Shown here piece after piece: positions 1 through 64,000 of a DNA stretch of 64,000 bases. The notes under the pieces were generated by a model that searched no databases, was not told the origin of the DNA, and saw only the letters and a program-made list of their open reading frames with translations. The stretch lies in the NCBI RefSeq assembly GCF_002943425.1, contig NZ_PTRA01000001.1, positions 992,001-1,056,000 of the forward strand, written 5' to 3'. The translations under genes and the position numbers were made by a program. The first letter of the stretch is position 1. Every line of letters starts with the position of its first letter. This DNA is from Siphonobacter curvatus (GTDB lineage: Bacteria > Bacteroidota > Bacteroidia > Cytophagales > Spirosomataceae).

Positions 1-17
1 CCTTATCGCAGTTGATC

Positions 18-587
18 ATGGTAAAGCTCATGCTTATGTTAGGAACCTTACTAACGGGCTTATTTGCCGACAAAAACGAGGCAGTAACCCGTCCGGAAAA
101 CACGGTGCCGGCTAAACAAACCCTGTATGATTTCAAGGTGAAGTCACTGGATGGCAAAGAAGTAGACTTGTCTAAATACAAAGGCAAGAAAGTGATCATT
201 CTCAATACAGCTTCCAAATGTGGTTTCACGCCGCAGTACGCCGATTGGGAAAAATTCTACGAAGCCAACAAAGGCAAAGTAGAAGTACTCGGTTTCCCTT
301 CCAATGATTTCGGTGGACAGGAACCCGGTTCTGAAGAGGAAATTGGAGCTTTCTGCCAGAAAAATTATGGCGTAACGTTCCCCATGTTCTCCAAAGTAGC
401 CACGAAAGGGGCAGAACAGGCTCCGCTGTACAAATGGTTGTCCACGAAAGATCTGAACGGCTGGAACGATAAAGTGCCGACCTGGAATTTCTGCAAATAC
501 GTTATCAACGAAAAAGGCGAACTGACGCACTTTTTTGCTTCTAAAGTGAAACCCGATAGTCCGGAGTTTCTTGAAGCGATCAAGTAA
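18..587 (+). CDS. Glutathione peroxidase
   Basis: Thiol peroxidase of the glutathione peroxidase family, which reduces hydroperoxides, in bacteria usually with thioredoxin-type donors. Counting from the TTG at 12, the catalytic residues are all visible: Cys70 in the ASKCGFTPQ motif, Gln103 in FGGQEPGS, and Trp158-Asn159 in WNF. The peroxidatic residue is Cys, not selenocysteine. The first 20 residues are hydrophobic and look like a signal peptide or anchor, suggesting an envelope location. I prefer the ATG at 18 to the TTG at 12. The frame is open to the window edge, so a start further upstream cannot be excluded. The length is normal for the family. Confidence 0.93.
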   Translation: MVKLMLMLGTLLTGLFADKNEAVTRPENTVPAKQTLYDFKVKSLDGKEVDLSKYKGKKVIILNTASKCGFTPQYADWEKFYEANKGKVEVLGFPSNDFGGQEPGSEEEIGAFCQKNYGVTFPMFSKVATKGAEQAPLYKWLSTKDLNGWNDKVPTWNFCKYVINEKGELTHFFASKVKPDSPEFLEAIK

Positions 588-613
588 TCCTTGCTTCAAA
601 CGAACTTTCTGCC

Positions 614-637
614 GCTGCCAGCTCTTTTGCTGGCAGC
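614..637 (+). terminator. Weak hairpin after glutathione peroxidase gene
   Basis: A 9-bp perfect stem (614-622 with 629-637) with a six-base loop follows the peroxidase stop. It lacks a clear T-tract, so termination here is only possible. Confidence 0.35.
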
Positions 638-642
638 ACGCA

Positions 643-674
643 TTTTGGGCAAGTCCAGTGAACGCTTACTTTTG
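643..674 (+). promoter_or_regulatory. Candidate Bacteroidota sigma-A promoter for menA
   Basis: TTTTG at 643-647 is followed after 19 bases by TACTTTTG at 667-674. This matches the Bacteroidota consensus TTTG-N19-TAnnTTTG. It lies about 70 bases upstream of the menA start. Confidence 0.6.
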
Positions 675-744
675 TATCCCCTTTGTTTCCTGAACACCAA
701 CAGAGCGTCCATACCGAGACACTTTTATTAAACTCCGCAAGCAT

Positions 745-1638
745 ATGCGTTCCTGGATTTCGGCAGCCCGCCCCCGTACCCTGCCTCTGTCCCTTTCCTG
801 TATCCTGATGGGCAGTTTTCTGGCCGCCGCTCAGGGTGGTTTTCGCTGGTCCGTTTTTGGTCTGGCCATCCTGACGACCGTTCTGTTGCAGGTACTTTCC
901 AATTTTGCTAACGACTACGGAGACAGCGTCTCAGGTCTCGATAATGATGAGCGAAAAGTGGCTACGCGGGCCGTACAAACCGGTGCCATCACCAGAGAAC
1001 AGATGCGTACGGCCATTCTTTCTTTTTCGGTATTGACGCTGGCGTCGGGTCTGTGGCTGCTGTACGTAGCCCTCGAAGGCGGCACGGGCCAGGAGTTCTG
1101 GTACTTTCTGGGCCTTGGCATTCTCTGCATCATTGCGGCCATTACGTACACGGTTGGAAAACGACCGTACGGGTATGCCGGTCTGGGTGATTTGTCGGTA
1201 CTGATGTTTTTTGGTTGGGTAGGTGTGCTGGGTACGTATTACCTGCATACCCGTTCGCTCGACTGGAGCATTCTGCTACCTGCTACCAGTTGCGGCGTAT
1301 TTGCCGTAGGGGTACTGAATATTAATAATATCCGGGACCTGGATAACGATCGTCGGAACGGGAAAAATTCGGTTCCTGTACGACTGGGAGCCGCTCGAGC
1401 GAAAATCTATCACTGGCTGTTGCTGAGTACAGGGTTGGTGTGTGCGGCGGCATACGTCATTCTGGAGCATCCCAACTGGAGCAGTTATTTGTTTTTGCTC
1501 ACACTTCCGCTATTCTGGAAAATAGCCAGTGGCGTACAGAAAGGACAACGACCCGAAGAAATTGATCCGTATCTGAAACGAATGTCGCTTTCTACGCTTT
1601 TGTTTGTCATTCTCTTCGGAATCGGGCAGTTGCTTTAA
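745..1638 (+). CDS. menA: 1,4-dihydroxy-2-naphthoate polyprenyltransferase
   Basis: Integral membrane UbiA-family prenyltransferase that attaches the polyprenyl chain to 1,4-dihydroxy-2-naphthoate, giving demethylmenaquinone in menaquinone synthesis. Both Asp-rich substrate motifs are present: FANDYGD around residues 54-60 and NNIRDLDND around 194-202, the latter followed by the GKNSVPVRLG segment typical of MenA. About eight hydrophobic segments span its 297 residues, the normal length. The gene is monocistronic here, with a good promoter match about 70 bases upstream. The menaquinone assignment rests on the second motif and on menaquinone being the usual quinone of this phylum. Confidence 0.92.
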   Translation: MRSWISAARPRTLPLSLSCILMGSFLAAAQGGFRWSVFGLAILTTVLLQVLSNFANDYGDSVSGLDNDERKVATRAVQTGAITREQMRTAILSFSVLTLASGLWLLYVALEGGTGQEFWYFLGLGILCIIAAITYTVGKRPYGYAGLGDLSVLMFFGWVGVLGTYYLHTRSLDWSILLPATSCGVFAVGVLNINNIRDLDNDRRNGKNSVPVRLGAARAKIYHWLLLSTGLVCAAAYVILEHPNWSSYLFLLTLPLFWKIASGVQKGQRPEEIDPYLKRMSLSTLLFVILFGIGQLL

Positions 1639-1727
1639 TGCCTGAAGATTGCTGAAAGGAAGCTGACCAGGGGTTGGGTAAAAGGCGTTGGAAAATGGTT
1701 TGCTTCCTTTTTTTCATCCGAAGAATA

Positions 1728-1735
1728 TACCTTTG
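1728..1735 (+). promoter_or_regulatory. Possible -7 box upstream of TPR gene
   Basis: TACCTTTG fits the Bacteroidota -7 consensus TAnnTTTG and lies 75 bases before the TPR gene. The matching -33 TTTG is poorly placed, so this is tentative. Confidence 0.35.
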
Positions 1736-1809
1736 TATACCCATACCAAAACAGTCAGCACTACCTAACTAATGAAGATACCTATAGCGTACACATTTAA
1801 ATCTGCTTG

Positions 1810-3135
1810 ATGAAAAGACATTTCCTTGCTATTCTTCTTACGCTTTTTTGGGCGTCAGAGCTGCAAGCCCAAACCCCGAACGAGTTTTTCAGTCGCGGGT
1901 TACAAAAAAGTAAAACGAATGATTACAAAGGTGCCCTGGCGGATTTTAGTCAGGTCATCAGTATGACGCCCGAAAACCCGCAGGCATACTACAATCGAGG
2001 CTTGTGCAAAGCCCTGCTGGACGATCATCCGGGAGCTATTCAGGATTATGATCGGGCCATTTCCCTGAAAGCTAATTATTACGACGCTTTGCTGGCTCGT
2101 GGTGATAGTCGTTACAAGCAAAATGATTATCAGGCGGCTCTCACTGACCTGAACAAAGCCGTAGAAATGGACGCGACGGATAGCCGGGCGTACCTCAACC
2201 GGGGGATGATTCGGAGTAAGCTGGAGTACTATCAAGCAGCGATTCAGGACTTTACGAACGTAATTGAACTGCAACCGGAAAACATTCAGGCTTATTATGC
2301 CCGCGGCTTGTGCAAAAACAGGCTGGGCGAATATCAGGCAGCCTTAAAAGATTTAACCCACGTAAGTCAGCTCAACTCGCGACTACCGCAGGTATACCTG
2401 GCCCGGGCCTTTACCTATACCAAACTTTCGAACCCTAAAGCTGCCGTGGCCGACTATAATACGGCCATTACCCTGGATCCCGAAAACGTGGATTCGTATT
2501 GTCAGCGGGGTTTCGGAAAGTATCAGGTATATGATTATAAAGGAGCTCTGGCTGATTTTGAAAAAGCCTTATCGATGGATCCGGAAAATGCCATGGCGTT
2601 TTACGGCCGGGGTTTGGCCAAAACCCGGACCGGAGCTTCGAAAGAGGCCATCGAGGATTTGACCCGGGCCATTGAAGTAGATAATGTGCTGGAAGCTAAA
2701 CCCGTATACGGAGGAGCGATTTCCAAGAACGTGCTGGATAACCTGCGGAATGCTATCGTGGACAACAGTCGGATGCAGGAGTTCTCGAACGAACGGGCTG
2801 AAGCGTACGAAGTGCGGGGAATGAGCAAGTACAAAATGGGCGACGCCCGAGCCGCTATTCTGGACTTATCAAAAGCGATTGAATTGAATCCGACTTATCC
2901 GGAAGCGTACTTTCACCGGGCCTTGGCTCGCTCAGCTTTGAACGAACAGGCGGGGGCCATCCAGGATTGTTCCAATGCCATCCGTTTCAATGCTGCTTAC
3001 GCCGAGGCGTATTACCTGCGGGGACTGATTCGGCACAGCCAGGGCGATGAAAGCAAGGGATGTATGGATTTAAGCCGAGCCAGTGAACTAGGCTACAAAG
3101 CCGCCGCTCCCGCTCGCAAGCAATACTGCAAATAG
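1810..3135 (+). CDS. Secreted tetratricopeptide-repeat protein
   Basis: A 441-residue protein with a Sec signal peptide (residues 1-21, ending in LQAQ) followed by about ten TPR units. The recurring pattern is A-x-x-D-x-x-x-A-I-x-L-x-P-x-x-x-x-A-Y-x-x-R-G. TPR arrays bind partner proteins, and the signal peptide puts this one in the periplasm or on the outer membrane. No catalytic domain is visible. A non-canonical stretch around residues 300-325 interrupts the array and probably forms a loop. The ATG at 1810 directly follows an in-frame TTG; I chose the ATG because the Lys-Arg n-region follows it. The partner is unknown. Confidence 0.85.
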   Translation: MKRHFLAILLTLFWASELQAQTPNEFFSRGLQKSKTNDYKGALADFSQVISMTPENPQAYYNRGLCKALLDDHPGAIQDYDRAISLKANYYDALLARGDSRYKQNDYQAALTDLNKAVEMDATDSRAYLNRGMIRSKLEYYQAAIQDFTNVIELQPENIQAYYARGLCKNRLGEYQAALKDLTHVSQLNSRLPQVYLARAFTYTKLSNPKAAVADYNTAITLDPENVDSYCQRGFGKYQVYDYKGALADFEKALSMDPENAMAFYGRGLAKTRTGASKEAIEDLTRAIEVDNVLEAKPVYGGAISKNVLDNLRNAIVDNSRMQEFSNERAEAYEVRGMSKYKMGDARAAILDLSKAIELNPTYPEAYFHRALARSALNEQAGAIQDCSNAIRFNAAYAEAYYLRGLIRHSQGDESKGCMDLSRASELGYKAAAPARKQYCK

Positions 3136-3152
3136 CAAACCGGTTAAAACAG

Positions 3153-3201
3153 AAAGTCGCAGGTAGATCCCGTACGCGATTCGGGACTTACCTGCGACTT
3201 T
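3153..3201. terminator. Bidirectional terminator between TPR gene and AMP nucleosidase
   Basis: A 13-bp perfect stem (3153-3165 with 3189-3201) has an inner TCCCG/CGGGA extension and a T-rich tail. It sits between two convergent genes. Confidence 0.8.
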
Positions 3202-3219
3202 TTACTTTTTAATGAGCGA

Positions 3220-3993
3220 CTACTCAAACCGTAAGTGTTTCACGGAAGCCCCCGACTGAGCCAGTTCTTCCAGCGAATCAATGCCAATTTGCAGGTGCTT
3301 TTCGACGAACTGAGACGTTACCTTTTTATCGCTTTCTTCCGTCTTAACGCCCTCGGGAATCATGGGATTATCGGATACGAGTAACAAAGCTCCGTGGGGA
3401 ATCTGATTAACGAAACCTACTGCGAAAATAGTAGCCGTCTCCATGTCTACAGCCATCGCACGGGTTTGTCGGAGATATTCTTTGAATTTTTCGTCGTGTT
3501 CCCAGACCCGGCGGTTCGTCGTATACACGGTGCCAGTCCAGTAATCCATACCATTTTTCACGATCATGGACGATACGGCCCGTTGCAGACGGAAGGAGGG
3601 GAGAGCCGGAATTTCGGGGGGCATGTAATCATTACTCGTACCTTCGCCGCGAATGGCGGCAATGGGCAATACCAAGTCACCTAATTGCGTATGTTTCTTA
3701 AGGCCGCCACATTTTCCCAGGAAAAGTACGGCTTTGGGATGAATCGCCGAAAGTAAATCCATGATGGTCGCCGCTACCGGGCTACCCATACCGAAGTTGA
3801 TGATAGTAATTTGGCCCGCCGAAGCCGTTTGCATGGCTTTGCCGACCCCACGAATTTCTACGCCGTAGCGTTCCGCGAACATTTCAACGTAATTGTGGAA
3901 GTTGGTTAGTAGAATATACGGACGAAATTCTTCTAAGGGAGTTCCTGTATAACGGGGCAGCCAGTTGCCGACAATTTCTTCTTTCGTTTTCAT
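3220..3993 (-). CDS. amn: AMP nucleosidase (Bacteroidota short type)
   Basis: Purine nucleoside phosphorylase-fold hydrolase predicted to split AMP into adenine and ribose 5-phosphate. The 257-residue protein carries the PNP/UDP phosphorylase core: the GMGSP phosphate-binding motif near residue 68, FLGKCGGL near 90, and the MAVDMETATIFAVG segment near 185 that contacts ribose. It lacks the extra N-terminal domain of the enterobacterial enzyme, as is usual for the short putative AMP nucleosidases of Bacteroidota. Nucleoside phosphorylase activity on another substrate is the main alternative. It converges with the upstream TPR gene across a shared terminator. Confidence 0.85.
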   Translation of the reverse strand: MKTKEEIVGNWLPRYTGTPLEEFRPYILLTNFHNYVEMFAERYGVEIRGVGKAMQTASAGQITIINFGMGSPVAATIMDLLSAIHPKAVLFLGKCGGLKKHTQLGDLVLPIAAIRGEGTSNDYMPPEIPALPSFRLQRAVSSMIVKNGMDYWTGTVYTTNRRVWEHDEKFKEYLRQTRAMAVDMETATIFAVGFVNQIPHGALLLVSDNPMIPEGVKTEESDKKVTSQFVEKHLQIGIDSLEELAQSGASVKHLRFE

Positions 3994-4113
3994 AAGCTAC
4001 AATGAGTCAATCGGACAAGTATAAGTCATACGATTGATTGGGGTATTAAGAAATAGTAAAATTTGGCAAAAGTACTAAAAAAATCTGAATGTGTTAAATT
4101 ATTCAAGTCGATT

Positions 4114-4569
4114 ATGGTTAACTTGAACTTGCCCGCCTACGAATATCAGCTTCGGGAGTGGGAAGGGGTGACGCAGATTTTCTGTGGATTGCGGAAAAAA
4201 TGGCTGGTACTGACGCCCGAAGAATGGGTACGTCAGCATTTTGTGGCCTTGCTCGTCGGTACGTACGCGTACCCGAAAAGTTTATTGAAAATTGAAGGTG
4301 GACTGAGTGTATACAAGACTGTCAAGCGTTCCGATCTGGTGATGTATGACCGGGATGGTCTGCCTTTTTTACTCGTAGAATGCAAAGCTCCGGAAGTGAA
4401 AATCACCACTCCCGTGCTGGAACAGGCCCTGCGGTACAATCACGTCATCAAGGCTCCGTATGTAGCCCTGAGTAATGGCATGGAACACTTCGTATTTCAA
4501 CTGGATCCGGCAGGGAAGTTGAGTCGCCTGACGGATTTACCCGCGTTCGGTAAAAAGGATACGGACTGA
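4114..4569 (+). CDS. Orphan HsdR N-terminal-like (PD-(D/E)XK) protein
   Basis: A 151-residue protein resembling the nuclease-fold N-terminal domain of type I restriction HsdR subunits. In numbering from the ATG at 4114, Asp74 (RSDLVMYD) and Glu89-x-Lys91 (LLVECKAP) form the PD-(D/E)XK signature. The preceding segment RKKWLVLTPEEWVRQH is typical of stand-alone Bacteroidota homologues. No HsdM, HsdS or helicase gene is nearby, so this is not a type I restriction system. A TTG at 4063 would add 17 residues, but family members start at the NLPAYEYQ region, which supports the ATG. The function is unknown; nucleic-acid cleavage or binding is inferred from the fold. Confidence 0.8.
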   Translation: MVNLNLPAYEYQLREWEGVTQIFCGLRKKWLVLTPEEWVRQHFVALLVGTYAYPKSLLKIEGGLSVYKTVKRSDLVMYDRDGLPFLLVECKAPEVKITTPVLEQALRYNHVIKAPYVALSNGMEHFVFQLDPAGKLSRLTDLPAFGKKDTD

Positions 4570-4758
4570 ATCTTAGCGGGAAAGTATGGTACTTTAAGCA
4601 TACCCATGCAAAGGACCGGCAACGTATCTATACTGTTTAGCAAGAATACGTTTTTATTATTGACAGGTTAAAGCCTCAGGGCCTAACTTAGTTGCTGAAA
4701 CAAACGACAACGAGTTTTGCGAGTACCCCATACCCGCAGGAATCTATCGGTTTTGATT

Positions 4759-6246
4759 ATGCCATCATCAACGTACGAATATTTAGGTACCAAGCAAAAA
4801 GCTCTTAAAATCAACCTCGACAAACGAATCTATGGTTCGTACGCCGAAATTGGAGCTGGACAGGAAGTCGCCGCGAATTTCTTTAAGGCCGGTGGTGCTT
4901 CAGGTACGATTGCCAAAACGATGTCGGCCTACGATATGACCTTTTCCAACGCCATTTATGGCCTTGAAGAAAGTGGCCGGTATGTCGTAGAAAGCCGACT
5001 CATGAAAATGCTTCGGCATGAATACGATCTGCTGATCGAACGATTGGATCAAAAGCGGGGAGCAGACACCTGCTTTTTTTCGTTTGCTGATACGGTAGTC
5101 GCGTTGAATTATCACAAGACCAACGAGTCGCACGGCTGGGTTGGCTTACGGTTTCAGCTCTCGCCGCAGTCGGAGCCTAATGATGTGATTATTCACGTTC
5201 GGATGCTCGATAACGACGCGATCTTACAGCAACAGGCACTGGGTATCATCGGGGTAAACCTGATTTATGGGTGTTATTACTACCACCAGATGCCCGAAAT
5301 TCTACTCCGTTCGCTCATGGATGATCTGACGACCGAACGGATTGAGATTGATATGATCCGCTTTAATGGACCGGATTTCAAGAAAGTCGATAACCGGTTG
5401 ATGAGTTTGTATCTGGTAAAAAATGGTTTTACCAACGCGGCTTTATTTGGACCGAACGGACAAAACCTGCAACCGGCCGATACGCTGTACAAAAAGCATA
5501 TTGCGGTGATTCGGGGACGGTTTCGGCCCTTTGCATTGGTGCATCAGGATATGTTACAGAACGGCGTAGCTCAGTTTCTGGAAGACCCCGAAGTAGATCC
5601 TAACCGGGTGGTCGTACTAACGGAGCTAACCCTGCAAAACCTGCGGGACGGTGACGATATCAACGAAAAAGACTTCCTGGACCGGGTTGACATTCTGGGG
5701 AAACTGGGCCTGACGGTCATGGTTTCCAACTATACCGAATACTACAAGCTGATTTCCTACCTGGCGAAGCTTACCAAGCTGAAAATCGGTCTGATTATGG
5801 GTATTCCCAACCTGGAATTCATCTTCGACGAACAGCACTACGCCAACCTGCCGGGGGGAATTCTGGAAGCCTTTGCGACGCTCTTTAGCCGGAAAGTTAA
5901 GCTGTACGTATACCCGGCCTTACGGCCCGACGGCACGCTGGCTAACTGCTTCAAATTCCAGTTACCTTTCCAACTCCGGGATTTATTCAGTTATCTGATT
6001 TCTAATAATAAAATTGAAGACATCCGAAGCTTCAACAAACTCAACCTACACATTCAGTCCGATCGCGTATTGTCGATGATCAAGGCTGCCGAAGAGGGTT
6101 GGGAACAATACGTACCCGCCGAAGTCGCGGCGATGATCAAGGATAAATGCCTGTTTGGTTTCCCATGCGTCGTGTACCCGAAAGAGGAAGAACCCGTGGA
6201 GAGTGCCAACACCTTTTTCACTTCGGAAAAAGAAGACACGCAATAA
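4759..6246 (+). CDS. Conserved protein of unknown function (about 495 aa)
   Basis: I recognise this as a widely conserved family whose members carry inconsistent database names, but I cannot assign a function. Notable segments from the ATG at 4759 are a glycine/alanine-rich stretch with KTMSAYDMTFSNAIYG near residues 50-70, a RMLDND motif near 155, a GVNLIYG motif near 170, and LMGIPNLEFIFDE near 345. There is no signal peptide and no membrane segment, so it is probably cytoplasmic. The acidic C-terminal tail looks disordered. The TTG at 4717 gives a longer frame, but the extra residues are unlike the rest. It follows the HsdR-N-like gene by 189 bases. Confidence 0.75.
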   Translation: MPSSTYEYLGTKQKALKINLDKRIYGSYAEIGAGQEVAANFFKAGGASGTIAKTMSAYDMTFSNAIYGLEESGRYVVESRLMKMLRHEYDLLIERLDQKRGADTCFFSFADTVVALNYHKTNESHGWVGLRFQLSPQSEPNDVIIHVRMLDNDAILQQQALGIIGVNLIYGCYYYHQMPEILLRSLMDDLTTERIEIDMIRFNGPDFKKVDNRLMSLYLVKNGFTNAALFGPNGQNLQPADTLYKKHIAVIRGRFRPFALVHQDMLQNGVAQFLEDPEVDPNRVVVLTELTLQNLRDGDDINEKDFLDRVDILGKLGLTVMVSNYTEYYKLISYLAKLTKLKIGLIMGIPNLEFIFDEQHYANLPGGILEAFATLFSRKVKLYVYPALRPDGTLANCFKFQLPFQLRDLFSYLISNNKIEDIRSFNKLNLHIQSDRVLSMIKAAEEGWEQYVPAEVAAMIKDKCLFGFPCVVYPKEEEPVESANTFFTSEKEDTQ

Positions 6247-6260
6247 GGTAGTTTTACTAC

Positions 6261-6305
6261 AAAGAGAGAAGGCCCGGAAGTTTGACTTCCGGGCCTTCTC
6301 TCTTT
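6261..6305. terminator. Strong bidirectional terminator
   Basis: A 20-bp perfect stem (6261-6280 with 6286-6305) with a five-base loop lies 14 bases after the preceding stop. T-rich bases on both sides allow it to serve the plus-strand gene and the opposing RND operon. Confidence 0.85.
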
Positions 6306-6545
6306 ATAATCATTTAATTATGTCGCTTTAAACAGACCAAGTTTTGTTCTTTGGAGTAGCCTTGAGCCTTCCAGACTGTATCTCTCCACGCCTAACGATA
6401 GCTTGCTATGGGCCATCGTGTTGCGGCTATCGTAGGTGGTTCCGTTGCTCACGGGCGGGAGAGGTTTTCGCGATATGGACTAAAAGATCAGCCGTCTCAA
6501 CAGGACGAACAACCCATCTCTTAAAGCTAAACCACTTAATATAAA
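6306..6545. other. Intergenic region with predicted three-way junction
   Basis: No convincing gene is present. Bases 6382-6463 can fold into a closed three-way junction. P1 pairs 6382-6392 with 6454-6463 (10 bp, one bulged A). P2 pairs 6395-6402 with 6426-6433 (8 bp, perfect). P3 is a short CCGT/ACGG hairpin near 6442-6454. It lies in the 3' region of the minus-strand RND transcript or upstream of nothing on the plus strand. A structured RNA or the remnant of a mobile element are the two readings I would keep open. Confidence 0.4.
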
Positions 6546-9500
6546 TTACACTAACGTCATTTCCGGTTCCGTTACCTTGCCATTTTGCTTGGTAGGGGTT
6601 ACGTCTTTCCGGCGGGACATCATCGCGTATACGGCAGGAATGACGTACAGCGTCAGCATCAAAGAGAACATGATACCGCCAACAATCACAATCCCGAGTG
6701 GGATACGGCTCGTGGCCGCGGCTCCCAGCGACAAGGCAATCGGCAAGGCTCCCAGAGCCATGGCTAAGCTGGTCATCAAAATCGGACGTAAACGCATCGT
6801 CGCGGCGGTGATGGCGGCTTCTACTTTACTCAGGCCCTCTTTCCGCTGCTCGTTGGCAAATTCCACAATCAAAATACCGTTTTTCGTAACCAGACCCACC
6901 AGCATGATCATACCGATCTGCGAGAAAATATTCAGCGTCTGATCAAACAGCCAGAGCGAAAGCAAAGCTCCGGCCAGGGCCAGCGGTACGGTAATCATGA
7001 TGATAATCGGATCGAGGAAGCTTTCGAACTGAGCCGCCAGAATCAGGTAAATCAAGACCAGGGCCAGTAAGAAAGCGAAAGATGTATTCGACGAACTTTC
7101 AGCAAAATCCCGCGAAGCACCCGTCAAAGCCGTAGCAAACCCCTGCTCACTCAGCTTCAGTTGCTGGGCTACTGCCTGCATGGCTTTGATCCCGTCGGCA
7201 ATCGTCATACCCGGAGCCAGACCGGCCGAGATGGTCGCGGACTTGTACCGATTGTAGTGGTACAATTGCGGAGGCGTCGTGGATTCGGTGATGTGTACGA
7301 GGTTATCCAACTGAATGGCCTCACCGCGACTGTTTTTAACGTACAAGGTCTGTAAGTCAACGGGTTGTGAACGATCCTTGCGGTATACTTCACCCATGAC
7401 CTGATACTGCTTGCCATTTCGCGTGAAATAGCCGTAGCGACGGTTACTATAGGCGAGTTGCATGGTTTCGGAAATATCGGCTACCGATACCCCCAGCTCA
7501 CTGGCTTTGGCCCGGTCGATTTCCACGCGTAACTCGGGCTTATTGAATTTCAGGTCAATATCTACCCCTTGTAAGGAAGGATGCTGGTTGGCCGCCTCCA
7601 TAAATTTCGGTAGCATGGCTTTCAGCTTTTCAAAATCGTTGTGCTGAATAACGAAGGAGACGGGTAGACCACCGCGACGGTTTACTGCAATAGTCTGTTC
7701 CTGAACGGCGAAAGCTTTTCCTTCGGGGAAATTCTTCGTGTTCCGGTTGATCATCTCCACAATCTGCTGCTGACTTCGCTCGCGTTCATTAATTTCCTTC
7801 AAACCAATCCGAATGGTACCCGAGTTGACCGAGCCCGCTCCGGAGAAGCCGGGAGCCGTAATGCTCATGACAATTCGTTTTTCGGGTACTGAATCGATTA
7901 CAAACTGGGTCAGGCGACTCATGTAATCATCCATATAATCGTAAGCTGTACCTTCGGGAGCCGTAACGGACAGACGGAACTGACTACGGTCTTCCAGCGG
8001 AGCCAACTCCGACTGAATGGTATTAAAAAGCACGTACGTCAGACCAAAACAAGCCGCGATGATTCCCCAGGCGAGCCATTTCACTTTCATGAAACTGGCT
8101 AGTGTGTCGTGATAACCTTTATCCATCCACTGGAAAAAAGGCTCCGTTTTATCGTAAAACCAGGAATTTTTGTGCTGCTTCCGCGACATAATCACGTTCA
8201 GTACTGGCGTGAGCGTTAGGGATACGAAGGCCGAAATCAATACAGCTCCGGCTACCACAATCCCGAATTCCCGGAACAAACGACCGACGAACCCTTCCAG
8301 GAAGATAATCGGCAGGAATACGAATGCCAGCGTAACCGAAGTCGAAATAACGGCGAAAAAGATTTCTTCCGAACCTTCCTTGGCTGCCTGCATCCGGGGC
8401 ATACCCGCTTCGAGTTTCTTGAAGATGTTTTCCGTCACTACAATCCCATCATCGACGACCAGACCCGTGGCCAGTACAATCGCCAGCATCGTCAGAATGT
8501 TGATCGTAAAGCCGAAAATGTACATGATGAAAAAGGCTCCCACCAGCGATACGGGAATATCAATCAGGGGGCGGAAGGCAATGGCCCAGTCTCGGAAAAA
8601 CAGGTAGATGATAATGACGACCAGTACCAGCGAGATTAAGAGCGTCTCTTCCACTTCTTCAATGGATCGTTTGATGAAACGCGTATTGTCCAGAGCAATA
8701 TCCAGGTGAATATCTTTGGGCAAATCCCTTTTGATTTCCTCCAGACGCTTGTAGAAATCATCGGCAATGGCTACGTAGTTCGAACCCGGCTGTGGTACAA
8801 TCGCCATACCGATCATGGCAACGCCATTACCCCGCATGGCCGTTTCTTCGTTCTCCGGACCGAGTACGGCTTCGCCAATGTCTGAGAAGCGGACCACCTG
8901 GCTATTCTGGTTGCGAAGAATAATGTTGTTGAACTCTTCTTCCGTAGTCAATCGGCCAAACGTGCGGATACTTAATTCCGTTGCGTTTCCGGCAATTTTA
9001 CCGGAGGGAAGTTCGACGTTTTCCCGGCTTAACGCATTCAGTACATCAACGCCGGTAATGTTGTAAGCGGCCATTTTAGCCGGGTCGAGCCACAACCGCA
9101 TAGCGTAGCGTTTTTCGCCCCAAAGCTGAATGCTACTCACGCCGGGAATGGTTTGTAGACGTTCCTGTAAAACGTTGGTAGCGTAGTCGTTGATTTCCAG
9201 AATATTCCGCGTTGTACTCTGAACAGTCATTGTAATGATGGGATCCGAGTTGGCGTCCGCCTTATTTACAACGGGTGGGGCATCGAGGTCATTCGGTAAT
9301 TGCCGCTGGGCCTGGGCTACTTTATCACGCACGTCGTTAGCGGCCGCTTCCAGGTTGGCTTCCAGGTTAAATTCAACGGTAATATTACTTGTTCCCTGGC
9401 TACTGGACGAAGAAATCGAGCGTACCCCGGCAATCCCGTTGATGGCTTTTTCCAGCGGTTCAGTAATCTGTGATTCAATAATGTCGGCGTTAGCCCCGGC

Positions 9501-9653
9501 GTAACTGGTACGCACGTTGATAATGGGCGGATCAATCGCCGGGAAATCCCGAACGCCCAGAAACGTAAAGCCGACGTATCCGAACAACACAATGATGATG
9601 TTCATCACGATGGCCAGTACGGGGCGACTTAGGGACAAAGAGGGTAAGCTCAT
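6546..9653 (-). CDS. RND multidrug efflux transporter permease (HAE1/AcrB-like)
   Basis: Inner-membrane proton/drug antiporter of the resistance-nodulation-division superfamily, 1035 residues with the usual 12-helix, two-repeat layout. The first helix is at residues 11-30 and the first large periplasmic loop follows it. The paired acidic residues of TM4 are Asp401 and Asp402 in GLVVDDGIVV, and the TM10 lysine lies in GLVTKNGILIVEF near residue 940; these form the proton relay in AcrB. It is encoded 130 bases downstream of its periplasmic adaptor on the same strand. No TolC-type outer-membrane gene is in the window. The substrate range cannot be read from sequence. Confidence 0.95.
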   Translation of the reverse strand: MSLPSLSLSRPVLAIVMNIIIVLFGYVGFTFLGVRDFPAIDPPIINVRTSYAGANADIIESQITEPLEKAINGIAGVRSISSSSSQGTSNITVEFNLEANLEAAANDVRDKVAQAQRQLPNDLDAPPVVNKADANSDPIITMTVQSTTRNILEINDYATNVLQERLQTIPGVSSIQLWGEKRYAMRLWLDPAKMAAYNITGVDVLNALSRENVELPSGKIAGNATELSIRTFGRLTTEEEFNNIILRNQNSQVVRFSDIGEAVLGPENEETAMRGNGVAMIGMAIVPQPGSNYVAIADDFYKRLEEIKRDLPKDIHLDIALDNTRFIKRSIEEVEETLLISLVLVVIIIYLFFRDWAIAFRPLIDIPVSLVGAFFIMYIFGFTINILTMLAIVLATGLVVDDGIVVTENIFKKLEAGMPRMQAAKEGSEEIFFAVISTSVTLAFVFLPIIFLEGFVGRLFREFGIVVAGAVLISAFVSLTLTPVLNVIMSRKQHKNSWFYDKTEPFFQWMDKGYHDTLASFMKVKWLAWGIIAACFGLTYVLFNTIQSELAPLEDRSQFRLSVTAPEGTAYDYMDDYMSRLTQFVIDSVPEKRIVMSITAPGFSGAGSVNSGTIRIGLKEINERERSQQQIVEMINRNTKNFPEGKAFAVQEQTIAVNRRGGLPVSFVIQHNDFEKLKAMLPKFMEAANQHPSLQGVDIDLKFNKPELRVEIDRAKASELGVSVADISETMQLAYSNRRYGYFTRNGKQYQVMGEVYRKDRSQPVDLQTLYVKNSRGEAIQLDNLVHITESTTPPQLYHYNRYKSATISAGLAPGMTIADGIKAMQAVAQQLKLSEQGFATALTGASRDFAESSSNTSFAFLLALVLIYLILAAQFESFLDPIIIMITVPLALAGALLSLWLFDQTLNIFSQIGMIMLVGLVTKNGILIVEFANEQRKEGLSKVEAAITAATMRLRPILMTSLAMALGALPIALSLGAAATSRIPLGIVIVGGIMFSLMLTLYVIPAVYAMMSRRKDVTPTKQNGKVTEPEMTLV

Positions 9654-9783
9654 ACGTGGATCTTTTACACTATAACCAGTTCAATAGATCAGTAGTACGG
9701 GAAGAAGTTTAGGCTGCTGAAACACAGAGATCTATGAAATACGTGTGCCACTCTTCCGTGCGTTTAGATAGGAATGCGTACTG

Positions 9784-10872
9784 CTACTTTTTTACATTTC
9801 TGATCTTCAGCGGAGCATCCGGTTTAATCTGAAGAATACCGCTGATCACCACCGTGTCTCCGGCCTGAATCCCGTTGACAACCTGTACTTTGGTATCGGT
9901 TCGGGTACCGGTTTCTACGGTTACAAACGAAGCTCTGCCCCCGCGGGAAACCACCACCTGTTTATCTTTGGTACCCGGTATAATTGCCTGTGAGGGTACC
10001 AGTAAGGCTTCGGGCGTTTCGCCGAGCTGGAGGTTCACTTTGGCAAACTGACCGGGACGGAGCTGATTGTTGGCATTAGGTACCAGTGCCCGCAGTTTGA
10101 TAGTACGGGTGGTCAGGTCGATTTTAGGTTCGATGGCGTAAACCTTTCCCTGAAATTCCGTACGCTCGCTCGCTACATTAAATCGAACGCCGTCGCCAAT
10201 GTGGACGACATCCGAATATTTTTCGGGAATCGAGAAATCAACTTTCAACGGGTTGGTTTGCTGAAAACTGGCGATGACCGTGGTGGGCGAAACGATGGCT
10301 CCTTCACTCACGTACCGCAGACCAATCTTGCCCGCAAAGGGAGCCCGGATTTCCGTACGTTGTAATTGAGCATTAGCTACGGCCAGATCCGCGTCGTAGG
10401 CTTCAACCTGGGATTGAGCCACGTCCACTTCCTGCTTACTGACGCCTTCGCGTTCGAGCAGGTACTGCAGACGTTCAAGCGATTTCTGAGCCAGTTTTCG
10501 CTGGGTTTTTACTTTCAGTACCTGAGCAGAAAGATCGGCATCGAAGAGTTTAATCAATAGAGCTCCTTTGGGTACGGGCTGGCCTTCTTTGAAGTAGATT
10601 TTCACGACCCGGGCGTTGATTTCCGATTGTAGCGAAAGCTCTTCATTGCTCTGTAGCGTACCCGTCGTTTCAATACTGTTACTTAATTTTTCAGTACTAA
10701 CTACGTATCCATCCACCGAAAGTGGCCGGGCTGGACCACCGCCTCCTCCTCCTGCACGCTCATTTCCGGCTTTTTTCTTTTCAGTACGATTCAATTTGCC
10801 ATAAACCAGATACCCAATGCCGCCTACAATGACAACCACGAGTAACCAGCGAACAAGGCTTGATGATTTCAT
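9784..10872 (-). CDS. RND efflux periplasmic adaptor (HlyD/MFP family)
   Basis: Membrane fusion protein linking the downstream RND pump to an outer-membrane channel. From the ATG at 10872 it has an N-terminal membrane helix (about residues 7-25) and a Gly-rich linker with a GGGGGG run. A barrel-sandwich segment (INARVVKIYFKEGQPVPKGA) follows, then an alpha-hairpin of about 60 residues, the second lipoyl half containing RAPFAGKIG, and a beta-barrel. An in-frame ATG at 10893 would add seven residues before the helix; I prefer the shorter form. The gene order adaptor then permease is the standard one. Confidence 0.92.
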   Translation of the reverse strand: MKSSSLVRWLLVVVIVGGIGYLVYGKLNRTEKKKAGNERAGGGGGGPARPLSVDGYVVSTEKLSNSIETTGTLQSNEELSLQSEINARVVKIYFKEGQPVPKGALLIKLFDADLSAQVLKVKTQRKLAQKSLERLQYLLEREGVSKQEVDVAQSQVEAYDADLAVANAQLQRTEIRAPFAGKIGLRYVSEGAIVSPTTVIASFQQTNPLKVDFSIPEKYSDVVHIGDGVRFNVASERTEFQGKVYAIEPKIDLTTRTIKLRALVPNANNQLRPGQFAKVNLQLGETPEALLVPSQAIIPGTKDKQVVVSRGGRASFVTVETGTRTDTKVQVVNGIQAGDTVVISGILQIKPDAPLKIRNVKK

Positions 10873-10893
10873 AAGGTTTGTAAACAAATACAT

Positions 10894-11196
10894 CCAGCTT
10901 CGGAAAGAAGTCGGAAGAAGAATGGGAGGTTAACTATTAAATATTGTACGAAAATAACAGATTTTTAGGCGTATTGATGGGGGAAGTCGGAGAGGGAGTT
11001 CCGGTTTTCCAAAATCCAAAGACCAAGCAGGGGAGGAGTATGAAAAACTCCCGTAGTTTTGCGACGTAATTTTTTACTCATTTATCCAGAAAGAGAGAGG
11101 GACTTCCTTTACCTGAATCCTCTCTTAAAGAAATGAGTACCTAGGATCAATGTAGTAAACGGACCTCTTTTTAAACTGTATAACCAAGAGTAGCGT
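10894..11196. other. Divergent intergenic region between RND adaptor and transaldolase
   Basis: About 300 bases without a gene separate the divergently transcribed adaptor and transaldolase genes. A TAGTTTTG box at 11054-11061 fits the -7 consensus for the rightward gene, but no good -33 partner is visible. I see no repeats or operator-like palindromes. Confidence 0.5.
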
Positions 11197-11853
11197 ATGA
11201 AATTTTTCATTGATACGGCCAATCTCGATGAAATTCGGGAAGCCCACGAGTTAGGCGTACTGGATGGCGTAACGACCAATCCTTCGCTAATGGCCAAGGT
11301 GGGAATCAAGGGTAAAAACAACATTTTTAAGCACTACAAGAGCATTTGTGATATTGTAGACGGGGACGTAAGTGCTGAGGTAATCAGTACGGATTTCAAG
11401 GGAATTATTCGGGAAGGAGAGGAGCTGGCTGAAATCGACGAGAAAATCGTGGTTAAAGTACCCATGATTCGGGATGGCGTAAAAGCAATCAAATATTTTG
11501 CTGATAAAGAAATCAAAACGAACTGTACACTGGTGTTTTCGGCGGGGCAGGCTCTACTAGCGGCCAAAGCAGGAGCGACCTACGTTTCTCCCTTCGTGGG
11601 TCGGTTGGATGACATTTCGATGGACGGAATCGAGCTGATTGAATCCATCGTATCCATCTACGAAAACTACGGTTTTCTGACGCAGGTATTGGCGGCCTCG
11701 ATTCGTCATCCGGTACATATTTTGAAGTGTGCTGAGATTGGAGCTGACGTAGCTACCTGCCCGCTATCCGTCATCACCTCTTTACTCAATCACCCTTTAA
11801 CGGATAGTGGATTGAAGAAGTTTTTAGCTGATGCCGCTACCTTCACCGAATAA
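11197..11853 (+). CDS. Transaldolase / fructose-6-phosphate aldolase family
   Basis: Small-type transaldolase of 218 residues, acting in the non-oxidative pentose phosphate pathway or as a fructose 6-phosphate aldolase. The Schiff-base lysine is Lys87 in VVKVPM. The N-terminal [11 protein letters not shown] and DGVTTNPSL motifs and the NCTLVFS and [11 protein letters not shown] segments are classic for the family. The single-domain length separates it from the roughly 320-residue TalA/TalB type. Sequence alone does not separate transaldolase from F6P aldolase activity. It is flanked by a strong terminator on the 3' side, so it is likely monocistronic. Confidence 0.92.
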
Positions 11854-11870
11854 AAGATTATTTGTTTTTA

Positions 11871-11903
11871 CAAAAAAAGCCTGTTTAGAACAGGCTTTTT
11901 TTG
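11871..11903 (+). terminator. Intrinsic terminator after transaldolase gene
   Basis: A 13-bp stem (11871-11883 with 11891-11903) contains GCCTG/CAGGC and is flanked by runs of A and T. This is a standard intrinsic terminator. Confidence 0.88.
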
Positions 11904-11996
11904 TAAAATATTAAAATAAAAGTTGCTAAAAGTGATGAATGGTGACGTATTTGTAGGAACTGAATTTTAAGTTTGTATTTTCGAAAGTACCCGCTC

Positions 11997-12344
11997 ATGT
12001 TGAAACGCATACTTCTTATTCTTTTTGTGTTTGGTTTTGGATTGACCTCGTATGGTCAAAACAAGGCGCCTGAGCGTAAAAAATCTTCCGAATCAATTCT
12101 ACAGGAAGAGCCCGAAGGAGGGCTTTCCAAGGTAGTAACGTTTATCAAAAACGCGGGTAAGGTCATTGACAATCCCACTAAGCTGCGAATTGAAGTAGAA
12201 GAAGAAGTGCCACCCCGGGAGAAACCCAGAAGTGGATTTGGTAAAGTGATTCGCTTCATTCGGGATGTGGGTAAGGTGATGGATGACCCCACGCAGTTGA
12301 ATATCTCCGTAGAAAAAGAAAAAGCCCCCCGTAAAGAAGAATAA
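11997..12344 (+). CDS. Small secreted protein with two tandem homologous modules
   Basis: I do not recognise a named family. From the ATG at 11997 the protein has 115 residues: a signal peptide (MLKRILLILFVFGFGLTSYG, residues 1-20), then two copies of a roughly 30-residue module separated by a Pro/charged linker. Module 1 has GGLSKVVTFIKNAGKVIDNP and module 2 has SGFGKVIRFIRDVGKVMDDP; each then continues T-x-L-x-I-x-V-E. The C-terminus is highly charged. Each module probably forms an amphipathic helix followed by a strand. The gene stands alone between two terminators. The function is unknown. Confidence 0.7.
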   Translation: MLKRILLILFVFGFGLTSYGQNKAPERKKSSESILQEEPEGGLSKVVTFIKNAGKVIDNPTKLRIEVEEEVPPREKPRSGFGKVIRFIRDVGKVMDDPTQLNISVEKEKAPRKEE

Positions 12345-12362
12345 TCATTCCGATACGATCCG

Positions 12363-12394
12363 AGTCCGGTAGTCGCTAGAACGACTACCGGACT
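12363..12394 (+). terminator. Intrinsic terminator after small secreted protein gene
   Basis: A 13-bp perfect stem (12363-12375 with 12382-12394) with a CTAGAA loop is followed by a T-rich tail. Confidence 0.88.
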
Positions 12395-12621
12395 TTTCTT
12401 TTTTCGAAATATTTGATAAGGCATGCAACGTCACCCGGGGCTCCTGCATCCATTAGTTATCCCCTCGCTTTCTCCAGTTGATCCCCTCTTTTTTACCGTT
12501 CATCCGATTATTGTGCAATTCATAGTAGCTTGTATTGCATAGTACTTCATTCGACTTGCATCTTTGGGTCATCAACGAGATTAAAACATCTAATTCTATC
12601 TGTCTCCTTACCATCAAAGCC

Positions 12622-15069
12622 ATGAAAACTATTCTATGTATCCTAACCTTTCTACTGGCCGGTATAGGCTTGGGCTTCGCCCAAAAGCCCTTCCAGGGAA
12701 GCGTATCGGGCAAGATTACTGATGTGTCGGGAAAGGCCGTTGAATTCGCTACCATCATGGTACTTAAGGCCAAAGATTCGACTTTAGCTAAGGGGGGCGT
12801 AGCTGATGCCAATGGTACTTTTGAAATCGAAGGGCTGGCGGAGGGCCGTTACCTGGTGACGCTTACGCAGGTAGGGTTTGCTAAGAAATCAACCCCTCCG
12901 TTCGTATTGAATGCAGAATCGCCGAGTGTGAAACTGGCTGCTTTAGTAATGGAGCCTGCTTCGCAGGATTTGAAAGAAGTACGAGTAGCTGCGGCCAAAC
13001 CTTTCATTGAACAGCAAATCGATAAGACGGTCGTTAACGTTGAAAACAGCATTGTGGCGGCAGGAAATACCGCTCTGGAAGTACTCGAACGTGCTCCGGG
13101 CGTAACCGTAGACCGCGACGGTAACATTTCGCTGAAAGGCAAAGCTCAGGTACGGGTAATGATTGATGGGAAGCCTACGTACCTGTCCAACGAGGATCTG
13201 GCGAATTTGCTCCGCAACACGCAGGCGAATCAACTGGAGAAAATTGAGATTATGACCAATCCATCGTCTAAATACGATGCGGCTGGTAATGCAGGAATCA
13301 TCAATATTCGGACCAAGAAGAACCAGAACGCGGGGTTGAATGGCTCGGCTAGTTTAGGGTTTGGATACGGATTGAATCCTAAAGCGAATGGTAGTTTGAA
13401 CCTGAATTATCGTCAAAATAAATGGAATGTTTTTGGTAATTACTCGGGCGGGGCTCGTAAAAACTGGCGGGATCAGTCAATTGTTCGCAAGTTCCGTTCG
13501 GGCGATGAAGTAACGGCTTTGTACGATCAGTTTGCCGATAATACGACCCGAAATCACAACAACAACGTAAAACTAGGAGCCGATTATTTTGCTTCAAAAA
13601 AGACGACGATTGGAGTTTTGATGAATGTAAATGCCGGAGGCTGGGGTAGTATAGGCGATAACGTCACCAAAATTTACAAAGGCACCAGCGTACTGGAAAA
13701 AACGACGACGACAGGTCAGAACTTTGATAATACCTGGAAAAGCCTGACTACTAACCTGAATTTGAAACATACCATTGATTCAACGGGTAAGGAATTTACG
13801 GCCGATATTGATTACGCCCGGTACGACAATCGCTCGGATCAGCGGTACAAAATTACGACGGTGAATCCGTCGGGAGTAGATCTGGAAATCCCCCGCTTTG
13901 ACGTGGGTAATACCAAGGGCATCGTGGATATTTATTCAGCAAAGGTGGACTATACGCATCCATTGAGTAAAAATTCAAAAATTGAAGCAGGCCTGAAAAC
14001 AGCTTTCGTCACGACGGATAACAACATGAAGTTTACCATTCAACAGGGAGAAGCTCCTCGTCTGGATTCAGGTCGTACGAATCAGTTTATTTACAAAGAA
14101 ACGATCAATGCCGCTTATCTGAATTATAGCACCCAAATCAAGAAAACCTCGATTCAACTCGGTCTGCGTGGCGAGCAAACAGTGATGAAGGGGAATCAGG
14201 TGACCTCAGACACGAGCTTTCGCCGGAACTATCTGAACCTATTTCCGAGTGTATTCGTCCGGCAGGAATTAAATAAGAAGAATACCGTAGGCTTTTCGTA
14301 CAGCTATCGCATCGACCGCCCTGATTACGAGGATTTGAATCCCTTTCTGTACTTCCTTGATTTGTACACCTATCAGCAGGGAAATCCGTACCTGAGACCC
14401 CAATTCTCACACGTAGCTGAAGTGACGCACACGTTTATGGGAGCTGTAACGACCACCTTGAATTACGGACGCTCGAATGGAATCATTACTGAAGTGTTAC
14501 GCCAAGATGATGCCGCTCGCACGACCTATATCAATAAAGAAAACTTTGGTTTCCGCGAAAACTACGGCGTAGCGATCTCGGCTAACATTCCAATTACGAA
14601 AAAATGGATGAGCATCAACTACGTCAATGTGAACCGGAATCGCTTCGTTGGCTTGCTTAATGGAGGCGAATTTGACGGACGCATCGTAACGACCACCTTC
14701 AATACACAAAACCAATTTACGCTTCCTAAAAACTGGTCAGCAGAAATCAGCGGTTTCTACATGAGCGGGTTCCTGGAAGGTACGATCAAGGGAGAGCCGA
14801 TGTGGCAGGTTTCCGTGGGGGTACAGAAACAATTCTGGGATAAGAAAGCTAGCTTAAAGCTGAATGTACGCGATATTTTCTGGTCGCAACAATTCCGGGG
14901 AAGCTTCGTGTTTGGCAACGTAGACATGCAAATTCGGAATAAGTGGGAAAACCGGGTAGCAAACTTAACCTTCTCGTATCGCTTCGGAAACTCTAAAATT
15001 CAGGCTTCCCGTCGCCGCAGTACCGGTCTGGAAAGTGAAGCTGGCCGGGTGAATCAGGGCAGTAATTAG
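12622..15069 (+). CDS. Outer-membrane beta-barrel receptor-like protein
   Basis: An 815-residue outer-membrane protein of the OMP beta-barrel family related to TonB-dependent receptors. It has a signal peptide (residues 1-21), a carboxypeptidase-regulatory-like beta-sandwich (SVSGKITDVSGKAVEFATI, about 25-110), a plug-like domain with APGVTVDRDGNISLKGKA and MIDGKPTYLS near 155-190, and a long barrel rich in alternating aromatic residues. The MTNPSSKYDAAGNAGIINI segment near 215 is characteristic. The ATG at 12622 is chosen because the signal peptide begins there; an upstream in-frame ATG at 12535 adds residues without signal features. No partner lipoprotein gene is adjacent. The substrate is unknown. 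Confidence 0.88.
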   Translation: MKTILCILTFLLAGIGLGFAQKPFQGSVSGKITDVSGKAVEFATIMVLKAKDSTLAKGGVADANGTFEIEGLAEGRYLVTLTQVGFAKKSTPPFVLNAESPSVKLAALVMEPASQDLKEVRVAAAKPFIEQQIDKTVVNVENSIVAAGNTALEVLERAPGVTVDRDGNISLKGKAQVRVMIDGKPTYLSNEDLANLLRNTQANQLEKIEIMTNPSSKYDAAGNAGIINIRTKKNQNAGLNGSASLGFGYGLNPKANGSLNLNYRQNKWNVFGNYSGGARKNWRDQSIVRKFRSGDEVTALYDQFADNTTRNHNNNVKLGADYFASKKTTIGVLMNVNAGGWGSIGDNVTKIYKGTSVLEKTTTTGQNFDNTWKSLTTNLNLKHTIDSTGKEFTADIDYARYDNRSDQRYKITTVNPSGVDLEIPRFDVGNTKGIVDIYSAKVDYTHPLSKNSKIEAGLKTAFVTTDNNMKFTIQQGEAPRLDSGRTNQFIYKETINAAYLNYSTQIKKTSIQLGLRGEQTVMKGNQVTSDTSFRRNYLNLFPSVFVRQELNKKNTVGFSYSYRIDRPDYEDLNPFLYFLDLYTYQQGNPYLRPQFSHVAEVTHTFMGAVTTTLNYGRSNGIITEVLRQDDAARTTYINKENFGFRENYGVAISANIPITKKWMSINYVNVNRNRFVGLLNGGEFDGRIVTTTFNTQNQFTLPKNWSAEISGFYMSGFLEGTIKGEPMWQVSVGVQKQFWDKKASLKLNVRDIFWSQQFRGSFVFGNVDMQIRNKWENRVANLTFSYRFGNSKIQASRRRSTGLESEAGRVNQGSN

Positions 15070-15093
15070 TAACTTGTGTTAGAAAACAGTAGG

Positions 15094-15119
15094 AAAACCA
15101 GCGAAACTTCGCTGGTTTT
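15094..15119 (+). terminator. Intrinsic terminator after beta-barrel gene
   Basis: A stem of at least 10 bp (15094-15103 with 15110-15119) is followed by a T-run. Confidence 0.85.
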
Positions 15120-15135
15120 TTCGTTAAGTCAAAGT

Positions 15136-15187
15136 GTATGTAATGCACCGTATACATTGGTATTCCGCATTCCCTTGCATTACATAC
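15136..15187. repeat. 12-bp perfect inverted repeat in intergenic region
   Basis: GTATGTAATGCA at 15136-15147 is exactly complementary to 15176-15187, with a 28-base loop. It lies between the terminator of the beta-barrel gene and the lpxH-like gene end, and has no T-tract. Its role is unknown. Confidence 0.6.
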
Positions 15188-15219
15188 GGGGCTAATGGTA
15201 CACCACCCTAGAAAGCAAA

Positions 15220-15248
15220 CATCCCGAAAGTTTCTAACCTCCGGGATG
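15220..15248 (-). terminator. Possible terminator of the lpxH-like gene
   Basis: CATCCCG at 15220-15226 pairs with 15242-15248. On the minus strand it is followed by a moderately T-rich stretch, about 95 bases beyond the stop. The stem is short, so this is tentative. Confidence 0.4.
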
Positions 15249-15341
15249 CTATTATGAAATCGATAATCGACTGAAAAAGAAGAAGTTGATTTGTTGAAAA
15301 GAAATATAATTTGTAAAACTATCAACCGCAGCGGCTATCAA

Positions 15342-16160
15342 CTATTTCTTATTCGCCGGGACTAATAAAGCCGGGTCATTCTCGAATATTTCCATGGTAA
15401 ACTGTTCTCCATCGTAATAACCATACGACTGCGTGTAAATCCATTCGCCAATGTTGAGATATCGGCTGGTAGCAGAAACCTCCATATCCAAAATCAAATG
15501 TCGATGACCGAAGATGTAGTAATCGTGATGAGATTGAGCTTCGACTTCACGGCAATACTGAAAAATCAACTCCGCTTCGTCACTTCGAAAAAACTCCTCG
15601 GGTCTACCAGCTTTAGAGGCTCGCGAATGCCGGGCCCAGCGGTAAGCCAACGTAATCCCTACGTCAGGATGCAGCCAGCGAAACAAAAACTGAAGAAACG
15701 AATTGGTAAAGACTGGCTTTAGGATTCGTTTGTAAGCCCAGTCGCCGGGACCTAAGCCATCCCCATGACCGACTAAAAAACGCTTAGTACTTTGATTACT
15801 AGTTACACGAAAAGCAATCGGGTTTCGATGAACGGGAATATCAAATTCCTTCGGAAAATAATCCCGCATCCATAAATCGTGATTGCCTGTAAATAGATGA
15901 ATTTCAACGCCTTCATCCCGTAATTGAGCTAATTTTCCTAAAAAACGAACGTATCCTTTCGGTACGGCTTCGCGGTATTCGTGCCAGAAGTCAAAAATAT
16001 CGCCTACTAAAAACAGTACCTGAGCTTCCGGGCGGATTTGCTCAAGCCAGCGTACTACGGTACGTTCACGTTCGGCACTTTTAGAAAGGGGGGCACTGCC
16101 CAAATGAAAGTCGGAAGCAAAGAAAATTTTCTTTCCGGGAAGGAGTTGAATATCGTTCAT
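15342..16160 (-). CDS. UDP-2,3-diacylglucosamine diphosphatase-like metallophosphoesterase
   Basis: Calcineurin-like phosphoesterase resembling LpxH, which hydrolyses UDP-2,3-diacylglucosamine to lipid X in lipid A synthesis at the inner membrane. The dinuclear metal motifs appear in order: SDFHLG near residue 17, GDIFDFW near 53, TGNHD near 92, GHGDG near 132 and FGHRH near 220. The 272-residue length suits Bacteroidota LpxH homologues. The ATG at 16160 directly precedes NDIQLLPGKK; the upstream alternative adds seven residues. It lies downstream of ftsH but is separated from it by a strong hairpin, so it probably has its own promoter. Confidence 0.85.
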   Translation of the reverse strand: MNDIQLLPGKKIFFASDFHLGSAPLSKSAERERTVVRWLEQIRPEAQVLFLVGDIFDFWHEYREAVPKGYVRFLGKLAQLRDEGVEIHLFTGNHDLWMRDYFPKEFDIPVHRNPIAFRVTSNQSTKRFLVGHGDGLGPGDWAYKRILKPVFTNSFLQFLFRWLHPDVGITLAYRWARHSRASKAGRPEEFFRSDEAELIFQYCREVEAQSHHDYYIFGHRHLILDMEVSATSRYLNIGEWIYTQSYGYYDGEQFTMEIFENDPALLVPANKK

Positions 16161-16256
16161 TAGAACAGGAACCAGCAGCAACGGGCTGCCGCGAAATGAA
16201 GCTACAAAGATAGAAGGCCGTTAGTGAATTCGTACAACGAACCCAGAAAGCATAAA

Positions 16257-16290
16257 AAAACGTCTCTCTGAGTGATCAGAGAGACGTTTT
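16257..16290 (-). terminator. Strong terminator after ftsH
   Basis: A 15-bp perfect stem (16257-16271 with 16276-16290) with a GTGA loop and A/T flanks lies 13 bases after the ftsH stop on the minus strand. Confidence 0.88.
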
Positions 16291-16302
16291 CTACTGAGAA
16301 AC

Positions 16303-18348
16303 TTAGGCTTGTTCCGTTGGAACTACTTCTGAGTTGTCAGGAGCAGCATCCTGAGGAATTTCGGTAGGAGCTGATTCTTTATCAGCTGGCGTACCATTTT
16401 TGCCCTTCATATACGCTTGGTAAGAAGTCTCTTGCTCAAACGGACGTTTGCCAATCAGTTCTTCTAAGTCAGACTGGAAGAGTACTTCCTTCGTCAACAG
16501 TTGCTGAGAGATTACCTCTAAAGCTTGAATGTTATCGCGTAACAGTCCTTTCGTACGTTCGTAAGCTGCGTCTACAATCATCCGTACTTCTTCGTCAATG
16601 ATGCGAGACGTTTCTTCCGAGTAAGGCTTGTTAAACGAGTATTCGTTATTGCCTTTTGAATCGTAAAACGAAATGTTACCTAGTTTCTCGTTCATACCGT
16701 ACACGGTAACAATCGAGTAGGCCATTTTCGTTACGCGTTCCAGGTCACTTAAAGCACCCGTCGAGATTTTGCCAAAAACTACTTCCTCAGCCGCCCGTCC
16801 ACCTAACGTCATACACATTTCGTCGAGGAGCTGTTCGGTACGGTACAGGAATTGTTCCTTTGGTAGATACTGAGCGTAACCTAAAGCGGCCACACCACGG
16901 GGTACAATCGTTACTTTTACCAGCGGATCGGCGTGTTCGAGGAACCAGCCTGCAACGGCGTGACCCGCTTCGTGATAGGCAACAATTTTCTTTTCGTGCG
17001 GAGAAATAATCTTGTTTTTCTTCTCCATACCACCAATCACCCGGTCCATTGCATCCTGGAAATCCTGCATATCAATGGCCTGTTTGTTTTTCCGAGCAGC
17101 GATCAAAGCAGCTTCGTTACAAACGTTCATGATTTCAGCACCAGCAAAACCAGGGGTCTGAGCGGCGAGCTTGTTGGCAACTACATCCGGAGCCAATTTC
17201 AGGCTCGACATGTGTACTTTAAAGATGGCCTCCCGACCGATAATATCAGGTTTGTCAATCGAAATCTGACGGTCAAAACGACCCGGACGCATCAAGGCAG
17301 AATCCAAGACATCCGGACGGTTGGTAGCAGCCAGAATAATAATACCAGAATCCGTAGCAAAACCGTCCATCTCTACTAACAACGAGTTCAGGGTATTTTC
17401 CCGTTCGTCATTAGCTCCGGGCATGGCACCACGGCCCCGTGACCGACCTACCGCATCAATCTCATCGATAAAGATGATACAGGGAGCTTTTTCTTTCGCT
17501 TGTTTGAAGAGGTCACGTACCCGAGCGGCACCTACCCCTACGAACATTTCCACAAAGTCAGAACCTGACAGGGAGAAGAAAGGTACACCCGCTTCACCCG
17601 CAACAGCTTTTGCCAACAAGGTTTTACCCGTACCTGGAGGGCCAATCAGCAAGGCTCCTTTAGGAATCTTACCCCCGAGATCCGTAAACTTCTTCGGATT
17701 TTTAAGGAATTCAACAATTTCCTTAATCTCTTCTTTCGCTTCGTCAAGACCTGCTACATCATCAAACGTAATTTTGACTTTGTTTTCCGCATCGAAAAGT
17801 GTAGCCCGCGAACGACCGATATTGAAGATTTGTCCACCCGGACCAGCACCGCCAGCCATGCGACTCATCATAAAATACATCGTAACGACGATCAGAATCA
17901 GGAAGCCCCAGCTGGAGAAAAATTCTACAAGTCCTGCTCGCTCATCCACCGTATAGTCAATTGGAGCAGTCGGGTGGGCCTTATTAAATTCCTTTACATC
18001 GTCATTAAAAATCTCGGTCGACGGAATGGGAAAAGCAAAATGGGGTCCCGGCGTAGAAGGAAAATACGATTTTTGACTGGTCAAGCCCCGGTATTCAGGT
18101 TTCTGTAAGGCTTCCCGCGTCAGGGTAACTTCTACCAGTTTGTCATTCACAACAACGGTTTGTTCTACTTCACCTTTCGCAGCCATTTCAAAGAATTGTT
18201 TCATTTTAATTCTTTGAACAGCACTGCTCTTACTTACGAACATAATCGCAATGATCGCAACCACCAATCCCGCTACGAGCCAGCCCTGAAAACCTGGTCG
18301 GCGGGGAGGTTTAGGTAATTTAGGTCTATTTGGGGTTTCTTCAGCCAT
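16303..18348 (-). CDS. ftsH: ATP-dependent zinc metalloprotease FtsH
   Basis: Membrane-anchored AAA+ protease for quality control and regulated proteolysis at the inner membrane. In order it has a membrane helix (residues 24-38), a periplasmic domain, a second helix (about 147-162), Walker A GPPGTGKT at 236-243, Walker B IIFIDEID at 291-298, the second region of homology around 340-360, and the zinc-site HEAGH at 459-463. The acidic, Thr/Pro-rich tail is poorly conserved. At 681 residues it is typical of Bacteroidota FtsH. It lies downstream of rsfS on the same strand and likely shares its transcript. Confidence 0.97.
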
Positions 18349-18512
18349 ATTCTGTCTTTCTTGCTTGGATGCCGAATCGGAATCCGGCGATGGTCACTCT
18401 GGCGATAAGGCCAGTTAAATAGTAAAAGTGTAATCCACAAGATGAATGAATGGTTTCGTCAGACGATTCAGCTTGGGTCGAATGGCAGAAAAATCAGGGT
18501 GAACGGCTAAAA

Positions 18513-18905
18513 TCAGGCTTCGTCTTCGATAACCGTAAATTCAGCATCGCCCCAAAGCTCTTCCAGACGATAAAAATCTCGTCTCTCTTGTTTAAAGACG
18601 TGTGCCACTACATCGACATAATCGATCAGGATCCATTCTTTCTGACTTTTTCCTTCGCGATGCCAGGGATTCACACCCGTAGCCTTATGTACTTCTTCGT
18701 CGACCGAATCAGCAATAGCATCAATTTGCGTGTCTGATTTACCAGAGCAGATCACAAAGTAATCCGCAATGGCATTTTTCACGCCTTTCAAATTTAAAAC
18801 CACAATATTCTGGGCTTTTTTCTCCTGCATGCCTTTCACCACAAGTTGGCAGATTTCATCCGCCGAGATGTCATTTTCTTTGACGCGTTGAGCCGTTTCA
18901 ATCAT
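18513..18905 (-). CDS. rsfS: Ribosomal silencing factor RsfS
   Basis: RsfS/Iojap family protein that binds ribosomal protein L14 and blocks subunit joining when nutrients are limiting. The family core is clear in its 130 residues: ADYFVICSGKSDTQIDAIAD near residues 47-66, NPWHREGKS near 78-86, and WILIDYVDVVAHVF near 90-103. It is the first gene of a minus-strand unit with ftsH, 164 bases apart, and is divergent from birA, an arrangement common in Bacteroidota. The length is normal. Confidence 0.95.
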   Translation of the reverse strand: MIETAQRVKENDISADEICQLVVKGMQEKKAQNIVVLNLKGVKNAIADYFVICSGKSDTQIDAIADSVDEEVHKATGVNPWHREGKSQKEWILIDYVDVVAHVFKQERRDFYRLEELWGDAEFTVIEDEA

Positions 18906-19076
18906 TCGTTAAAAGATTACCGTTAGCGGCTGACAGAATCGATCTGTGTTCAGCATAACGAATCGAAGAGTTTAAATATTAAGATTACGAAGTACGCTTA
19001 AAATTAGGACTTGTACTTCATCTGACACGTATATAACGCTAGATTCGTAAATTTCCTCCCTTAAAACTAAAAATAA

Positions 19077-19838
19077 TTGTACAAATCTTATCCGAAGACC
19101 GATTTTTTAGGTCAAAAAATTATATATCTGCCAAGTTGTCATTCAACCAATGACCTAGCCGCCGATTATTTACGCGAAGAAGCTCCCGAGGGTCTTCTCA
19201 TTATTACGGATGAACAAACGGCAGGACGCGGACAACGCGGAAGTAGTTGGATTGCCAACGTAGGCGAAAACTTGACCTTTTCTTTTATTCTCAAGCCGAC
19301 GTTCCTGCAGGCCCCGCAGCAGTTTCGGTTGAGTATTGCCGTCGCTCTGGGGGTACACGACTTTTTGGCGCAATTGCTGGGGGAAGGCGTACGCATAAAA
19401 TGGCCCAACGATTTGTATTACAGGGATCAAAAACTGACGGGCATTCTGATCGAAAATTCCCTGATGGGAAGTACGTTGACCGGAGCTGTCGTAGGAATTG
19501 GTGTAAACATCAATCAACTGCAGTTCAGTGTGCCTACGGCCACGTCAGTCCGACAGATCACAGGTCGGGAATTTCACTTGGAAAATCTCCTGAGCCAGCT
19601 CTGTATGACTTTGGAAACCCGCTATCTACAATTAAAAAACGGGGACTACCTACATCAACGCCAGGAATACCTGGATCGTTTGTATCGGTATCAAACCTGG
19701 CACACCTATCAGGATACAACGGGTAATGTATTTGCGGGTAAAATCAGCGGCATCGCCGACAACGGGCAGCTCGAAGTCGAAACGGAAAGCGGTATTCGGT
19801 ATTTTGGTCTTAAGGAAATCATTTTTCTGCAGGAATAA
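19077..19838 (+). CDS. birA: Biotin-[acetyl-CoA carboxylase] ligase
   Basis: Biotin protein ligase that makes biotinyl-AMP and transfers biotin to the carrier protein of acetyl-CoA carboxylase. Residues 50-55 (GRGQRG) form the adenylate-binding loop; CHSTNDLAADY (21-31) and KWPNDLY near 108 are the other signature motifs. There is no N-terminal DNA-binding domain, so it is a catalytic-only class I enzyme and not a repressor. The start must be the TTG at 19077: MYKSYPKTDFLGQK is the conserved N-terminus and the next in-frame Met lies well inside the catalytic domain. Its stop is only 3 bases from that of the convergent permease. Confidence 0.93.
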   Translation: MYKSYPKTDFLGQKIIYLPSCHSTNDLAADYLREEAPEGLLIITDEQTAGRGQRGSSWIANVGENLTFSFILKPTFLQAPQQFRLSIAVALGVHDFLAQLLGEGVRIKWPNDLYYRDQKLTGILIENSLMGSTLTGAVVGIGVNINQLQFSVPTATSVRQITGREFHLENLLSQLCMTLETRYLQLKNGDYLHQRQEYLDRLYRYQTWHTYQDTTGNVFAGKISGIADNGQLEVETESGIRYFGLKEIIFLQE

Positions 19839-19841
19839 TTC

Positions 19842-21053
19842 CTAGAGTTCCTGATTGGCGGCTTTCTGGGCGGGCATCCAGGAGGCCGCCAGAGTAATAA
19901 TGATAATGGCGACGGTGACGCCAACCAGATCGAACAGCTGCATTCGGACGGGATACGCATCGACCAGCGAGCCGACCAGCTCCATTTTTATCAGACCATA
20001 TTCCTGCTGTAACCAGCAAATGCCAATACCAGTCAGTAGCCCTACCAAAGCCCCACTAAAGCCCACCAAAGCTCCTTCGGTGAGGAAAATTCGACGAATC
20101 AATCCGGGCCAGGCTCCTAAAGCCAGTAAGGTTGCCACGTCGGATTTTTTCTCGATGGCCAGCATGGACAGGGAGAAATAGATATTGAAGGAAGCAATAG
20201 CAACAATCAGTGTCAGGGTAATAAATACAAAGAGCTTTTCAATCTGAATGGCTCGGAACAAACTGGCGTGTTGTTCATCAGGATTTTGAACGTTGAACGT
20301 CGATCCTAAGGCCATTTTCACTTGCTTCTGTACCGATTCGACGGCTACACCCGGTTGTAATTGTAATTCCAGAGCCGTACGTTTTCCCTCCGTTTCGAAT
20401 AAATCTTCCGCAAATCGCAGGGGAACAAAAACGTACTGATCGTCAAAGGTTTGTTCGATACTGAAAATTCCTCCGGGCTGAATGTTTGCCTGATTGAAGG
20501 CATCCAGACCGGGAGCAGCCAGATTCGCATTTTTTCGGGGGTACCAGATTTCCAGCGGGGTTAGCGGATCTTCCGGTCTTAAACCCAGCATACGGGCTAC
20601 GCCAATGCCGAGTACGGCAAAATTTTGCTGTTGTTGTTGGAGGATCAGACTTCCGGCGATACGGGCGGTATCCATTTCTGGATGCGACTGTAAATTATCG
20701 TCCATCGCCTTGATGGTTACTACTGTTCGCTGATCTCCATACTGAACCAGAGCATTTTCTTCGTATACCTGCGTGATGTGCTTGATACCCTGAATTTTCT
20801 TAAGTTCCGTCCGGAGCGAATCCGTTACCCGAAAATTCTTGCCACTAGCGGGTACAATCCGTAAATCAGCATCAAAGGTTTTAAAAAGCTGCCGGTTAAA
20901 ATCTTCCAATCCATTGAATACGGATAAAACCACCACCAACGCCATTGTACCAATGCATACGCCCAGCATGGAAATGATGGCAATAAGATTGATAAACGAG
21001 GTTTTCTTCTTGGTAAGAAAATAGCGGCGGGCAACGAGAAAGGCCAGATTCAT
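19842..21053 (-). CDS. LolC/E-type ABC transporter permease
   Basis: Inner-membrane permease of the FtsX/MacB fold, resembling the lipoprotein-releasing LolC/LolE subunits. It has an N-terminal helix (about residues 21-45, INLIAIISMLGVCIGTMALV), a large periplasmic domain of roughly 220 residues, and three C-terminal helices near 272-295, 320-345 and 370-395. Membrane-adjacent YFLTKKKTSFIN and SVFNGLEDF are typical of the LolE group. At 403 residues it is full length. No LolD ATPase gene is adjacent, as is common in this phylum. A terminator separates it from rbfA upstream. Confidence 0.85.
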   Translation of the reverse strand: MNLAFLVARRYFLTKKKTSFINLIAIISMLGVCIGTMALVVVLSVFNGLEDFNRQLFKTFDADLRIVPASGKNFRVTDSLRTELKKIQGIKHITQVYEENALVQYGDQRTVVTIKAMDDNLQSHPEMDTARIAGSLILQQQQQNFAVLGIGVARMLGLRPEDPLTPLEIWYPRKNANLAAPGLDAFNQANIQPGGIFSIEQTFDDQYVFVPLRFAEDLFETEGKRTALELQLQPGVAVESVQKQVKMALGSTFNVQNPDEQHASLFRAIQIEKLFVFITLTLIVAIASFNIYFSLSMLAIEKKSDVATLLALGAWPGLIRRIFLTEGALVGFSGALVGLLTGIGICWLQQEYGLIKMELVGSLVDAYPVRMQLFDLVGVTVAIIIITLAASWMPAQKAANQEL

Positions 21054-21091
21054 GCCTAAACTTCAAAAGGGTAGGGAAGGAAATACAAAAA

Positions 21092-21123
21092 GATCCGGTT
21101 TCATCCACGGATAAAACCGGATC
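21092..21123 (-). terminator. Terminator between rbfA and the LolC/E-type permease
   Basis: A 10-bp perfect stem (21092-21101 with 21114-21123) is followed on the minus strand by TTTTTGTATTT. It suggests rbfA and the downstream permease are not simply co-transcribed. Confidence 0.8.
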
Positions 21124-21132
21124 GGCCCGTAC

Positions 21133-21510
21133 TTATTTTTCTTCGGGCTCGTCAGTAGCGGGCGGAATGGTGATTCCCGCAAACAGGGCATCCATTTTAG
21201 CCGCGTACTCGGAGGTGTCATCCAGAAAGAACTGTAATTCAGGAATGATCCGTACCTGATTCCGGATTTTATTCGCCAGAATCTGCCGGATCTGCTTCGT
21301 TTTTTCCTGGATATTTTTCAGCAATTGGTCTTTATCTTCCGTCAGCAGAAAACTCAGATACGCCCGGGCAATGCCTAAGTCGGGGCTTACTTTCACGTCC
21401 GTAACCGTAATGAACGCATTCCCAAACTGATTCCGCATTTCCCGTTGAAAAATATCTCCCAGGTCTTTCTGTATTTGCCGGGCAAATTTTTGTTGTCGTT
21501 TCGATTCCAT
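21133..21510 (-). CDS. rbfA: 30S ribosome-binding factor RbfA
   Basis: Ribosome maturation factor with a KH-like fold, acting on the 5' end of 16S rRNA in late 30S assembly. The 125-residue protein shows the family pattern: RQIQKDLGDIFQREM near the N-terminus, FITVTDVKVSPDLGIARAYL near residues 32-52, and RNQVRIIPELQFFLDDTSEYA near 85-105. The C-terminal tail is acidic. The length is typical. A terminator directly downstream separates it from the permease gene. Confidence 0.95.
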   Translation of the reverse strand: MESKRQQKFARQIQKDLGDIFQREMRNQFGNAFITVTDVKVSPDLGIARAYLSFLLTEDKDQLLKNIQEKTKQIRQILANKIRNQVRIIPELQFFLDDTSEYAAKMDALFAGITIPPATDEPEEK

Positions 21511-21803
21511 ACCATTCGTCTAGGGAGAGGAAGGCCTCTCCGGGGTTAAACTCATCCCGAACCCCGCAAATATCCGAATTTTCCCCGTGAGTTTAAGAAG
21601 GATCGCAGAGGTTTCGGAATAGAGTGGTTATTTTTACCATAGAATTACTGAAAAAGGAAAGGGTTGCAGGAGCGAATCAAATAGGAATCTACTCTATTTC
21701 CCCGGGCGAACTTTCTACGCTTAACCCTTTCTTCTAGGGTAAAATGAATTAAAGAATCAAGCCAAGGGTCTGATTCATTTCGATATAAAAACGCTTTACA
21801 ATC

Positions 21804-23213
21804 TTGCTTAGTTTTTTTCGGGTCAATGCGGCCTACCAGCTTTTCGTACTATTAGTGATCCTATTTCTGGTCCGACTTCCGGTACTGATGGGAACGACCC
21901 CGTTGCTGATTCCTGAAATGCAGTGGACGTTGCTGGGCGAACAACTCAGTAAAGGGCATGGCCTGTATGATGGGATTTGGGATAGCACGGCTCCCATGGC
22001 GGCGGCGGTATACGCGGGTCTGCACTGGATTTTCGGTCGTTCTGAAGTGATGTATCACTTTGTAGCCTACGCAATAGCCGCTTTTCAGATGATTTATTTC
22101 AATCTGATTATGAGTCGGCAAAGCGTTTTTTCGGACCGTAACTACGTACCCGGCTTTATCTATCTGGTGCTGATGAATCTGTCGTTTGATTATACGACGC
22201 TTTCTCCGGCTCTATTGGCAACGACCTTTTTGTTGCTAGCTCTGGGTACGCTGCTCAAACAACTCGACCGGGAAGGGATTCGGGATGAACTGCTCGAAGT
22301 AGGCTTTTACATTGGTATCGCTACGTTGTTTTACCCACCTTGTATGGTCTTTATTATCTGGGTGGTACTGGCCTTGCTGCTGTATAGTGGTGCGAGCTTT
22401 CGGCAGCACATCATGAATATCCTTGGATTTCTTTTCCCGCTGGTCATCGTGAACCTCTATTTTTATCTGGATGGTCGGTACGATGCCTTTACCCGGAATT
22501 TTCTCAGTATCATTTTCCAAATCCGCCAATACGATTTGAATGACTTTCAAACCCTGATTACAGTACTGATTTTTCCCGTATTATTGGCTGGATTAGGCTT
22601 TCTACAAATTCTCAAACACGGACGATATACAAATTTTCAGTCACGAGTACAGCAGGTGATGGCCTTGTATTTAGGAGCCTGCCTGCTTTCGGTGGGCTTA
22701 ATGGCTTATCTGGCTCCCATGCAGTTTGTCATTTTTACGCCCGGTCTGGCCTTTTTCAGTGTGTACTTCTTTGAAACCTACACCCGCCGCAGATGGATTC
22801 CTGAAATGATGTTTGTCATATTTGTGGGAGGAGTCGGAATTCTGTTTTATTTGACCTTGCTGCCCGCCTTTTCCAATACGATTCTCAAACTGGAAAACCT
22901 GACTGTACAACCCGTACGTTTACCTAGTGAGATTAAAAACAAACGAATTCTGGTATTGGGCGATGGCATGGGCGAGTACCTCGAAAATTATCCGGCAACG
23001 GCTTATCTGAACTGGAACTTGGCCCGTTTTGATCTGGAGAATCTGAACAATTACAATAACGTCATTAATATCCTGCGAAACTTTGAGAAGGATCCACCAG
23101 AGTACCTGATTGACCGCCGTAACCTGGCTCCGACCCTTTTCAAACGCATTCCCGCTTTGGCCCGGCAGTACGAGCAAATCGACAAAGGCATTTACCGGAA
23201 GATACACGCTTAA
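21804..23213 (+). CDS. Polytopic membrane protein, glycosyltransferase-39-like
   Basis: A 469-residue integral membrane protein with about 11 hydrophobic helices and a soluble C-terminal domain of about 100 residues. Some early features, GHGLYDGIWDSTAPMAAAVY near residues 50-70, resemble polyprenol-phosphate-dependent sugar transferases of the GT39/ArnT kind; overall it also resembles Bacteroidota DUF6427 membrane proteins. I would not assign a reaction. The start is a TTG at 21804, followed by MLSFFRVNAAYQL; the next ATG would delete the first membrane helix. It converges with rpiB across a shared terminator. Confidence 0.65.
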   Translation: MLSFFRVNAAYQLFVLLVILFLVRLPVLMGTTPLLIPEMQWTLLGEQLSKGHGLYDGIWDSTAPMAAAVYAGLHWIFGRSEVMYHFVAYAIAAFQMIYFNLIMSRQSVFSDRNYVPGFIYLVLMNLSFDYTTLSPALLATTFLLLALGTLLKQLDREGIRDELLEVGFYIGIATLFYPPCMVFIIWVVLALLLYSGASFRQHIMNILGFLFPLVIVNLYFYLDGRYDAFTRNFLSIIFQIRQYDLNDFQTLITVLIFPVLLAGLGFLQILKHGRYTNFQSRVQQVMALYLGACLLSVGLMAYLAPMQFVIFTPGLAFFSVYFFETYTRRRWIPEMMFVIFVGGVGILFYLTLLPAFSNTILKLENLTVQPVRLPSEIKNKRILVLGDGMGEYLENYPATAYLNWNLARFDLENLNNYNNVINILRNFEKDPPEYLIDRRNLAPTLFKRIPALARQYEQIDKGIYRKIHA

Positions 23214-23255
23214 AACGAAACGAGGCCCGACTCAGAAGTCGGGCCTCGTTTCGTT
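23214..23255. terminator. Bidirectional terminator between membrane protein gene and rpiB
   Basis: A 19-bp perfect stem (23214-23232 with 23237-23255) starts immediately after the plus-strand stop and serves two convergent genes. Confidence 0.85.
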
Positions 23256-23266
23256 ATGGAACATCT

Positions 23267-23695
23267 TTAGCAACTGATCTTTCCGACGCGAGTGGCATGT
23301 CTTCCTGCTTCGAAAGAAGTATCCAGGAACGTTTGTACGCAGGTTTCCGCAATTTCATAGGCAATGAAACGAGCGGGAATGCAAATGACATTTGCGTTGT
23401 TATGCTGACGGGAAAGTTCGGCTAATTCCCGGCCCCAAACCAGAGCTGCCCGAACATCCTGATGTTTATTCGCCGTAATGCAAACGCCCTGACCACTGCC
23501 GCAACACAAGACGCCAAAGTCCGCTTCCTGCGTCTCGACCGCTGAAGCCACGGGATGAGCAAAGTCTGGATAGTCAACGGAATCAAGGGAGTAGGTACCA
23601 AAGTCCGTGACGTGATGACCTTGCAGGGTAAGGTAATCGGCCAGGCGTTTTTTGTAATCAAATCCGGCGTGATCGGAGCCGATAGCAATTTTCAT
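23267..23695 (-). CDS. rpiB: Ribose 5-phosphate isomerase B
   Basis: LacAB/RpiB-family sugar-phosphate isomerase interconverting ribose 5-phosphate and ribulose 5-phosphate in the pentose phosphate pathway. From the ATG at 23695 (MKIAIGSDHAGFDYK) it has 142 residues, normal for RpiB. The active-site cysteine segment GVLCCGSGQG near residues 62-71 and the HNNANVICIPAR segment near 98-109 are conserved. A longer frame starting at 23731 adds 12 residues lacking family similarity. It complements the transaldolase gene at 11.2 kb in the same pathway, though not in the same operon. Confidence 0.94.
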   Translation of the reverse strand: MKIAIGSDHAGFDYKKRLADYLTLQGHHVTDFGTYSLDSVDYPDFAHPVASAVETQEADFGVLCCGSGQGVCITANKHQDVRAALVWGRELAELSRQHNNANVICIPARFIAYEIAETCVQTFLDTSFEAGRHATRVGKISC

Positions 23696-23835
23696 GCGTG
23701 TATTCGGAAGTTTAAGTAAAAACTGCAACATTACGGAGCGGAAAACAGTTATATCCTTCCCGTTTTACAAAAGTAGGGGCCTTCTATCAAAAGCCCTGCT
23801 CCAGCGGGAAAATGTTCAAGTAAACCACTTTTACG

Positions 23836-24651
23836 ATGTCAGAAAATAACCAAGAAATAAAGCCTACGGGATTACCACCGGTACCTGGAAGCGATGAAAA
23901 TATCCGCCCTTTAACCGATGTTTCCTTAATGAATCCGGCGGTCATTGAAGACGAAGCCCGTATTCGGGAAGCCTTCGAAAACCGAGACTGGGCCGAGATC
24001 AAGAGTGCCGATTCATGGGTTGTGTTTAAAGTAATGGCCGAGTTTGTGGAAGGGTTTGACCGAATGGCCAAAATCGGTCCCTGTGTCTCCATCTTCGGCT
24101 CGGCCCGTACCTTACCCGATCACCCGCACTACAAACTGGCGGAAGAAATTGCGGGAAAACTCGTGAAACTCGGCTATGGCGTGATTACGGGGGGTGGTCC
24201 CGGTATTATGGAAGCCGGTAATAAGGGTGCGAAGGAAAATGGCGGTAAATCCGTTGGATTAAACATCAAACTACCTTTTGAACAGCAGCCGAACATTTAC
24301 ATTGACCACGATAAAAGCATCAATTTTGACTTTTTCTTCGTACGGAAAGTAATGTTTGTCAAATACGCCCAGGGCTTCATTGCCCTGCCCGGCGGCTTTG
24401 GTACGATGGATGAATTGTTTGAATCACTCACGCTTATTCAGACCCAGAAAATTGGCCGTTTCCCGATTGTACTGGTGGGTCGCGAATACTGGAGTGGGCT
24501 GATTGACTGGCTCAGAAATGTAATGGGAGAAGAAAACGGCTACATCAAGTTAAACGACCTGAATTTGTTTAGCGTAGTCGATACGGCGGATGAAGCCGTG
24601 GGAGTTATCGAGAAATTCTATTCCCGCTATATGTTGAAGCCTAACTTCTAA
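23836..24651 (+). CDS. LOG family protein (TIGR00730)
   Basis: Rossmann-fold protein of the LOG family. Members characterised elsewhere are cytokinin-activating phosphoribohydrolases or nucleotide 5'-monophosphate nucleosidases. The two signature motifs are GGGPGIMEAGNKGA at residues 119-132 and PGGFGTMDE at 185-193. The N-terminal 75 residues precede the fold and look helical or linker-like, as in other Bacteroidota members. It is 271 residues long. It is bounded by strong hairpins, so it is probably transcribed alone. The natural nucleotide substrate is not predictable. Confidence 0.9.
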   Translation: MSENNQEIKPTGLPPVPGSDENIRPLTDVSLMNPAVIEDEARIREAFENRDWAEIKSADSWVVFKVMAEFVEGFDRMAKIGPCVSIFGSARTLPDHPHYKLAEEIAGKLVKLGYGVITGGGPGIMEAGNKGAKENGGKSVGLNIKLPFEQQPNIYIDHDKSINFDFFFVRKVMFVKYAQGFIALPGGFGTMDELFESLTLIQTQKIGRFPIVLVGREYWSGLIDWLRNVMGEENGYIKLNDLNLFSVVDTADEAVGVIEKFYSRYMLKPNF

Positions 24652-24658
24652 AATAAAT

Positions 24659-24702
24659 CGGTCTGGTACTAGATCCTGTTACTGGATCTAGTACCAGACC
24701 GT
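24659..24702. terminator. Bidirectional terminator after LOG gene
   Basis: An 18-bp stem (24659-24677 with 24685-24702) with a TGTTACT-like loop lies between convergent genes and has an A/T-rich tail. Confidence 0.85.
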
Positions 24703-24707
24703 AAAAA

Positions 24708-25661
24708 TTAAAAGGCGAGGTACGGTTCTAGTTTTTTCAGCGTAGCTTCGTCCAATAGCTTTACAGCTTTTAAATCAGCGGCCGACTGAAAAGCACCGTG
24801 TTGTTGTCGATAGGCTAGAATGGCTTTGGCTACGTAAGGCTTCAGGTAGGGGTGGCGAAACTGTTCCAGACTTACGTCATTGATTTTAATTTTCCGTACC
24901 GAACCCGGTCCCGTTAGTTGGCCGTGTTTTAGTAGCTCCTGTACTACGCTTGAATCGAGTCCCCAGACTTCCCGTAGTTGATTCTCGTTTACAAAACCAC
25001 CCAGATTCTCCCGGAATTTAATGATACGAAGGGCAAGCTTTGAGCCAATGCCGTAGACCTTCTTAAAATCAGTCGTATCTGCTTCATTTAGTTGAAAGGT
25101 AAACGTGGTACGCTCCGTTTTGACGAGTGTAGAACGGGTTTCGAAAACGGGCTTGGCATTTGAAGTGGAATAAAGAGGTGTTGTTGCGGGCAGACGAATG
25201 TACGCTTCCAGTTGCCGATACTGCTCTTCCAGGAAATCATAGATGCGTAGTAAATCTTCTTTTTTACGGAATATGCCCCCTTTGGATCGGTACTTGACGA
25301 TTCGCTCGGCCATCCAGCGGGCCACGCCTAATTCTTGTCATTGCTCGGAGGTGATGGTATTCGGGTTAAAGGCGAACAAACGCGTAGGTTTACCGAAACG
25401 CTTGTTGGGGGAATGGTTGTAATCGCGGGAATCGTGTTCGGTGTATGCTTTTTGCGTTTCAGACTGCACCTCCAACTGGGCCATCAGCGTGTCAAGCTTT
25501 TGGACATCCGGCGAATCCTGCACAGAATCAGGAAACAAATCCAGTACAAAAGGAGAGATAAGCAGTACAATTAGCAAACTTAGCAGAACCAGAAAGCCCC
25601 GTGATTCGGTGCGACTGAAGCCAAAATAATTCCGTACTCATTGGGTTAGTTTGGAAGGCAT
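24708..25661 (-). pseudogene. Helix-hairpin-helix (ComEA-like) protein gene with two in-frame TGA codons
   Basis: This minus-strand frame runs 317 codons from the ATG at 25661 to the stop at 24708, interrupted only by TGA at 25638-25640 (codon 8) and TGA at 25338-25340. No frameshift occurs. It encodes MPSKLTQ, TGA, VRNYFGFSRTESRGF, a membrane helix (about residues 24-40), a linker, FAFNPNTITSEQ, TGA, QELGVARWMAERIV, and several HHH motifs such as YGIGSKLALRIIKF and PYVAKAILAYR. Homologues are membrane-anchored HHH proteins that may bind DNA. Trp fits both TGA positions by family expectation. Other genes here end in TGA, so the code is standard. Readings: recent decay, sequencing error or readthrough. 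Confidence 0.75.
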
Positions 25662-25745
25662 ACTAGGAAGGATTAACAATCCAAAATTACAAATAGCTCT
25701 TTCCTAAAGTCCGACCGTATGCTAAGTAGAGGCACTTAAAAATAA

Positions 25746-25773
25746 AATCCGTACAGGTAAGCCCGTACGGATT
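25746..25773 (-). terminator. Terminator of the GH88 gene
   Basis: A 9-bp stem (25746-25754 with 25765-25773) is followed on the minus strand by TTTTATTTTT, about 20 bases after the GH88 stop. Confidence 0.8.
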
Positions 25774-25792
25774 CCGATAACCTAATACAATA

Positions 25793-27148
25793 CTATTTTC
25801 GTTGAAGAGCCTGTAACGAACTGTCGTTAATTTCAAAAGGCTGTTTTTTCAATAACTGAATGACTTCCGAAGCCGCCAGAATAACCGGACCGTACCCATG
25901 AGCCGCGTAGGGGCTGATGGGACGGTGGTAGTAAAAAGCCGGGTCGAAGCCCATACCCGTTCCTACGCAGGTACCTTCCACCTGTCCTTTGGCGTTCACT
26001 TTCGTAGAAACGGCATTCCAGGCCAGCAAACAGGCGGGGGCATAGGCTACCTTATCAATCCAGCCTTTATTGATCGCTCGGGCTAGGCAGTAAGCGTAAA
26101 TAGCCGTAGCAGAAGTTTCCAAATATGAATCATTGCGGTCTAGAAGCTGGTGCCAGAAGCCCGAACCCGACTGGCAGGCGGTCAAACCTTTCACGTGAGC
26201 TTGTAGCAATTCCAGAATTTTAGCCCGTTGCGGGTGATTATCCGGTAGTACGTCAAGTAGCTCCACTTTGGTCAGAATAGCCCATCCATTGGCCCGAGCC
26301 CAGTGAAACTCAGGATGGACATTCATTGCTTCGACCCAGCCGTGCATGTACAGACCTTTCTGGGGATTGAACATCCGCTTCGAAAACTGCATAACCTGTC
26401 GAGTCGCTTCTGTGTAATACTTCGCCTCGCCCGTAAGCTTACCCATCTGAGCGAGGGCTGGTACGCCCATGAATAAATCATCCAGCCAAAGCGTATTAGG
26501 TTGCGGACGATTACGGGCCAGCGTCCCATCCGATAAACGGTATTCTTTGGTAAGAATATACGTAATGAAATGATCGACGAGTGGACGTAGTGTCGCCTTA
26601 TTCCCACCTCGTACAGATTTAATCATAGCTGCCGTAAGGGCTCCACCATCATCCAACGCGTGCGGATTGAGAAACGCACGCATGGCGAGCCGATTCTGGG
26701 GATCTTCATTCAGGAGTTTCTGAAAATGAGGAGCGATTTCAGCCAGAAATTTTAGTCGTTCATTGGTATAGGCTTTGTACTTGGGATCACCCGTTGCTTC
26801 GCTAGCCTGTAACAGAGCCGCATACGTAACGCCCCATTCGTAACTGGTAAGGCGGAAGTCAGCTTTTGCAAAGGTGGTATTCGCATCAATGGAAGAAAAA
26901 TCTGTCAGAGTTTTATTGCTTTGTTTATCCGCAAGTTGAGCAGGCGTTACAGCGTTCAAGTACGTATAAACCCGGTCCAATACTTGGGTCACCGCTTCTG
27001 CTGAAACTTTACCATAAGGGACCGGATAGTCGGGTTGTAACAAGTGCAAAGGCGTATCAGCGTCGGTAGCCCGAGTCTCATTGCGTTGAGCAAAAGTTAT
27101 CTGACACAGCACCACTAAAGTAAGACTGGTGAAGATACATTTTTTCAT
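25793..27148 (-). CDS. Secreted GH88/GH105 unsaturated glucuronyl hydrolase-like protein
   Basis: Glycoside hydrolase of the GH88/GH105 clan, whose members remove unsaturated uronic acid residues from oligosaccharides released by polysaccharide lyases, such as rhamnogalacturonan or glycosaminoglycan fragments. From the ATG at 27148 it has a signal peptide (residues 1-20), then an (alpha/alpha)6 barrel. Candidate acid residues are Asp166-Asp167 in HALDDGGAL and Asp223-Asp224 in LWLDDLFMG. The GFWHQLLD and YLETSATAIYAYCLARAI segments are typical. No lyase or SusC/D genes are adjacent, so the substrate is open. It has its own terminator. Confidence 0.88.
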   Translation of the reverse strand: MKKCIFTSLTLVVLCQITFAQRNETRATDADTPLHLLQPDYPVPYGKVSAEAVTQVLDRVYTYLNAVTPAQLADKQSNKTLTDFSSIDANTTFAKADFRLTSYEWGVTYAALLQASEATGDPKYKAYTNERLKFLAEIAPHFQKLLNEDPQNRLAMRAFLNPHALDDGGALTAAMIKSVRGGNKATLRPLVDHFITYILTKEYRLSDGTLARNRPQPNTLWLDDLFMGVPALAQMGKLTGEAKYYTEATRQVMQFSKRMFNPQKGLYMHGWVEAMNVHPEFHWARANGWAILTKVELLDVLPDNHPQRAKILELLQAHVKGLTACQSGSGFWHQLLDRNDSYLETSATAIYAYCLARAINKGWIDKVAYAPACLLAWNAVSTKVNAKGQVEGTCVGTGMGFDPAFYYHRPISPYAAHGYGPVILAASEVIQLLKKQPFEINDSSLQALQRK

Positions 27149-27211
27149 GGAAGCGATTGTATAGAATAGGATAGAGTAACATACGCAGATCAAAGACGGA
27201 TAAATAAAAAA

Positions 27212-27232
27212 AAAGCCCTTAGACAGGGCTTT
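27212..27232 (-). terminator. Intrinsic terminator (minus strand)
   Basis: AAAGCCCT at 27212-27219 pairs with 27225-27232; on the minus strand a run of nine T follows. It lies about 60 bases before the GH88 start, so it ends a transcript coming from the right. Confidence 0.85.
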
Positions 27233-27331
27233 ATGATGGGTTGGATGAAACTAGTATTAAAGTCAAGATTGAAGGTTGGATATACTCAATGAATAGGCTA
27301 TGGTTGAACGATTATACCGATTGTTTTTTAG

Positions 27332-27365
27332 AAAACCCCTCAAATCTAAAAGATGAGAGGGGTTT
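27332..27365. terminator. Second terminator-like hairpin
   Basis: AAAACCCCTC near 27332 pairs with GAGGGGTTTT near 27365, with a further AATCT/AGAT pairing inside. It could stop transcription on either strand. Confidence 0.6.
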
Positions 27366-27638
27366 TACTCCTCAGAACTAGCTACACCGTCATGAAGCTG
27401 TTCTGTTTCTCAAGTTCAATCCTTCAAGCCGCCACTTGATTAGATTGATGAAACAAAACTAGTATCTCAAAAACGGGTTAGAATGAGTTTTCGGCGAAAG
27501 GGAAGAATGGATCGAAAAATAGTAGTATTTGGCACTTTTTTGGTAAAAAATTAGTAAGTATATAGTTTAATTTACTTGTAAGTATATATATGACAATTAT
27601 AAGTATAGAAAATCGATTTGTGGAAGGGCATAAAACTT

Positions 27639-28064
27639 TTAATGCTCAGGAGGTAATCGAACAATATGACCCCAGAATTCATATAAACTCTTGAAGGTGT
27701 TAACTAAATCGTTATAGCTGGATGGTTTTATAATGTAAGAATTAGCCCCAAATCGATAGGCATTTTTGATGTCTTCGGGTACTGAAGAGGTACTCATAAC
27801 AATAACGGGTAGAAAACAAACATGAGCATGTTTTCGAATAAATTGTAAAAGCTCTGGTCCACCACCAGGCCGGAGATTCCAGTCAAGAAGAAGCAAATCT
27901 GGCAGTTTTTGCTTTGCGTCAAGCCGATGAAGCAATTCAGGTTCTGTACTTACACTTTCCCATTGTACCTTAGCTCCTGCTTCATCAAAGGCTTCTTGTA
28001 CTAGAAAGCGATCATCTGCATCATCATCTGCCAATAGGATATGTAAGATAGAATTCGCTGTCAT
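27639..28064 (-). CDS. Single-domain response regulator (Rcp1-like receiver)
   Basis: Stand-alone CheY-like receiver of 141 residues without an output domain. The acidic pocket is ADDDADD at residues 12-18, the phosphoacceptor is Asp61 in LLLLDWNLRPGGG, and the conserved lysine is Lys113 in IIKPSS. The DWNLRPGGGPELL segment and overall spacing match receivers paired with bacteriophytochrome or PAS kinases. No kinase gene is adjacent; the PAS kinase at 55.2 kb is far away. Ser/Thr at MSTSSV near 90-95 completes the switch. Confidence 0.9.
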   Translation of the reverse strand: MTANSILHILLADDDADDRFLVQEAFDEAGAKVQWESVSTEPELLHRLDAKQKLPDLLLLDWNLRPGGGPELLQFIRKHAHVCFLPVIVMSTSSVPEDIKNAYRFGANSYIIKPSSYNDLVNTFKSLYEFWGHIVRLPPEH

Positions 28065-28281
28065 GACACCAACACCCTTAGTAGTATTCAGGCATAAGAA
28101 TACCTTTTCTAAAGGTATAGAGTCAAAAAAAACATTCCCTCATAAAAACTGAGTAAAGCTGGGAACGATGTAAGATTTTTTTCACTATTTCGAGTCGAAG
28201 CTTTCATCGAGTATACTGAATTAGTGGAAGGGATTACCCAACCATTTCTGCCAGCTATCTACAATCACTAGTTTAATCCGT

Positions 28282-28806
28282 ATGAACCGGCCTTTATCTA
28301 CTGAATATCCCGCCTCAAGTCAGATGGCTCATTATATAGCCTTAGTACCAGACTCTAATGTACTCGAGGTACTACACCATCAATACGAAGAAGTTCTGCA
28401 TCGTTACGAATCTTTATTATTGCCCGAGCAAGCGGACTTCCGATACGCTGAGGGGAAGTGGAGTATCAAAGAAATGTTAGGGCATATGATTGATACCGAG
28501 CGTATTTTCTCTTACCGGGCTTTAGCAATTGCTCGGGGCGAAACTCAGAAACTACCGGGTTTTGAACAGGATGAGTACATGGCCGTAGCTCAGTTTAGCA
28601 GACAGCCCCTGGAAGACTTACTGCAACAGTATCAATTTTTACGTAAAGGCAATCTGCTGCTATTTCGTAGTTTCAGTGAGGAGGATCTATCCCGAATGGG
28701 TACCAGCAGTGGTTCCCCTTTGTCGAGCCGAGCTCTGATTTTCATGATTGCCGGACATGAGCAGCACCATTTGAACATTTTAACCGAACGTTATCAATTA
28801 GGATAG
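28282..28806 (+). CDS. DinB family protein
   Basis: Four-helix-bundle protein of the DinB/YfiT metal-dependent superfamily, 174 residues. The three metal-binding histidines are visible: His68 in MLGHMID, and His159 and His163 in AGHEQHHLNIL. Members include thiol-dependent transferases such as bacillithiol or mycothiol S-transferases, but many have unknown substrates, and I cannot place this one more closely. It lies 47 bases before the Nif3-like gene on the same strand and may share its transcript. The N-terminal 20 residues are not conserved. Confidence 0.85.
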   Translation: MNRPLSTEYPASSQMAHYIALVPDSNVLEVLHHQYEEVLHRYESLLLPEQADFRYAEGKWSIKEMLGHMIDTERIFSYRALAIARGETQKLPGFEQDEYMAVAQFSRQPLEDLLQQYQFLRKGNLLLFRSFSEEDLSRMGTSSGSPLSSRALIFMIAGHEQHHLNILTERYQLG

Positions 28807-28852
28807 TTTTCCACTTGAGGAAACCTATTAAAAATTGATCTATACCCTGGCC

Positions 28853-29953
28853 ATGAGTACAATTCAACACGTTACTTCTTTTCTCGAAAAATGGGCTCCC
28901 TTGGCCTATCAGGAAAGCTACGACAATGCGGGCCTGATCGTCGGTGATTCACAACAGGAAGTAAAAAATGTTCTCGTTACCCTGGATTGCACGGAAGCCA
29001 TCGTAGAAGAAGCAGTTCAGCGAAACTGTAACCTGATCATTGCCCATCATCCCATCGTTTTTAAGGGATTGAAACAGTTGAACGGGAAAAATTACGTCGA
29101 ACGGACCGTAATCAAGGCTCTGAAAAACGACATTGCTCTCTACGCCATTCATACCAATCTGGATAGCGTAAAAGGAGGCGTAAACGATCGGATCGCTCAA
29201 CAACTCGGGTTGTCGTCAGTGCGTATACTGGCTCCCAAACGGCAGACGCTCGAAAAGCTTACCACCTTCGTTCCCGTAGAACAAACGTCGCAGGTTCTGG
29301 AGGCTCTCTATGCCGCCGGAGCGGGTCAGATCGGGGAGTATAAAAACTGCTCGTTCCGAACGCTGGGTACGGGCACCTTCACCCCAACGGGATCAGCGGA
29401 CCCTTTTCTGGGCGAACTAAATCAGCCCGAAGAAGTGGAGGAGTACCGGATTGAAGTGATTTTCCCGGCTCCTCTGGAAGGGCGGGTGTTACAGGCTCTG
29501 CGGCAAGCTCACCCCTACGAAGAAGTGGCCTACTATCTGCATCAGCTCGAAAACAGTAATCAGGAAGTAGGTTCTGGAGCGATCGGTACACTGCCTGAAC
29601 CACTCTCTGAAAACGATTGGCTAGCGTACCTGAAAAGCCGAATGAACTTGAAAGTGATTCGTCATACGGAACCGCGGAACAAAACCGTACAAAAAATTGC
29701 TATCTGTGGTGGATCGGGCAGTTTTCTGCTGAAAGATGCATTACGGCAACAGGCGGACGTTTTCGTAACTGCTGATTTTAAATACCACGAGTTCTTCGAT
29801 GCCGAAAAGCAGCTAATGATTTGTGATATTGGGCATTACGAAAGCGAAGTTTTCACGAAAGAGCTATTAAGTGAGCGTCTAACGGAAAATTTTCCTAATT
29901 TTGCGACACTTTTATCTAAAACTGACACCAATCCGGTTCACTATTTCGTGTAA
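28853..29953 (+). CDS. Nif3-like dinuclear metal centre hexameric protein
   Basis: NIF3/YbgI/DUF34 family protein, about 366 residues from the ATG at 28853. Metal-ligand segments are LIIAHHPIVFKG near residue 59 and DIGHYESE near 328, with IHTNLD near 100. The middle third (about 125-235) is the inserted PII-like domain of longer bacterial members. The molecular role is unsettled; structures show a two-metal hexamer, and GTP cyclohydrolase-like activity has been proposed for some members. It is followed by the coiled-coil zinc-ribbon gene, a pairing frequent in Bacteroidota. Confidence 0.92.
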   Translation: MSTIQHVTSFLEKWAPLAYQESYDNAGLIVGDSQQEVKNVLVTLDCTEAIVEEAVQRNCNLIIAHHPIVFKGLKQLNGKNYVERTVIKALKNDIALYAIHTNLDSVKGGVNDRIAQQLGLSSVRILAPKRQTLEKLTTFVPVEQTSQVLEALYAAGAGQIGEYKNCSFRTLGTGTFTPTGSADPFLGELNQPEEVEEYRIEVIFPAPLEGRVLQALRQAHPYEEVAYYLHQLENSNQEVGSGAIGTLPEPLSENDWLAYLKSRMNLKVIRHTEPRNKTVQKIAICGGSGSFLLKDALRQQADVFVTADFKYHEFFDAEKQLMICDIGHYESEVFTKELLSERLTENFPNFATLLSKTDTNPVHYFV

Positions 29954-30038
29954 GTTCTACAGTTTTTTCTTAAATGGGCTGAATGTCAGCCCGGTTGTTA
30001 AGTAAAAGCTGGAAACGATAGATTCGAAACTCTCATTC

Positions 30039-30794
30039 ATGGAAGCAACGGTAGCTCAAAAACTCGATTTTCTCCTCCAATTACAGGCCATAGATTCTCA
30101 GTTAGACGAAATCAAAAAAATTCGCGGGGATTTGCCTGAAGAAGTTCGGGATCTTGAGGATGATATCGCCGGGTTTGAAACCCGTATCAAACGTCATAAA
30201 GATACCATCGACACGCTTGATTCCGAAATCCACGGCTATCGTCAGGCCAAGCGTGACGCTGAAAAACTGATTGTTAAGTATAAAGATCAGCAAAATAACG
30301 TCCGCAATAACCGGGAATTCGATGCCATCAACAAAGAGATCGAATTTCAGGAACTGGAAATGAAACTGGCGGATAAGCGTACGGCTGAAGCCAGCGAAAA
30401 AGTGCGTCTGAAAGAAGAAGAAATTCGTCATACGCAACAATTATTGGAAGAACGTCGCAAAGATCTTGACGCGAAACGCAAAGAACTGGACATCATTCTG
30501 GGAGAAAGCCAGGAAGATGAAAAGAAACTGAACGAACAACGTGACAAACAGGCACTGAAAGTAGAAGACCGTTTACGTCTGGCTTATCAGCGTATTCGTG
30601 ACAATTCTTCGAACGGACTAGCCGTTGTAACGGTTCGCCGGGCAGCGTGTAGCGGTTGTTTTAACGTAGTACCTCCCCAACGTCAGGCTGACATTCGGGA
30701 GCAGAAGAAAATCATCATCTGTGAACATTGCGGTCGGATTCTGGCGGACGTCGAAGACGCTCCTGTCACGGTTGCTACAACTTCACGGCGGTAA
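30039..30794 (+). CDS. Coiled-coil protein with C-terminal zinc ribbon
   Basis: A 251-residue protein: a long charged coiled coil (about residues 10-190) ending in a C4 zinc ribbon with CSGCFNVV near 203-210 and CEHCGRIL near 228-235. It resembles the CT398/zf-RING_7 family, often encoded beside Nif3 homologues. It has no signal peptide or membrane segment, so it is cytoplasmic. The function is unknown; the ribbon suggests nucleic-acid or protein binding. A terminator follows directly. Confidence 0.85.
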   Translation: MEATVAQKLDFLLQLQAIDSQLDEIKKIRGDLPEEVRDLEDDIAGFETRIKRHKDTIDTLDSEIHGYRQAKRDAEKLIVKYKDQQNNVRNNREFDAINKEIEFQELEMKLADKRTAEASEKVRLKEEEIRHTQQLLEERRKDLDAKRKELDIILGESQEDEKKLNEQRDKQALKVEDRLRLAYQRIRDNSSNGLAVVTVRRAACSGCFNVVPPQRQADIREQKKIIICEHCGRILADVEDAPVTVATTSRR

Positions 30795-30825
30795 TTTTAT
30801 TTTTACAGCAACACCAATCTGAACG

Positions 30826-30849
30826 AACCCGTCGAATTTTCGACGGGTT
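30826..30849 (+). terminator. Intrinsic terminator after zinc-ribbon gene
   Basis: A 10-bp stem (30826-30835 with 30840-30849) is followed by a T-run of seven. Confidence 0.88.
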
Positions 30850-30878
30850 TTTTTGTACCAGCTTCAGCCCATTCTTCC

Positions 30879-32345
30879 ATGAAACGAATCTTATTTCTTC
30901 TACTTTTCCTTCCAAGCTTTAGTCAGGCAGCCGATTTTGAATGGACCCCCCGTGTACAGCAGGCTTACCTGGACATTTTCAAACTCAAGCTCAACAAAGG
31001 TCGGCAGGAACTAGCTCCCGAACTGAAAACGAACGGAGTAGCTCTGTATTTGGATGATTACGCCGATATGTTATCGCTGCTGCTCACGGAAGATCGGAAG
31101 GCATACGAAAGCATGGAGAAAAACGGTGAGAAACGCCTGCAGCAATTGGAGGATATGGACGAAGATTCGCCCTGGAATCGCTGCCTGCGGGCCGAAATCC
31201 GATTACACTGGGCCTTTGTAAAAATCAAATTTGGCAAGGAAGTACCGGGAGCCTGGGATATTATTAAAGCGTACAAATTGCTGGATGAAAACGCCCGAAG
31301 ATTCCCGCAGTTTACGTACAACAAAAAAGCCTTGGGGATGCTGCACGTGCTGATCGGATCGACGCCCGAGAGCTATCGTTGGGTAACCAAACTACTGGGA
31401 TTGCGGGGAAATATTCAGCAGGGGTTGCAGGAAATCCACGCCGTGACGCAGAAAGAACCCTTGTTTCGGACAGAAGCTCAACTAATTGAATACCTTATGC
31501 AGGGGTATGTCTTGAGACTGAGTGGTCGGGAAGTGACGGATTTCCAGAAATACCTGGCTCAGAACAGTGATAACTTACTGATTCAGTTTTTTGGTAATTC
31601 CATTCTGATGAAAGAAGGACACGGGGAAGCCGCGTTGGCCCTGGCTCAAAATCATCCCAACTCACCGGAATACCTGGATATACCTTTTTTCGACTACCAT
31701 ATCGGTGAGATCCTCTTACAAAAAGGCCAGTACGCTCACGCAATTACCGCCTTTCAGCAATTTCTAAAACAGCATCCTACTGGAAATTTTGTTAAAGACG
31801 CGACGTACAAGGAGTACCTCTGCTACGCTCTGGCGGGTGATGAGGCCAAAGCCCGAACCCAGTATGAGCGGGTAAAAACGATAGGACAGGCCCATAATGA
31901 AGCCGACAAATCGGCCCAGAAAGCTTGTAATGCCGCGTACCAGCCTTTAACCGATCCTCAGAAACTGGTACTCAAAGCTCGTTTTGCCGGTGACGGTGGC
32001 TATTATGAAACGGCTTTACAAAACCTCAAGAACACCTCAGAAGCTCAGTTTTCGCAGCCCTACGACCGAACCGAGTACAATTATCGCAAAGCCCGTATTT
32101 ACCATCGGATGAACGACTTTGTAACGGCTATCCCCTTGTACGAACGGGCTATTGCCCTGGGCGAAGGACAAAACTGGCATTTTGCTCCGTCCTCCTGCCT
32201 GCAATTGGGGTACATTTTTCAGTTACGCAACGACAAGGCCAAAGCCAAAAGTTATTTCGAGAAAGCTATTAGCTTCAAAAAACACGAATACAAAAATTCC
32301 GTGGATGGCAAAGCCAAGGCAGCTCTCACTGAAATGGGCTATTAA
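30879..32345 (+). CDS. Secreted protein with C-terminal TPR-like repeats
   Basis: A 488-residue protein with a Sec signal peptide (residues 1-17, ending SQA) and helical repeats through most of its length. TPR-like units are clearest at about 275-310 (GEILLQKGQYAHAITAFQQF) and 405-470 (YRKARIYHRMNDFVTAIPLY, LGYIFQLRNDKAKAKSYFEK). No catalytic domain is visible. It is most likely periplasmic or outer-membrane-associated and scaffold-like. I cannot name a specific family. It is transcribed alone and converges with the following gene. Confidence 0.8.
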   Translation: MKRILFLLLFLPSFSQAADFEWTPRVQQAYLDIFKLKLNKGRQELAPELKTNGVALYLDDYADMLSLLLTEDRKAYESMEKNGEKRLQQLEDMDEDSPWNRCLRAEIRLHWAFVKIKFGKEVPGAWDIIKAYKLLDENARRFPQFTYNKKALGMLHVLIGSTPESYRWVTKLLGLRGNIQQGLQEIHAVTQKEPLFRTEAQLIEYLMQGYVLRLSGREVTDFQKYLAQNSDNLLIQFFGNSILMKEGHGEAALALAQNHPNSPEYLDIPFFDYHIGEILLQKGQYAHAITAFQQFLKQHPTGNFVKDATYKEYLCYALAGDEAKARTQYERVKTIGQAHNEADKSAQKACNAAYQPLTDPQKLVLKARFAGDGGYYETALQNLKNTSEAQFSQPYDRTEYNYRKARIYHRMNDFVTAIPLYERAIALGEGQNWHFAPSSCLQLGYIFQLRNDKAKAKSYFEKAISFKKHEYKNSVDGKAKAALTEMGY

Positions 32346-32391
32346 CGGATTCACGAAAGCTGTTGTGCTGCATCTTTGACTAGAAAGTGAT

Positions 32392-33207
32392 TTACATTTC
32401 CCCTTCTACACCCAGACCAAACAGAGCAAAATCATACTTAACCGGATCGCTCGGATCGAAGCGACGCAGGTGATCCGTTAATTCCAGAGCGGCCTGCCAG
32501 TCGGTATTGGGTCGCTGCAATAAGCCTAGCTTTCGAGCTACCCGTTCTACGTGTACATCGCAGGGGCAAACGAGTGCTGCTGGTGACAAACGATTCCAGA
32601 TTCCGAAGTCTACACCATTCGCGTCTTTGCGGACCATCCAGCGGAGAAACATATTGAGGCGTTTGCACGAGGACTTTCGGGCGGGTGTGGCCACGTGTTT
32701 ACGCGTACGGGCCGGGGCATCTTCCAAACCAAAAAATACTTCATGAAAACGGACCAAAGCCTGTTCAGCCGGAAAAGCCGGGTGCCGCTCGGGCTGGGGT
32801 AAGGCAACGGATGCGGGTACGAAAGCCTCTTCCAGAGACGCGTGCTCTGCGTAAAACTGCTGAAAAAAGTGCAGGAAGTAGAGCGTATCCGTAGCGTTAA
32901 ACGTACGGTGTTTGAAGTGAAGAAAAGGCTTCAGATCAAGGGGTTGATGATTCCGAACGAAATCGTACGGAGCCCCGTCCATGAGCCGAATCAGCTCGTT
33001 ACACTTATTGATAATCGTCTTCCGCTGACCCCAGGCCAGTACCGCCGCCCAGAATCCCATAATCTCAATATCCTGTTGCTGCGAAAACTGATGTGGAATA
33101 CTGATGGGATCGTTTGGTATAAAAGTCGGTTGGTTGTATTGCTGTACTTTGCTTTCGAGTAAGTCGTATAACCAGTCTGCGGAATGAGTTTTTTCAAAAA
33201 GTGCCAT
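32392..33207 (-). CDS. TIGR02757 family protein (HhH-like, unknown function)
   Basis: A 271-residue member of the TIGR02757 family found widely in Bacteroidota; its role is unknown. Its helical layout has a distant resemblance to base-excision glycosylases. Recognisable segments are IEIMGFWAAVLAWGQRKTII near residues 48-67, KRLNMFLRWMVRKD near 181-194, and PCDVHVERVARKLGL near 211-226. The CPCDVHVERVARKLGL stretch resembles the metal/DNA-contact region of HhH enzymes but lacks an obvious catalytic Lys/Asp pair. The ATG at 33207 matches the usual start ahead of LYDLLESKV. It is divergent from the glycosylase gene. Confidence 0.85.
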   Translation of the reverse strand: MALFEKTHSADWLYDLLESKVQQYNQPTFIPNDPISIPHQFSQQQDIEIMGFWAAVLAWGQRKTIINKCNELIRLMDGAPYDFVRNHQPLDLKPFLHFKHRTFNATDTLYFLHFFQQFYAEHASLEEAFVPASVALPQPERHPAFPAEQALVRFHEVFFGLEDAPARTRKHVATPARKSSCKRLNMFLRWMVRKDANGVDFGIWNRLSPAALVCPCDVHVERVARKLGLLQRPNTDWQAALELTDHLRRFDPSDPVKYDFALFGLGVEGEM

Positions 33208-33408
33208 ACTGCAAAGGTCAGCAAACAATTGCTGATTCCATACCGTTTGCTAGGAAGAGTAAGGAGAAGCTTTGGAACTTGATCAGTTGAGGAGGAGTGA
33301 CAACATGATCCCAATCATCCGTCGGTCCCTAGCGGAGAGTCCCTATCGAAAATATTCCCTTACACAACCGTCATCCAAAACTAGACAACCCACATTCATT
33401 ACGCCACT

Positions 33409-34233
33409 ATGCCTGAATTACCCGAAGTCGAAACCTACCGACGTTATTTCGAAGCGACCTGCCTCTTTCAACCCCTGGCTGATATTCAAGTAGAAGATAC
33501 CAAGCTCCTGACCACTGATTACGACGTATTGGTAGCAGCCTTACGCGGCAGGCAATTCGTCGCGACGCAACGCGTCGGTAAAAACCTGTTCGTCGAAACG
33601 GACGGTGGTTTCTTTGTACACTTCCATTTCGGGATGACGGGTGATCTGGCCTATTATCAGTACGATCAGGAGCAGCCTCGCTTTGCCCGAATTATTTTTT
33701 ACTTTCAGAATGGCTATCGGCTTGCGTTCATTTGTCCCCGGAAATTTGAACGAATTGGGCTAGTAGACGATGTGAAAGCATACCTGCTGAAAAAGCGAAT
33801 TGCGGCGGATGCACTAGCTATTACGCCAGAAGAGCTGGGTCAGACGCTGGCCCGTAAAAAAGCCCTGATTAAACCCGTACTGCTGGATCAGTCGGTAGTG
33901 GCGGGCATTGGCAACTGGATTGTGGACGAAGTATTGTTCCAGGCTCGGATTCATCCCGAACGGCTGGCTTCTTCGCTGACGAGCTTGGAAGTACAGGCCT
34001 TACACGAAGCTATTCAGAAAGTATTACTAACGGCTATTCAATACGAAGCGAACTACGCTTTGTTCCCGCAGGATTTCATCATTCATGCCCGGGAATGGGC
34101 TTTGTCGCCGTACCCGGATCAAGGGCAGCATCTGCTTTGTCCACGTTGTCAGCAAAAGCTCCAGATCAAACAGGTAGGAGGGCGTACTACCTACTTCTGT
34201 CCCGTCGATCAGCCCTATGTTCTGTCGTTTTAG
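33409..34233 (+). CDS. Fpg/Nei family DNA glycosylase
   Basis: Bifunctional DNA glycosylase/AP lyase of the MutM/Nei family, removing oxidised bases. The catalytic N-terminus PELPEVETYRR follows the initiator Met, so Pro2 is the nucleophile and Glu3 the acid. The H2TH region around VAGIGNWIVDEVLFQARIHP (residues 163-182) is intact. The zinc finger has Cys244, Cys247 and Cys264, but the fourth ligand position is Asp267 (CPVDQ). The finger arginine in GGRTTYFC is kept. An Fpg-like enzyme is likely, but Nei specificity is not excluded. The gene is divergent from TIGR02757. Confidence 0.88.
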   Translation: MPELPEVETYRRYFEATCLFQPLADIQVEDTKLLTTDYDVLVAALRGRQFVATQRVGKNLFVETDGGFFVHFHFGMTGDLAYYQYDQEQPRFARIIFYFQNGYRLAFICPRKFERIGLVDDVKAYLLKKRIAADALAITPEELGQTLARKKALIKPVLLDQSVVAGIGNWIVDEVLFQARIHPERLASSLTSLEVQALHEAIQKVLLTAIQYEANYALFPQDFIIHAREWALSPYPDQGQHLLCPRCQQKLQIKQVGGRTTYFCPVDQPYVLSF

Positions 34234-34397
34234 GTTAAACGTTCGCTTAGGTAATGTCTGATTTCCAGCAGTTAGGGCCACTGTCTGGTTAATTTATTAA
34301 ATTTTTTTAAAAAATACGGGTTTTGTCAGGCTGGTAGTACAAGCTTGTCAGGGAAAAGCTATATTTTTGTTGCGTTAACTAAGCCTCCTTCTATAAC

Positions 34398-36338
34398 ATG
34401 CTGCCCGAGACAGACACGTTGTTAGCTACGCCGACGCTGAACCAGCCCATCGCCTTCGAACGGATTCCTACGCAGATTTATGCCGATTCCAATGACGCAT
34501 CAGCGGCGGTTGCCCGTGAAATTGCCGAAATCATTCGTTCCAAACAATTACAGGGAAAACCTGCTGTATTAGGTTTGGCTACGGGATCATCGCCTAAAAA
34601 AGTGTATGCGGAGCTCATCCGCATTCACCGGGAAGAGCGGCTCAGCTTTTACAACGTCATTACATTCAACCTGGATGAATACTATCCCATGCAGCCCGAC
34701 GGCTTACAAAGCTACGTTCGGTTCATGCAGGAGCAGCTGTTTAACCACATTGACATCCCTAAAGACAATTATTTTATTCCCGATGGCACTCTGTCACCGG
34801 CTCAGATTCCGGCTTTCTGCCAGGAATACGAACGCCGGATTGATGAACTAGGCGGTCTGGATTTTCAATTATTAGGAATTGGCCGGAATGGTCACGTCGG
34901 TTTCAACGAGCCGGGTTCACACGTGAATTCCCGCACTCGCCTGATGACGCTCGATTTAACGACCCGTATTGATGCGGCTCTGGATTTCGGCGGACTGGCT
35001 AACGTTCCTAAAAAAGCTATTACGCTGGGTATTAACCAGATCATGAAAGCCAAGCGGGTAATTCTGCTGGCCTGGGGTGAGCACAAAGCTCCCATGATTC
35101 ATCAGGCGATCGAAGGTCCCGTGACGGATCAGGTCCCGGCGAGTTATTTACAGGGACATCCCAACGTACAATTCGTACTCGACGAATCGGCTGCTGCTGA
35201 ACTGACCCGCCGCAAAACGCCCTGGTTGGTAGAAGAGGTGATCTGGGATAAAACCATGATCAAAAAAGCCGTTACGCACCTGGCTCTTTCACTGAATAAA
35301 CCCATTCTGAAACTGACCAACCGTGATTACAACGACAATGGTCTTTCGGATTTGCTGGCTCAGGTAGGACAGGCGTATGACCTGAATATCGACGTATTCA
35401 ATCAGTTACAACATACCATTACGGGCTGGCCGGGTGGAAAACCCAACGCCGACGATGCCAAGCGTCCCGAACGGGCCGAACCTGCTCACAAGCGTTGTTT
35501 GATCTTCAGTCCGCACCCCGACGACGATATTATTTCGATGGGAGGTACGTTCCAACGCCTTGTAGATCAGGGACATGACGTACACGTGGGTTATCAGACT
35601 TCGGGTAACATTGCCGTAGCCGATGATGAAGCCCTACGTTTTATCGACTTCGTAGTTGATTACAACCGGCACTTTGGTATTGACAGTCCGGAAGCCGAGC
35701 GTATTTTTAAAGATGCTGCCGAATACCTGCGTACCAAGAAGGATTCGGATATCGATACTGCCGAAGTGCGTCACGTCAAAGGATTAATTCGGGAAGGTGA
35801 AGCGAAAGCAACGTGCCGCTTCGTTGGAAATGGCGTGAAGAATGCTCACTTCATGAAAATGCCTTTTTACGAAACGGGTAAAGTACAGAAAAAACCACTC
35901 AGCGAAGAAGACATCCAAATCGTAGTGGATTTGATTCGGGAAATTAAACCACATCAAATCTACGCTGCGGGTGATCTGGCCGATCCGCACGGTACGCACA
36001 AAGTGTGTCTGGATGCCGTCATGGAAGCCGTTCGTCGTTTGAAAGACGAAGCATTCATGAAAGATTGCTGGGTTTGGTTGTACAAAGGTGCCTGGGATGA
36101 GTGGGCGATCGATTTAATTGAAATGGCCGTACCTATGTCGCCGGATCAGGTAATGAAAAAGCGTCAGGGAATCTTTAAACACCAGTCCCAAAAAGACGGT
36201 GTGGTGTACCAAGGTACCGACTCTCGGGAATTCTGGCAACGGGCCGAAGAGCGGAACCAGGCAACGGCGAATTTATACAACAAATTAGGGCTTGCCGAGT
36301 ACGAAGCTGTGGAAGCGTTTGTGCGTTGGAAGTTCTAA
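34398..36338 (+). CDS. nagB: Glucosamine-6-phosphate deaminase fused to PIG-L/LmbE deacetylase domain
   Basis: A 646-residue fusion. Residues about 25-285 form a glucosamine-6-phosphate deaminase (NagB): FNLDEYYPM at 90-98 and GIGRNGHVGFNEPG at 160-173 carry the catalytic Asp and His. Residues about 365-640 form a PIG-L/LmbE N-deacetylase domain with the zinc motif SPHPDDD at 371-377. Similar fusions are common in Bacteroidota. Inferred role: the deaminase converts glucosamine 6-phosphate to fructose 6-phosphate and ammonia; the deacetylase substrate is unknown but may feed it. The gene stands alone with a strong terminator. It acts opposite to the glmM branch of hexosamine synthesis. Confidence 0.92.
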   Translation: MLPETDTLLATPTLNQPIAFERIPTQIYADSNDASAAVAREIAEIIRSKQLQGKPAVLGLATGSSPKKVYAELIRIHREERLSFYNVITFNLDEYYPMQPDGLQSYVRFMQEQLFNHIDIPKDNYFIPDGTLSPAQIPAFCQEYERRIDELGGLDFQLLGIGRNGHVGFNEPGSHVNSRTRLMTLDLTTRIDAALDFGGLANVPKKAITLGINQIMKAKRVILLAWGEHKAPMIHQAIEGPVTDQVPASYLQGHPNVQFVLDESAAAELTRRKTPWLVEEVIWDKTMIKKAVTHLALSLNKPILKLTNRDYNDNGLSDLLAQVGQAYDLNIDVFNQLQHTITGWPGGKPNADDAKRPERAEPAHKRCLIFSPHPDDDIISMGGTFQRLVDQGHDVHVGYQTSGNIAVADDEALRFIDFVVDYNRHFGIDSPEAERIFKDAAEYLRTKKDSDIDTAEVRHVKGLIREGEAKATCRFVGNGVKNAHFMKMPFYETGKVQKKPLSEEDIQIVVDLIREIKPHQIYAAGDLADPHGTHKVCLDAVMEAVRRLKDEAFMKDCWVWLYKGAWDEWAIDLIEMAVPMSPDQVMKKRQGIFKHQSQKDGVVYQGTDSREFWQRAEERNQATANLYNKLGLAEYEAVEAFVRWKF

Positions 36339-36359
36339 AATAGATTCTTATCAAAAGTC

Positions 36360-36393
36360 AACGCGACGACGCCCTTGCGGGTTTCGTCGCGTT
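36360..36393 (+). terminator. Intrinsic terminator after nagB fusion
   Basis: A stem pairing 36360-36369 with 36384-36393 plus an inner GCCC/GGG is followed by a T-run of six. Confidence 0.88.
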
Positions 36394-36502
36394 TTTTCTT
36401 GGTTTGGTCCAAGGTTATGAAACCTATCGGGCGTTTCTAGTGTAAGGGACATACAGTAGTTTAATTTTTGTACCGCCATACATAGCAATCCACTGTAAAT
36501 TT

Positions 36503-36802
36503 ATGACTGGAATTTTTATTATTGCCGCCGTTTCTTTGATCGTTAGTTACCTGATTTTTCTGACCTGGCTACTAACTAAAACAAAGCGTAAATGCGAATG
36601 CCGCGAGTGTAAAACGTCTATCCACGTTGAACGAAATGGGCGTCCGGAACTAGTGAAGAAGTTAGCGGGTTTCTTGCCCTTAAAGTATTACCGGTGTCGG
36701 CATTGTTCGAATACGTTCTTTCTTTTTGAGAATGTTCCGGATAATGAACCCGTACGAATGAAAGCACGTCGGTCGAGATCGGCCTCTGTCACCAGTATCT
36801 AA
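36503..36802 (+). CDS. Small membrane-anchored zinc-ribbon protein
   Basis: A 99-residue protein with one N-terminal membrane helix (about residues 4-25) followed by a cytoplasmic zinc-ribbon-like domain: CECREC at 31-36 and CRHC at 65-68. The C-terminus is basic and Ser-rich. The cysteine spacing (CxCxxC about 30 residues before CxxC) suggests one bound zinc. I know no named family. It is a short stand-alone unit between terminators. It could be a regulatory or redox-linked membrane protein, but nothing in the context points to a pathway. Confidence 0.7.
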   Translation: MTGIFIIAAVSLIVSYLIFLTWLLTKTKRKCECRECKTSIHVERNGRPELVKKLAGFLPLKYYRCRHCSNTFFLFENVPDNEPVRMKARRSRSASVTSI

Positions 36803-36821
36803 AATACTTCTTGAGTACACC

Positions 36822-36862
36822 AAAAGCGGCAAGCCTTTCCACCAAAAAGGTTTGCCGCTTTT
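36822..36862 (+). terminator. Intrinsic terminator after small zinc-ribbon gene
   Basis: An 11-bp stem (36822-36832 with 36852-36862) plus an inner CCTTT/AAAGG helix is followed by T residues. Confidence 0.85.
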
Positions 36863-36988
36863 TCGTAAATACTGTATAGCTTCCTAATTTACGGGCTAGT
36901 AGTCAATCGAAGCGGACTCTTCGACTGTTCTGCCCACTTGTAACTTCCCTGATGGACCTATTGACGGATAATCTAACCGGATGAATGT

Positions 36989-38602
36989 ATGGAGAATATA
37001 GAAATCATTGTTTTACTACTCTTTGGGGTTTCGTTTCTGACGGTAGTGAGTGCTCGTAGGAATTTTCCGCTTCCTATTGCTCTGATCATTGTGGGTTTAC
37101 TGATTAGCTTTATTCCCGGACTACCCGTCATTATTCTGGATCCTGAACTGGTCTTCTTTGTCTTTTTGCCGCCACTGCTTTATGAAGCCGCCTGGAAAGC
37201 CAGTTGGCACGAATTCAAAGCCAATATTCGACCGATCACCATGGCTGCCGTTGGGCTGGTTGTCTTTACAACCTTGTGTGTTGGCTGGGCCGTACATAGC
37301 CTTATTGATGGCATTAGCTGGGCGGAGGCTTTTTTGCTGGGTGCTATCGTTTCACCGCCCGATGCCGTAGCGGCTACTTCGGTTACGAAAGGATTGGGAC
37401 TGAGCCCGAGGATTATCAGTATTCTCGAAGGAGAAAGTTTGCTCAATGATGCCAGCGGATTGATTGTGTATCGCTACGCGTTGGCGGCCATTCTTACCGG
37501 GGCGTTCAATATTTGGGAAGCTGGCTACCAATTTCTGCTGGTAGTCGGTATCGGCGTAGGGATTGGATTAGGCATTGGCTATACGTTGTACCTGATCCAC
37601 AAAAATTTCGTTACTGAAGCCCTAGCCGATGTCTCTCTTACCTTTTTAACGCCCTTTGCTTCGTATTTGTTAGCTGAGCACTTTCACGGTTCAGGCGTAC
37701 TGGCTGTAGTAACTACGGGTCTGTATTTGTCTTATCGTTCGGCGGATATGTTCACGACCGATTCGCGGGTACAGACTTATGCCGTGTGGGAATTTGTGGG
37801 TTTTATTCTGAATGGATTAATTTTCATTCTATTGGGCTTACAAATGAAAATGGTACTGGCAGACCTGGATTCGCTGACCACGCACGGAATCTGGGTACTG
37901 ATTGGTTATGGTCTGGTGGTAAGTGTAGTGGTGATTCTAGTGCGATTTATCTGGCTCACGCCCGCCGCCATTTTGCCCCGCCAGCTTTTTAACCGACATA
38001 ACGAACGCGAACTCTTTGATCGGCGTAATCTGGTGGTCATTGGCTGGTCGGGCATGCGGGGGGTGGTGTCAATGGCTATTGCTTTATCAATTCCGTTAAC
38101 CTTACCCAACGGTGACCTGTTTCCTAACCGAAATCTGGTAATTTTTCTGACGTTCTGCGTGATTATCGTGACGCTGGTGGCTCAGGGACTAACCTTGCCC
38201 TGGGTGATTCGTAAACTGAAAATGCCCCGATATTCCATATTGGCCGAAGAATACGAGGTACGCAGTCGGGTACTGAGTGCGGTCATGACGCATATTGAGG
38301 AAAACATGAGCGATGTGGATGACGTGGTACTCAAACGCATCAAAAGCAGCTACCAAAACCGGTTTGAACGCTTGCAACATACGGAGCTTCCCCTACCTGA
38401 GAAGGAACAGAAATTTTCGGAAACACCGGCTTTGCGGATTTTTAACCTATTTTCCCGGGTACAATTAGAAGTGATCGACGTGGAGCGTAGTATTCTTCAA
38501 CAACTACACCGCGAGGGTAAAAGCAACGAAGAGGTACTCCGGAAAATTGAATCGGAATTGGATATTGAGGAAACTCGTCTTCAGATTGAATTAGTGAAAT
38601 AA
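36989..38602 (+). CDS. Na+/H+ antiporter (CPA1 family)
   Basis: Inner-membrane cation/proton antiporter of the CPA1 family, 537 residues. About 11-12 helices occupy residues 1-410, followed by a cytoplasmic C-terminal helical tail of about 125 residues. The ion-binding region has GAIVSPPDAVAATSV near 117-131 and GESLLNDASGLIVYRYAL near 147-164, where the two acidic residues of ion exchange are expected. WSGMRGVVSMAIALSIPL near 352-369 is also typical. It would help pH and sodium homeostasis. It is bounded by a bidirectional terminator shared with porP. Confidence 0.93.
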   Translation: MENIEIIVLLLFGVSFLTVVSARRNFPLPIALIIVGLLISFIPGLPVIILDPELVFFVFLPPLLYEAAWKASWHEFKANIRPITMAAVGLVVFTTLCVGWAVHSLIDGISWAEAFLLGAIVSPPDAVAATSVTKGLGLSPRIISILEGESLLNDASGLIVYRYALAAILTGAFNIWEAGYQFLLVVGIGVGIGLGIGYTLYLIHKNFVTEALADVSLTFLTPFASYLLAEHFHGSGVLAVVTTGLYLSYRSADMFTTDSRVQTYAVWEFVGFILNGLIFILLGLQMKMVLADLDSLTTHGIWVLIGYGLVVSVVVILVRFIWLTPAAILPRQLFNRHNERELFDRRNLVVIGWSGMRGVVSMAIALSIPLTLPNGDLFPNRNLVIFLTFCVIIVTLVAQGLTLPWVIRKLKMPRYSILAEEYEVRSRVLSAVMTHIEENMSDVDDVVLKRIKSSYQNRFERLQHTELPLPEKEQKFSETPALRIFNLFSRVQLEVIDVERSILQQLHREGKSNEEVLRKIESELDIEETRLQIELVK

Positions 38603-38624
38603 CGTAAAGATTCCACTCAATCGC

Positions 38625-38666
38625 AAACGTAAGAAGCCAGGGAGAAAACCCTGGCTTCTTACGTTT
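38625..38666. terminator. Bidirectional terminator between antiporter and porP/sprF genes
   Basis: An 18-bp perfect stem (38625-38642 with 38649-38666) lies between convergent genes and has flanking T/A tracts. Confidence 0.88.
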
Positions 38667-38698
38667 AATCCCTCGAAAGCTCACCGATATCATTGTTT

Positions 38699-39586
38699 CT
38701 AAAAATACCGCATCTGCCCGACTTTTCCCGTTCCATGATCAAGCTCGTACCGTAGGAAAAACTGCCAGATCGTACTTTCCTGCGTACTGAAACTAAAATC
38801 GCCGCTGTGAGGAGCGTTAAAATCGTAACTGGCTCCGACCCGAAAACGATCGCCAAGTTGTACTTCCGCCGTTCCTAAAATGCCATCTCTACCGCCGAGG
38901 GTCTGGAGCGTACTCTGGTACCAAACGCCAACGCCTACGTTTTTGTACCAAAACGTCGCATTGACATCCGCTTTCGTTTGAAACCCAAGGCCGGGATTCT
39001 GGCCCCGCACCAGCGTGGCGGCCTTTAGTTTCCATTCTTCCGTCAGCGAGAATACGTAGCCAGCCGTTAGGAAAATTGGTTTAGCTGTAGAGTAATAGTG
39101 CGTTTGATTTACTAAGTTTTGAGCCGACAGACCCACGTAGTACACGGGCGTTTTGTACTGAACACCTAAGCCCAAAGTGAAGGGATACGCATTATTGCCC
39201 ACAAAATTGTTAGGGAGTACGACTTGCGTAATGCCCATTTGCACGCCCGCCGAAAGAATTTCGTTTTCGGAGATCCGGTGCCGATACGCGGCCGTTCCGT
39301 AGAAACCTACGGAAGCAATGGAATACGGGTCGCGAAAAGCTTGGAAACCGAGAGCCCAGTTTTCACCCACCGGGCTATCCACCGTGAAATACTGCGAACT
39401 ATACGTGTTTTGGAACTGTACCGAACGGCGTCGGTTGAGAAAGGTCATGCTGGTCAAGTCACGCGTACCCGCGTAGGCTGGATTAATGGCCAGTTGACTA
39501 AATGGATAGCTACTGTAGGTGCCTTCCATCTGAGCCGAAGCCATCTGGCAGACTAGCAGGAAGACCAAAAATAGAAGTGATCGCAT
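38699..39586 (-). CDS. PorP/SprF family type IX secretion membrane protein
   Basis: Outer-membrane beta-barrel of the PorP/SprF family, 295 residues, with a signal peptide (residues 1-18, ending ASA). The mature protein begins near MEGTYSSYPFSQLAINPAYAGTRD, where the AINPAYAG motif is diagnostic. SprF-like proteins work with particular cell-surface T9SS substrates, and PorP is part of the secretion machinery. No GldKLMN or SprE gene is adjacent, so this copy more probably serves a partner substrate. The partner is not in the immediate neighbourhood; the secreted protein at 51.6 kb is a possible but distant one. Confidence 0.92.
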   Translation of the reverse strand: MRSLLFLVFLLVCQMASAQMEGTYSSYPFSQLAINPAYAGTRDLTSMTFLNRRRSVQFQNTYSSQYFTVDSPVGENWALGFQAFRDPYSIASVGFYGTAAYRHRISENEILSAGVQMGITQVVLPNNFVGNNAYPFTLGLGVQYKTPVYYVGLSAQNLVNQTHYYSTAKPIFLTAGYVFSLTEEWKLKAATLVRGQNPGLGFQTKADVNATFWYKNVGVGVWYQSTLQTLGGRDGILGTAEVQLGDRFRVGASYDFNAPHSGDFSFSTQESTIWQFFLRYELDHGTGKVGQMRYF

Positions 39587-39783
39587 AGTTAGTTAGGTGA
39601 GTATGGGAAAGCGAAAGTAAGGAAGGCGGGCGAGAAATACAGAATCGTCTTTCGAAGAAGTACACAATGCAGGCGTGCTTTATTCCCGTTGGTGCACCGA
39701 ATGTGCGGATTCATCCGAACAAGATGGCAGAAGCAAAGCAAGAAGAGAAATTTTGTCGCTTCAACGCTCAATTAATTCATGCC

Positions 39784-40491
39784 ATGAAATTGTATGCATT
39801 TGTACTGCTTTTGTTCGTAACTACTCTGTTTTCCTGTAATCGCTGGGAGGACGTTTGCCCGTATGACGAAACCACTGCAGAATACGGTCTAACGAATTTC
39901 GATCGCCTTCGAATGGGTAATGCATTTAAGGTACGGGTCGTACCAGGAAACACGTACCGAATTGTAGCCCGAGGTCATCGCAGCGACGTTCAGGATCTGA
40001 GCGTGAAGAAGGTGAATGACAATCTAGAAATTAGTTACAACCATTGGACTCGCAATCGGAAACACCCGATGGAAATCGAAATTACAATGCCAGCTTTGGA
40101 GAAGGTCGAGTTTTCGGGAGCTGTCAATGCCCGCGTTTGGGGCTTTGAGGACGCAGAAGATTTGGAAGTGGAGCTTTCGGGGGCGTCAGAACTAGCGTTT
40201 ACGGGTCATACCGAACGCCTGCAGGCAGATCTTTCGGGAGCGAGTCGTCTCGATCTGGAAGGTACTACCGAACAACTCGACGTTGAATGCTCCGGAGCCT
40301 CTAAACTTCGAGCCTATCAGTATCCCAGCAAACAGGCTAAACTAGATTTATCGGGAGCGAGTGATGCCCAAATTTCCGTAGCGGAACAGCTCATTTGTAA
40401 AGCAAGCGGAGCCAGTTCGTTACGTTACCGGGGGAATCCCCGTACTAATCTGGATCTGTCCGGAGGTAGTACGGTTTCGCAGGATAACTAG
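39784..40491 (+). CDS. DUF2807 (head GIN domain) lipoprotein
   Basis: A putative lipoprotein of 235 residues from the ATG at 39784: a signal peptide with lipobox LFSC (Cys near residue 18), then a beta-helix of DUF2807 type. The repeated SGA(S) turns at VEFSGAVNA, VELSGASELA, ADLSGASRLD, VECSGASKLR, LDLSGASDAQ and KASGASSLR mark successive coils. DUF2807 proteins are thought to be envelope adhesins or auto-transporter-like; the function is unproven. A longer in-frame start at 39667 is not supported. It is followed by a hairpin and then by the LytS-type kinase gene. Confidence 0.88.
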   Translation: MKLYAFVLLLFVTTLFSCNRWEDVCPYDETTAEYGLTNFDRLRMGNAFKVRVVPGNTYRIVARGHRSDVQDLSVKKVNDNLEISYNHWTRNRKHPMEIEITMPALEKVEFSGAVNARVWGFEDAEDLEVELSGASELAFTGHTERLQADLSGASRLDLEGTTEQLDVECSGASKLRAYQYPSKQAKLDLSGASDAQISVAEQLICKASGASSLRYRGNPRTNLDLSGGSTVSQDN

Positions 40492-40520
40492 TCCTTCAAA
40501 ATAAAAAATTAAAATTTATA

Positions 40521-40575
40521 CGAAGCCTTTGCAACGCCGTACCGACTTCTGCGGTATTGGGTTGCAAAGGCTTCG
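40521..40575 (+). terminator. Long hairpin terminator between DUF2807 and LytS-type kinase genes
   Basis: A 15-bp perfect stem (40521-40535 with 40561-40575) with a structured 25-base loop is followed by GCTTTTAAA. It probably ends the DUF2807 transcript. Confidence 0.7.
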
Positions 40576-40675
40576 GCTTTTAAACCGTCGAGAAAACCAG
40601 TGTACTCATCGCTGGATTTGGGTTTTCGGCCTCCGAAAACAGGATTATGACAAAATCATTGTTGGTATTGAGGAC

Positions 40676-41707
40676 ATGAACGCACCGTTTGCGATACGAA
40701 TTTCAGAAGCCCGCCGAATGCTATTACAACTAGTATTCTGGTGCCTGTTTATATTCTGGCCGCTGATCTTCCGGTCGTCGACCGTTCGCGTACGACGGTT
40801 TCATCAACCGCCCGACCCGGTGTATATGGTCGCTTTAAATGCACTGGCCGTACTTTTCTTTTACCTCAATACTCGAATTCTGATTCCTCGATTTCTGGAG
40901 AAAAAAGGACTGAGCTTCTATCTACTGACAGTGGCGGGGTGTGGCCTGGTGATGGTACTGCTTTCCATGCAACTACGCTCGCTGGCATTCAAGGCTGATT
41001 TGACGGACGTACGCTTCATCACCGGAACTATCTTTCCGGTACTCTTCATCTTTTCGATTAGCACTACGTATAAAGTGCTGAATGATTTTCATCGACGGCA
41101 GCAGTTGGAAAAGGAACGGGAAAACGAGAGATTGAAGTCCGAGCTGAGTTTCCTGCGGTCGCAGATCAGTCCGCACTTCCTGTTTAATATTCTCAACAGC
41201 ATCGTCTCGCTGGCCCGATTCAAGCCCGAATCGGTAGAACCCGCTACAATTCAACTGGCGGAGCTAATGCGATACATGCTGTACGAATCGGACGAAGCCA
41301 AAGTGCCGATGGATCAGGAAATTCGGTACCTCCGCAGTTACATCGATCTGCAAACCTTACGGCTGGGAAAGAAGGTACAGATTGAACTGGATCTGGGGCC
41401 CGTTGCCGGTAATCATTGCATCGAACCGATGTTACTGATTCCCTTCGTGGAAAATGCTTTTAAGCACGGAATCGGCATGATTACCCGCCCAGCTATTCAG
41501 TTGCATCTACATATTAACGAGCGTACCCTCTATTTTCTGGTAAAAAACAAAGTCAGTATGCAACCCGACGACCCCAAAGATCATCATTCGGGTATAGGGT
41601 TGAAAAACGTTGAACGTCGGCTTAATCTGCTGTACCCCAATCATGATCTTCAGATTCGGGAACGCGAGGGTTGGTACGAGGTTCAGTTAACTCTTGAATT
41701 GTCATGA
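40676..41707 (+). CDS. LytS/YpdA-type sensor histidine kinase
   Basis: Membrane histidine kinase of the His_kinase (PF06580) group, 343 residues from the ATG at 40676. There are four membrane helices (about 18-33, 52-70, 82-99 and 115-131), a short coiled linker, then the phosphoacceptor His167 in QISPHFLFN. The ATP-binding domain has LLIPFVENAFKHG near 258-270 and GIGLKNVERRL near 307-317. It has no periplasmic sensor domain, so the membrane segment itself may sense. Its stop overlaps the start of the LytTR regulator by 4 bases (ATGA), so they are co-translated. Confidence 0.93.
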   Translation: MNAPFAIRISEARRMLLQLVFWCLFIFWPLIFRSSTVRVRRFHQPPDPVYMVALNALAVLFFYLNTRILIPRFLEKKGLSFYLLTVAGCGLVMVLLSMQLRSLAFKADLTDVRFITGTIFPVLFIFSISTTYKVLNDFHRRQQLEKERENERLKSELSFLRSQISPHFLFNILNSIVSLARFKPESVEPATIQLAELMRYMLYESDEAKVPMDQEIRYLRSYIDLQTLRLGKKVQIELDLGPVAGNHCIEPMLLIPFVENAFKHGIGMITRPAIQLHLHINERTLYFLVKNKVSMQPDDPKDHHSGIGLKNVERRLNLLYPNHDLQIREREGWYEVQLTLELS

Positions 41708-42417
41708 ACAAAATTCGCTGCGTAGCCGTGGACGACGAGCCACTAGCTCTGGAGTTACTGGCCGATAACATTCGGAAAGTGCCCTACCTGGAACTGGTTG
41801 CCACCTGTGAAGATGCCCTGGAAACGCTGGAAGTACTCCAGAAAGAAGCCATCGATCTGGTGTTTATGGACATTCAGATGCCCGGATTGACGGGAACCCA
41901 ATTTTTGAAATCCTTGCAACAGCGACCGCAGGTCATTTTTGTAACGGCCTATGAGCAATACGCCCTGGAAGGTTTCAACCTCAACGTACTGGATTATTTA
42001 CTCAAACCCGTACCACTGACGCGATTTTTGCAGGCGGCCGAAAAAGCAAAGGAGTATTTCGCCCGCACCCCCAGTATGGGGCCGTCGCAGGAGGAACATT
42101 TTTTCGTGCATGCGGATTATTCACTGGTAAAAATTCAGATTCCTACCATTCTATACATTGAAGGACTGAAAGATTACGTGAAGATTCATACGACTGTACA
42201 CGCCCGTCCGGTCATTACACGGATGACGCTTAAAAACCTGGAAGAGCTTTTGCCCGCTCCGGCTTTTATGCGGGTACATCGCTCGTATATCGTGGCTACC
42301 GAACGGGTGGATGCCATACGTAAACTGAAACTCACCGTTGCCGGAAACAGTATTCCCATGAGTGAACAGTACGTGCCGCAGATCTACGAGACCTTGCAGG
42401 TGAACAAACACGAGTAG
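41704..42417 (+). CDS. LytTR-type response regulator
   Basis: Transcriptional regulator with an N-terminal receiver and a C-terminal LytTR DNA-binding domain, 237 residues. The phosphoacceptor is Asp56 in VFMDIQMPG; Lys near 102 (YLLKPV) completes the pocket. The LytTR domain begins near residue 135, with YIEGLKDYVKIHT and FMRVHRSYIVAT. It forms a two-component pair with the overlapping upstream LytS-type kinase. The adjacent 580-base leader and Kelch/DUF4907/DUF4270 operon are plausible targets, but this is inferred from position only. Confidence 0.95.
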   Translation: MNKIRCVAVDDEPLALELLADNIRKVPYLELVATCEDALETLEVLQKEAIDLVFMDIQMPGLTGTQFLKSLQQRPQVIFVTAYEQYALEGFNLNVLDYLLKPVPLTRFLQAAEKAKEYFARTPSMGPSQEEHFFVHADYSLVKIQIPTILYIEGLKDYVKIHTTVHARPVITRMTLKNLEELLPAPAFMRVHRSYIVATERVDAIRKLKLTVAGNSIPMSEQYVPQIYETLQVNKHE

Positions 42418-42998
42418 AAAGAAATATTGGTAAGATTCGTTTCAGACGTACACGATAGGCGGGTAGGAAGCCGTTAGTAATGAAGTTAATTTCGGCGACT
42501 CGCGGCTTTTTAGGAAATTCCTTGAAAAATAAAGTGAAAAATCGGAATGAATTCAGGAATTAAATAATTAGGAAATAAGCGGAGGAATACGGCCTTGGAT
42601 CATAAAGACCGCGGTTTTTACCCTTGAAATCCGGGTTTTTCGGCAAAAGTGCTTGAACAAGCGTGCTGAAAAAGCTTCGCGTTTGGTTCAGCTTTTCGAC
42701 TAGCCATTTTATTTCCTAGAAATAGACCTCTATTTTTGCGTTTTTATTGGGCGGAAAAGCTGGTACGCCAACAGAAACGACCCGAACAAGAATCAGACGT
42801 AAGCAGTCATTTTAAATAATCCCGGATCAGAACATGGAAGGTCATTTTGAATACGGACGACAAACAGACCTCCACGGATTCATTAATCAAACTTTATTCT
42901 CATACCGCTAATCATTCATGAAACGGTTTGAATTTTCTATGATGTCTCTTTTTTCAAATCCCACCTCTGTGCGTAGTACTTCTCGCGGATTCCGGTCA
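42418..42998. other. Long leader region before Kelch operon
   Basis: About 580 bases without a convincing gene. It holds several hairpin-like runs: an AAGCCG/CGGCTTTTT pair near 42468-42510 that may end the LytTR transcript, and a GCTGAA/TTCAGC pair near 42665-42692 followed by CTTTTCG. A TATTTTTG box at 42731-42738 may be the -7 element of the Kelch operon. An in-frame ATG at 42918 would extend the Kelch reading frame into this region. I found no clear tandem repeat typical of LytTR operators. Confidence 0.45.
42731..42738 (+). promoter_or_regulatory. Possible -7 box of Kelch operon
   Basis: TATTTTTG fits TAnnTTTG; the -33 element is not obvious. It would leave a leader of about 250 bases. 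Confidence 0.3.
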
Positions 42999-44000
42999 AT
43001 GAACCGTTCCTTAATTGCCATTGCCGGTCTGGCGGTCCTGGGTTTTTCCTGCAAGGATAGTAATAACGATGAAAACGTGATGGGCAACTGGCGGGCTGAA
43101 TCTCCTTTTGAAGGGGTAGCTCGGAGTGGTGCCGCTAGCTTTGTCATCGATACCGCCGCCTACATATCAACAGGTTCGGATAATAATAACAACCGCTTGG
43201 CGGATTTATGGCAATATAACGGACGTACGTGGACCCAGAAAGCCAACTTCCCCGGTGCTGGCCGAACGGGTGCTACTGGTTTTGCCGTTGCCGGCAAAGG
43301 TTACGTAGGCTTAGGCCAGCCTCAGGGTGGTGTGTACGTGAAGGATTTTTACTCGTACGATCCAACGTCCAATAAATGGACTAAGATTGCGGATTATATG
43401 GGAACGGGCCGTGTAGGAACGGTTTCGTTTAGCGTTAACAACAAAGGTTACGTAGGTACGGGTTTCGACGGTAACAACCTGAATGACTTATATTCCTACA
43501 ACCCTACAGCAGCAACTTGGACGAAGGAAAACAGTTTTCCGGGTGCCAAACGTGAAGGTGCGGTAGCCATGGTAATTAATAATATGGTTTACGTGGGTAC
43601 GGGTACGGGTAACGCTCAGACGTTACGTGATTGGTGGGAATTCAACCCCACGAGTGGAATCTGGACCCAGAAGAAGGATTTTACGACGGATCAATCGGCT
43701 ATCATGCGTAGTTATGCCAGCTCGTTTGTTATCAATAATAAAGGCTATTTATTGATGGGTGTCACTACTACTACTGATACAAAAATATGGAGTTATGATG
43801 CAGCTACAGATACCTGGGCTTCTGATTACGAGTATGGTAACTCTAACAATAAATTTAGAGCTGCTCCTAGTGGTCGCTCACGAGCAGTAAGCTTCAGCAT
43901 GAAAAACTTAGGATACATTGCGACGGGTGCTTCCGGGTCAACCCGATTAGACGATATTTATTCCTTTGATCCTTCTGTTGCTCGTGAGGTAGTTGAGTAA
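42999..44000 (+). CDS. Kelch-repeat lipoprotein
   Basis: A predicted lipoprotein from the ATG at 42999: signal peptide with lipobox LGFSC (Cys near residue 18), then a beta-propeller of about six Kelch repeats of some 48 residues. Each has a G-x-G-x turn and W-x-x-K/E-x-F; examples are YVGLGQPQGG, KGYVGTGFDGNN and VYVGTGTGNA. The longer frame from 42918 adds 27 residues without signal features; I treat it as less likely. It is the first gene of an operon with DUF4907 (10 bases downstream) and DUF4270. Kelch propellers bind proteins or glycans; the ligand is unknown. Confidence 0.85.
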   Translation: MNRSLIAIAGLAVLGFSCKDSNNDENVMGNWRAESPFEGVARSGAASFVIDTAAYISTGSDNNNNRLADLWQYNGRTWTQKANFPGAGRTGATGFAVAGKGYVGLGQPQGGVYVKDFYSYDPTSNKWTKIADYMGTGRVGTVSFSVNNKGYVGTGFDGNNLNDLYSYNPTAATWTKENSFPGAKREGAVAMVINNMVYVGTGTGNAQTLRDWWEFNPTSGIWTQKKDFTTDQSAIMRSYASSFVINNKGYLLMGVTTTTDTKIWSYDAATDTWASDYEYGNSNNKFRAAPSGRSRAVSFSMKNLGYIATGASGSTRLDDIYSFDPSVAREVVE

Positions 44001-44010
44001 GCCTAAAGCT

Positions 44011-44325
44011 ATGCGTAACAAACGTATCTGGTGGCTGTTAGGAATACTCATTCTGTTGGCAGGCGTATACTATTGGCGAATGACCTATGCCTTTGAAGTA
44101 CGCGTGTTTGAAACCACAAAAGGATGGGGTTATCAGATCGAACAGGGAGGAAAGCCCTTTATTCACCAGCCAATCATTCCGGGTATCGTAGGAGAGCAGG
44201 GCTTTGCTACAGCCGAACAAGCTCAAAAGGCGGGAGATCTGGTGGTGGAAAAAATCAAGAACGGCCAATTTCCTCCTTCGCTTACTACCGAAGATTTAAA
44301 GGGCATTGGTGTAGAAATACCTTAA
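44011..44325 (+). CDS. DUF4907 domain protein
   Basis: A 104-residue protein: one N-terminal membrane helix or uncleaved signal (about residues 5-23, WWLLGILILLAGVYYW), then the DUF4907 domain with GWGYQIEQGGKPFIHQPIIP near 42-62 and FATAEQAQKAGDLVVEKI near 70-87. The function is unknown. The ATG at 44011 follows the Kelch stop by 10 bases; the TTG at 43993 would overlap it. The gene lies between a Kelch lipoprotein and a DUF4270 lipoprotein, an association I have seen repeatedly in Cytophagales. Envelope location is inferred. Confidence 0.85.
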   Translation: MRNKRIWWLLGILILLAGVYYWRMTYAFEVRVFETTKGWGYQIEQGGKPFIHQPIIPGIVGEQGFATAEQAQKAGDLVVEKIKNGQFPPSLTTEDLKGIGVEIP

Positions 44326-44336
44326 GGAATTAGAAC

Positions 44337-44362
44337 GGGAGCGGGATCAAATGCCCGCTCCC
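44337..44362 (+). terminator. Intercistronic hairpin between DUF4907 and DUF4270 genes
   Basis: A 9-bp perfect stem (44337-44345 with 44354-44362) followed by TGTTTATT. The weak T-tract suggests partial termination or 3'-end protection that could lower DUF4270 expression. Confidence 0.55.
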
Positions 44363-44384
44363 TGTTTATTCGATAAACTATTCA

Positions 44385-45710
44385 ATGAAGAATTGGAAAA
44401 CCTGGCTTTCGTTAGGCTTTATAGCAAGCGGGCTTTATTCGTTAGGCGGATGCCAGAAGGGAGATCTGACGCTGGGCTCCGAGATCATTCCGAATGAAAA
44501 CCTGTCCGTAGTCATGATCGACACGTTTACCGTAAAATTGTCTACGGTAGCAGTGAGCGATTCAGCGATTACCTCTGCTGATTCCAGCATGTATGTGGGT
44601 CGCTGGAAGGATGAGAATACAGGTATGCAGGAGTTTACGGCGTTTATGAGTCCAAGCTATCCCAGTAATACGCTAAATACGCGGCTAGGAGCCCGGTATG
44701 ATTCACTAGTACTGGTGTTGCCTCTGTCATTGTCCTACGGAGATAGTGTACAAACCTTCAAGATCAGTACGCATCAAACGACTACGCCCTTAGTGCAGAG
44801 CATTACCTACTACAATACCAATACTTCGGTTCAGTACCAGGTCAAGCCGTTGGCTCAGGCAAGTTTTGCTCCCGGACGTGGTACAACGCCTAGTGTCCGT
44901 CAGCGTTTTTCGGATACGTTAGGGGTTCAACTATTTAATGCTTTACAAAACAATACGATTAATAATAACGAGACGTTGCATAACCTGTTACCGGGGTTTG
45001 CAGTGAAAGGTTCTTCAAAAGGAAACGTGATCGTAGGACTTAGCGTACCCCGGAGCTTTTTGCGGGTTTACTTTCACGATGATAACCTATTGACACCCAC
45101 GGCTGAGTCGGTTGATATTCCCTTTACGTTTATGCACTACAGTCGCTATGCGAGTGATTTCACCGGAACGCCACTAGCTAATTTAAAACAACAACCGGAT
45201 GTTGTAAATAGCACCTTGACGGATAATAAGGCTTATATTACACAGAGTGGACCACTGCGTACCCGCGTTGAATTTCCGTATTTAACCGAAACTCTAGAAC
45301 CTTACTTAACACTTCTAGGTGTAAATCGGGCGGAATTAGTATTTGACCCCGTTCGTACGGACGTTCGAGATAATACGAACCCTCCTTCTACGCTGGTCTT
45401 ATATAAAACCAATGCCGTCAATGACATTTTAACCAATCAGCCCGTAGAGAATGTACAGGGTACTGGAGCAGTTGTGTCGGCTACGTACGTGGTTGATAAC
45501 AGCGGCTGGCAATTGAAGGATCATTACACCTTCAATGTGACTAATTATTTCAATCTGATTTTGAAAAGAAAAGTCCAAAATGCTCCCCTGATTCTGACGC
45601 CGCCCGTAGGAGCTCAGCAGTATCTGAACTTTTCACGAACGGCTTTAGGGAATCGAGATTATCCTTCGGATCGGGTAAGGCTTCGTCTATATTTTACGCA
45701 ATCCAATTAA
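44385..45710 (+). CDS. DUF4270 lipoprotein
   Basis: A 441-residue outer-membrane lipoprotein: signal peptide with lipobox LGGC (Cys near 23), then the DUF4270 domain, a beta-rich fold of unknown function found only in Bacteroidota. Recognisable points are LGSEIIPNENLSVVMIDTF near residues 30-48 and the Thr/Ser-rich strands throughout. It is the last gene of the Kelch operon and is followed immediately by a strong terminator. The stop forms the start of the hairpin. It may be surface-exposed; its partner and ligand are unknown. Confidence 0.88.
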   Translation: MKNWKTWLSLGFIASGLYSLGGCQKGDLTLGSEIIPNENLSVVMIDTFTVKLSTVAVSDSAITSADSSMYVGRWKDENTGMQEFTAFMSPSYPSNTLNTRLGARYDSLVLVLPLSLSYGDSVQTFKISTHQTTTPLVQSITYYNTNTSVQYQVKPLAQASFAPGRGTTPSVRQRFSDTLGVQLFNALQNNTINNNETLHNLLPGFAVKGSSKGNVIVGLSVPRSFLRVYFHDDNLLTPTAESVDIPFTFMHYSRYASDFTGTPLANLKQQPDVVNSTLTDNKAYITQSGPLRTRVEFPYLTETLEPYLTLLGVNRAELVFDPVRTDVRDNTNPPSTLVLYKTNAVNDILTNQPVENVQGTGAVVSATYVVDNSGWQLKDHYTFNVTNYFNLILKRKVQNAPLILTPPVGAQQYLNFSRTALGNRDYPSDRVRLRLYFTQSN

Positions 45711-45739
45711 AAAATCCCCGGCCTCGGCTGGGGATTTTT
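45710..45739 (+). terminator. Terminator after DUF4270 gene
   Basis: A 10-bp stem (45710-45719 with 45730-45739) with a GC-rich loop begins at the stop codon and ends in a T-run. Confidence 0.88.
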
Positions 45740-45883
45740 GTTTTCCAACGGTGGGAGTTATGCTCCGGTTATCACAAAAAGGGCAAATTCAGCCATTTCC
45801 CGAGCATCTTTGCAGCATAAAACAAGCCTTGAATGCAGTTTGTCGTTTTTAAGCCATAAACGACAGGTCTTCAATTCTATCCT

Positions 45884-48244
45884 ATGAAACATTTTCTTCT
45901 TATCTGGCTGCTGGGCGTCCTGCTGCTACCGAACGCCCGGGGGCAATCCAATGAAAAAGCTACTATCTCTGGTTACATTAAAGATGCCGCTAATGGCGAA
46001 GGACTCATTGGCGTCTCCGTATTTGTGAAAGAACGGAGTACCGGTACCACTACTAACACCTACGGTTTTTACTCGATTACGCTGCCCAAAGGCAAGTACA
46101 CGCTGGTTTACACCTACGTAGGGTATCAGCGTCAGGAGAAGCAGGTGGACTTGACCACGCAGGACGTGAAACTGGACCTTGAACTCAAAGATGAGGGCGT
46201 GCAGTTGCAGGATGTCGTCATCCGAAGTCAGGGCGAAGACGAGAACGTAAAATCAGTTGAAATGTCCGTCAATAAGGTGGACATCAAAACGATTCGTCAA
46301 ATGCCCGCCTTACTCGGTGAAGTCGATCTGGTTCGTAGTATTCAGTTGTTACCCGGCGTATCGACCGTGGGCGAGGGAGCTTCCGGGTTCAATGTACGGG
46401 GGGGCGACGTGGGCCAAAACCTGATCCTGCTGGATGAGGCACCCGTTTACAATGCTTCGCATTTATTCGGCTTCTTCTCCGTTTTTAATCCCGATGCAGT
46501 CAAAGACGTCAAGCTCGTGAAGGGAGGAATCCCGGCTAATTACGGCGGACGTATTTCTTCCATTCTCGACGTTCGAATGAAGGAAGGAAACGCCAAGAAA
46601 GAGGAGATTAATGCCGGTATTGGTTTGATCTTTAGTCGGCTGTCTTACGAGCGACCCGTATTTAAGGGCAAAGGTTCATTTATCGTCGCCGGCCGTCGTT
46701 CCTACGCCGACGTACTCGCCAAACCATTCCTGACGGGCGATTTGAAAGGAACCATCTTCAACTTTTACGATCTCACGGCGAAGGCCAATTACCAGATCAA
46801 TGCCAACAATACGGTGTATCTGTCGGGCTATTTCGGACGGGATAATTTTGGTAGTAAACAGTTTGGATTCAATTGGGGGAACGGAACGGTTTCGGGGCGG
46901 TGGAATCACATCTTCAGTAACCGTCTCTTCCTGAATCTAACGGGCTATTATTCCAATTACAAGTATTCCCTCGGCACTGGCGACGATCCTAAAGACGCTT
47001 TCCAATGGGATTCTCAAATTAAAAACCTGAGTGGGAAAGCAGATTTTACGTACTTCCTCACGCCCGACAATCAGATTACGTTCGGTGGGCAGTATATCCA
47101 CTATAACTCGGCTCCTGGCAAAGCCTTTGGTATTTCAGCGGGCCAGCGGACGGACATTAGTCTGGAAGGAAGGTACGGGGATGAATCGGCTCTGTACGTT
47201 GCCAATGAGCAGCGGCTCGGCAGTCGGGTTACCCTACAGTATGGCCTGCGGTATTCCTTATTCCGGAGTCTGGCTCCCGGTGACCTGATTACCTACGAAA
47301 CTATAGTACCCGGGGAGCGGCTGGAGCCGCAATTGCCCGGGCGTCGCGTCGAAAGTGGCGTGCTGGAAACCTACGGAAACTGGGAACCGCGTTTTTCGGC
47401 TAAAATTGAAGTTTCGCCCCGATCTTCGATTAAGGTAAGTTACAACCGGATGGCTCAGTACCTGCACCTGCTGTCGAATACGGCTGCGTCTTCGCCGCTC
47501 GACGTATGGACCTTATCGTCGAGCAACATCAAGCCCGAATTAGCCGATCAGGTTGCGTTAGGCTGGTTCCAGAACTTCAAAAACAACGCGTACGAATTTA
47601 GTATCGAAGGCTATTACAAAAACCTTGAAAATCAGATCGACTATGTGCGTCGTTCCGATTTGTTACTTAATCGCTTTCTGGAAGGAGATTTGCTCTACGG
47701 AAAAGGCCGAGCGTACGGAGCGGAGTTTTACCTGAAGAAAAATCAGGGTAAACTCACCGGCTGGATCAGCTATACGCTGGCTCGTACGGAGCGGCAGGTG
47801 GAAGGGATCAACAATAATAACTGGTTTCCGGCCCGCTTTGATAAAACGCATAACCTGACGGCCGTTGGTCTTTATCAGCTTAACCAGCGATGGTCCTTCT
47901 CGGCCAACTTCGCGGCTTCTTCGGGAACGCCCGCCACGTATCCAACGGACCGTTTTGAGATTGATGGTATTGCCGTGGGTGATAACTATTTCGATACCCG
48001 GAACGCCAACCGGATTCCCTGGTACCATCGCCTCGATTTAGCAGTAACGCAGAAAATTCGTAAAAAGCTGTTTGGCAAAGGAGAAGCCGAGTGGGTGTAC
48101 TCGATTTATAACGTTTACGGACGGCGAAATCCATTCTCTGTGTATGCCCGGCAAAATGGGGACAACAGCTTGCAAACCGAAGCCATTCGATTTGCCGTGC
48201 TAGGTTCGCTGGTGCCATCGATCACGTACAACGTAAAGTTTTAA
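45884..48244 (+). CDS. TonB-dependent receptor with carboxypeptidase-regulatory domain
   Basis: Outer-membrane active-transport receptor of 786 residues. It has a signal peptide (1-21, ending RGQ), a carboxypeptidase-regulatory-like domain (about 25-105, ATISGYIKDAANGEGLIGVS), a plug (about 115-230, LLPGVSTVGEGASGFNVRGG) and a 22-strand barrel. It is followed by the DUF4249 lipoprotein gene 28 bases downstream, a recurrent Bacteroidota pair in which the lipoprotein may act like a SusD-type partner. This is inference; the DUF4249 role is unproven. The substrate is unknown. It lies directly downstream of the Kelch operon but is separated by a terminator. Confidence 0.93.
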   Translation: MKHFLLIWLLGVLLLPNARGQSNEKATISGYIKDAANGEGLIGVSVFVKERSTGTTTNTYGFYSITLPKGKYTLVYTYVGYQRQEKQVDLTTQDVKLDLELKDEGVQLQDVVIRSQGEDENVKSVEMSVNKVDIKTIRQMPALLGEVDLVRSIQLLPGVSTVGEGASGFNVRGGDVGQNLILLDEAPVYNASHLFGFFSVFNPDAVKDVKLVKGGIPANYGGRISSILDVRMKEGNAKKEEINAGIGLIFSRLSYERPVFKGKGSFIVAGRRSYADVLAKPFLTGDLKGTIFNFYDLTAKANYQINANNTVYLSGYFGRDNFGSKQFGFNWGNGTVSGRWNHIFSNRLFLNLTGYYSNYKYSLGTGDDPKDAFQWDSQIKNLSGKADFTYFLTPDNQITFGGQYIHYNSAPGKAFGISAGQRTDISLEGRYGDESALYVANEQRLGSRVTLQYGLRYSLFRSLAPGDLITYETIVPGERLEPQLPGRRVESGVLETYGNWEPRFSAKIEVSPRSSIKVSYNRMAQYLHLLSNTAASSPLDVWTLSSSNIKPELADQVALGWFQNFKNNAYEFSIEGYYKNLENQIDYVRRSDLLLNRFLEGDLLYGKGRAYGAEFYLKKNQGKLTGWISYTLARTERQVEGINNNNWFPARFDKTHNLTAVGLYQLNQRWSFSANFAASSGTPATYPTDRFEIDGIAVGDNYFDTRNANRIPWYHRLDLAVTQKIRKKLFGKGEAEWVYSIYNVYGRRNPFSVYARQNGDNSLQTEAIRFAVLGSLVPSITYNVKF

Positions 48245-48272
48245 ACCCATTCAAATTATTTGCTATAAACGT

Positions 48273-49178
48273 ATGAAATCCTTTCCCTTATACCTTTTAC
48301 TCGCCCTGAGCAGTTTGCTCATGTCCTGCGAGGATGTGATTGACCTGCGTACGCAAACGGGCCCCACCCGTCTGGTAGTTGAAGGCTGGATTAACGATGA
48401 CGCCACGCCACAAACCATTCGGCTGACGCTTTCCCAAAATTATTTTAACAACAACCGGGCTTTGCCCGCGACGGGAGCGACGGTAACCGTTTCCGATGAT
48501 CTGGGAAAAACCTACCGTTTTGTGGATGAAAAACAGGACGGGAACTACGTCTGGAAACCAGCGGCTTCCGAGAAGATGGGTCGATTGGGCGGAAAATATA
48601 CGTTGAACGTTGCTTATGCCAGCGAAACCTATCAGGCTGAGACGGAAATCAAACGGGTACCGACCATCGATTCGCTAACCTATTACTACGATAATCCGAC
48701 GTTTGTGGCGGATGACAGTCCGAAAGAAGGATATGTAGCGGAATTTTACGCCCGCGACTTTACCGGAGCTGGTGATTGTTACTGGATCAAAACCTATAAA
48801 AATGGCCAGAGGTACGATCGATCGGCCCGCGACTTGTCGATTGCCTACGACGCCGGATTTAGTCCCGGAGCGGCTACCGATGGACTTATTTTTCTGTTAC
48901 CCGTACGGCGTTCGATTAACTCGGACCGGCTCTTCCAGGAAAATGATTCCATTCGGGTAGAGCTGCTCAGTATCACCCAGCCTACGTACAATTTCATCCG
49001 GGCAGTACGGGAAGAGTCCAGTAACCAGGGCCTGTTTGCTACGGCCCCGTCAAACGTACCGACTAATATTCTTAATGCACGTACGGATGGTCCCAGGGCA
49101 CTGGGTTGGTTCGGCGGTTCGTCGATTAGCCGATTTAGTACGGTATTCCGCAAGGGAAATGCCCGTCCGAAACCTTAA
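48273..49178 (+). CDS. DUF4249 lipoprotein
   Basis: A 301-residue lipoprotein with a lipobox near LLMSC (Cys about residue 19), then the DUF4249 domain. The CEDVIDLRTQTGPTRLVVEG start, with an E-V/I-D-L motif followed by VVEGWI, is characteristic. The mature domain has two beta-rich halves. It follows the TonB receptor by 28 bases with no terminator, so the two are co-transcribed, and it likely sits in the outer membrane beside it. The function is unknown; a ligand-binding partner role is inferred from pairing. Confidence 0.9.
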   Translation: MKSFPLYLLLALSSLLMSCEDVIDLRTQTGPTRLVVEGWINDDATPQTIRLTLSQNYFNNNRALPATGATVTVSDDLGKTYRFVDEKQDGNYVWKPAASEKMGRLGGKYTLNVAYASETYQAETEIKRVPTIDSLTYYYDNPTFVADDSPKEGYVAEFYARDFTGAGDCYWIKTYKNGQRYDRSARDLSIAYDAGFSPGAATDGLIFLLPVRRSINSDRLFQENDSIRVELLSITQPTYNFIRAVREESSNQGLFATAPSNVPTNILNARTDGPRALGWFGGSSISRFSTVFRKGNARPKP

Positions 49179-49203
49179 GTCGGTACAGTTACCCGTTGAT
49201 ACT

Positions 49204-49246
49204 AAAAGAAAAAGCTTTCCAGTTTCGCTGGAAAGCTTTTTCTTTT
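49204..49246. terminator. Bidirectional terminator after DUF4249 gene
   Basis: A 19-bp perfect stem (49204-49222 with 49228-49246) with a TTTCG loop lies between convergent genes. Confidence 0.88.
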
Positions 49247-49273
49247 GGGTTGGATAGGCGTTTGATGCAAAGA

Positions 49274-49861
49274 CTATTCGGAAAGCGAATTGCAGTACCG
49301 GAACAGCTCAACAATGGGTTTTTCTTCGTCGTAACGGTACCATTTAACCCGATTCACAAAAAAGTTGACTTCGTCCTGCTGGTTAGGCAGCGTTTTATAA
49401 ATCTGCCGGAGCCGGCCTTTGTATTTCACAATCTGTCCGTTGGGATGCTGGAAGTAATATACATTCTTCTTTTGTTTTTCGTCGTGAAACGGCACCTTCA
49501 ACACTTGCTCTCGACCTAGTAACCGAATCCGGCCATCGACCAGTACTTCGAAAAAGGTTGGTACCATGCGGTCCCGGTGAGCGAATGATTCTACGATAAA
49601 TGTCCGCATCCGGTTGGCTTCTTCGTCGTAATAATAAAACGAGGCTACTTTCTGAGCGGAAAGAACGTTGGTTACGCCATCCATGCTAAATTCCAGCAAA
49701 CCCAGGTCAGTATTGAAGTGTAGCTCGCCCGTTAGCCATTCGCCCGATTGTAATTCAACTTTACCAGAATACCAGTGGGGCTGTTGCTTGGCAAAAACAG
49801 AATGAACAAAAAGGCTACAAAAAAAAACCAAAGTAAATTTTAACGAGGTAAAGGTTTTCAT
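49274..49861 (-). CDS. Secreted protein of unknown function
   Basis: A 195-residue protein with a Sec signal peptide (residues 1-25, ending VFA) and a beta-rich mature part: WYSGKVELQSGEWLTGELHF near 32-51, then several strands with LSAQKVASFYYYDEE. The C-terminus is mixed charged. I recognise no family by name, although the arrangement is reminiscent of short secreted Bacteroidota proteins with a carbohydrate- or lipid-binding barrel. It is transcribed alone. The ATG at 49861 is preferred to the one at 49870 because the basic n-region follows it. Confidence 0.65.
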   Translation of the reverse strand: MKTFTSLKFTLVFFCSLFVHSVFAKQQPHWYSGKVELQSGEWLTGELHFNTDLGLLEFSMDGVTNVLSAQKVASFYYYDEEANRMRTFIVESFAHRDRMVPTFFEVLVDGRIRLLGREQVLKVPFHDEKQKKNVYYFQHPNGQIVKYKGRLRQIYKTLPNQQDEVNFFVNRVKWYRYDEEKPIVELFRYCNSLSE

Positions 49862-50096
49862 GGCAATCATTTTTAAAGATTCGGATTGAAGAAAATTTTA
49901 ACGCGTACTTCAGTGGTTTTACCCAATAATCTTTGTTTTAATTTTGTACTGTTTGAAGTTTTTTTTGAATTAATCCAACAAATGTGTTGAAATATTCTGG
50001 ATTCATCTAAATAAATGCTCCGTTTTTTCGCTAAAAATCAGCGATTTAAGTATGAGTCGAAATAAAGGGTAGGTAAGGGTCGGAAAGCCATAAAAA

Positions 50097-50124
50097 AAAG
50101 CCTTTCTGGTTAGAGAAAGGCTTT
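50097..50124 (-). terminator. Intrinsic terminator after ribBA
   Basis: An 11-bp stem (50097-50107 with 50114-50124) is followed on the minus strand by TTTTTTTTA, some 25 bases after the ribBA stop. Confidence 0.88.
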
Positions 50125-50147
50125 CGTAAGCAAGTAATGGATTGAGC

Positions 50148-51380
50148 TTAAATCAGCGGTTTGAGCCCATTCAGCAAGTGACCCATTTTATCGCGTTTCG
50201 TCGTCAGGTAGCGTTCGTTGTAGGGATTGGAAGGAATCTCAATCGGGATGGTTTCTACAATTTCAACGCCGTAACCCGACAGAGCCGTCCGTTTTTTCGG
50301 ATTGTTGGACATCAGTCGCAATTTGGTAATACCTAAATCCCGAAGAATCTGAGCCCCGATGCCGTAGTCGCGTTGGTCCATTTGAAAGCCCAACTCCAGA
50401 TTGGCTTCCACCGTATCCCGACCCATTTCCTGCAATTTATACGCCCGGAGTTTGTTCAATAGTCCGATGCCACGTCCTTCCTGGAACATGTAAAGCACCA
50501 CGCCTTTCCCTTCTTTCTCGACCATTTGCATGGCTTGGTGCAACTGCTCCCCGCAATCACAGCGGCAGGAACCAAAAATATCGCCCGTTACACAGGAGCT
50601 ATGCACCCGCGTTAGTACGGCTTCGCCTTCTTCCCATTCGCCTTTTACCAGAGCCAAGTGCGTATCACCCGTAGCGACCTGTGTATAGGCAATCAGGCTA
50701 AAATGGCCCCATTCGGTGGGCATATCGACGCCAATTTCGCGTTTGATCAGCGTTTCGGTTCGCAGACGGTAGGCGATCAGGTCTTTAATACTAACCAGCT
50801 TCATTCCAAAACGATCGGCAATTTTCCGTAGCTCGGGGAGGCGGGCCATGGTACCGTCTTCGTTCAGAATTTCAATTAGGGTGCCCGAAGGTTTTAAGCC
50901 CGCCAGTACGGCAAAATCGACGGCTGCTTCGGTATGGCCGGGGCGGCGGAGCACGCCTTCGGCTTTAGCTTTCAGGGGAAAAATATGGCCCGGACGACCC
51001 AAATCTTCGGGTTTCGTGTCCGGATCTACCAGGGCCCGAATCGTTTTGGCCCGGTCAGAAGCTGAAATACCCGTGGTACAGCCGTTGCCTAGCAAGTCTA
51101 CGGAGACGGTAAAGGCCGTTTCATGGTTGGACGTATTCTGGCCAACCATCATATCCAGTTGTAATTCCTGACAGCGGGCTTCCGTGAGGGGTACACAAAT
51201 CAGTCCGCGGGCCTCCTTGGTCATGAAGTTGATGATTTCGGGCGTGATCAGCTCCGAGGCACAAATCATATCCCCTTCATTTTCACGGTCTTCGTCATCG
51301 ACGACGACGATAATTTTACCGGCCCGAATGTCTTCAATGGCCTCTTCGATGCTGTCTAATACGATGGGACTTTCTTCCAT
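50148..51380 (-). CDS. ribBA: Bifunctional riboflavin synthesis enzyme RibBA
   Basis: Two fused enzymes of riboflavin synthesis, 410 residues. Residues 1 to about 205 form 3,4-dihydroxy-2-butanone 4-phosphate synthase (RibB): the [10 protein letters not shown] metal/substrate motif is at about 28-37 and [11 protein letters not shown] near 144-154. The rest is GTP cyclohydrolase II (RibA), with zinc ligands in [13 protein letters not shown] near 268-280 and EGRGIGL near 302-308. It supplies both branches of the pathway. The gene is single with its own terminator. I see no FMN riboswitch upstream. Confidence 0.96.
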
Positions 51381-51611
51381 GGCTGCTTGGCAATGTATAG
51401 GGGGTCTGTGAAGTCAGAAGTCTAGCAAATTCTATTTGAAATATACGCCTGAGAATCTTTCTTGCGTTCTGACCACAGTGAACACCCTTTTTGGGCGTTA
51501 GGTTTCTTCGAGAAATGTTAATGAAGTCTCAAAACTACGGTCCTATTTTGGAATGATGGTAGGATTCGTTGAAATTTGACCAATAGCTCACAGGAAAGAC
51601 CACAATCTTCA

Positions 51612-53606
51612 ATGCGGATACGTATACTTTTACTGCTTTTAGGAATCGTAGGGGAGGGCTGGGCTCAGTGTCCGACCAAACTGGTAAATGGCACGCAAGA
51701 TTACAAAGGCAGATTACAGGTATCTAGCAGCCAAGGAATTTCTATGATTGCGGAAGGAACTTCGGATCGGATACTGAAAATCTGTAAAGGCACTACGATT
51801 CAAGTGGAAGATGTTACCGCCAACAACAACCCGAGTCTTACCGCTTATAATTTCAATTACCAATCAGCAGAAGTAGACTTAAGTGCTCCAATCTTCGACA
51901 AGGTGAATAAATCGTATACGTATGAAAAGGCGGGTACGTACGGATTGATTATGGTCGGAAGTGCGTCGGGTACGGGATCGTATGCCTGTCAGACTGTTCA
52001 AGTACTGGATAATCCAGAACTTAACTTCGAAGTCGATGCCTGTGAACCCGAACAGGTTACCCTGGTGATTCCTAAAGACAGTTCTAGAAATCCTTACGAT
52101 GAATTTACGATAGAGTGGGGGGATGGCAATACAGAAAAATTATTAAAGAAAGATTTACCACTGACGAAAGTTCATATCTACAAGAATGCAGGTACAGGTG
52201 TTACGATTTCCGTTCAGGGCACGTATGAGGGAAATGTGTGCGGCATTTCCAAAATTAGTAAGTTCATTGACCCTGGAAAGCTAAACCAGTCACCGAAACC
52301 CATCGTAACCTTACTGGAATTGTCAGCAACCAAAACCGTAGCGACCATTCAGTTTGCCGGCCCTGTTTCCACAACACAGGAAATTTTTCAGAAGGAAGTT
52401 GGTGGTACTTACGTTAGTACGGGCATCCAGATTCAAAGTAATCTAACGTCAGAACGGATTATCAATCTTAACCCCGCAAAACAGTATTGCTTTCAGGTAC
52501 GCTCGGTAGGGGGCTGTGCCAGTACAAGTGGTTCGGACGAAATCTGTACGTTACCGATTACGGTACAGGCGAAAGGAAAGCAGATCGAGGTAAACTGGTC
52601 GGCCTATCCGCAAGCCACTGCTACTTTCGAATCGTATACGGTAAGTAATGGTACGACGACCTTTCCGGTAATAAAAGATCGTAACCAAACCCAGTTAATT
52701 GACAAATCCGAACTGGAATGCGGCACCTCGTATTGCTACCGCGTAACGGCCCGGGTCAATAACATCAATTCCATTTCCAATGAAGTTTGCGAGGAAATCG
52801 AGTCTACCGTAAAGCCAGATCCCATTACGCAGGCTTATGCCACACTGGCCGGAAAGGCCGCTGTATTAAGTTGGGAGTCTCCGGGGGGAAAGATTCTGGA
52901 TTATGAAATTTTACGAGCCGAAGCTGGGGGTAAATTCGAGAAGATCGAAACGGATACAACGATTGTTAGTCCGTATAAAGACGGGCAGATCAATCCTTTG
53001 CAGCGTTCGTACTGTTATCAAATTTCGTACGAAAGTGCTTGTAAAACCTGGTCAAATCCGTCGGCTCCCATCTGTACCATTCATCTGAATCAAAAAAGCG
53101 GAGAACTTTCCTGGACCAGTAATAATCCATTTACTGAAAATATCAGCGAGTATACCGTACAGGCTTTGGATGCTCAGGGAAATGTAGTAGCTTCTCATAG
53201 TGTTGCCAAGGCGACGAAAGTTAGCGTAAGTGGTCTGGACTTTCCCATTTCACCAGAGTATCAGTACCGCATTGAAAGTACCTCCGAAAGCGGCAATACC
53301 AGCTGGTCCAATCCAATCCCCATTCGGGAGCTTTTTCAGGTCTACGTACCCGATGCCTTTACACCTAATGGCGACTCCCAAAATGATGTTTTCCTGCCTA
53401 AAGTAGTACACGTCAACGCTCTGAAATTTACCGTATTCGACCGTTGGGGCAATTCTATCTTTTCCACGGAAGACGAAAGCGAAGGCTGGGATGGGTACAT
53501 CAACGGCAAACCCGCTCCGCAGGGAAGTTATTCGTACCGCCTCGACGTTCGGAATGAAGTAGGTGATTCGTTCACCAAACGGGGCGTTTTCCGCCTCATT
53601 CGTTGA
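51612..53606 (+). CDS. Secreted multi-domain protein with gliding-motility-type T9SS C-terminal domain
   Basis: A 664-residue secreted protein from the ATG at 51612: a signal peptide (1-19, ending WAQ), then several beta-sandwich domains of PKD/fibronectin-III type and a C-terminal sorting domain. The final about 85 residues carry VPDAFTPNGDSQNDVF, FTVFDRWGNSIF and GWDGYINGKPAPQGSYSY, the signature of type B T9SS sorting (TIGR04131). This implies export by the type IX system and attachment to, or release at, the cell surface. Several Cys pairs occur in the middle domains. Adhesin function is inferred, not shown. Confidence 0.9.
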   Translation: MRIRILLLLLGIVGEGWAQCPTKLVNGTQDYKGRLQVSSSQGISMIAEGTSDRILKICKGTTIQVEDVTANNNPSLTAYNFNYQSAEVDLSAPIFDKVNKSYTYEKAGTYGLIMVGSASGTGSYACQTVQVLDNPELNFEVDACEPEQVTLVIPKDSSRNPYDEFTIEWGDGNTEKLLKKDLPLTKVHIYKNAGTGVTISVQGTYEGNVCGISKISKFIDPGKLNQSPKPIVTLLELSATKTVATIQFAGPVSTTQEIFQKEVGGTYVSTGIQIQSNLTSERIINLNPAKQYCFQVRSVGGCASTSGSDEICTLPITVQAKGKQIEVNWSAYPQATATFESYTVSNGTTTFPVIKDRNQTQLIDKSELECGTSYCYRVTARVNNINSISNEVCEEIESTVKPDPITQAYATLAGKAAVLSWESPGGKILDYEILRAEAGGKFEKIETDTTIVSPYKDGQINPLQRSYCYQISYESACKTWSNPSAPICTIHLNQKSGELSWTSNNPFTENISEYTVQALDAQGNVVASHSVAKATKVSVSGLDFPISPEYQYRIESTSESGNTSWSNPIPIRELFQVYVPDAFTPNGDSQNDVFLPKVVHVNALKFTVFDRWGNSIFSTEDESEGWDGYINGKPAPQGSYSYRLDVRNEVGDSFTKRGVFRLIR

Positions 53607-53657
53607 CACTAAAGGGTGCGTCGACAGCCTTGGGCACGATTTTGTACCCGTTTTCTC

Positions 53658-53665
53658 TACCTTTG
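53658..53665 (+). promoter_or_regulatory. Possible -7 box for ybaB
   Basis: TACCTTTG fits TAnnTTTG and is 31 bases before the ybaB start. No well-spaced -33 TTTG is visible. Confidence 0.35.
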
Positions 53666-53696
53666 TAATCAATTTATTCAAACCGAACGACTACAC

Positions 53697-54029
53697 ATGT
53701 TTGATATGCTAGGCATGATGGGCAAGATGAAAGAAATGCAGGCCCGCATGAAAGACGCTCAGGAATCCCTTCCTTCCATTACCGAAACGGCGGAAGCCGG
53801 AGCGGGACTGGTAAAAGCAACCGTAAACGGACGCAAACAGCTCATTCATTTAGAGATTGATCCTGATCTGGTGAAACCCGAAGAAACAGAAATGCTTCGC
53901 GACCTGATCGTAGCCGCTACCAATAAAGCCCTCGAAGCCGTAGAAACCCGAGTAGCCGATCACCTCAAACAAGCTACGGATGGTCTGTTGCCCAATATTC
54001 CGGGTATGGAAGGTTTATTCGGTAAATAA
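53697..54029 (+). CDS. YbaB/EbfC nucleoid-associated protein
   Basis: Small DNA-binding nucleoid-associated protein of 110 residues. It starts MFDMLGMMGKMKEMQARMKD at 53697, the expected N-terminus of the family, with the strand VKATVNGRKQLIHLEIDPDLV near residues 40-60 and a helical C-terminus. An in-frame start at 53616 is rejected because it overlaps the stop of the preceding gene region and lacks similarity. It is 90 bases after the T9SS gene, likely from its own promoter, and is followed by a terminator. Confidence 0.93.
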   Translation: MFDMLGMMGKMKEMQARMKDAQESLPSITETAEAGAGLVKATVNGRKQLIHLEIDPDLVKPEETEMLRDLIVAATNKALEAVETRVADHLKQATDGLLPNIPGMEGLFGK

Positions 54030-54052
54030 GTCTACTGTATACAAGCCAACGA

Positions 54053-54082
54053 AGAGAAAAGACTTTCGCTAGTCTTTTCTCT
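54053..54082 (+). terminator. Intrinsic terminator after ybaB
   Basis: A 12-bp perfect stem (54053-54064 with 54071-54082) with a TTCGCT loop and a T-run. Confidence 0.88.
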
Positions 54083-54131
54083 TTTTATTCTTTCCCCATT
54101 CTGTATCCCCTGCCTGGCTGGGCAAACCTTT

Positions 54132-55145
54132 ATGGACCTTCTGGCCATTGTTATCCTGAATTACAACGGGAAATCTTACCTGGAAAAATTTCTTCCTACG
54201 GTGCTCGCCTACGCGGATGGTCATGCCGTGTACGTTGCTGATAACGCCTCGACGGACGATTCCGTAGTTTGGTTACAAACGCATTTTCCTGAAGTACGGC
54301 TCATTCGTAATACCAAGAATTACGGCTTTGCGGGTGGGTACAACGAAGCCCTCCGGCAAATTTCGGCTCAGTACTATTGCCTGCTTAATTCTGACGTGGA
54401 AGTTACATCGGGCTGGCTGGTAGCACCCTTGCGTCTCTTGCAGCAACACCCGCAAATCGCAGCCGTGCAGCCCAAGATTCGCGATTATAACTACCGGGAA
54501 CATTTTGAGCACGGAGGAGGCGTTGGCGGACACCTAGATTTTCTGGGCTATCCTTTTACCCGGGGCCGTTTATTCGAGACGCGTGAACGCGATCAAGGCC
54601 AGTACGACACCGATGAACCCTGTTTCTGGGCTTGTGGAGCCTGTATGTTCGTACGAGCAGCGGTGTATCAGGAATTAGGAGGATTCGATGCCGATTTCTT
54701 CGCCCACATGGAAGAAATCGACCTGTGTTGGCGTATGCAATTGGCCGGGCATCAGGTTTGGGCTACGGCTGGTTCGACCGTGTACCACGTCGGTGGGGGG
54801 ACGCTGGATTACCTGAATCCCCGAAAAACCTTTCTTAATTTCCGGAACAGTCTGGCGATGTTGTATAAAAACCGGCCCGCCCGAAATCTGTACGGGATCA
54901 TCTTCCTGCGATTGGTACTCGATGGCTTGGCGGGTGTTCGCTACCTGTTGAGCGGGCATTTTGCCCTATGTTGGGCGATTGTACGAGCCCATTTTGCTTT
55001 TTACGGACAGGGGCGAAGCTGGTACCGCAAACGCCGGGCTCTCGATGCACTACGGAAACAGAATAAGCCCATACGACTGTATGAGAAGAGTATTATAAAG
55101 GCATACTTTTTTCAACGGATAAGGAAATATTCAGAACTTTCGTAA
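54132..55145 (+). CDS. Family 2 glycosyltransferase
   Basis: Inverting GT-A glycosyltransferase of 337 residues, resembling rhamnosyl/dTDP-sugar transferases of cell-surface polysaccharides. It has the nucleotide-sugar motif DNASTDDS near residues 37-44, the D-x-E metal motif SDVE at 87-90 and the acceptor region HMEEIDLCWRMQLAGH near 196-211. A C-terminal hydrophobic segment (about 255-295) may bring it to the membrane. The acceptor and donor are unknown. It is upstream of, and on the same strand as, the PAS kinase, 51 bases apart. Confidence 0.88.
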   Translation: MDLLAIVILNYNGKSYLEKFLPTVLAYADGHAVYVADNASTDDSVVWLQTHFPEVRLIRNTKNYGFAGGYNEALRQISAQYYCLLNSDVEVTSGWLVAPLRLLQQHPQIAAVQPKIRDYNYREHFEHGGGVGGHLDFLGYPFTRGRLFETRERDQGQYDTDEPCFWACGACMFVRAAVYQELGGFDADFFAHMEEIDLCWRMQLAGHQVWATAGSTVYHVGGGTLDYLNPRKTFLNFRNSLAMLYKNRPARNLYGIIFLRLVLDGLAGVRYLLSGHFALCWAIVRAHFAFYGQGRSWYRKRRALDALRKQNKPIRLYEKSIIKAYFFQRIRKYSELS

Positions 55146-55196
55146 AAAGTAGCCACTTACGGCCGCTGAAAGTCTCTGGTTTCTTCTCTACAGTCC

Positions 55197-56771
55197 ATGG
55201 ATAGCAAATCGGCTCTATATCAGTATCCCGCCGAGTTTCCCGAGCAAATTCAAATGCTGGAGAAACTGGATCTGCTGTTTCCCGATATCGTTCACGTACA
55301 GGACCTTACAACGCAAAAGATCATTTATATCAATGATCGCTTTACGGAATTGCTTGGCTACAGTAAGCAAGACTTAGCCGACCGGGGAGGAAATTTGCAC
55401 GCCATCCTTCTATCGGAAAGTCTCTTTAATCAACGAGCCGCCCGGATCGAAGAACTGATCACGCGGCAAAAGCAATTTGTGGAGTACGAAACGCTGTTGC
55501 TGCACAAAAATCAGACGGAACGGCTGTTCCGAACCCGCGTGGCCGTTTTTCGGAGTGATGCGGAGGGAAATCCCCTGGAGACGATTAGTGTTTCGCAGGA
55601 TATTACGGAATCACACCTGAACTACACCAAGTTACTCCAGCAACAGGAAATGCATCGCATTACCGAGCAGGCTTTTCACTTCGGCAGTTGGGAAAAAAAC
55701 TTGACGACGGGGGAGTTGATCTGTTCCGATGGCCTGTATGAAGTAATGGGTCATACCCGCGAGACCTTTCGGAAAGATTGTGCCGATTACACCTCATTTT
55801 TTACGTTTCTGGATCATCGCGACGATGAGTTAGTCGTACGTACGGTGCAGGAAGCCATTGATACGCGGCAAGCATTCCGTCTCGAACATCGGGTCATGAC
55901 GCAGGAAGGCCAGGAAAAGGTACTGATGGTGGTAGGCCGCCCCGTGGTCAATGAAAAAGGGAAAGTAACGCATCTGGTTGGGAGTATTGCCGATATTACG
56001 TTACTGCGGCAGTACGAATCAGCCTTACGACAGAAAATTGAGGAATTACAGCGATCGAATGGTGAGCTGGAACAATTCGCTTACGCGGCCTCCCATGACC
56101 TTCAGGAACCGCTACGGAAGATTTCGGCGTTCATCTCCCGCCTGAAACAGCGACTGGGCACCCAAGAGGACGAAGAAGTAGAAAATTACATGCGGCGTAC
56201 GCTTCAGGCCATTGATCGCATGCGGAGTCTGATTGATGCCCTGCTGATTCTGTCCCGGGTAACACGACAGGGGAAAAGTCGCGAAATTGTACCACTCAAT
56301 CCCATCGTGGAGGAAATTCTGGAGGACTTCGATGCTCAGATTGCTGAAAAAGGAGCGATCATCGAATGGGATGAACTCCCTGAAATTTACGGTGTGCCCG
56401 TACAAATGCGGCAGTTGTTTTCCAATCTGATTGGCAATTCGCTCAAGTTTACCGATACGATGCGGCCACCGATCATTCGGATTGCTGCTCAGTCGTTATC
56501 GCTTACGCAGGTCCGGCAAAAGGGATTGTCTACGGCCCGTAAATGGGTTGAGATTACTTTACAGGATAACGGAATTGGTTTTGATCCCGAATACAAAGAA
56601 CGAATTTTCCAGGTTTTTCAGCGGCTCAACGGTCGCTCCGAATTCGAAGGGACCGGTATCGGCCTCGCTTTGTGCAAGAAAATTGTGGAGCATGAGGGAG
56701 GCATAATCCTGGCGGACAGTAAACCCGGAGAGGGTGCCCGATTTACATTTTGTCTTCCCAGTGCCTCTTAA
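55197..56771 (+). CDS. PAS-domain sensor histidine kinase
   Basis: Soluble histidine kinase of 524 residues, with no membrane segment or signal peptide. Two PAS domains span about 25-135 (VHVQDLTTQKIIYINDRF) and about 150-265 (FGSWEKNLTTGELICSDGLY). HisKA follows with His300 in AASHDLQEPLRK, then a HATPase domain with NLIGNSLKFTD near 410-420, DNGIGFD near 457-463 and GTGIGLALCKKI near 484-495. It probably senses a cytoplasmic signal. No response regulator is adjacent; the receiver at 27.6 kb or 60.5 kb could be partners, which cannot be told from sequence. Confidence 0.92.
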   Translation: MDSKSALYQYPAEFPEQIQMLEKLDLLFPDIVHVQDLTTQKIIYINDRFTELLGYSKQDLADRGGNLHAILLSESLFNQRAARIEELITRQKQFVEYETLLLHKNQTERLFRTRVAVFRSDAEGNPLETISVSQDITESHLNYTKLLQQQEMHRITEQAFHFGSWEKNLTTGELICSDGLYEVMGHTRETFRKDCADYTSFFTFLDHRDDELVVRTVQEAIDTRQAFRLEHRVMTQEGQEKVLMVVGRPVVNEKGKVTHLVGSIADITLLRQYESALRQKIEELQRSNGELEQFAYAASHDLQEPLRKISAFISRLKQRLGTQEDEEVENYMRRTLQAIDRMRSLIDALLILSRVTRQGKSREIVPLNPIVEEILEDFDAQIAEKGAIIEWDELPEIYGVPVQMRQLFSNLIGNSLKFTDTMRPPIIRIAAQSLSLTQVRQKGLSTARKWVEITLQDNGIGFDPEYKERIFQVFQRLNGRSEFEGTGIGLALCKKIVEHEGGIILADSKPGEGARFTFCLPSAS

Positions 56772-56775
56772 GCTA

Positions 56776-56988
56776 TCAAGGTACCGGATCATGTCCATGC
56801 CCACCCCAGGGATGACAACGGGAGATTCGCCGCAGGGCCAGCCAACTGCCCTTCCAAGGTCCGTGTTTCTCAATAGCCTGAATGGCGTACTGTGAGCAGG
56901 TCGGCGTATACCGACACGAGTTGCCTAGGTACGGCGAAAATGCTCCTTGGTAAATCCGGATCAAAACGATAAAAAAACTTCGCATCAA
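56776..56988 (-). CDS. yidD: Membrane protein insertion efficiency factor YidD
   Basis: Short (70-residue) inner-membrane-associated protein of the YidD family that helps YidC insert membrane proteins. The signature motifs are intact: [25 protein letters not shown] from about residue 11, then [24 protein letters not shown] from about residue 42. Cys25, Cys31 and the later CHPWGG are typical. It converges with the PAS kinase, whose stop is 4 bases away. It is unlinked to the yidC/rnpA cluster here. Confidence 0.93.
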
Positions 56989-57175
56989 TTTTATTTACTA
57001 AAATAATCCCGGATTTATGATTTAATCCGCCGGATGAAGAATAGTTTTACAGACGCCACGAAGTAATTTAGGTCGTAGAAATTCGTCCACTTACGTAATA
57101 CGAAAAGCCACAAATCCGTTCGATTTATAATTGGATTCTATCGTAAAAAATGGCTAGCAGAAGGAATTAATTTGT

Positions 57176-57183
57176 TACTTTTG
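57176..57183 (+). promoter_or_regulatory. Possible -7 box of glmM
   Basis: TACTTTTG fits TAnnTTTG, 41 bases upstream of the GTG start. The -33 element is weak (TGG near 57151). Confidence 0.4.
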
Positions 57184-57224
57184 CTTTATATCCCCAACAG
57201 TTCTTCCTCAAAATTGAGAGCATC

Positions 57225-58616
57225 GTGACGTTGATTAAATCTATCTCCGGAATCCGGGGAACCATTGGTGGAAACGTGGGTGAATCCCTTACTCCCGTTG
57301 ACATTGTTAAGTTTTCCGCCGCTTTCGGAACTTGGCTTAAACGTAAATTTCCTGAAAATCACAAGATTGTCATTGGTCGGGACGCTCGTCTTTCCGGAGA
57401 AATGGCAGTTCGTTTAGTATCAGCTACTTTACAGGGACTTGGTTTACACGTAGTCGACTTAGGTTTATCCACCACACCCACCGTTGAAATAGCGGTTCCT
57501 ATGGAATCTGCTGCCGGTGGCATTATTCTTACTGCCAGTCATAACCCCATTCAGTGGAATGCGTTAAAATTACTCAATGCAAAGGGTGAATTTATTTCTG
57601 CCGAAGAAGGTGCTGAAGTATTAGCGTTGGCCGAAGCAGAAACGTTTTCTTTTGTAGAAGTAAAAAAACTAGGTAGCTATCGCGTTGATGATTCCTACCT
57701 GAAAAAACACATCGACGCCATTCTGGCTCTGCCGCTGGTAGACAAGGCGGCGATCGAAGCTGCTGATTTCAGCATTGCCGTTGATGCAGTAAACTCCTCG
57801 GGAGGAATTGCTGTACCTCTACTGCTGGAAGCCTTGGGTGTTAAGGATATTCTTAAACTTCACTGCGAACCTACGGGTTACTTTGCTCACAACCCTGAGC
57901 CCCTGCCTGAACACCTGACGGATATCCGGAAGGAAATGCGGACGGGCAAATACGATTTGGGTGTTGTCGTTGATCCAGACGTAGATCGGTTAGCGTTCGT
58001 AGCAGAAGATGGCGAGCCTTTCGGTGAAGAATACACGCTGGTAGCCGTCGCTGATTATATCCTGAAAAACCAAGTCGGTAATACCGTTTCCAATCTTTCT
58101 TCCACCATTGCTCTTCGGGACGTAACCCAAAAAGCTGGTGGTACCCACTATTCGGCGGCGGTTGGCGAAGTGAACGTGGTAACGAAAATGAAGGAAGTCG
58201 GAGCAGTAATTGGGGGCGAAGGCAATGGTGGTATTATCTATCCCGAGTTGCATTACGGTCGTGATGCCCTGGTGGGTATCGCTCTATTCCTGACCCACCT
58301 GGCCAAATTCGGTAAGTCTGTATCCATTCTGCGTCGGGCTTATCCGAACTATTACATCTCGAAAAATAAGATTGAATTAACGCCCGAGCTGAACGTAGAC
58401 GTTGTACTGGAGCGAATTCAGCAGAAGTACACCCGTCAGCCCATCAATACGGAAGACGGTGTAAAAATTGAATTCGGTAACGAATGGGTGCACCTTCGCA
58501 AGTCGAACACCGAGCCCATTATCCGCATTTATTCAGAATCTGACTTTATGACCAAGGCCGAAAACCTAGCCAAGAAGATCATTCAGGATATTAAAGAAGT
58601 GGTAGCTACGCTATAA
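57225..58616 (+). CDS. glmM: Phosphoglucosamine mutase
   Basis: Phosphohexomutase that converts glucosamine 6-phosphate to glucosamine 1-phosphate in UDP-GlcNAc synthesis. The phosphoserine is Ser105 in TASHNP, the metal loop is DPDVDRL near residues 244-250, the sugar-binding loop is GEGNGG near 325-330, and the phosphate-binding loop is RKSNTEPIIRIY near 425-436. At 463 residues it is typical of the Bacteroidota enzyme, which may also use mannose or glucose phosphates. The start is a GTG preceded by a GAGAG-like site. It is single-gene with a strong terminator. Confidence 0.93.
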   Translation: MTLIKSISGIRGTIGGNVGESLTPVDIVKFSAAFGTWLKRKFPENHKIVIGRDARLSGEMAVRLVSATLQGLGLHVVDLGLSTTPTVEIAVPMESAAGGIILTASHNPIQWNALKLLNAKGEFISAEEGAEVLALAEAETFSFVEVKKLGSYRVDDSYLKKHIDAILALPLVDKAAIEAADFSIAVDAVNSSGGIAVPLLLEALGVKDILKLHCEPTGYFAHNPEPLPEHLTDIRKEMRTGKYDLGVVVDPDVDRLAFVAEDGEPFGEEYTLVAVADYILKNQVGNTVSNLSSTIALRDVTQKAGGTHYSAAVGEVNVVTKMKEVGAVIGGEGNGGIIYPELHYGRDALVGIALFLTHLAKFGKSVSILRRAYPNYYISKNKIELTPELNVDVVLERIQQKYTRQPINTEDGVKIEFGNEWVHLRKSNTEPIIRIYSESDFMTKAENLAKKIIQDIKEVVATL

Positions 58617-58645
58617 ATCGCGGACGTTAATTACTTGCTAGTAGA

Positions 58646-58676
58646 AAGGGACGATGCTTACTAAGCATCGTCCCTT
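58646..58676. terminator. Bidirectional terminator after glmM
   Basis: A nearly continuous 15-bp inverted repeat (58646-58660 with 58662-58676) lies between convergent genes; the tip will be unpaired. Confidence 0.85.
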
Positions 58677-58680
58677 GTAT

Positions 58681-58890
58681 TTACAGACCAATTTCGTCGG
58701 ACAGACCAAACTCCCGGGCACTGGTCTGAAGCGTTTGTAAAAACTCAGTATAACTGAAAATCCGGCCTTCGATGTAATCCCGCTCGGCCGGATCGCAGAA
58801 GGCTAGCCGACCCTGTAGTTCGTGAATGCCGCTGTGCACGGTAATGAGTACATCATGAATGAATTCCAGATACGTCTCAGAAGGCTTCAT
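58681..58890 (-). CDS. Small conserved protein of unknown function
   Basis: A 69-residue, probably helical protein (MKPSETYLEFIHDVLITVHS) with no signal peptide or membrane segment. It begins 5 bases after the HAD phosphatase stop, so the two are very likely co-transcribed and possibly translationally coupled. No motif is recognisable. The conservation of coupling and the clean reading frame support it being real. Confidence 0.65.
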   Translation of the reverse strand: MKPSETYLEFIHDVLITVHSGIHELQGRLAFCDPAERDYIEGRIFSYTEFLQTLQTSAREFGLSDEIGL

Positions 58891-58895
58891 AGGGA

Positions 58896-59579
58896 TTAAT
58901 GAGCGAGTACAAATTCAAACTGTTCCCAGTTGATTTCCCGGAAGTCGGCAATAACTGCACTGGTGAGTGGGGCCAGTTCATCCTTGCTGTGGCTGGTCGA
59001 AACGCCCACTACTTTCATTCCCGCTGCTTTTCCAGCCTGAATACCCAGTAAAGCATCTTCAAATACAACACAATTGCTTGGATGCACCTCCACTAATTCG
59101 GCGGCTTTCAGATAAATATCCGGAGCGGGTTTGCCATTCTGTACCATTGAAGCATCCACGACCACATCGAAAAGCGGACGAAGGCCCGTACCATCCAGCG
59201 TAAACTGGACATTTTCGATAGGAGCTGACGTAGCTACGGCACATTTCACGCCGTATTCATGAAGAATATTCAGAAAGCTAATGAGTCCTTCGGCTGGTTC
59301 AAGTACTGGCCCGTAGCTAGTCCGGTACATTTCTTCCTTCTCGTCGGACATCTGCCGTACTTCTTCCGGCGAGGGGTCGCGGCCGAGCAAATACGCAAAC
59401 GAATCAAAGGAATTTTTGCCGTTCAGATTGGTATAATACATTTCCCGACTGAAGGGAAATCCGTGGTTTTCGCAGAACAAACGCCAGGCTGTTTCATGGT
59501 AGGCCATATTATCCACGATGACGCCATCCATATCAAATAAAGCAGCCCGTAAGGTTGGATCAGGTTGTTGAATACTCAT
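58896..59579 (-). CDS. HAD-superfamily phosphatase / beta-phosphoglucomutase-like
   Basis: Haloacid dehalogenase subfamily I hydrolase of 227 residues from the ATG at 59579. Motif I is LFDMDGVIVDN with nucleophile Asp16 and acid/base Asp18, motif II is VATSAP near residue 111, and motif III/IV is KPAPDIYLKAAE then VFEDALLGIQAGKAAGM near 147-180. The cap insertion is a helical bundle after motif I. It resembles beta-phosphoglucomutases and sugar-phosphate phosphatases; substrate not assigned. It is followed by the small 69-residue gene. Confidence 0.88.
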   Translation of the reverse strand: MSIQQPDPTLRAALFDMDGVIVDNMAYHETAWRLFCENHGFPFSREMYYTNLNGKNSFDSFAYLLGRDPSPEEVRQMSDEKEEMYRTSYGPVLEPAEGLISFLNILHEYGVKCAVATSAPIENVQFTLDGTGLRPLFDVVVDASMVQNGKPAPDIYLKAAELVEVHPSNCVVFEDALLGIQAGKAAGMKVVGVSTSHSKDELAPLTSAVIADFREINWEQFEFVLAH

Positions 59580-59674
59580 ACAAACAGAATTTTTTGACAA
59601 AAACGGCAAAAAAGTAGTACCAACCAAGCAGTCAAACCGCTGGAGAAAGCCTTTTCCAGATCCGAAAAAAGTTC

Positions 59675-60439
59675 TTAAAGGGTAATTTTCAGTCCATCAT
59701 AGGCCAGATGCACGTGCGGAGGTAATTCGGCCTCGACCTGAGCATGAAGTCCCATTGAATGGCTGATGTGCGTGAGATAGGCGACTTTCGGCTGTAGCTT
59801 TTCGATGATCTCCAAGGCTTCCGGCAGAATAAAGTGGGAGAGGTGTCGGGGACCTTTATGGAGGGCATTAATCACCAGAACCTTGCTGTTGCGAAGCTTT
59901 TCCAGCTCCGGTTCGGCAATGAAATTTGCATCCGTAATGTACGAGAAATCCCCGATTCGGTAGCCAAACACGGGTAATTTGTGATGCATCACCTCAATCG
60001 GGATCAGTTGCAAACCCAGGATCTCAAAGGGTTTGTTTTCAATCGGATGCAATTGTAAGCGGGGCGTACCGGGGTATTTATGCTCGGCAAAAGCGTAGGC
60101 GAACTCTACTTTGATTTGCTCCAGTACAGCTGCCTGTCCGTACAGCGGGATGTCGGAATTTTGCCGAAAATTAAAGGGTCGTACATCGTCCAGACCCGCC
60201 GTATGGTCTTTATGAGCATGCGTAAAGACAACGGCATCCAAATGCATGATACGTTCACGGAGGGCCTGCGTACGGAAATCCGGGCCGGTATCAATAACCA
60301 GACTACGACCATCAGCTTCCACGTGCATGGATACCCGAAGGCGTTTATCCCGAAAATCAAGCGAACGGCAAACCGGACAGTCACAGCCAATGACCGGAAC
60401 GCCCTGCGAAGTACCCGTACCGAGAAAAGTTACCTGCAT
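59675..60439 (-). CDS. MBL-fold metallo-hydrolase (PhnP-like)
   Basis: Metallo-beta-lactamase-fold hydrolase of 254 residues from the ATG at 60439. The metal motif is THAHKDH at residues 73-79 and an additional Cys cluster CDCPVC occurs at 19-24, typical of the PhnP/phosphodiesterase-like branch. Further histidines are in IEVMHHKLPVFGYRI and YLTHISHSMG. PhnP hydrolyses cyclic ribose phosphates, but other members act differently; the substrate is open. The preceding receiver gene is separated from it by a strong inverted repeat. Confidence 0.88.
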   Translation of the reverse strand: MQVTFLGTGTSQGVPVIGCDCPVCRSLDFRDKRLRVSMHVEADGRSLVIDTGPDFRTQALRERIMHLDAVVFTHAHKDHTAGLDDVRPFNFRQNSDIPLYGQAAVLEQIKVEFAYAFAEHKYPGTPRLQLHPIENKPFEILGLQLIPIEVMHHKLPVFGYRIGDFSYITDANFIAEPELEKLRNSKVLVINALHKGPRHLSHFILPEALEIIEKLQPKVAYLTHISHSMGLHAQVEAELPPHVHLAYDGLKITL

Positions 60440-60452
60440 ACCCAATACTATC

Positions 60453-60485
60453 GAACAGAAGGGAATAACGGATTCCCTTCTGTTC
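60453..60485. repeat. 14-bp perfect inverted repeat between receiver and MBL genes
   Basis: GAACAGAAGGGAAT at 60453-60466 is exactly complementary to 60472-60485 with a 5-base loop. It has no T-tract on either side, so it is not a classic terminator; it could be an mRNA 3' stabiliser or a Rho-linked or attenuating structure. Confidence 0.65.
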
Positions 60486-60517
60486 AAGAACGATGTTAGC
60501 CAATCACGCTAAAAAAA

Positions 60518-60901
60518 TTATACTTCGCCGCCCGTAAACTCGCGAACTTTGGCAACGAGGGCATCAAAGTTGAGGGGCTTAATCAGAATGTCGTTGAAGC
60601 CAGCAGACTTAAACTCTTCCGGAGAGTAGTTACGGGCATTACCGGTGATGGCCACCAGCGGAGTTTGTGCCTTTTGGGCATCGGGTAGTTGGCGAATCTG
60701 ACGGGCACACTCCATGCCGTCCATTACGGGCATATTGATGTCCAGCAGAACAATGTCAAAAGATTCTTTATCAAGCAATTGCAATACCTGCTCCCCATTT
60801 TTAACGGAAGTGATTTCAAAGTTCTGGAATTCCAGAATTTTCTTAGCGAGGTTTTGAATGACGGAGCTATCTTCAGCAATCAGGACGCGTTTGAAGGCCA
60901 T
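60518..60901 (-). CDS. Single-domain response regulator
   Basis: CheY-like receiver of 127 residues without an output domain. The acidic residues are at AEDSS (9-13), phosphoacceptor Asp54 in VLLDINMPVMDG, and Lys108 in ILIKPLNF. The Thr/Ser switch is in AITGNAR near 85-91. It is the second orphan receiver in this window. Its kinase is not next to it; the PAS kinase at 55.2 kb is the only soluble histidine kinase in the window. It is followed by a perfect hairpin and then the MBL gene. Confidence 0.9.
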   Translation of the reverse strand: MAFKRVLIAEDSSVIQNLAKKILEFQNFEITSVKNGEQVLQLLDKESFDIVLLDINMPVMDGMECARQIRQLPDAQKAQTPLVAITGNARNYSPEEFKSAGFNDILIKPLNFDALVAKVREFTGGEV

Positions 60902-61156
60902 TGTCGGAAAAATTGGGTTTCTATACGAATTGATAAAGCGAAATAACGGTTAATTCCGGTACAAGCTTAAGAAATCCTTAAGGAATTATCCTGTACTGTA
61001 TGTCGCTCTCCAAATCGATCTGGGATAAAGAGGTGACAGACAATGGCTTGTCCGCTACAGGGAACGCTGAAACGTACGAAAAAAATCATTCACTGGTAAC
61101 AGCGTTCTTTCTCATAGGACTTCTTCGTGGGAATGATACCCTAGAAAAGCGAAAAT

Positions 61157-61486
61157 CTATTCCTGTAACTTTGGATTATCGAGGTGACGAGTCGCGTCAC
61201 GGATGTTCTTCTTATCGAGGTTTTTTTCAAAAGCCTCCGTTAAGTTCACTCCCGTCTGATTCGCCAAGCAAATCACCAGCCAGAGTACATCCGCCAGTTC
61301 GTCGCCCAAGTCTTTGTTTTTGTCAGACTCCTTCTCCGACTGTTCTCCGTACCGACGGGCCATGATTCGGGCGACTTCACCTACTTCTTCCATCAGTAGG
61401 GCCGTGTTGGTCAGTTCGTTAAAGTAGCGTACTCCCACGGTGGTGATCCACTGATCTACTGTTTTTTGGGCTTCTTCCAGCGTCAT
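61157..61486 (-). CDS. MazG-like nucleotide pyrophosphohydrolase
   Basis: All-alpha NTP pyrophosphatase of the MazG/RS21-C6 superfamily, 109 residues from the ATG at 61486. The metal-binding motif is EEVGEVARIMAR near residues 33-44 and DELADVLWLVICLANQTG at 62-79. It may hydrolyse (d)NTPs for nucleotide-pool cleansing. It sits 4 bases after dtd on the same strand, so the two are almost certainly co-transcribed; both are house-cleaning enzymes. Confidence 0.88.
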   Translation of the reverse strand: MTLEEAQKTVDQWITTVGVRYFNELTNTALLMEEVGEVARIMARRYGEQSEKESDKNKDLGDELADVLWLVICLANQTGVNLTEAFEKNLDKKNIRDATRHLDNPKLQE

Positions 61487-61490
61487 GGAC

Positions 61491-61943
61491 TTAGATGCGG
61501 TTTTTAGAATCAATAATGATGGTGACGGGACCGTCGTTGAGCAGGGAGACTTTCATGTCGGCCCCAAATTCGCCCGTCGCAATGGGCCGACCCAGTTCCT
61601 TTTCCAGCTGAACGATCATCTTTTCGTACAAAGGAATGGCGACTTCCGGACGGGCGGCGTCGATATAACTCGGACGATTACCTTTTTTCGTACTGGCCAA
61701 TAACGTAAACTGACTGATGAGCAGAATATTTCCCTGGACTGCTTTCAGGTCGAGGTTCATTTTACCCTCTTCATCACCGAAAATTCGCATGCCCACAATC
61801 TTGCGGGCCAGCCATTCAAGGTCTTCTTCCGTATCGGTATGGGTGATGCCCAGTAAAATCAGTAAGCCCTGAGCAATTTCTCCGTTGATGCGGGAATCAA
61901 TTGTAACGGAAGCCTGGGAGACGCGTTGAAGAACGGCAATCAT
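61491..61943 (-). CDS. dtd: D-aminoacyl-tRNA deacylase
   Basis: Proofreading enzyme that removes D-amino acids from mischarged tRNA, 150 residues. The family signatures are ISQFTLLA near residues 78-85 and NDGPVTIIIDS near 136-146, with the Gly-cisPro motif GP in the latter. GEIAQGLLILLGITHTDTEED and PEVAIPLYEKMI are also typical. The gene is followed by the MazG-like gene after 4 bases and is separated from mgtE by about 40 bases. Confidence 0.95.
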   Translation of the reverse strand: MIAVLQRVSQASVTIDSRINGEIAQGLLILLGITHTDTEEDLEWLARKIVGMRIFGDEEGKMNLDLKAVQGNILLISQFTLLASTKKGNRPSYIDAARPEVAIPLYEKMIVQLEKELGRPIATGEFGADMKVSLLNDGPVTIIIDSKNRI

Positions 61944-61982
61944 GAAAAATAGTAGGTTTTTAATGGAAGCAGTGGACGATCC

Positions 61983-63344
61983 TTACCAGTAATGATACAG
62001 TAGGTAGGCAATACCGAAATACACACTGTACCCCAGAAAATCATTCGCTGTGGTGATAAAGGGCCCTGAAGCTACGGAAGGATTAATTCCGTACCGATTG
62101 AGAATAATCGGTGTAACCGTTCCCGTAAACGAAGACAGCAATACTACCGCCATCAGCGAAATGGATACGACCATCGAAAGTTTAAGGGGGTGCGATAGGA
62201 TCAGATAGGTAATGAGAAAGACAAAGGCCGCAATCAATACGCCCTTCAAAACGGCAACCGTCAGAATTTTGAGCATACGCGGCCAGAATTCACCGCTTAG
62301 GGCCGATTTATCACTCAGAATCTGAACCATGAACGAGGAGGACTGAATACCTACGTTTCCACCCGTTGAACCGATAATGGGAATGAACAACGCCAGAGCC
62401 GGTACCATCATCAGCAGGTCGTGCTCGAATATGCCCAGAAACTTGGCCGCCAGCAAACTACCGATCATGCCGATACCCAGCCAGGGTAAACGCGAACGCG
62501 TAATCTTCCAGACGGAATCGTCTTCTTCGACTTCTTCAGAGACCCCCGTAATGGCGGCGATGTCTTCCTGAGCCTGTTCCGTAATCACGTCCACAACGTC
62601 ATCAATTGTGATTTGCCCCAGCAGCCGTTTTTGTACGTTTACGACAGGCAGAGCATCCAAATCGTACCGGGACATTAGTTCGGCGACGTCTTCGGCGGAG
62701 TCATACGTAGAAGCGTAAATGACATCGTCGTCGTAAATTTGCTCAATTTTACTGCCTCGTTTAGCCAGGATGATGTCTTTCAGGGAAACAATGCCCAATA
62801 AAATCTGATCGTCATCCACTACATAGACGGTGTATACCTTTTCCACGTCTTCCGCCTGCCGACGAATTTCCTCTACGCATTCGGTTACCGTTTGTCGTAC
62901 GTTGATTTTCACCAGCTCCTTCTGCATCAGACCGCCCGCCGTATCGGGTTCGTAGGGCAGCAGATCGAGGATAAAACGGGCCTGTTCGCGGTCTTCAATC
63001 AGAGCAATAACTTCCTCCCGAATCCGTACGGGCTGTTCTTTAAGCAAGTCCACCGCATCGTCCGAATCCAGAATATTCACGTAACGGGCAATCTCGGCCG
63101 AGTCAAAGTACGTCAAAAGCTCCCGACGGGAATCAGAATCGTATTCAGCCAGAATTTCGGCTCCGGTTTCGGTGTCCAGTAAGGTAAGGATATAATGAGC
63201 TTCCGGGCCTTCCAGCTCGTCGAGTAAAACGGAAATATCAGCGGCAAAGAGGTCACGCAGTTCCAGCCGGATGGTCGATTCATCGCGAAGCTCCACGGCC
63301 TGGCTTAGGCGTTCTACGTACTCTTTGGTAAGCTCAAAAGCCAT
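61983..63344 (-). CDS. mgtE: Magnesium transporter MgtE
   Basis: Inner-membrane magnesium channel of 453 residues. The N-terminal helical domain (about residues 1-130) is followed by two CBS domains (about 135-255), a plug helix and five membrane helices (about 285-450). The GSTGGNVGIQSSS motif near 325-337 lies in the pore region and is highly conserved, and the acidic residues around the CBS domains suit Mg gating. It is upstream of dtd on the same strand and could be co-transcribed. The length is normal. Confidence 0.95.
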   Translation of the reverse strand: MAFELTKEYVERLSQAVELRDESTIRLELRDLFAADISVLLDELEGPEAHYILTLLDTETGAEILAEYDSDSRRELLTYFDSAEIARYVNILDSDDAVDLLKEQPVRIREEVIALIEDREQARFILDLLPYEPDTAGGLMQKELVKINVRQTVTECVEEIRRQAEDVEKVYTVYVVDDDQILLGIVSLKDIILAKRGSKIEQIYDDDVIYASTYDSAEDVAELMSRYDLDALPVVNVQKRLLGQITIDDVVDVITEQAQEDIAAITGVSEEVEEDDSVWKITRSRLPWLGIGMIGSLLAAKFLGIFEHDLLMMVPALALFIPIIGSTGGNVGIQSSSFMVQILSDKSALSGEFWPRMLKILTVAVLKGVLIAAFVFLITYLILSHPLKLSMVVSISLMAVVLLSSFTGTVTPIILNRYGINPSVASGPFITTANDFLGYSVYFGIAYLLYHYW

Positions 63345-63379
63345 ACAATCAGATCCAAAAGACGAATAAAAGCGGAAAG

Positions 63380-64000
63380 CTAGGCCTTTTTAGCCCGTTC
63401 GATGGTTTGCGTAATGTCGACAAACTCAGCCACGCCTAACTGCTCAGCCCGTTTCTCCAAAAGTGGGTGATCAAAGATCACGCCAATGGGTTTAAGAGCG
63501 TTTCGCAGGGTTTTACGACGCTGGTTAAAGGCCGTTTTGACTACGTTGAAAAACAGCTTCTCATCGCAGTCGAGCTGGGTTACGGCATTACGTTGCAGAC
63601 GAATAACGCCTGATTGTACTTTTGGTGGCGGATCGAAGGCTCCCGGCGGTACCGTGAAGTGGTACTTGATGTCGTAGAAAGCCTGAAGTAATACGCTCAG
63701 GATGCCGTAATCACGGCTACCCGGCGGCGAAGCAATGCGTTGAGCCACTTCCTTTTGCAGCATACAAACTACCTCCGGAATCTGATTACGGTATTCGAGT
63801 ACGCGGAAAAAAATCTGGCTGGAGATGTTGTACGGAAAATTTCCAATCAGTCCAAAAGACTCAGTAGAGAACGTCTGCAGATCCCAACGCAGAAAATCGT
63901 AATTGTGGACGCGGGGGGAAAGGTCCGGAAAATGTTCGTGCAAATAATCCACCGATTCCCGGTCAATTTCCACCACGTGTACTTCAAATTGGGGTTTACG
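63380..64000 (-). CDS. ksgA: 16S rRNA adenine dimethyltransferase KsgA (partial, cut by window end)
   Basis: rRNA adenine N6,N6-dimethyltransferase (RsmA/KsgA) acting on two adenines near the 3' end of 16S rRNA. Only the C-terminal 207 codons lie in the window; the frame is open to 64000, so the SAM-binding start and motif I are outside. The catalytic motif IGNFPYNISSQIFF and the PPPKVQSGVIRLQR and AFNQRRKTLRNAL segments are clear. It is on the minus strand, upstream of mgtE by 35 bases, so possibly the same transcript. The conserved NFPYN replaces the more common NLPYN. Confidence 0.93.
   Translation of the reverse strand, partial: RKPQFEVHVVEIDRESVDYLHEHFPDLSPRVHNYDFLRWDLQTFSTESFGLIGNFPYNISSQIFFRVLEYRNQIPEVVCMLQKEVAQRIASPPGSRDYGILSVLLQAFYDIKYHFTVPPGAFDPPPKVQSGVIRLQRNAVTQLDCDEKLFFNVVKTAFNQRRKTLRNALKPIGVIFDHPLLEKRAEQLGVAEFVDITQTIERAKKA

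Follow-up and report, generated by a model that had tools for sequence, protein, structure and literature searches.

In Bacteroidota, a competence role for a helix-hairpin-helix (HHH) protein has been tested experimentally in Riemerella anatipestifer, the only such test within the literature surveyed. In the portion of that study covered here, eight genes proved essential for natural transformation, including those for the HHH protein, ComEC, DprA, ComF and RecA (PMC8459023). The same portion describes the HHH protein, RA0C_RS02645, as predicted to be periplasmic, with its HHH at residues 236-301, and as essential for transformation. In DNA receptors of the ComEA family, a hydrophobic N-terminal run is followed by HHH_3 motifs, an arrangement shared by the protein described below. 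Competence-gene loss in other bacteria is already in print (PMC11472951, PMC6299819, both cited from excerpts); according to the first of these excerpts, a loss of transformation can seldom be put down to inactivated competence genes, comM in Acinetobacter being the exception. The case presented here resembles those, Acinetobacter comM for example, in that transformation genes appear to be lost within a lineage. It differs in what is affected and how: elsewhere it is mainly comM and mainly mobile elements, to judge from the same excerpt (PMC11472951), whereas in Siphonobacter curvatus point changes and small indels are found in a ComEA-like gene, comEC and dprA. In the part of the literature naming Siphonobacter that was surveyed, no title concerned transformation.

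The ComEA-like gene lies in the 6.39 Mb genome of S. curvatus (G000, 19 contigs), in a stretch of 64,000 nucleotides on contig C1 (C1:992001-1056000), which we call the window and whose positions are used below unless C1 is named. A frame of 317 codons plus a final TAA runs on the minus strand from 25661 to 24708. Its translation confirms what an earlier note on this DNA had read there, namely that the sole internal stops are a TGA at codon 8 (25638-25640) and a TGA at codon 108 (25338-25340), each preceded by CAA. The note had also claimed that there is no frameshift and that one protein runs before, between and after the stops. Both points hold: the frame aligns without a gap across its 317 codons to that of the nearest relative, Siphonobacter sp. 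BAB-5405 (G003), and, with TGA read as Trp, it matches HHH_3 (PF12836) at E 1e-39, with 134.9 bits against a Pfam cut-off of 27. The match falls into three stretches, all on the minus strand, at 25194-25370 (C1:1017194-1017370), which contains the second TGA, at 24933-25094 (C1:1016933-1017094) and at 24717-24896 (C1:1016717-1016896). A hydrophobic run at codons 22-40 (25542-25598, minus strand), judged by eye, is a probable membrane anchor. Reinitiation was considered and rejected, since the ATG overlapping each TGA belongs to another frame and the longest uninterrupted in-frame remainder, 205 codons from a GTG (24708-25325, minus strand), lacks the hydrophobic run.

The ComEA repeat-region model TIGR00426 is passed by this protein (72.7 bits, cut-off 53.1), but the full-length ComEA model TIGR01259 is not reached (74.5 bits, cut-off 152.35), so we class it as ComEA-like and not as ComEA. 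It departs from the ComEA family in having three HHH_3 stretches within 317 codons, in falling below that cut-off and in being interrupted. Profile matches to the solved ComEA chains 8dss, 8dfk and 2duy were obtained (E 1.9e-10, 6.8e-4 and 1.6e-3, respectively). The top solved-structure match, however, is EEPD1 (E 1e-11) and not ComEA, and KIF22 is matched weakly; thus, the fold signal is that of HHH proteins in general. Like RA0C_RS02645, the window protein is a Bacteroidota HHH protein, and the two are candidate orthologues. A role in DNA uptake is suggested by its family and by the surveyed portion of the Riemerella study (PMC8459023). Elsewhere in the S. curvatus genome, HHH_3 has single matches at three further places, the frames there being given as 718, 433 and 687 codons long.

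Further information was obtained from the five other Siphonobacter genomes that formed the comparison set. Four of them carry the HHH gene, uninterrupted in every case, and no match was found in the fifth (G002, a genome 92% complete). Family-wide, 206 of 222 genomes, and 178 of the 181 good ones, carry the gene, with one match per genome except for a single genome with two partial matches. S. curvatus alone has internal stops among the 150 family matches listed. Set against these intact orthologues, the S. curvatus copy carries disabling changes, as a pseudogene does. At codon 8 the four genus relatives have W, W, W and T, and at codon 108 all four have W. Given this Trp in three of four and four of four relatives, each stop looks like a TGG codon that became TGA on the S. 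curvatus lineage, and a single change at each site, as the earlier note had proposed, is the natural reading. The fit of Trp, also claimed there, stands at both sites within the genus but fails for codon 8 beyond it. Among 55 loci of named genomes, the four genus relatives included, codon 108 is W in 38, L in 14, F in 2 and M in 1, whereas codon 8 is W in only 3, L in 18, Q in 11 and other residues in fewer. An internal stop counted in one of these loci (L123) sits at the C-terminal end of its protein and was set aside. Judging from this alignment, the Trp of codon 8 is dispensable in the wider family.

The codon before the second site is CAA in two of the four relatives and CAG in the other two; before the first site it is CAA in the nearest relative and CGC, CGC and CAG in the other three. 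On this comparison, CAA probably predates the stops at both sites. Two hits of the same type in one gene, which had been called unusual, are merely mildly so: with the branch's own mutation spectrum, the chance that both are TGG-to-TGA is about 0.016, a figure calculated post hoc. Two such changes need no special mechanism.

As the HHH protein is ComEA-like, comEC and dprA were examined, both having been picked a priori as partner genes from general knowledge of competence. In S. curvatus comEC (C1 about 2279059-2281121; L184 808-2870), the Competence domain is found in two frames that meet at model position 126/127, and alignment with BAB-5405 places at the join a 4-base difference that lies outside any base run. 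The gene is open over 757, 701, 696 and 714 codons in G001, G002, G004 and G005, that is, in four of the five genus relatives. The copy of BAB-5405 (G003:C43, L186) has a separate one-base frameshift, on which we do not rely because six other genes of that genome are shorter beside one-base indels. Within the family, 214 of 222 genomes give a comEC match, and four of these, S. curvatus included, give two. The dprA of S. curvatus (C1 about 379600-380500, minus strand of L191) is split into three pieces. The central piece is read in a different frame and is bounded by two indels, one where an A run has gained a base and one where a T run has lost a base; the frame from the ATG of the gene ends after 136 codons. 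One open frame of 462 codons was ruled out for this gene by three stops between the outer pieces. In all five genus relatives, dprA gives a single continuous match. A motif search for ComM and ComF over about 18% of the S. curvatus genome detected neither, a coverage too small for the result to carry weight.

The background of broken genes was taken from 241 gene pairs compared between S. curvatus and BAB-5405 (149 from the 204 kb surrounding the window, 32 from the comEC region and 60 from the dprA region), aligned pieces of the two genomes being 82.6-95.4% identical in the window region. Pairs covered over less than 75% and damage near gene ends were excluded from the count, so that the background is a lower bound. 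Thirteen pairs were flagged on the S. curvatus side. On inspection, four proved broken in S. curvatus; six have the longer frame in S. curvatus, which makes the BAB-5405 copy, beside one-base indels, the damaged one; and three are doubtful (C-terminal differences in genes of 1251 and 149 codons, and a 102-codon ORF). The four are the HHH gene, comEC, dprA and a Zn_dep_PLPC-like gene, the last named from a weak match below cut-off. This pseudogene (C1 about 392589-393537) is disabled by a frameshift, a TAA and a TGA that stands at a Trp codon; the relative's copy (L211 8055-9002) is intact. Since the comEC and dprA regions had been chosen for those genes, the background is 1 in 238, or at most 4 in 238 with the doubtful pairs. 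Both partner genes being broken, two of two, gives a Fisher p of 1e-4 against the former and 5e-4 against the latter.

These figures bear on whether the HHH gene could be a plain pseudogene unrelated to competence, with comEC and dprA broken by coincidence or by sequence errors. The unrelated decayed gene shows that pseudogenes occur in this genome, and both dprA indels lie in base runs, the commonest place for errors and slippage, which counts against a joint loss. However, coincidence sits badly with the excess of broken partner genes over the background, and the comEC change is outside base runs, so we consider this explanation unlikely. In our judgement there is a good probability that the HHH gene became a pseudogene fairly recently, as part of a loss of DNA uptake. 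The shortfall from the full-length ComEA model, the better match to EEPD1 and the excerpt on inactivated competence genes (PMC11472951) speak against this reading. Inactivation was among the options offered in the earlier note, and the frameshifts in comEC and dprA of the same genome add a reason for it.

Its two other options, a sequencing or assembly error and tolerated UGA readthrough, did not fare as well. An error at both TGA sites would be easier to accept because one assembly alone stood for the species in this comparison. However, a single gene would have to hold two G-to-A errors, when clear damage in S. curvatus affects 4 of the 241 compared genes, and for this reason we regard it as very improbable. 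In the window, the word CAATGG shows no depletion (36 occurrences, 31.2 expected), which argues against a wholesale miscall at that word; a systematic miscall there was rejected as a candidate. CAATGA is rather frequent in the window (47 occurrences, 33.6 expected, a count reached by 3 of 100 shuffles).

Under tolerated readthrough, Trp would be inserted at both UGA codons some of the time, yielding a little of the protein. Several observations are in its favour: the frame is otherwise free of gaps, Trp suits both sites in the genus, and Ka/Ks against BAB-5405 is low (0.19, matched or exceeded by 7 of 133 genes). TGA is also the rarest stop, yet used (33 of 303 long ORFs in C1 512001-1516000, with 194 for TAA and 76 for TAG); the chance that both stops are TGA is 0.036; and a third TGG-to-TGA change is present in the Zn_dep_PLPC-like gene. 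But since that gene carries a TAA and a frameshift besides, decay in S. curvatus is not confined to TGA, and comEC and dprA are broken by frameshift. The losses from two leaky stops would, moreover, multiply. Codon 144 (25230-25232, minus strand), within the same frame, is Leu in the window copy at a conserved place, being Pro in all four genus relatives and in 33 of 51 distant loci, and Leu in none of the 51.

The decoding machinery points the same way. Among the best 150 of 344 candidates scored, 46 tRNA matches were found in S. curvatus, every one within loci scanned with ARAGORN; at these loci there is one tRNA-Trp, with anticodon CCA, and no credible tRNA with anticodon UCA. The sole UCA call, a tRNA-SeC, was rejected as a chimaera: on the sequence and Rfam, its start falls within the T arm of one tRNA-like piece and its end within a second piece. 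Such pieces lie side by side at C1 about 2692188-2692371 (L074 139-322), and it was two of these that ARAGORN had joined. For tRNA-Sec, the best 150 of 738 candidates scored gave six weak matches, none above cut-off. The RF2 gene prfB is present (487.5 bits) and has no stops. We also screened the same 1.004 Mb (C1 512001-1516000) for in-gene stops with coding signal on both sides, a screen that is blind near gene ends, as at codon 8, and that replaced an earlier coding-score screen (94 hits) which was too loose. Its 22 hits comprise 16 TAA, 3 TGA and 3 TAG. Inspected by eye, one of the three TGA belongs to the HHH gene, one closes a gene whose neighbour starts five codons later, and one lies on the strand opposite the ORF at 23267-23731. 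Apart from the HHH gene, no in-gene TGA was recognised in the 1.004 Mb; the TGG-to-TGA change of the Zn_dep_PLPC-like gene lies beyond that stretch. Two TAA flanked by coding signal, with no ATG within 30 codons (C1 732868 and 733562, minus strand), perhaps mark another decayed gene. As tRNAs, RF2 and the screen give readthrough no positive support, we think it highly unlikely, and one candidate for UGA readthrough is thereby removed. What is seen looks like ordinary gene decay and not like a changed genetic code.

Returning to a pseudogene within a loss of DNA uptake, we hypothesize that the intact protein, with its hydrophobic N-terminal run and three HHH stretches, would have acted in natural transformation by binding incoming DNA outside the inner membrane. 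Two G-to-A changes on the lineage would then have turned Trp codons 8 and 108 into TGA. With a stop at codon 8, translation should end after 7 residues, so that no anchored receptor would be made. The wider loss to which this would belong also takes in comEC, the gene of the DNA channel in the inner membrane, which the 4-base difference puts out of frame, and dprA, which has two frameshifts of one base each and meets a stop behind the first of them, 136 codons from the start. On these genomic grounds, natural DNA uptake has probably been lost in the S. curvatus lineage. The prediction is that S. curvatus is not naturally transformable, and that natural transformation may be possible in relatives whose genes are intact. 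That three genes have decayed together also speaks for a part in competence of this HHH family, which is present in 206 of the 222 family genomes. It is tempting to go further and to propose that natural transformation has been dismantled in parallel within Siphonobacter, comEC being broken at different places in S. curvatus and BAB-5405, and that joint decay identifies this HHH family as the ComEA that functions in Cytophagales; we hold this as a tentative idea, with the chances on the low side.

The age of the loss can be approached through the substitutions since the split from BAB-5405. In the HHH gene, the window copy has 20 nonsynonymous, 24 synonymous and 2 nonsense changes and the BAB-5405 copy 11 nonsynonymous and 23 synonymous, with 25 unpolarised; the nonsynonymous excess on the window branch is not significant (p 0.26). 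The corresponding nonsynonymous to synonymous counts are 34:52 versus 27:53 on the BAB-5405 branch for comEC, and 9:17 versus 3:12 for dprA, the latter over 261 codons with two stop positions upstream of the start omitted. Pooling the three genes gives p 0.14. A wholly neutral HHH branch would be expected to hold about 50 nonsynonymous and 3 nonsense changes, and by a moment estimate about a fifth of the branch was neutral. Relaxed selection on the window copy is suggested by these counts but is not significant, and the Ka/Ks of 0.19 also weighs against the pseudogene reading. In the HHH protein, ten residue changes are assigned to the window copy, eight to BAB-5405 and 17 to neither, and residues absent from the 51 distant loci were introduced by five of the ten window changes and by two of the eight in BAB-5405.
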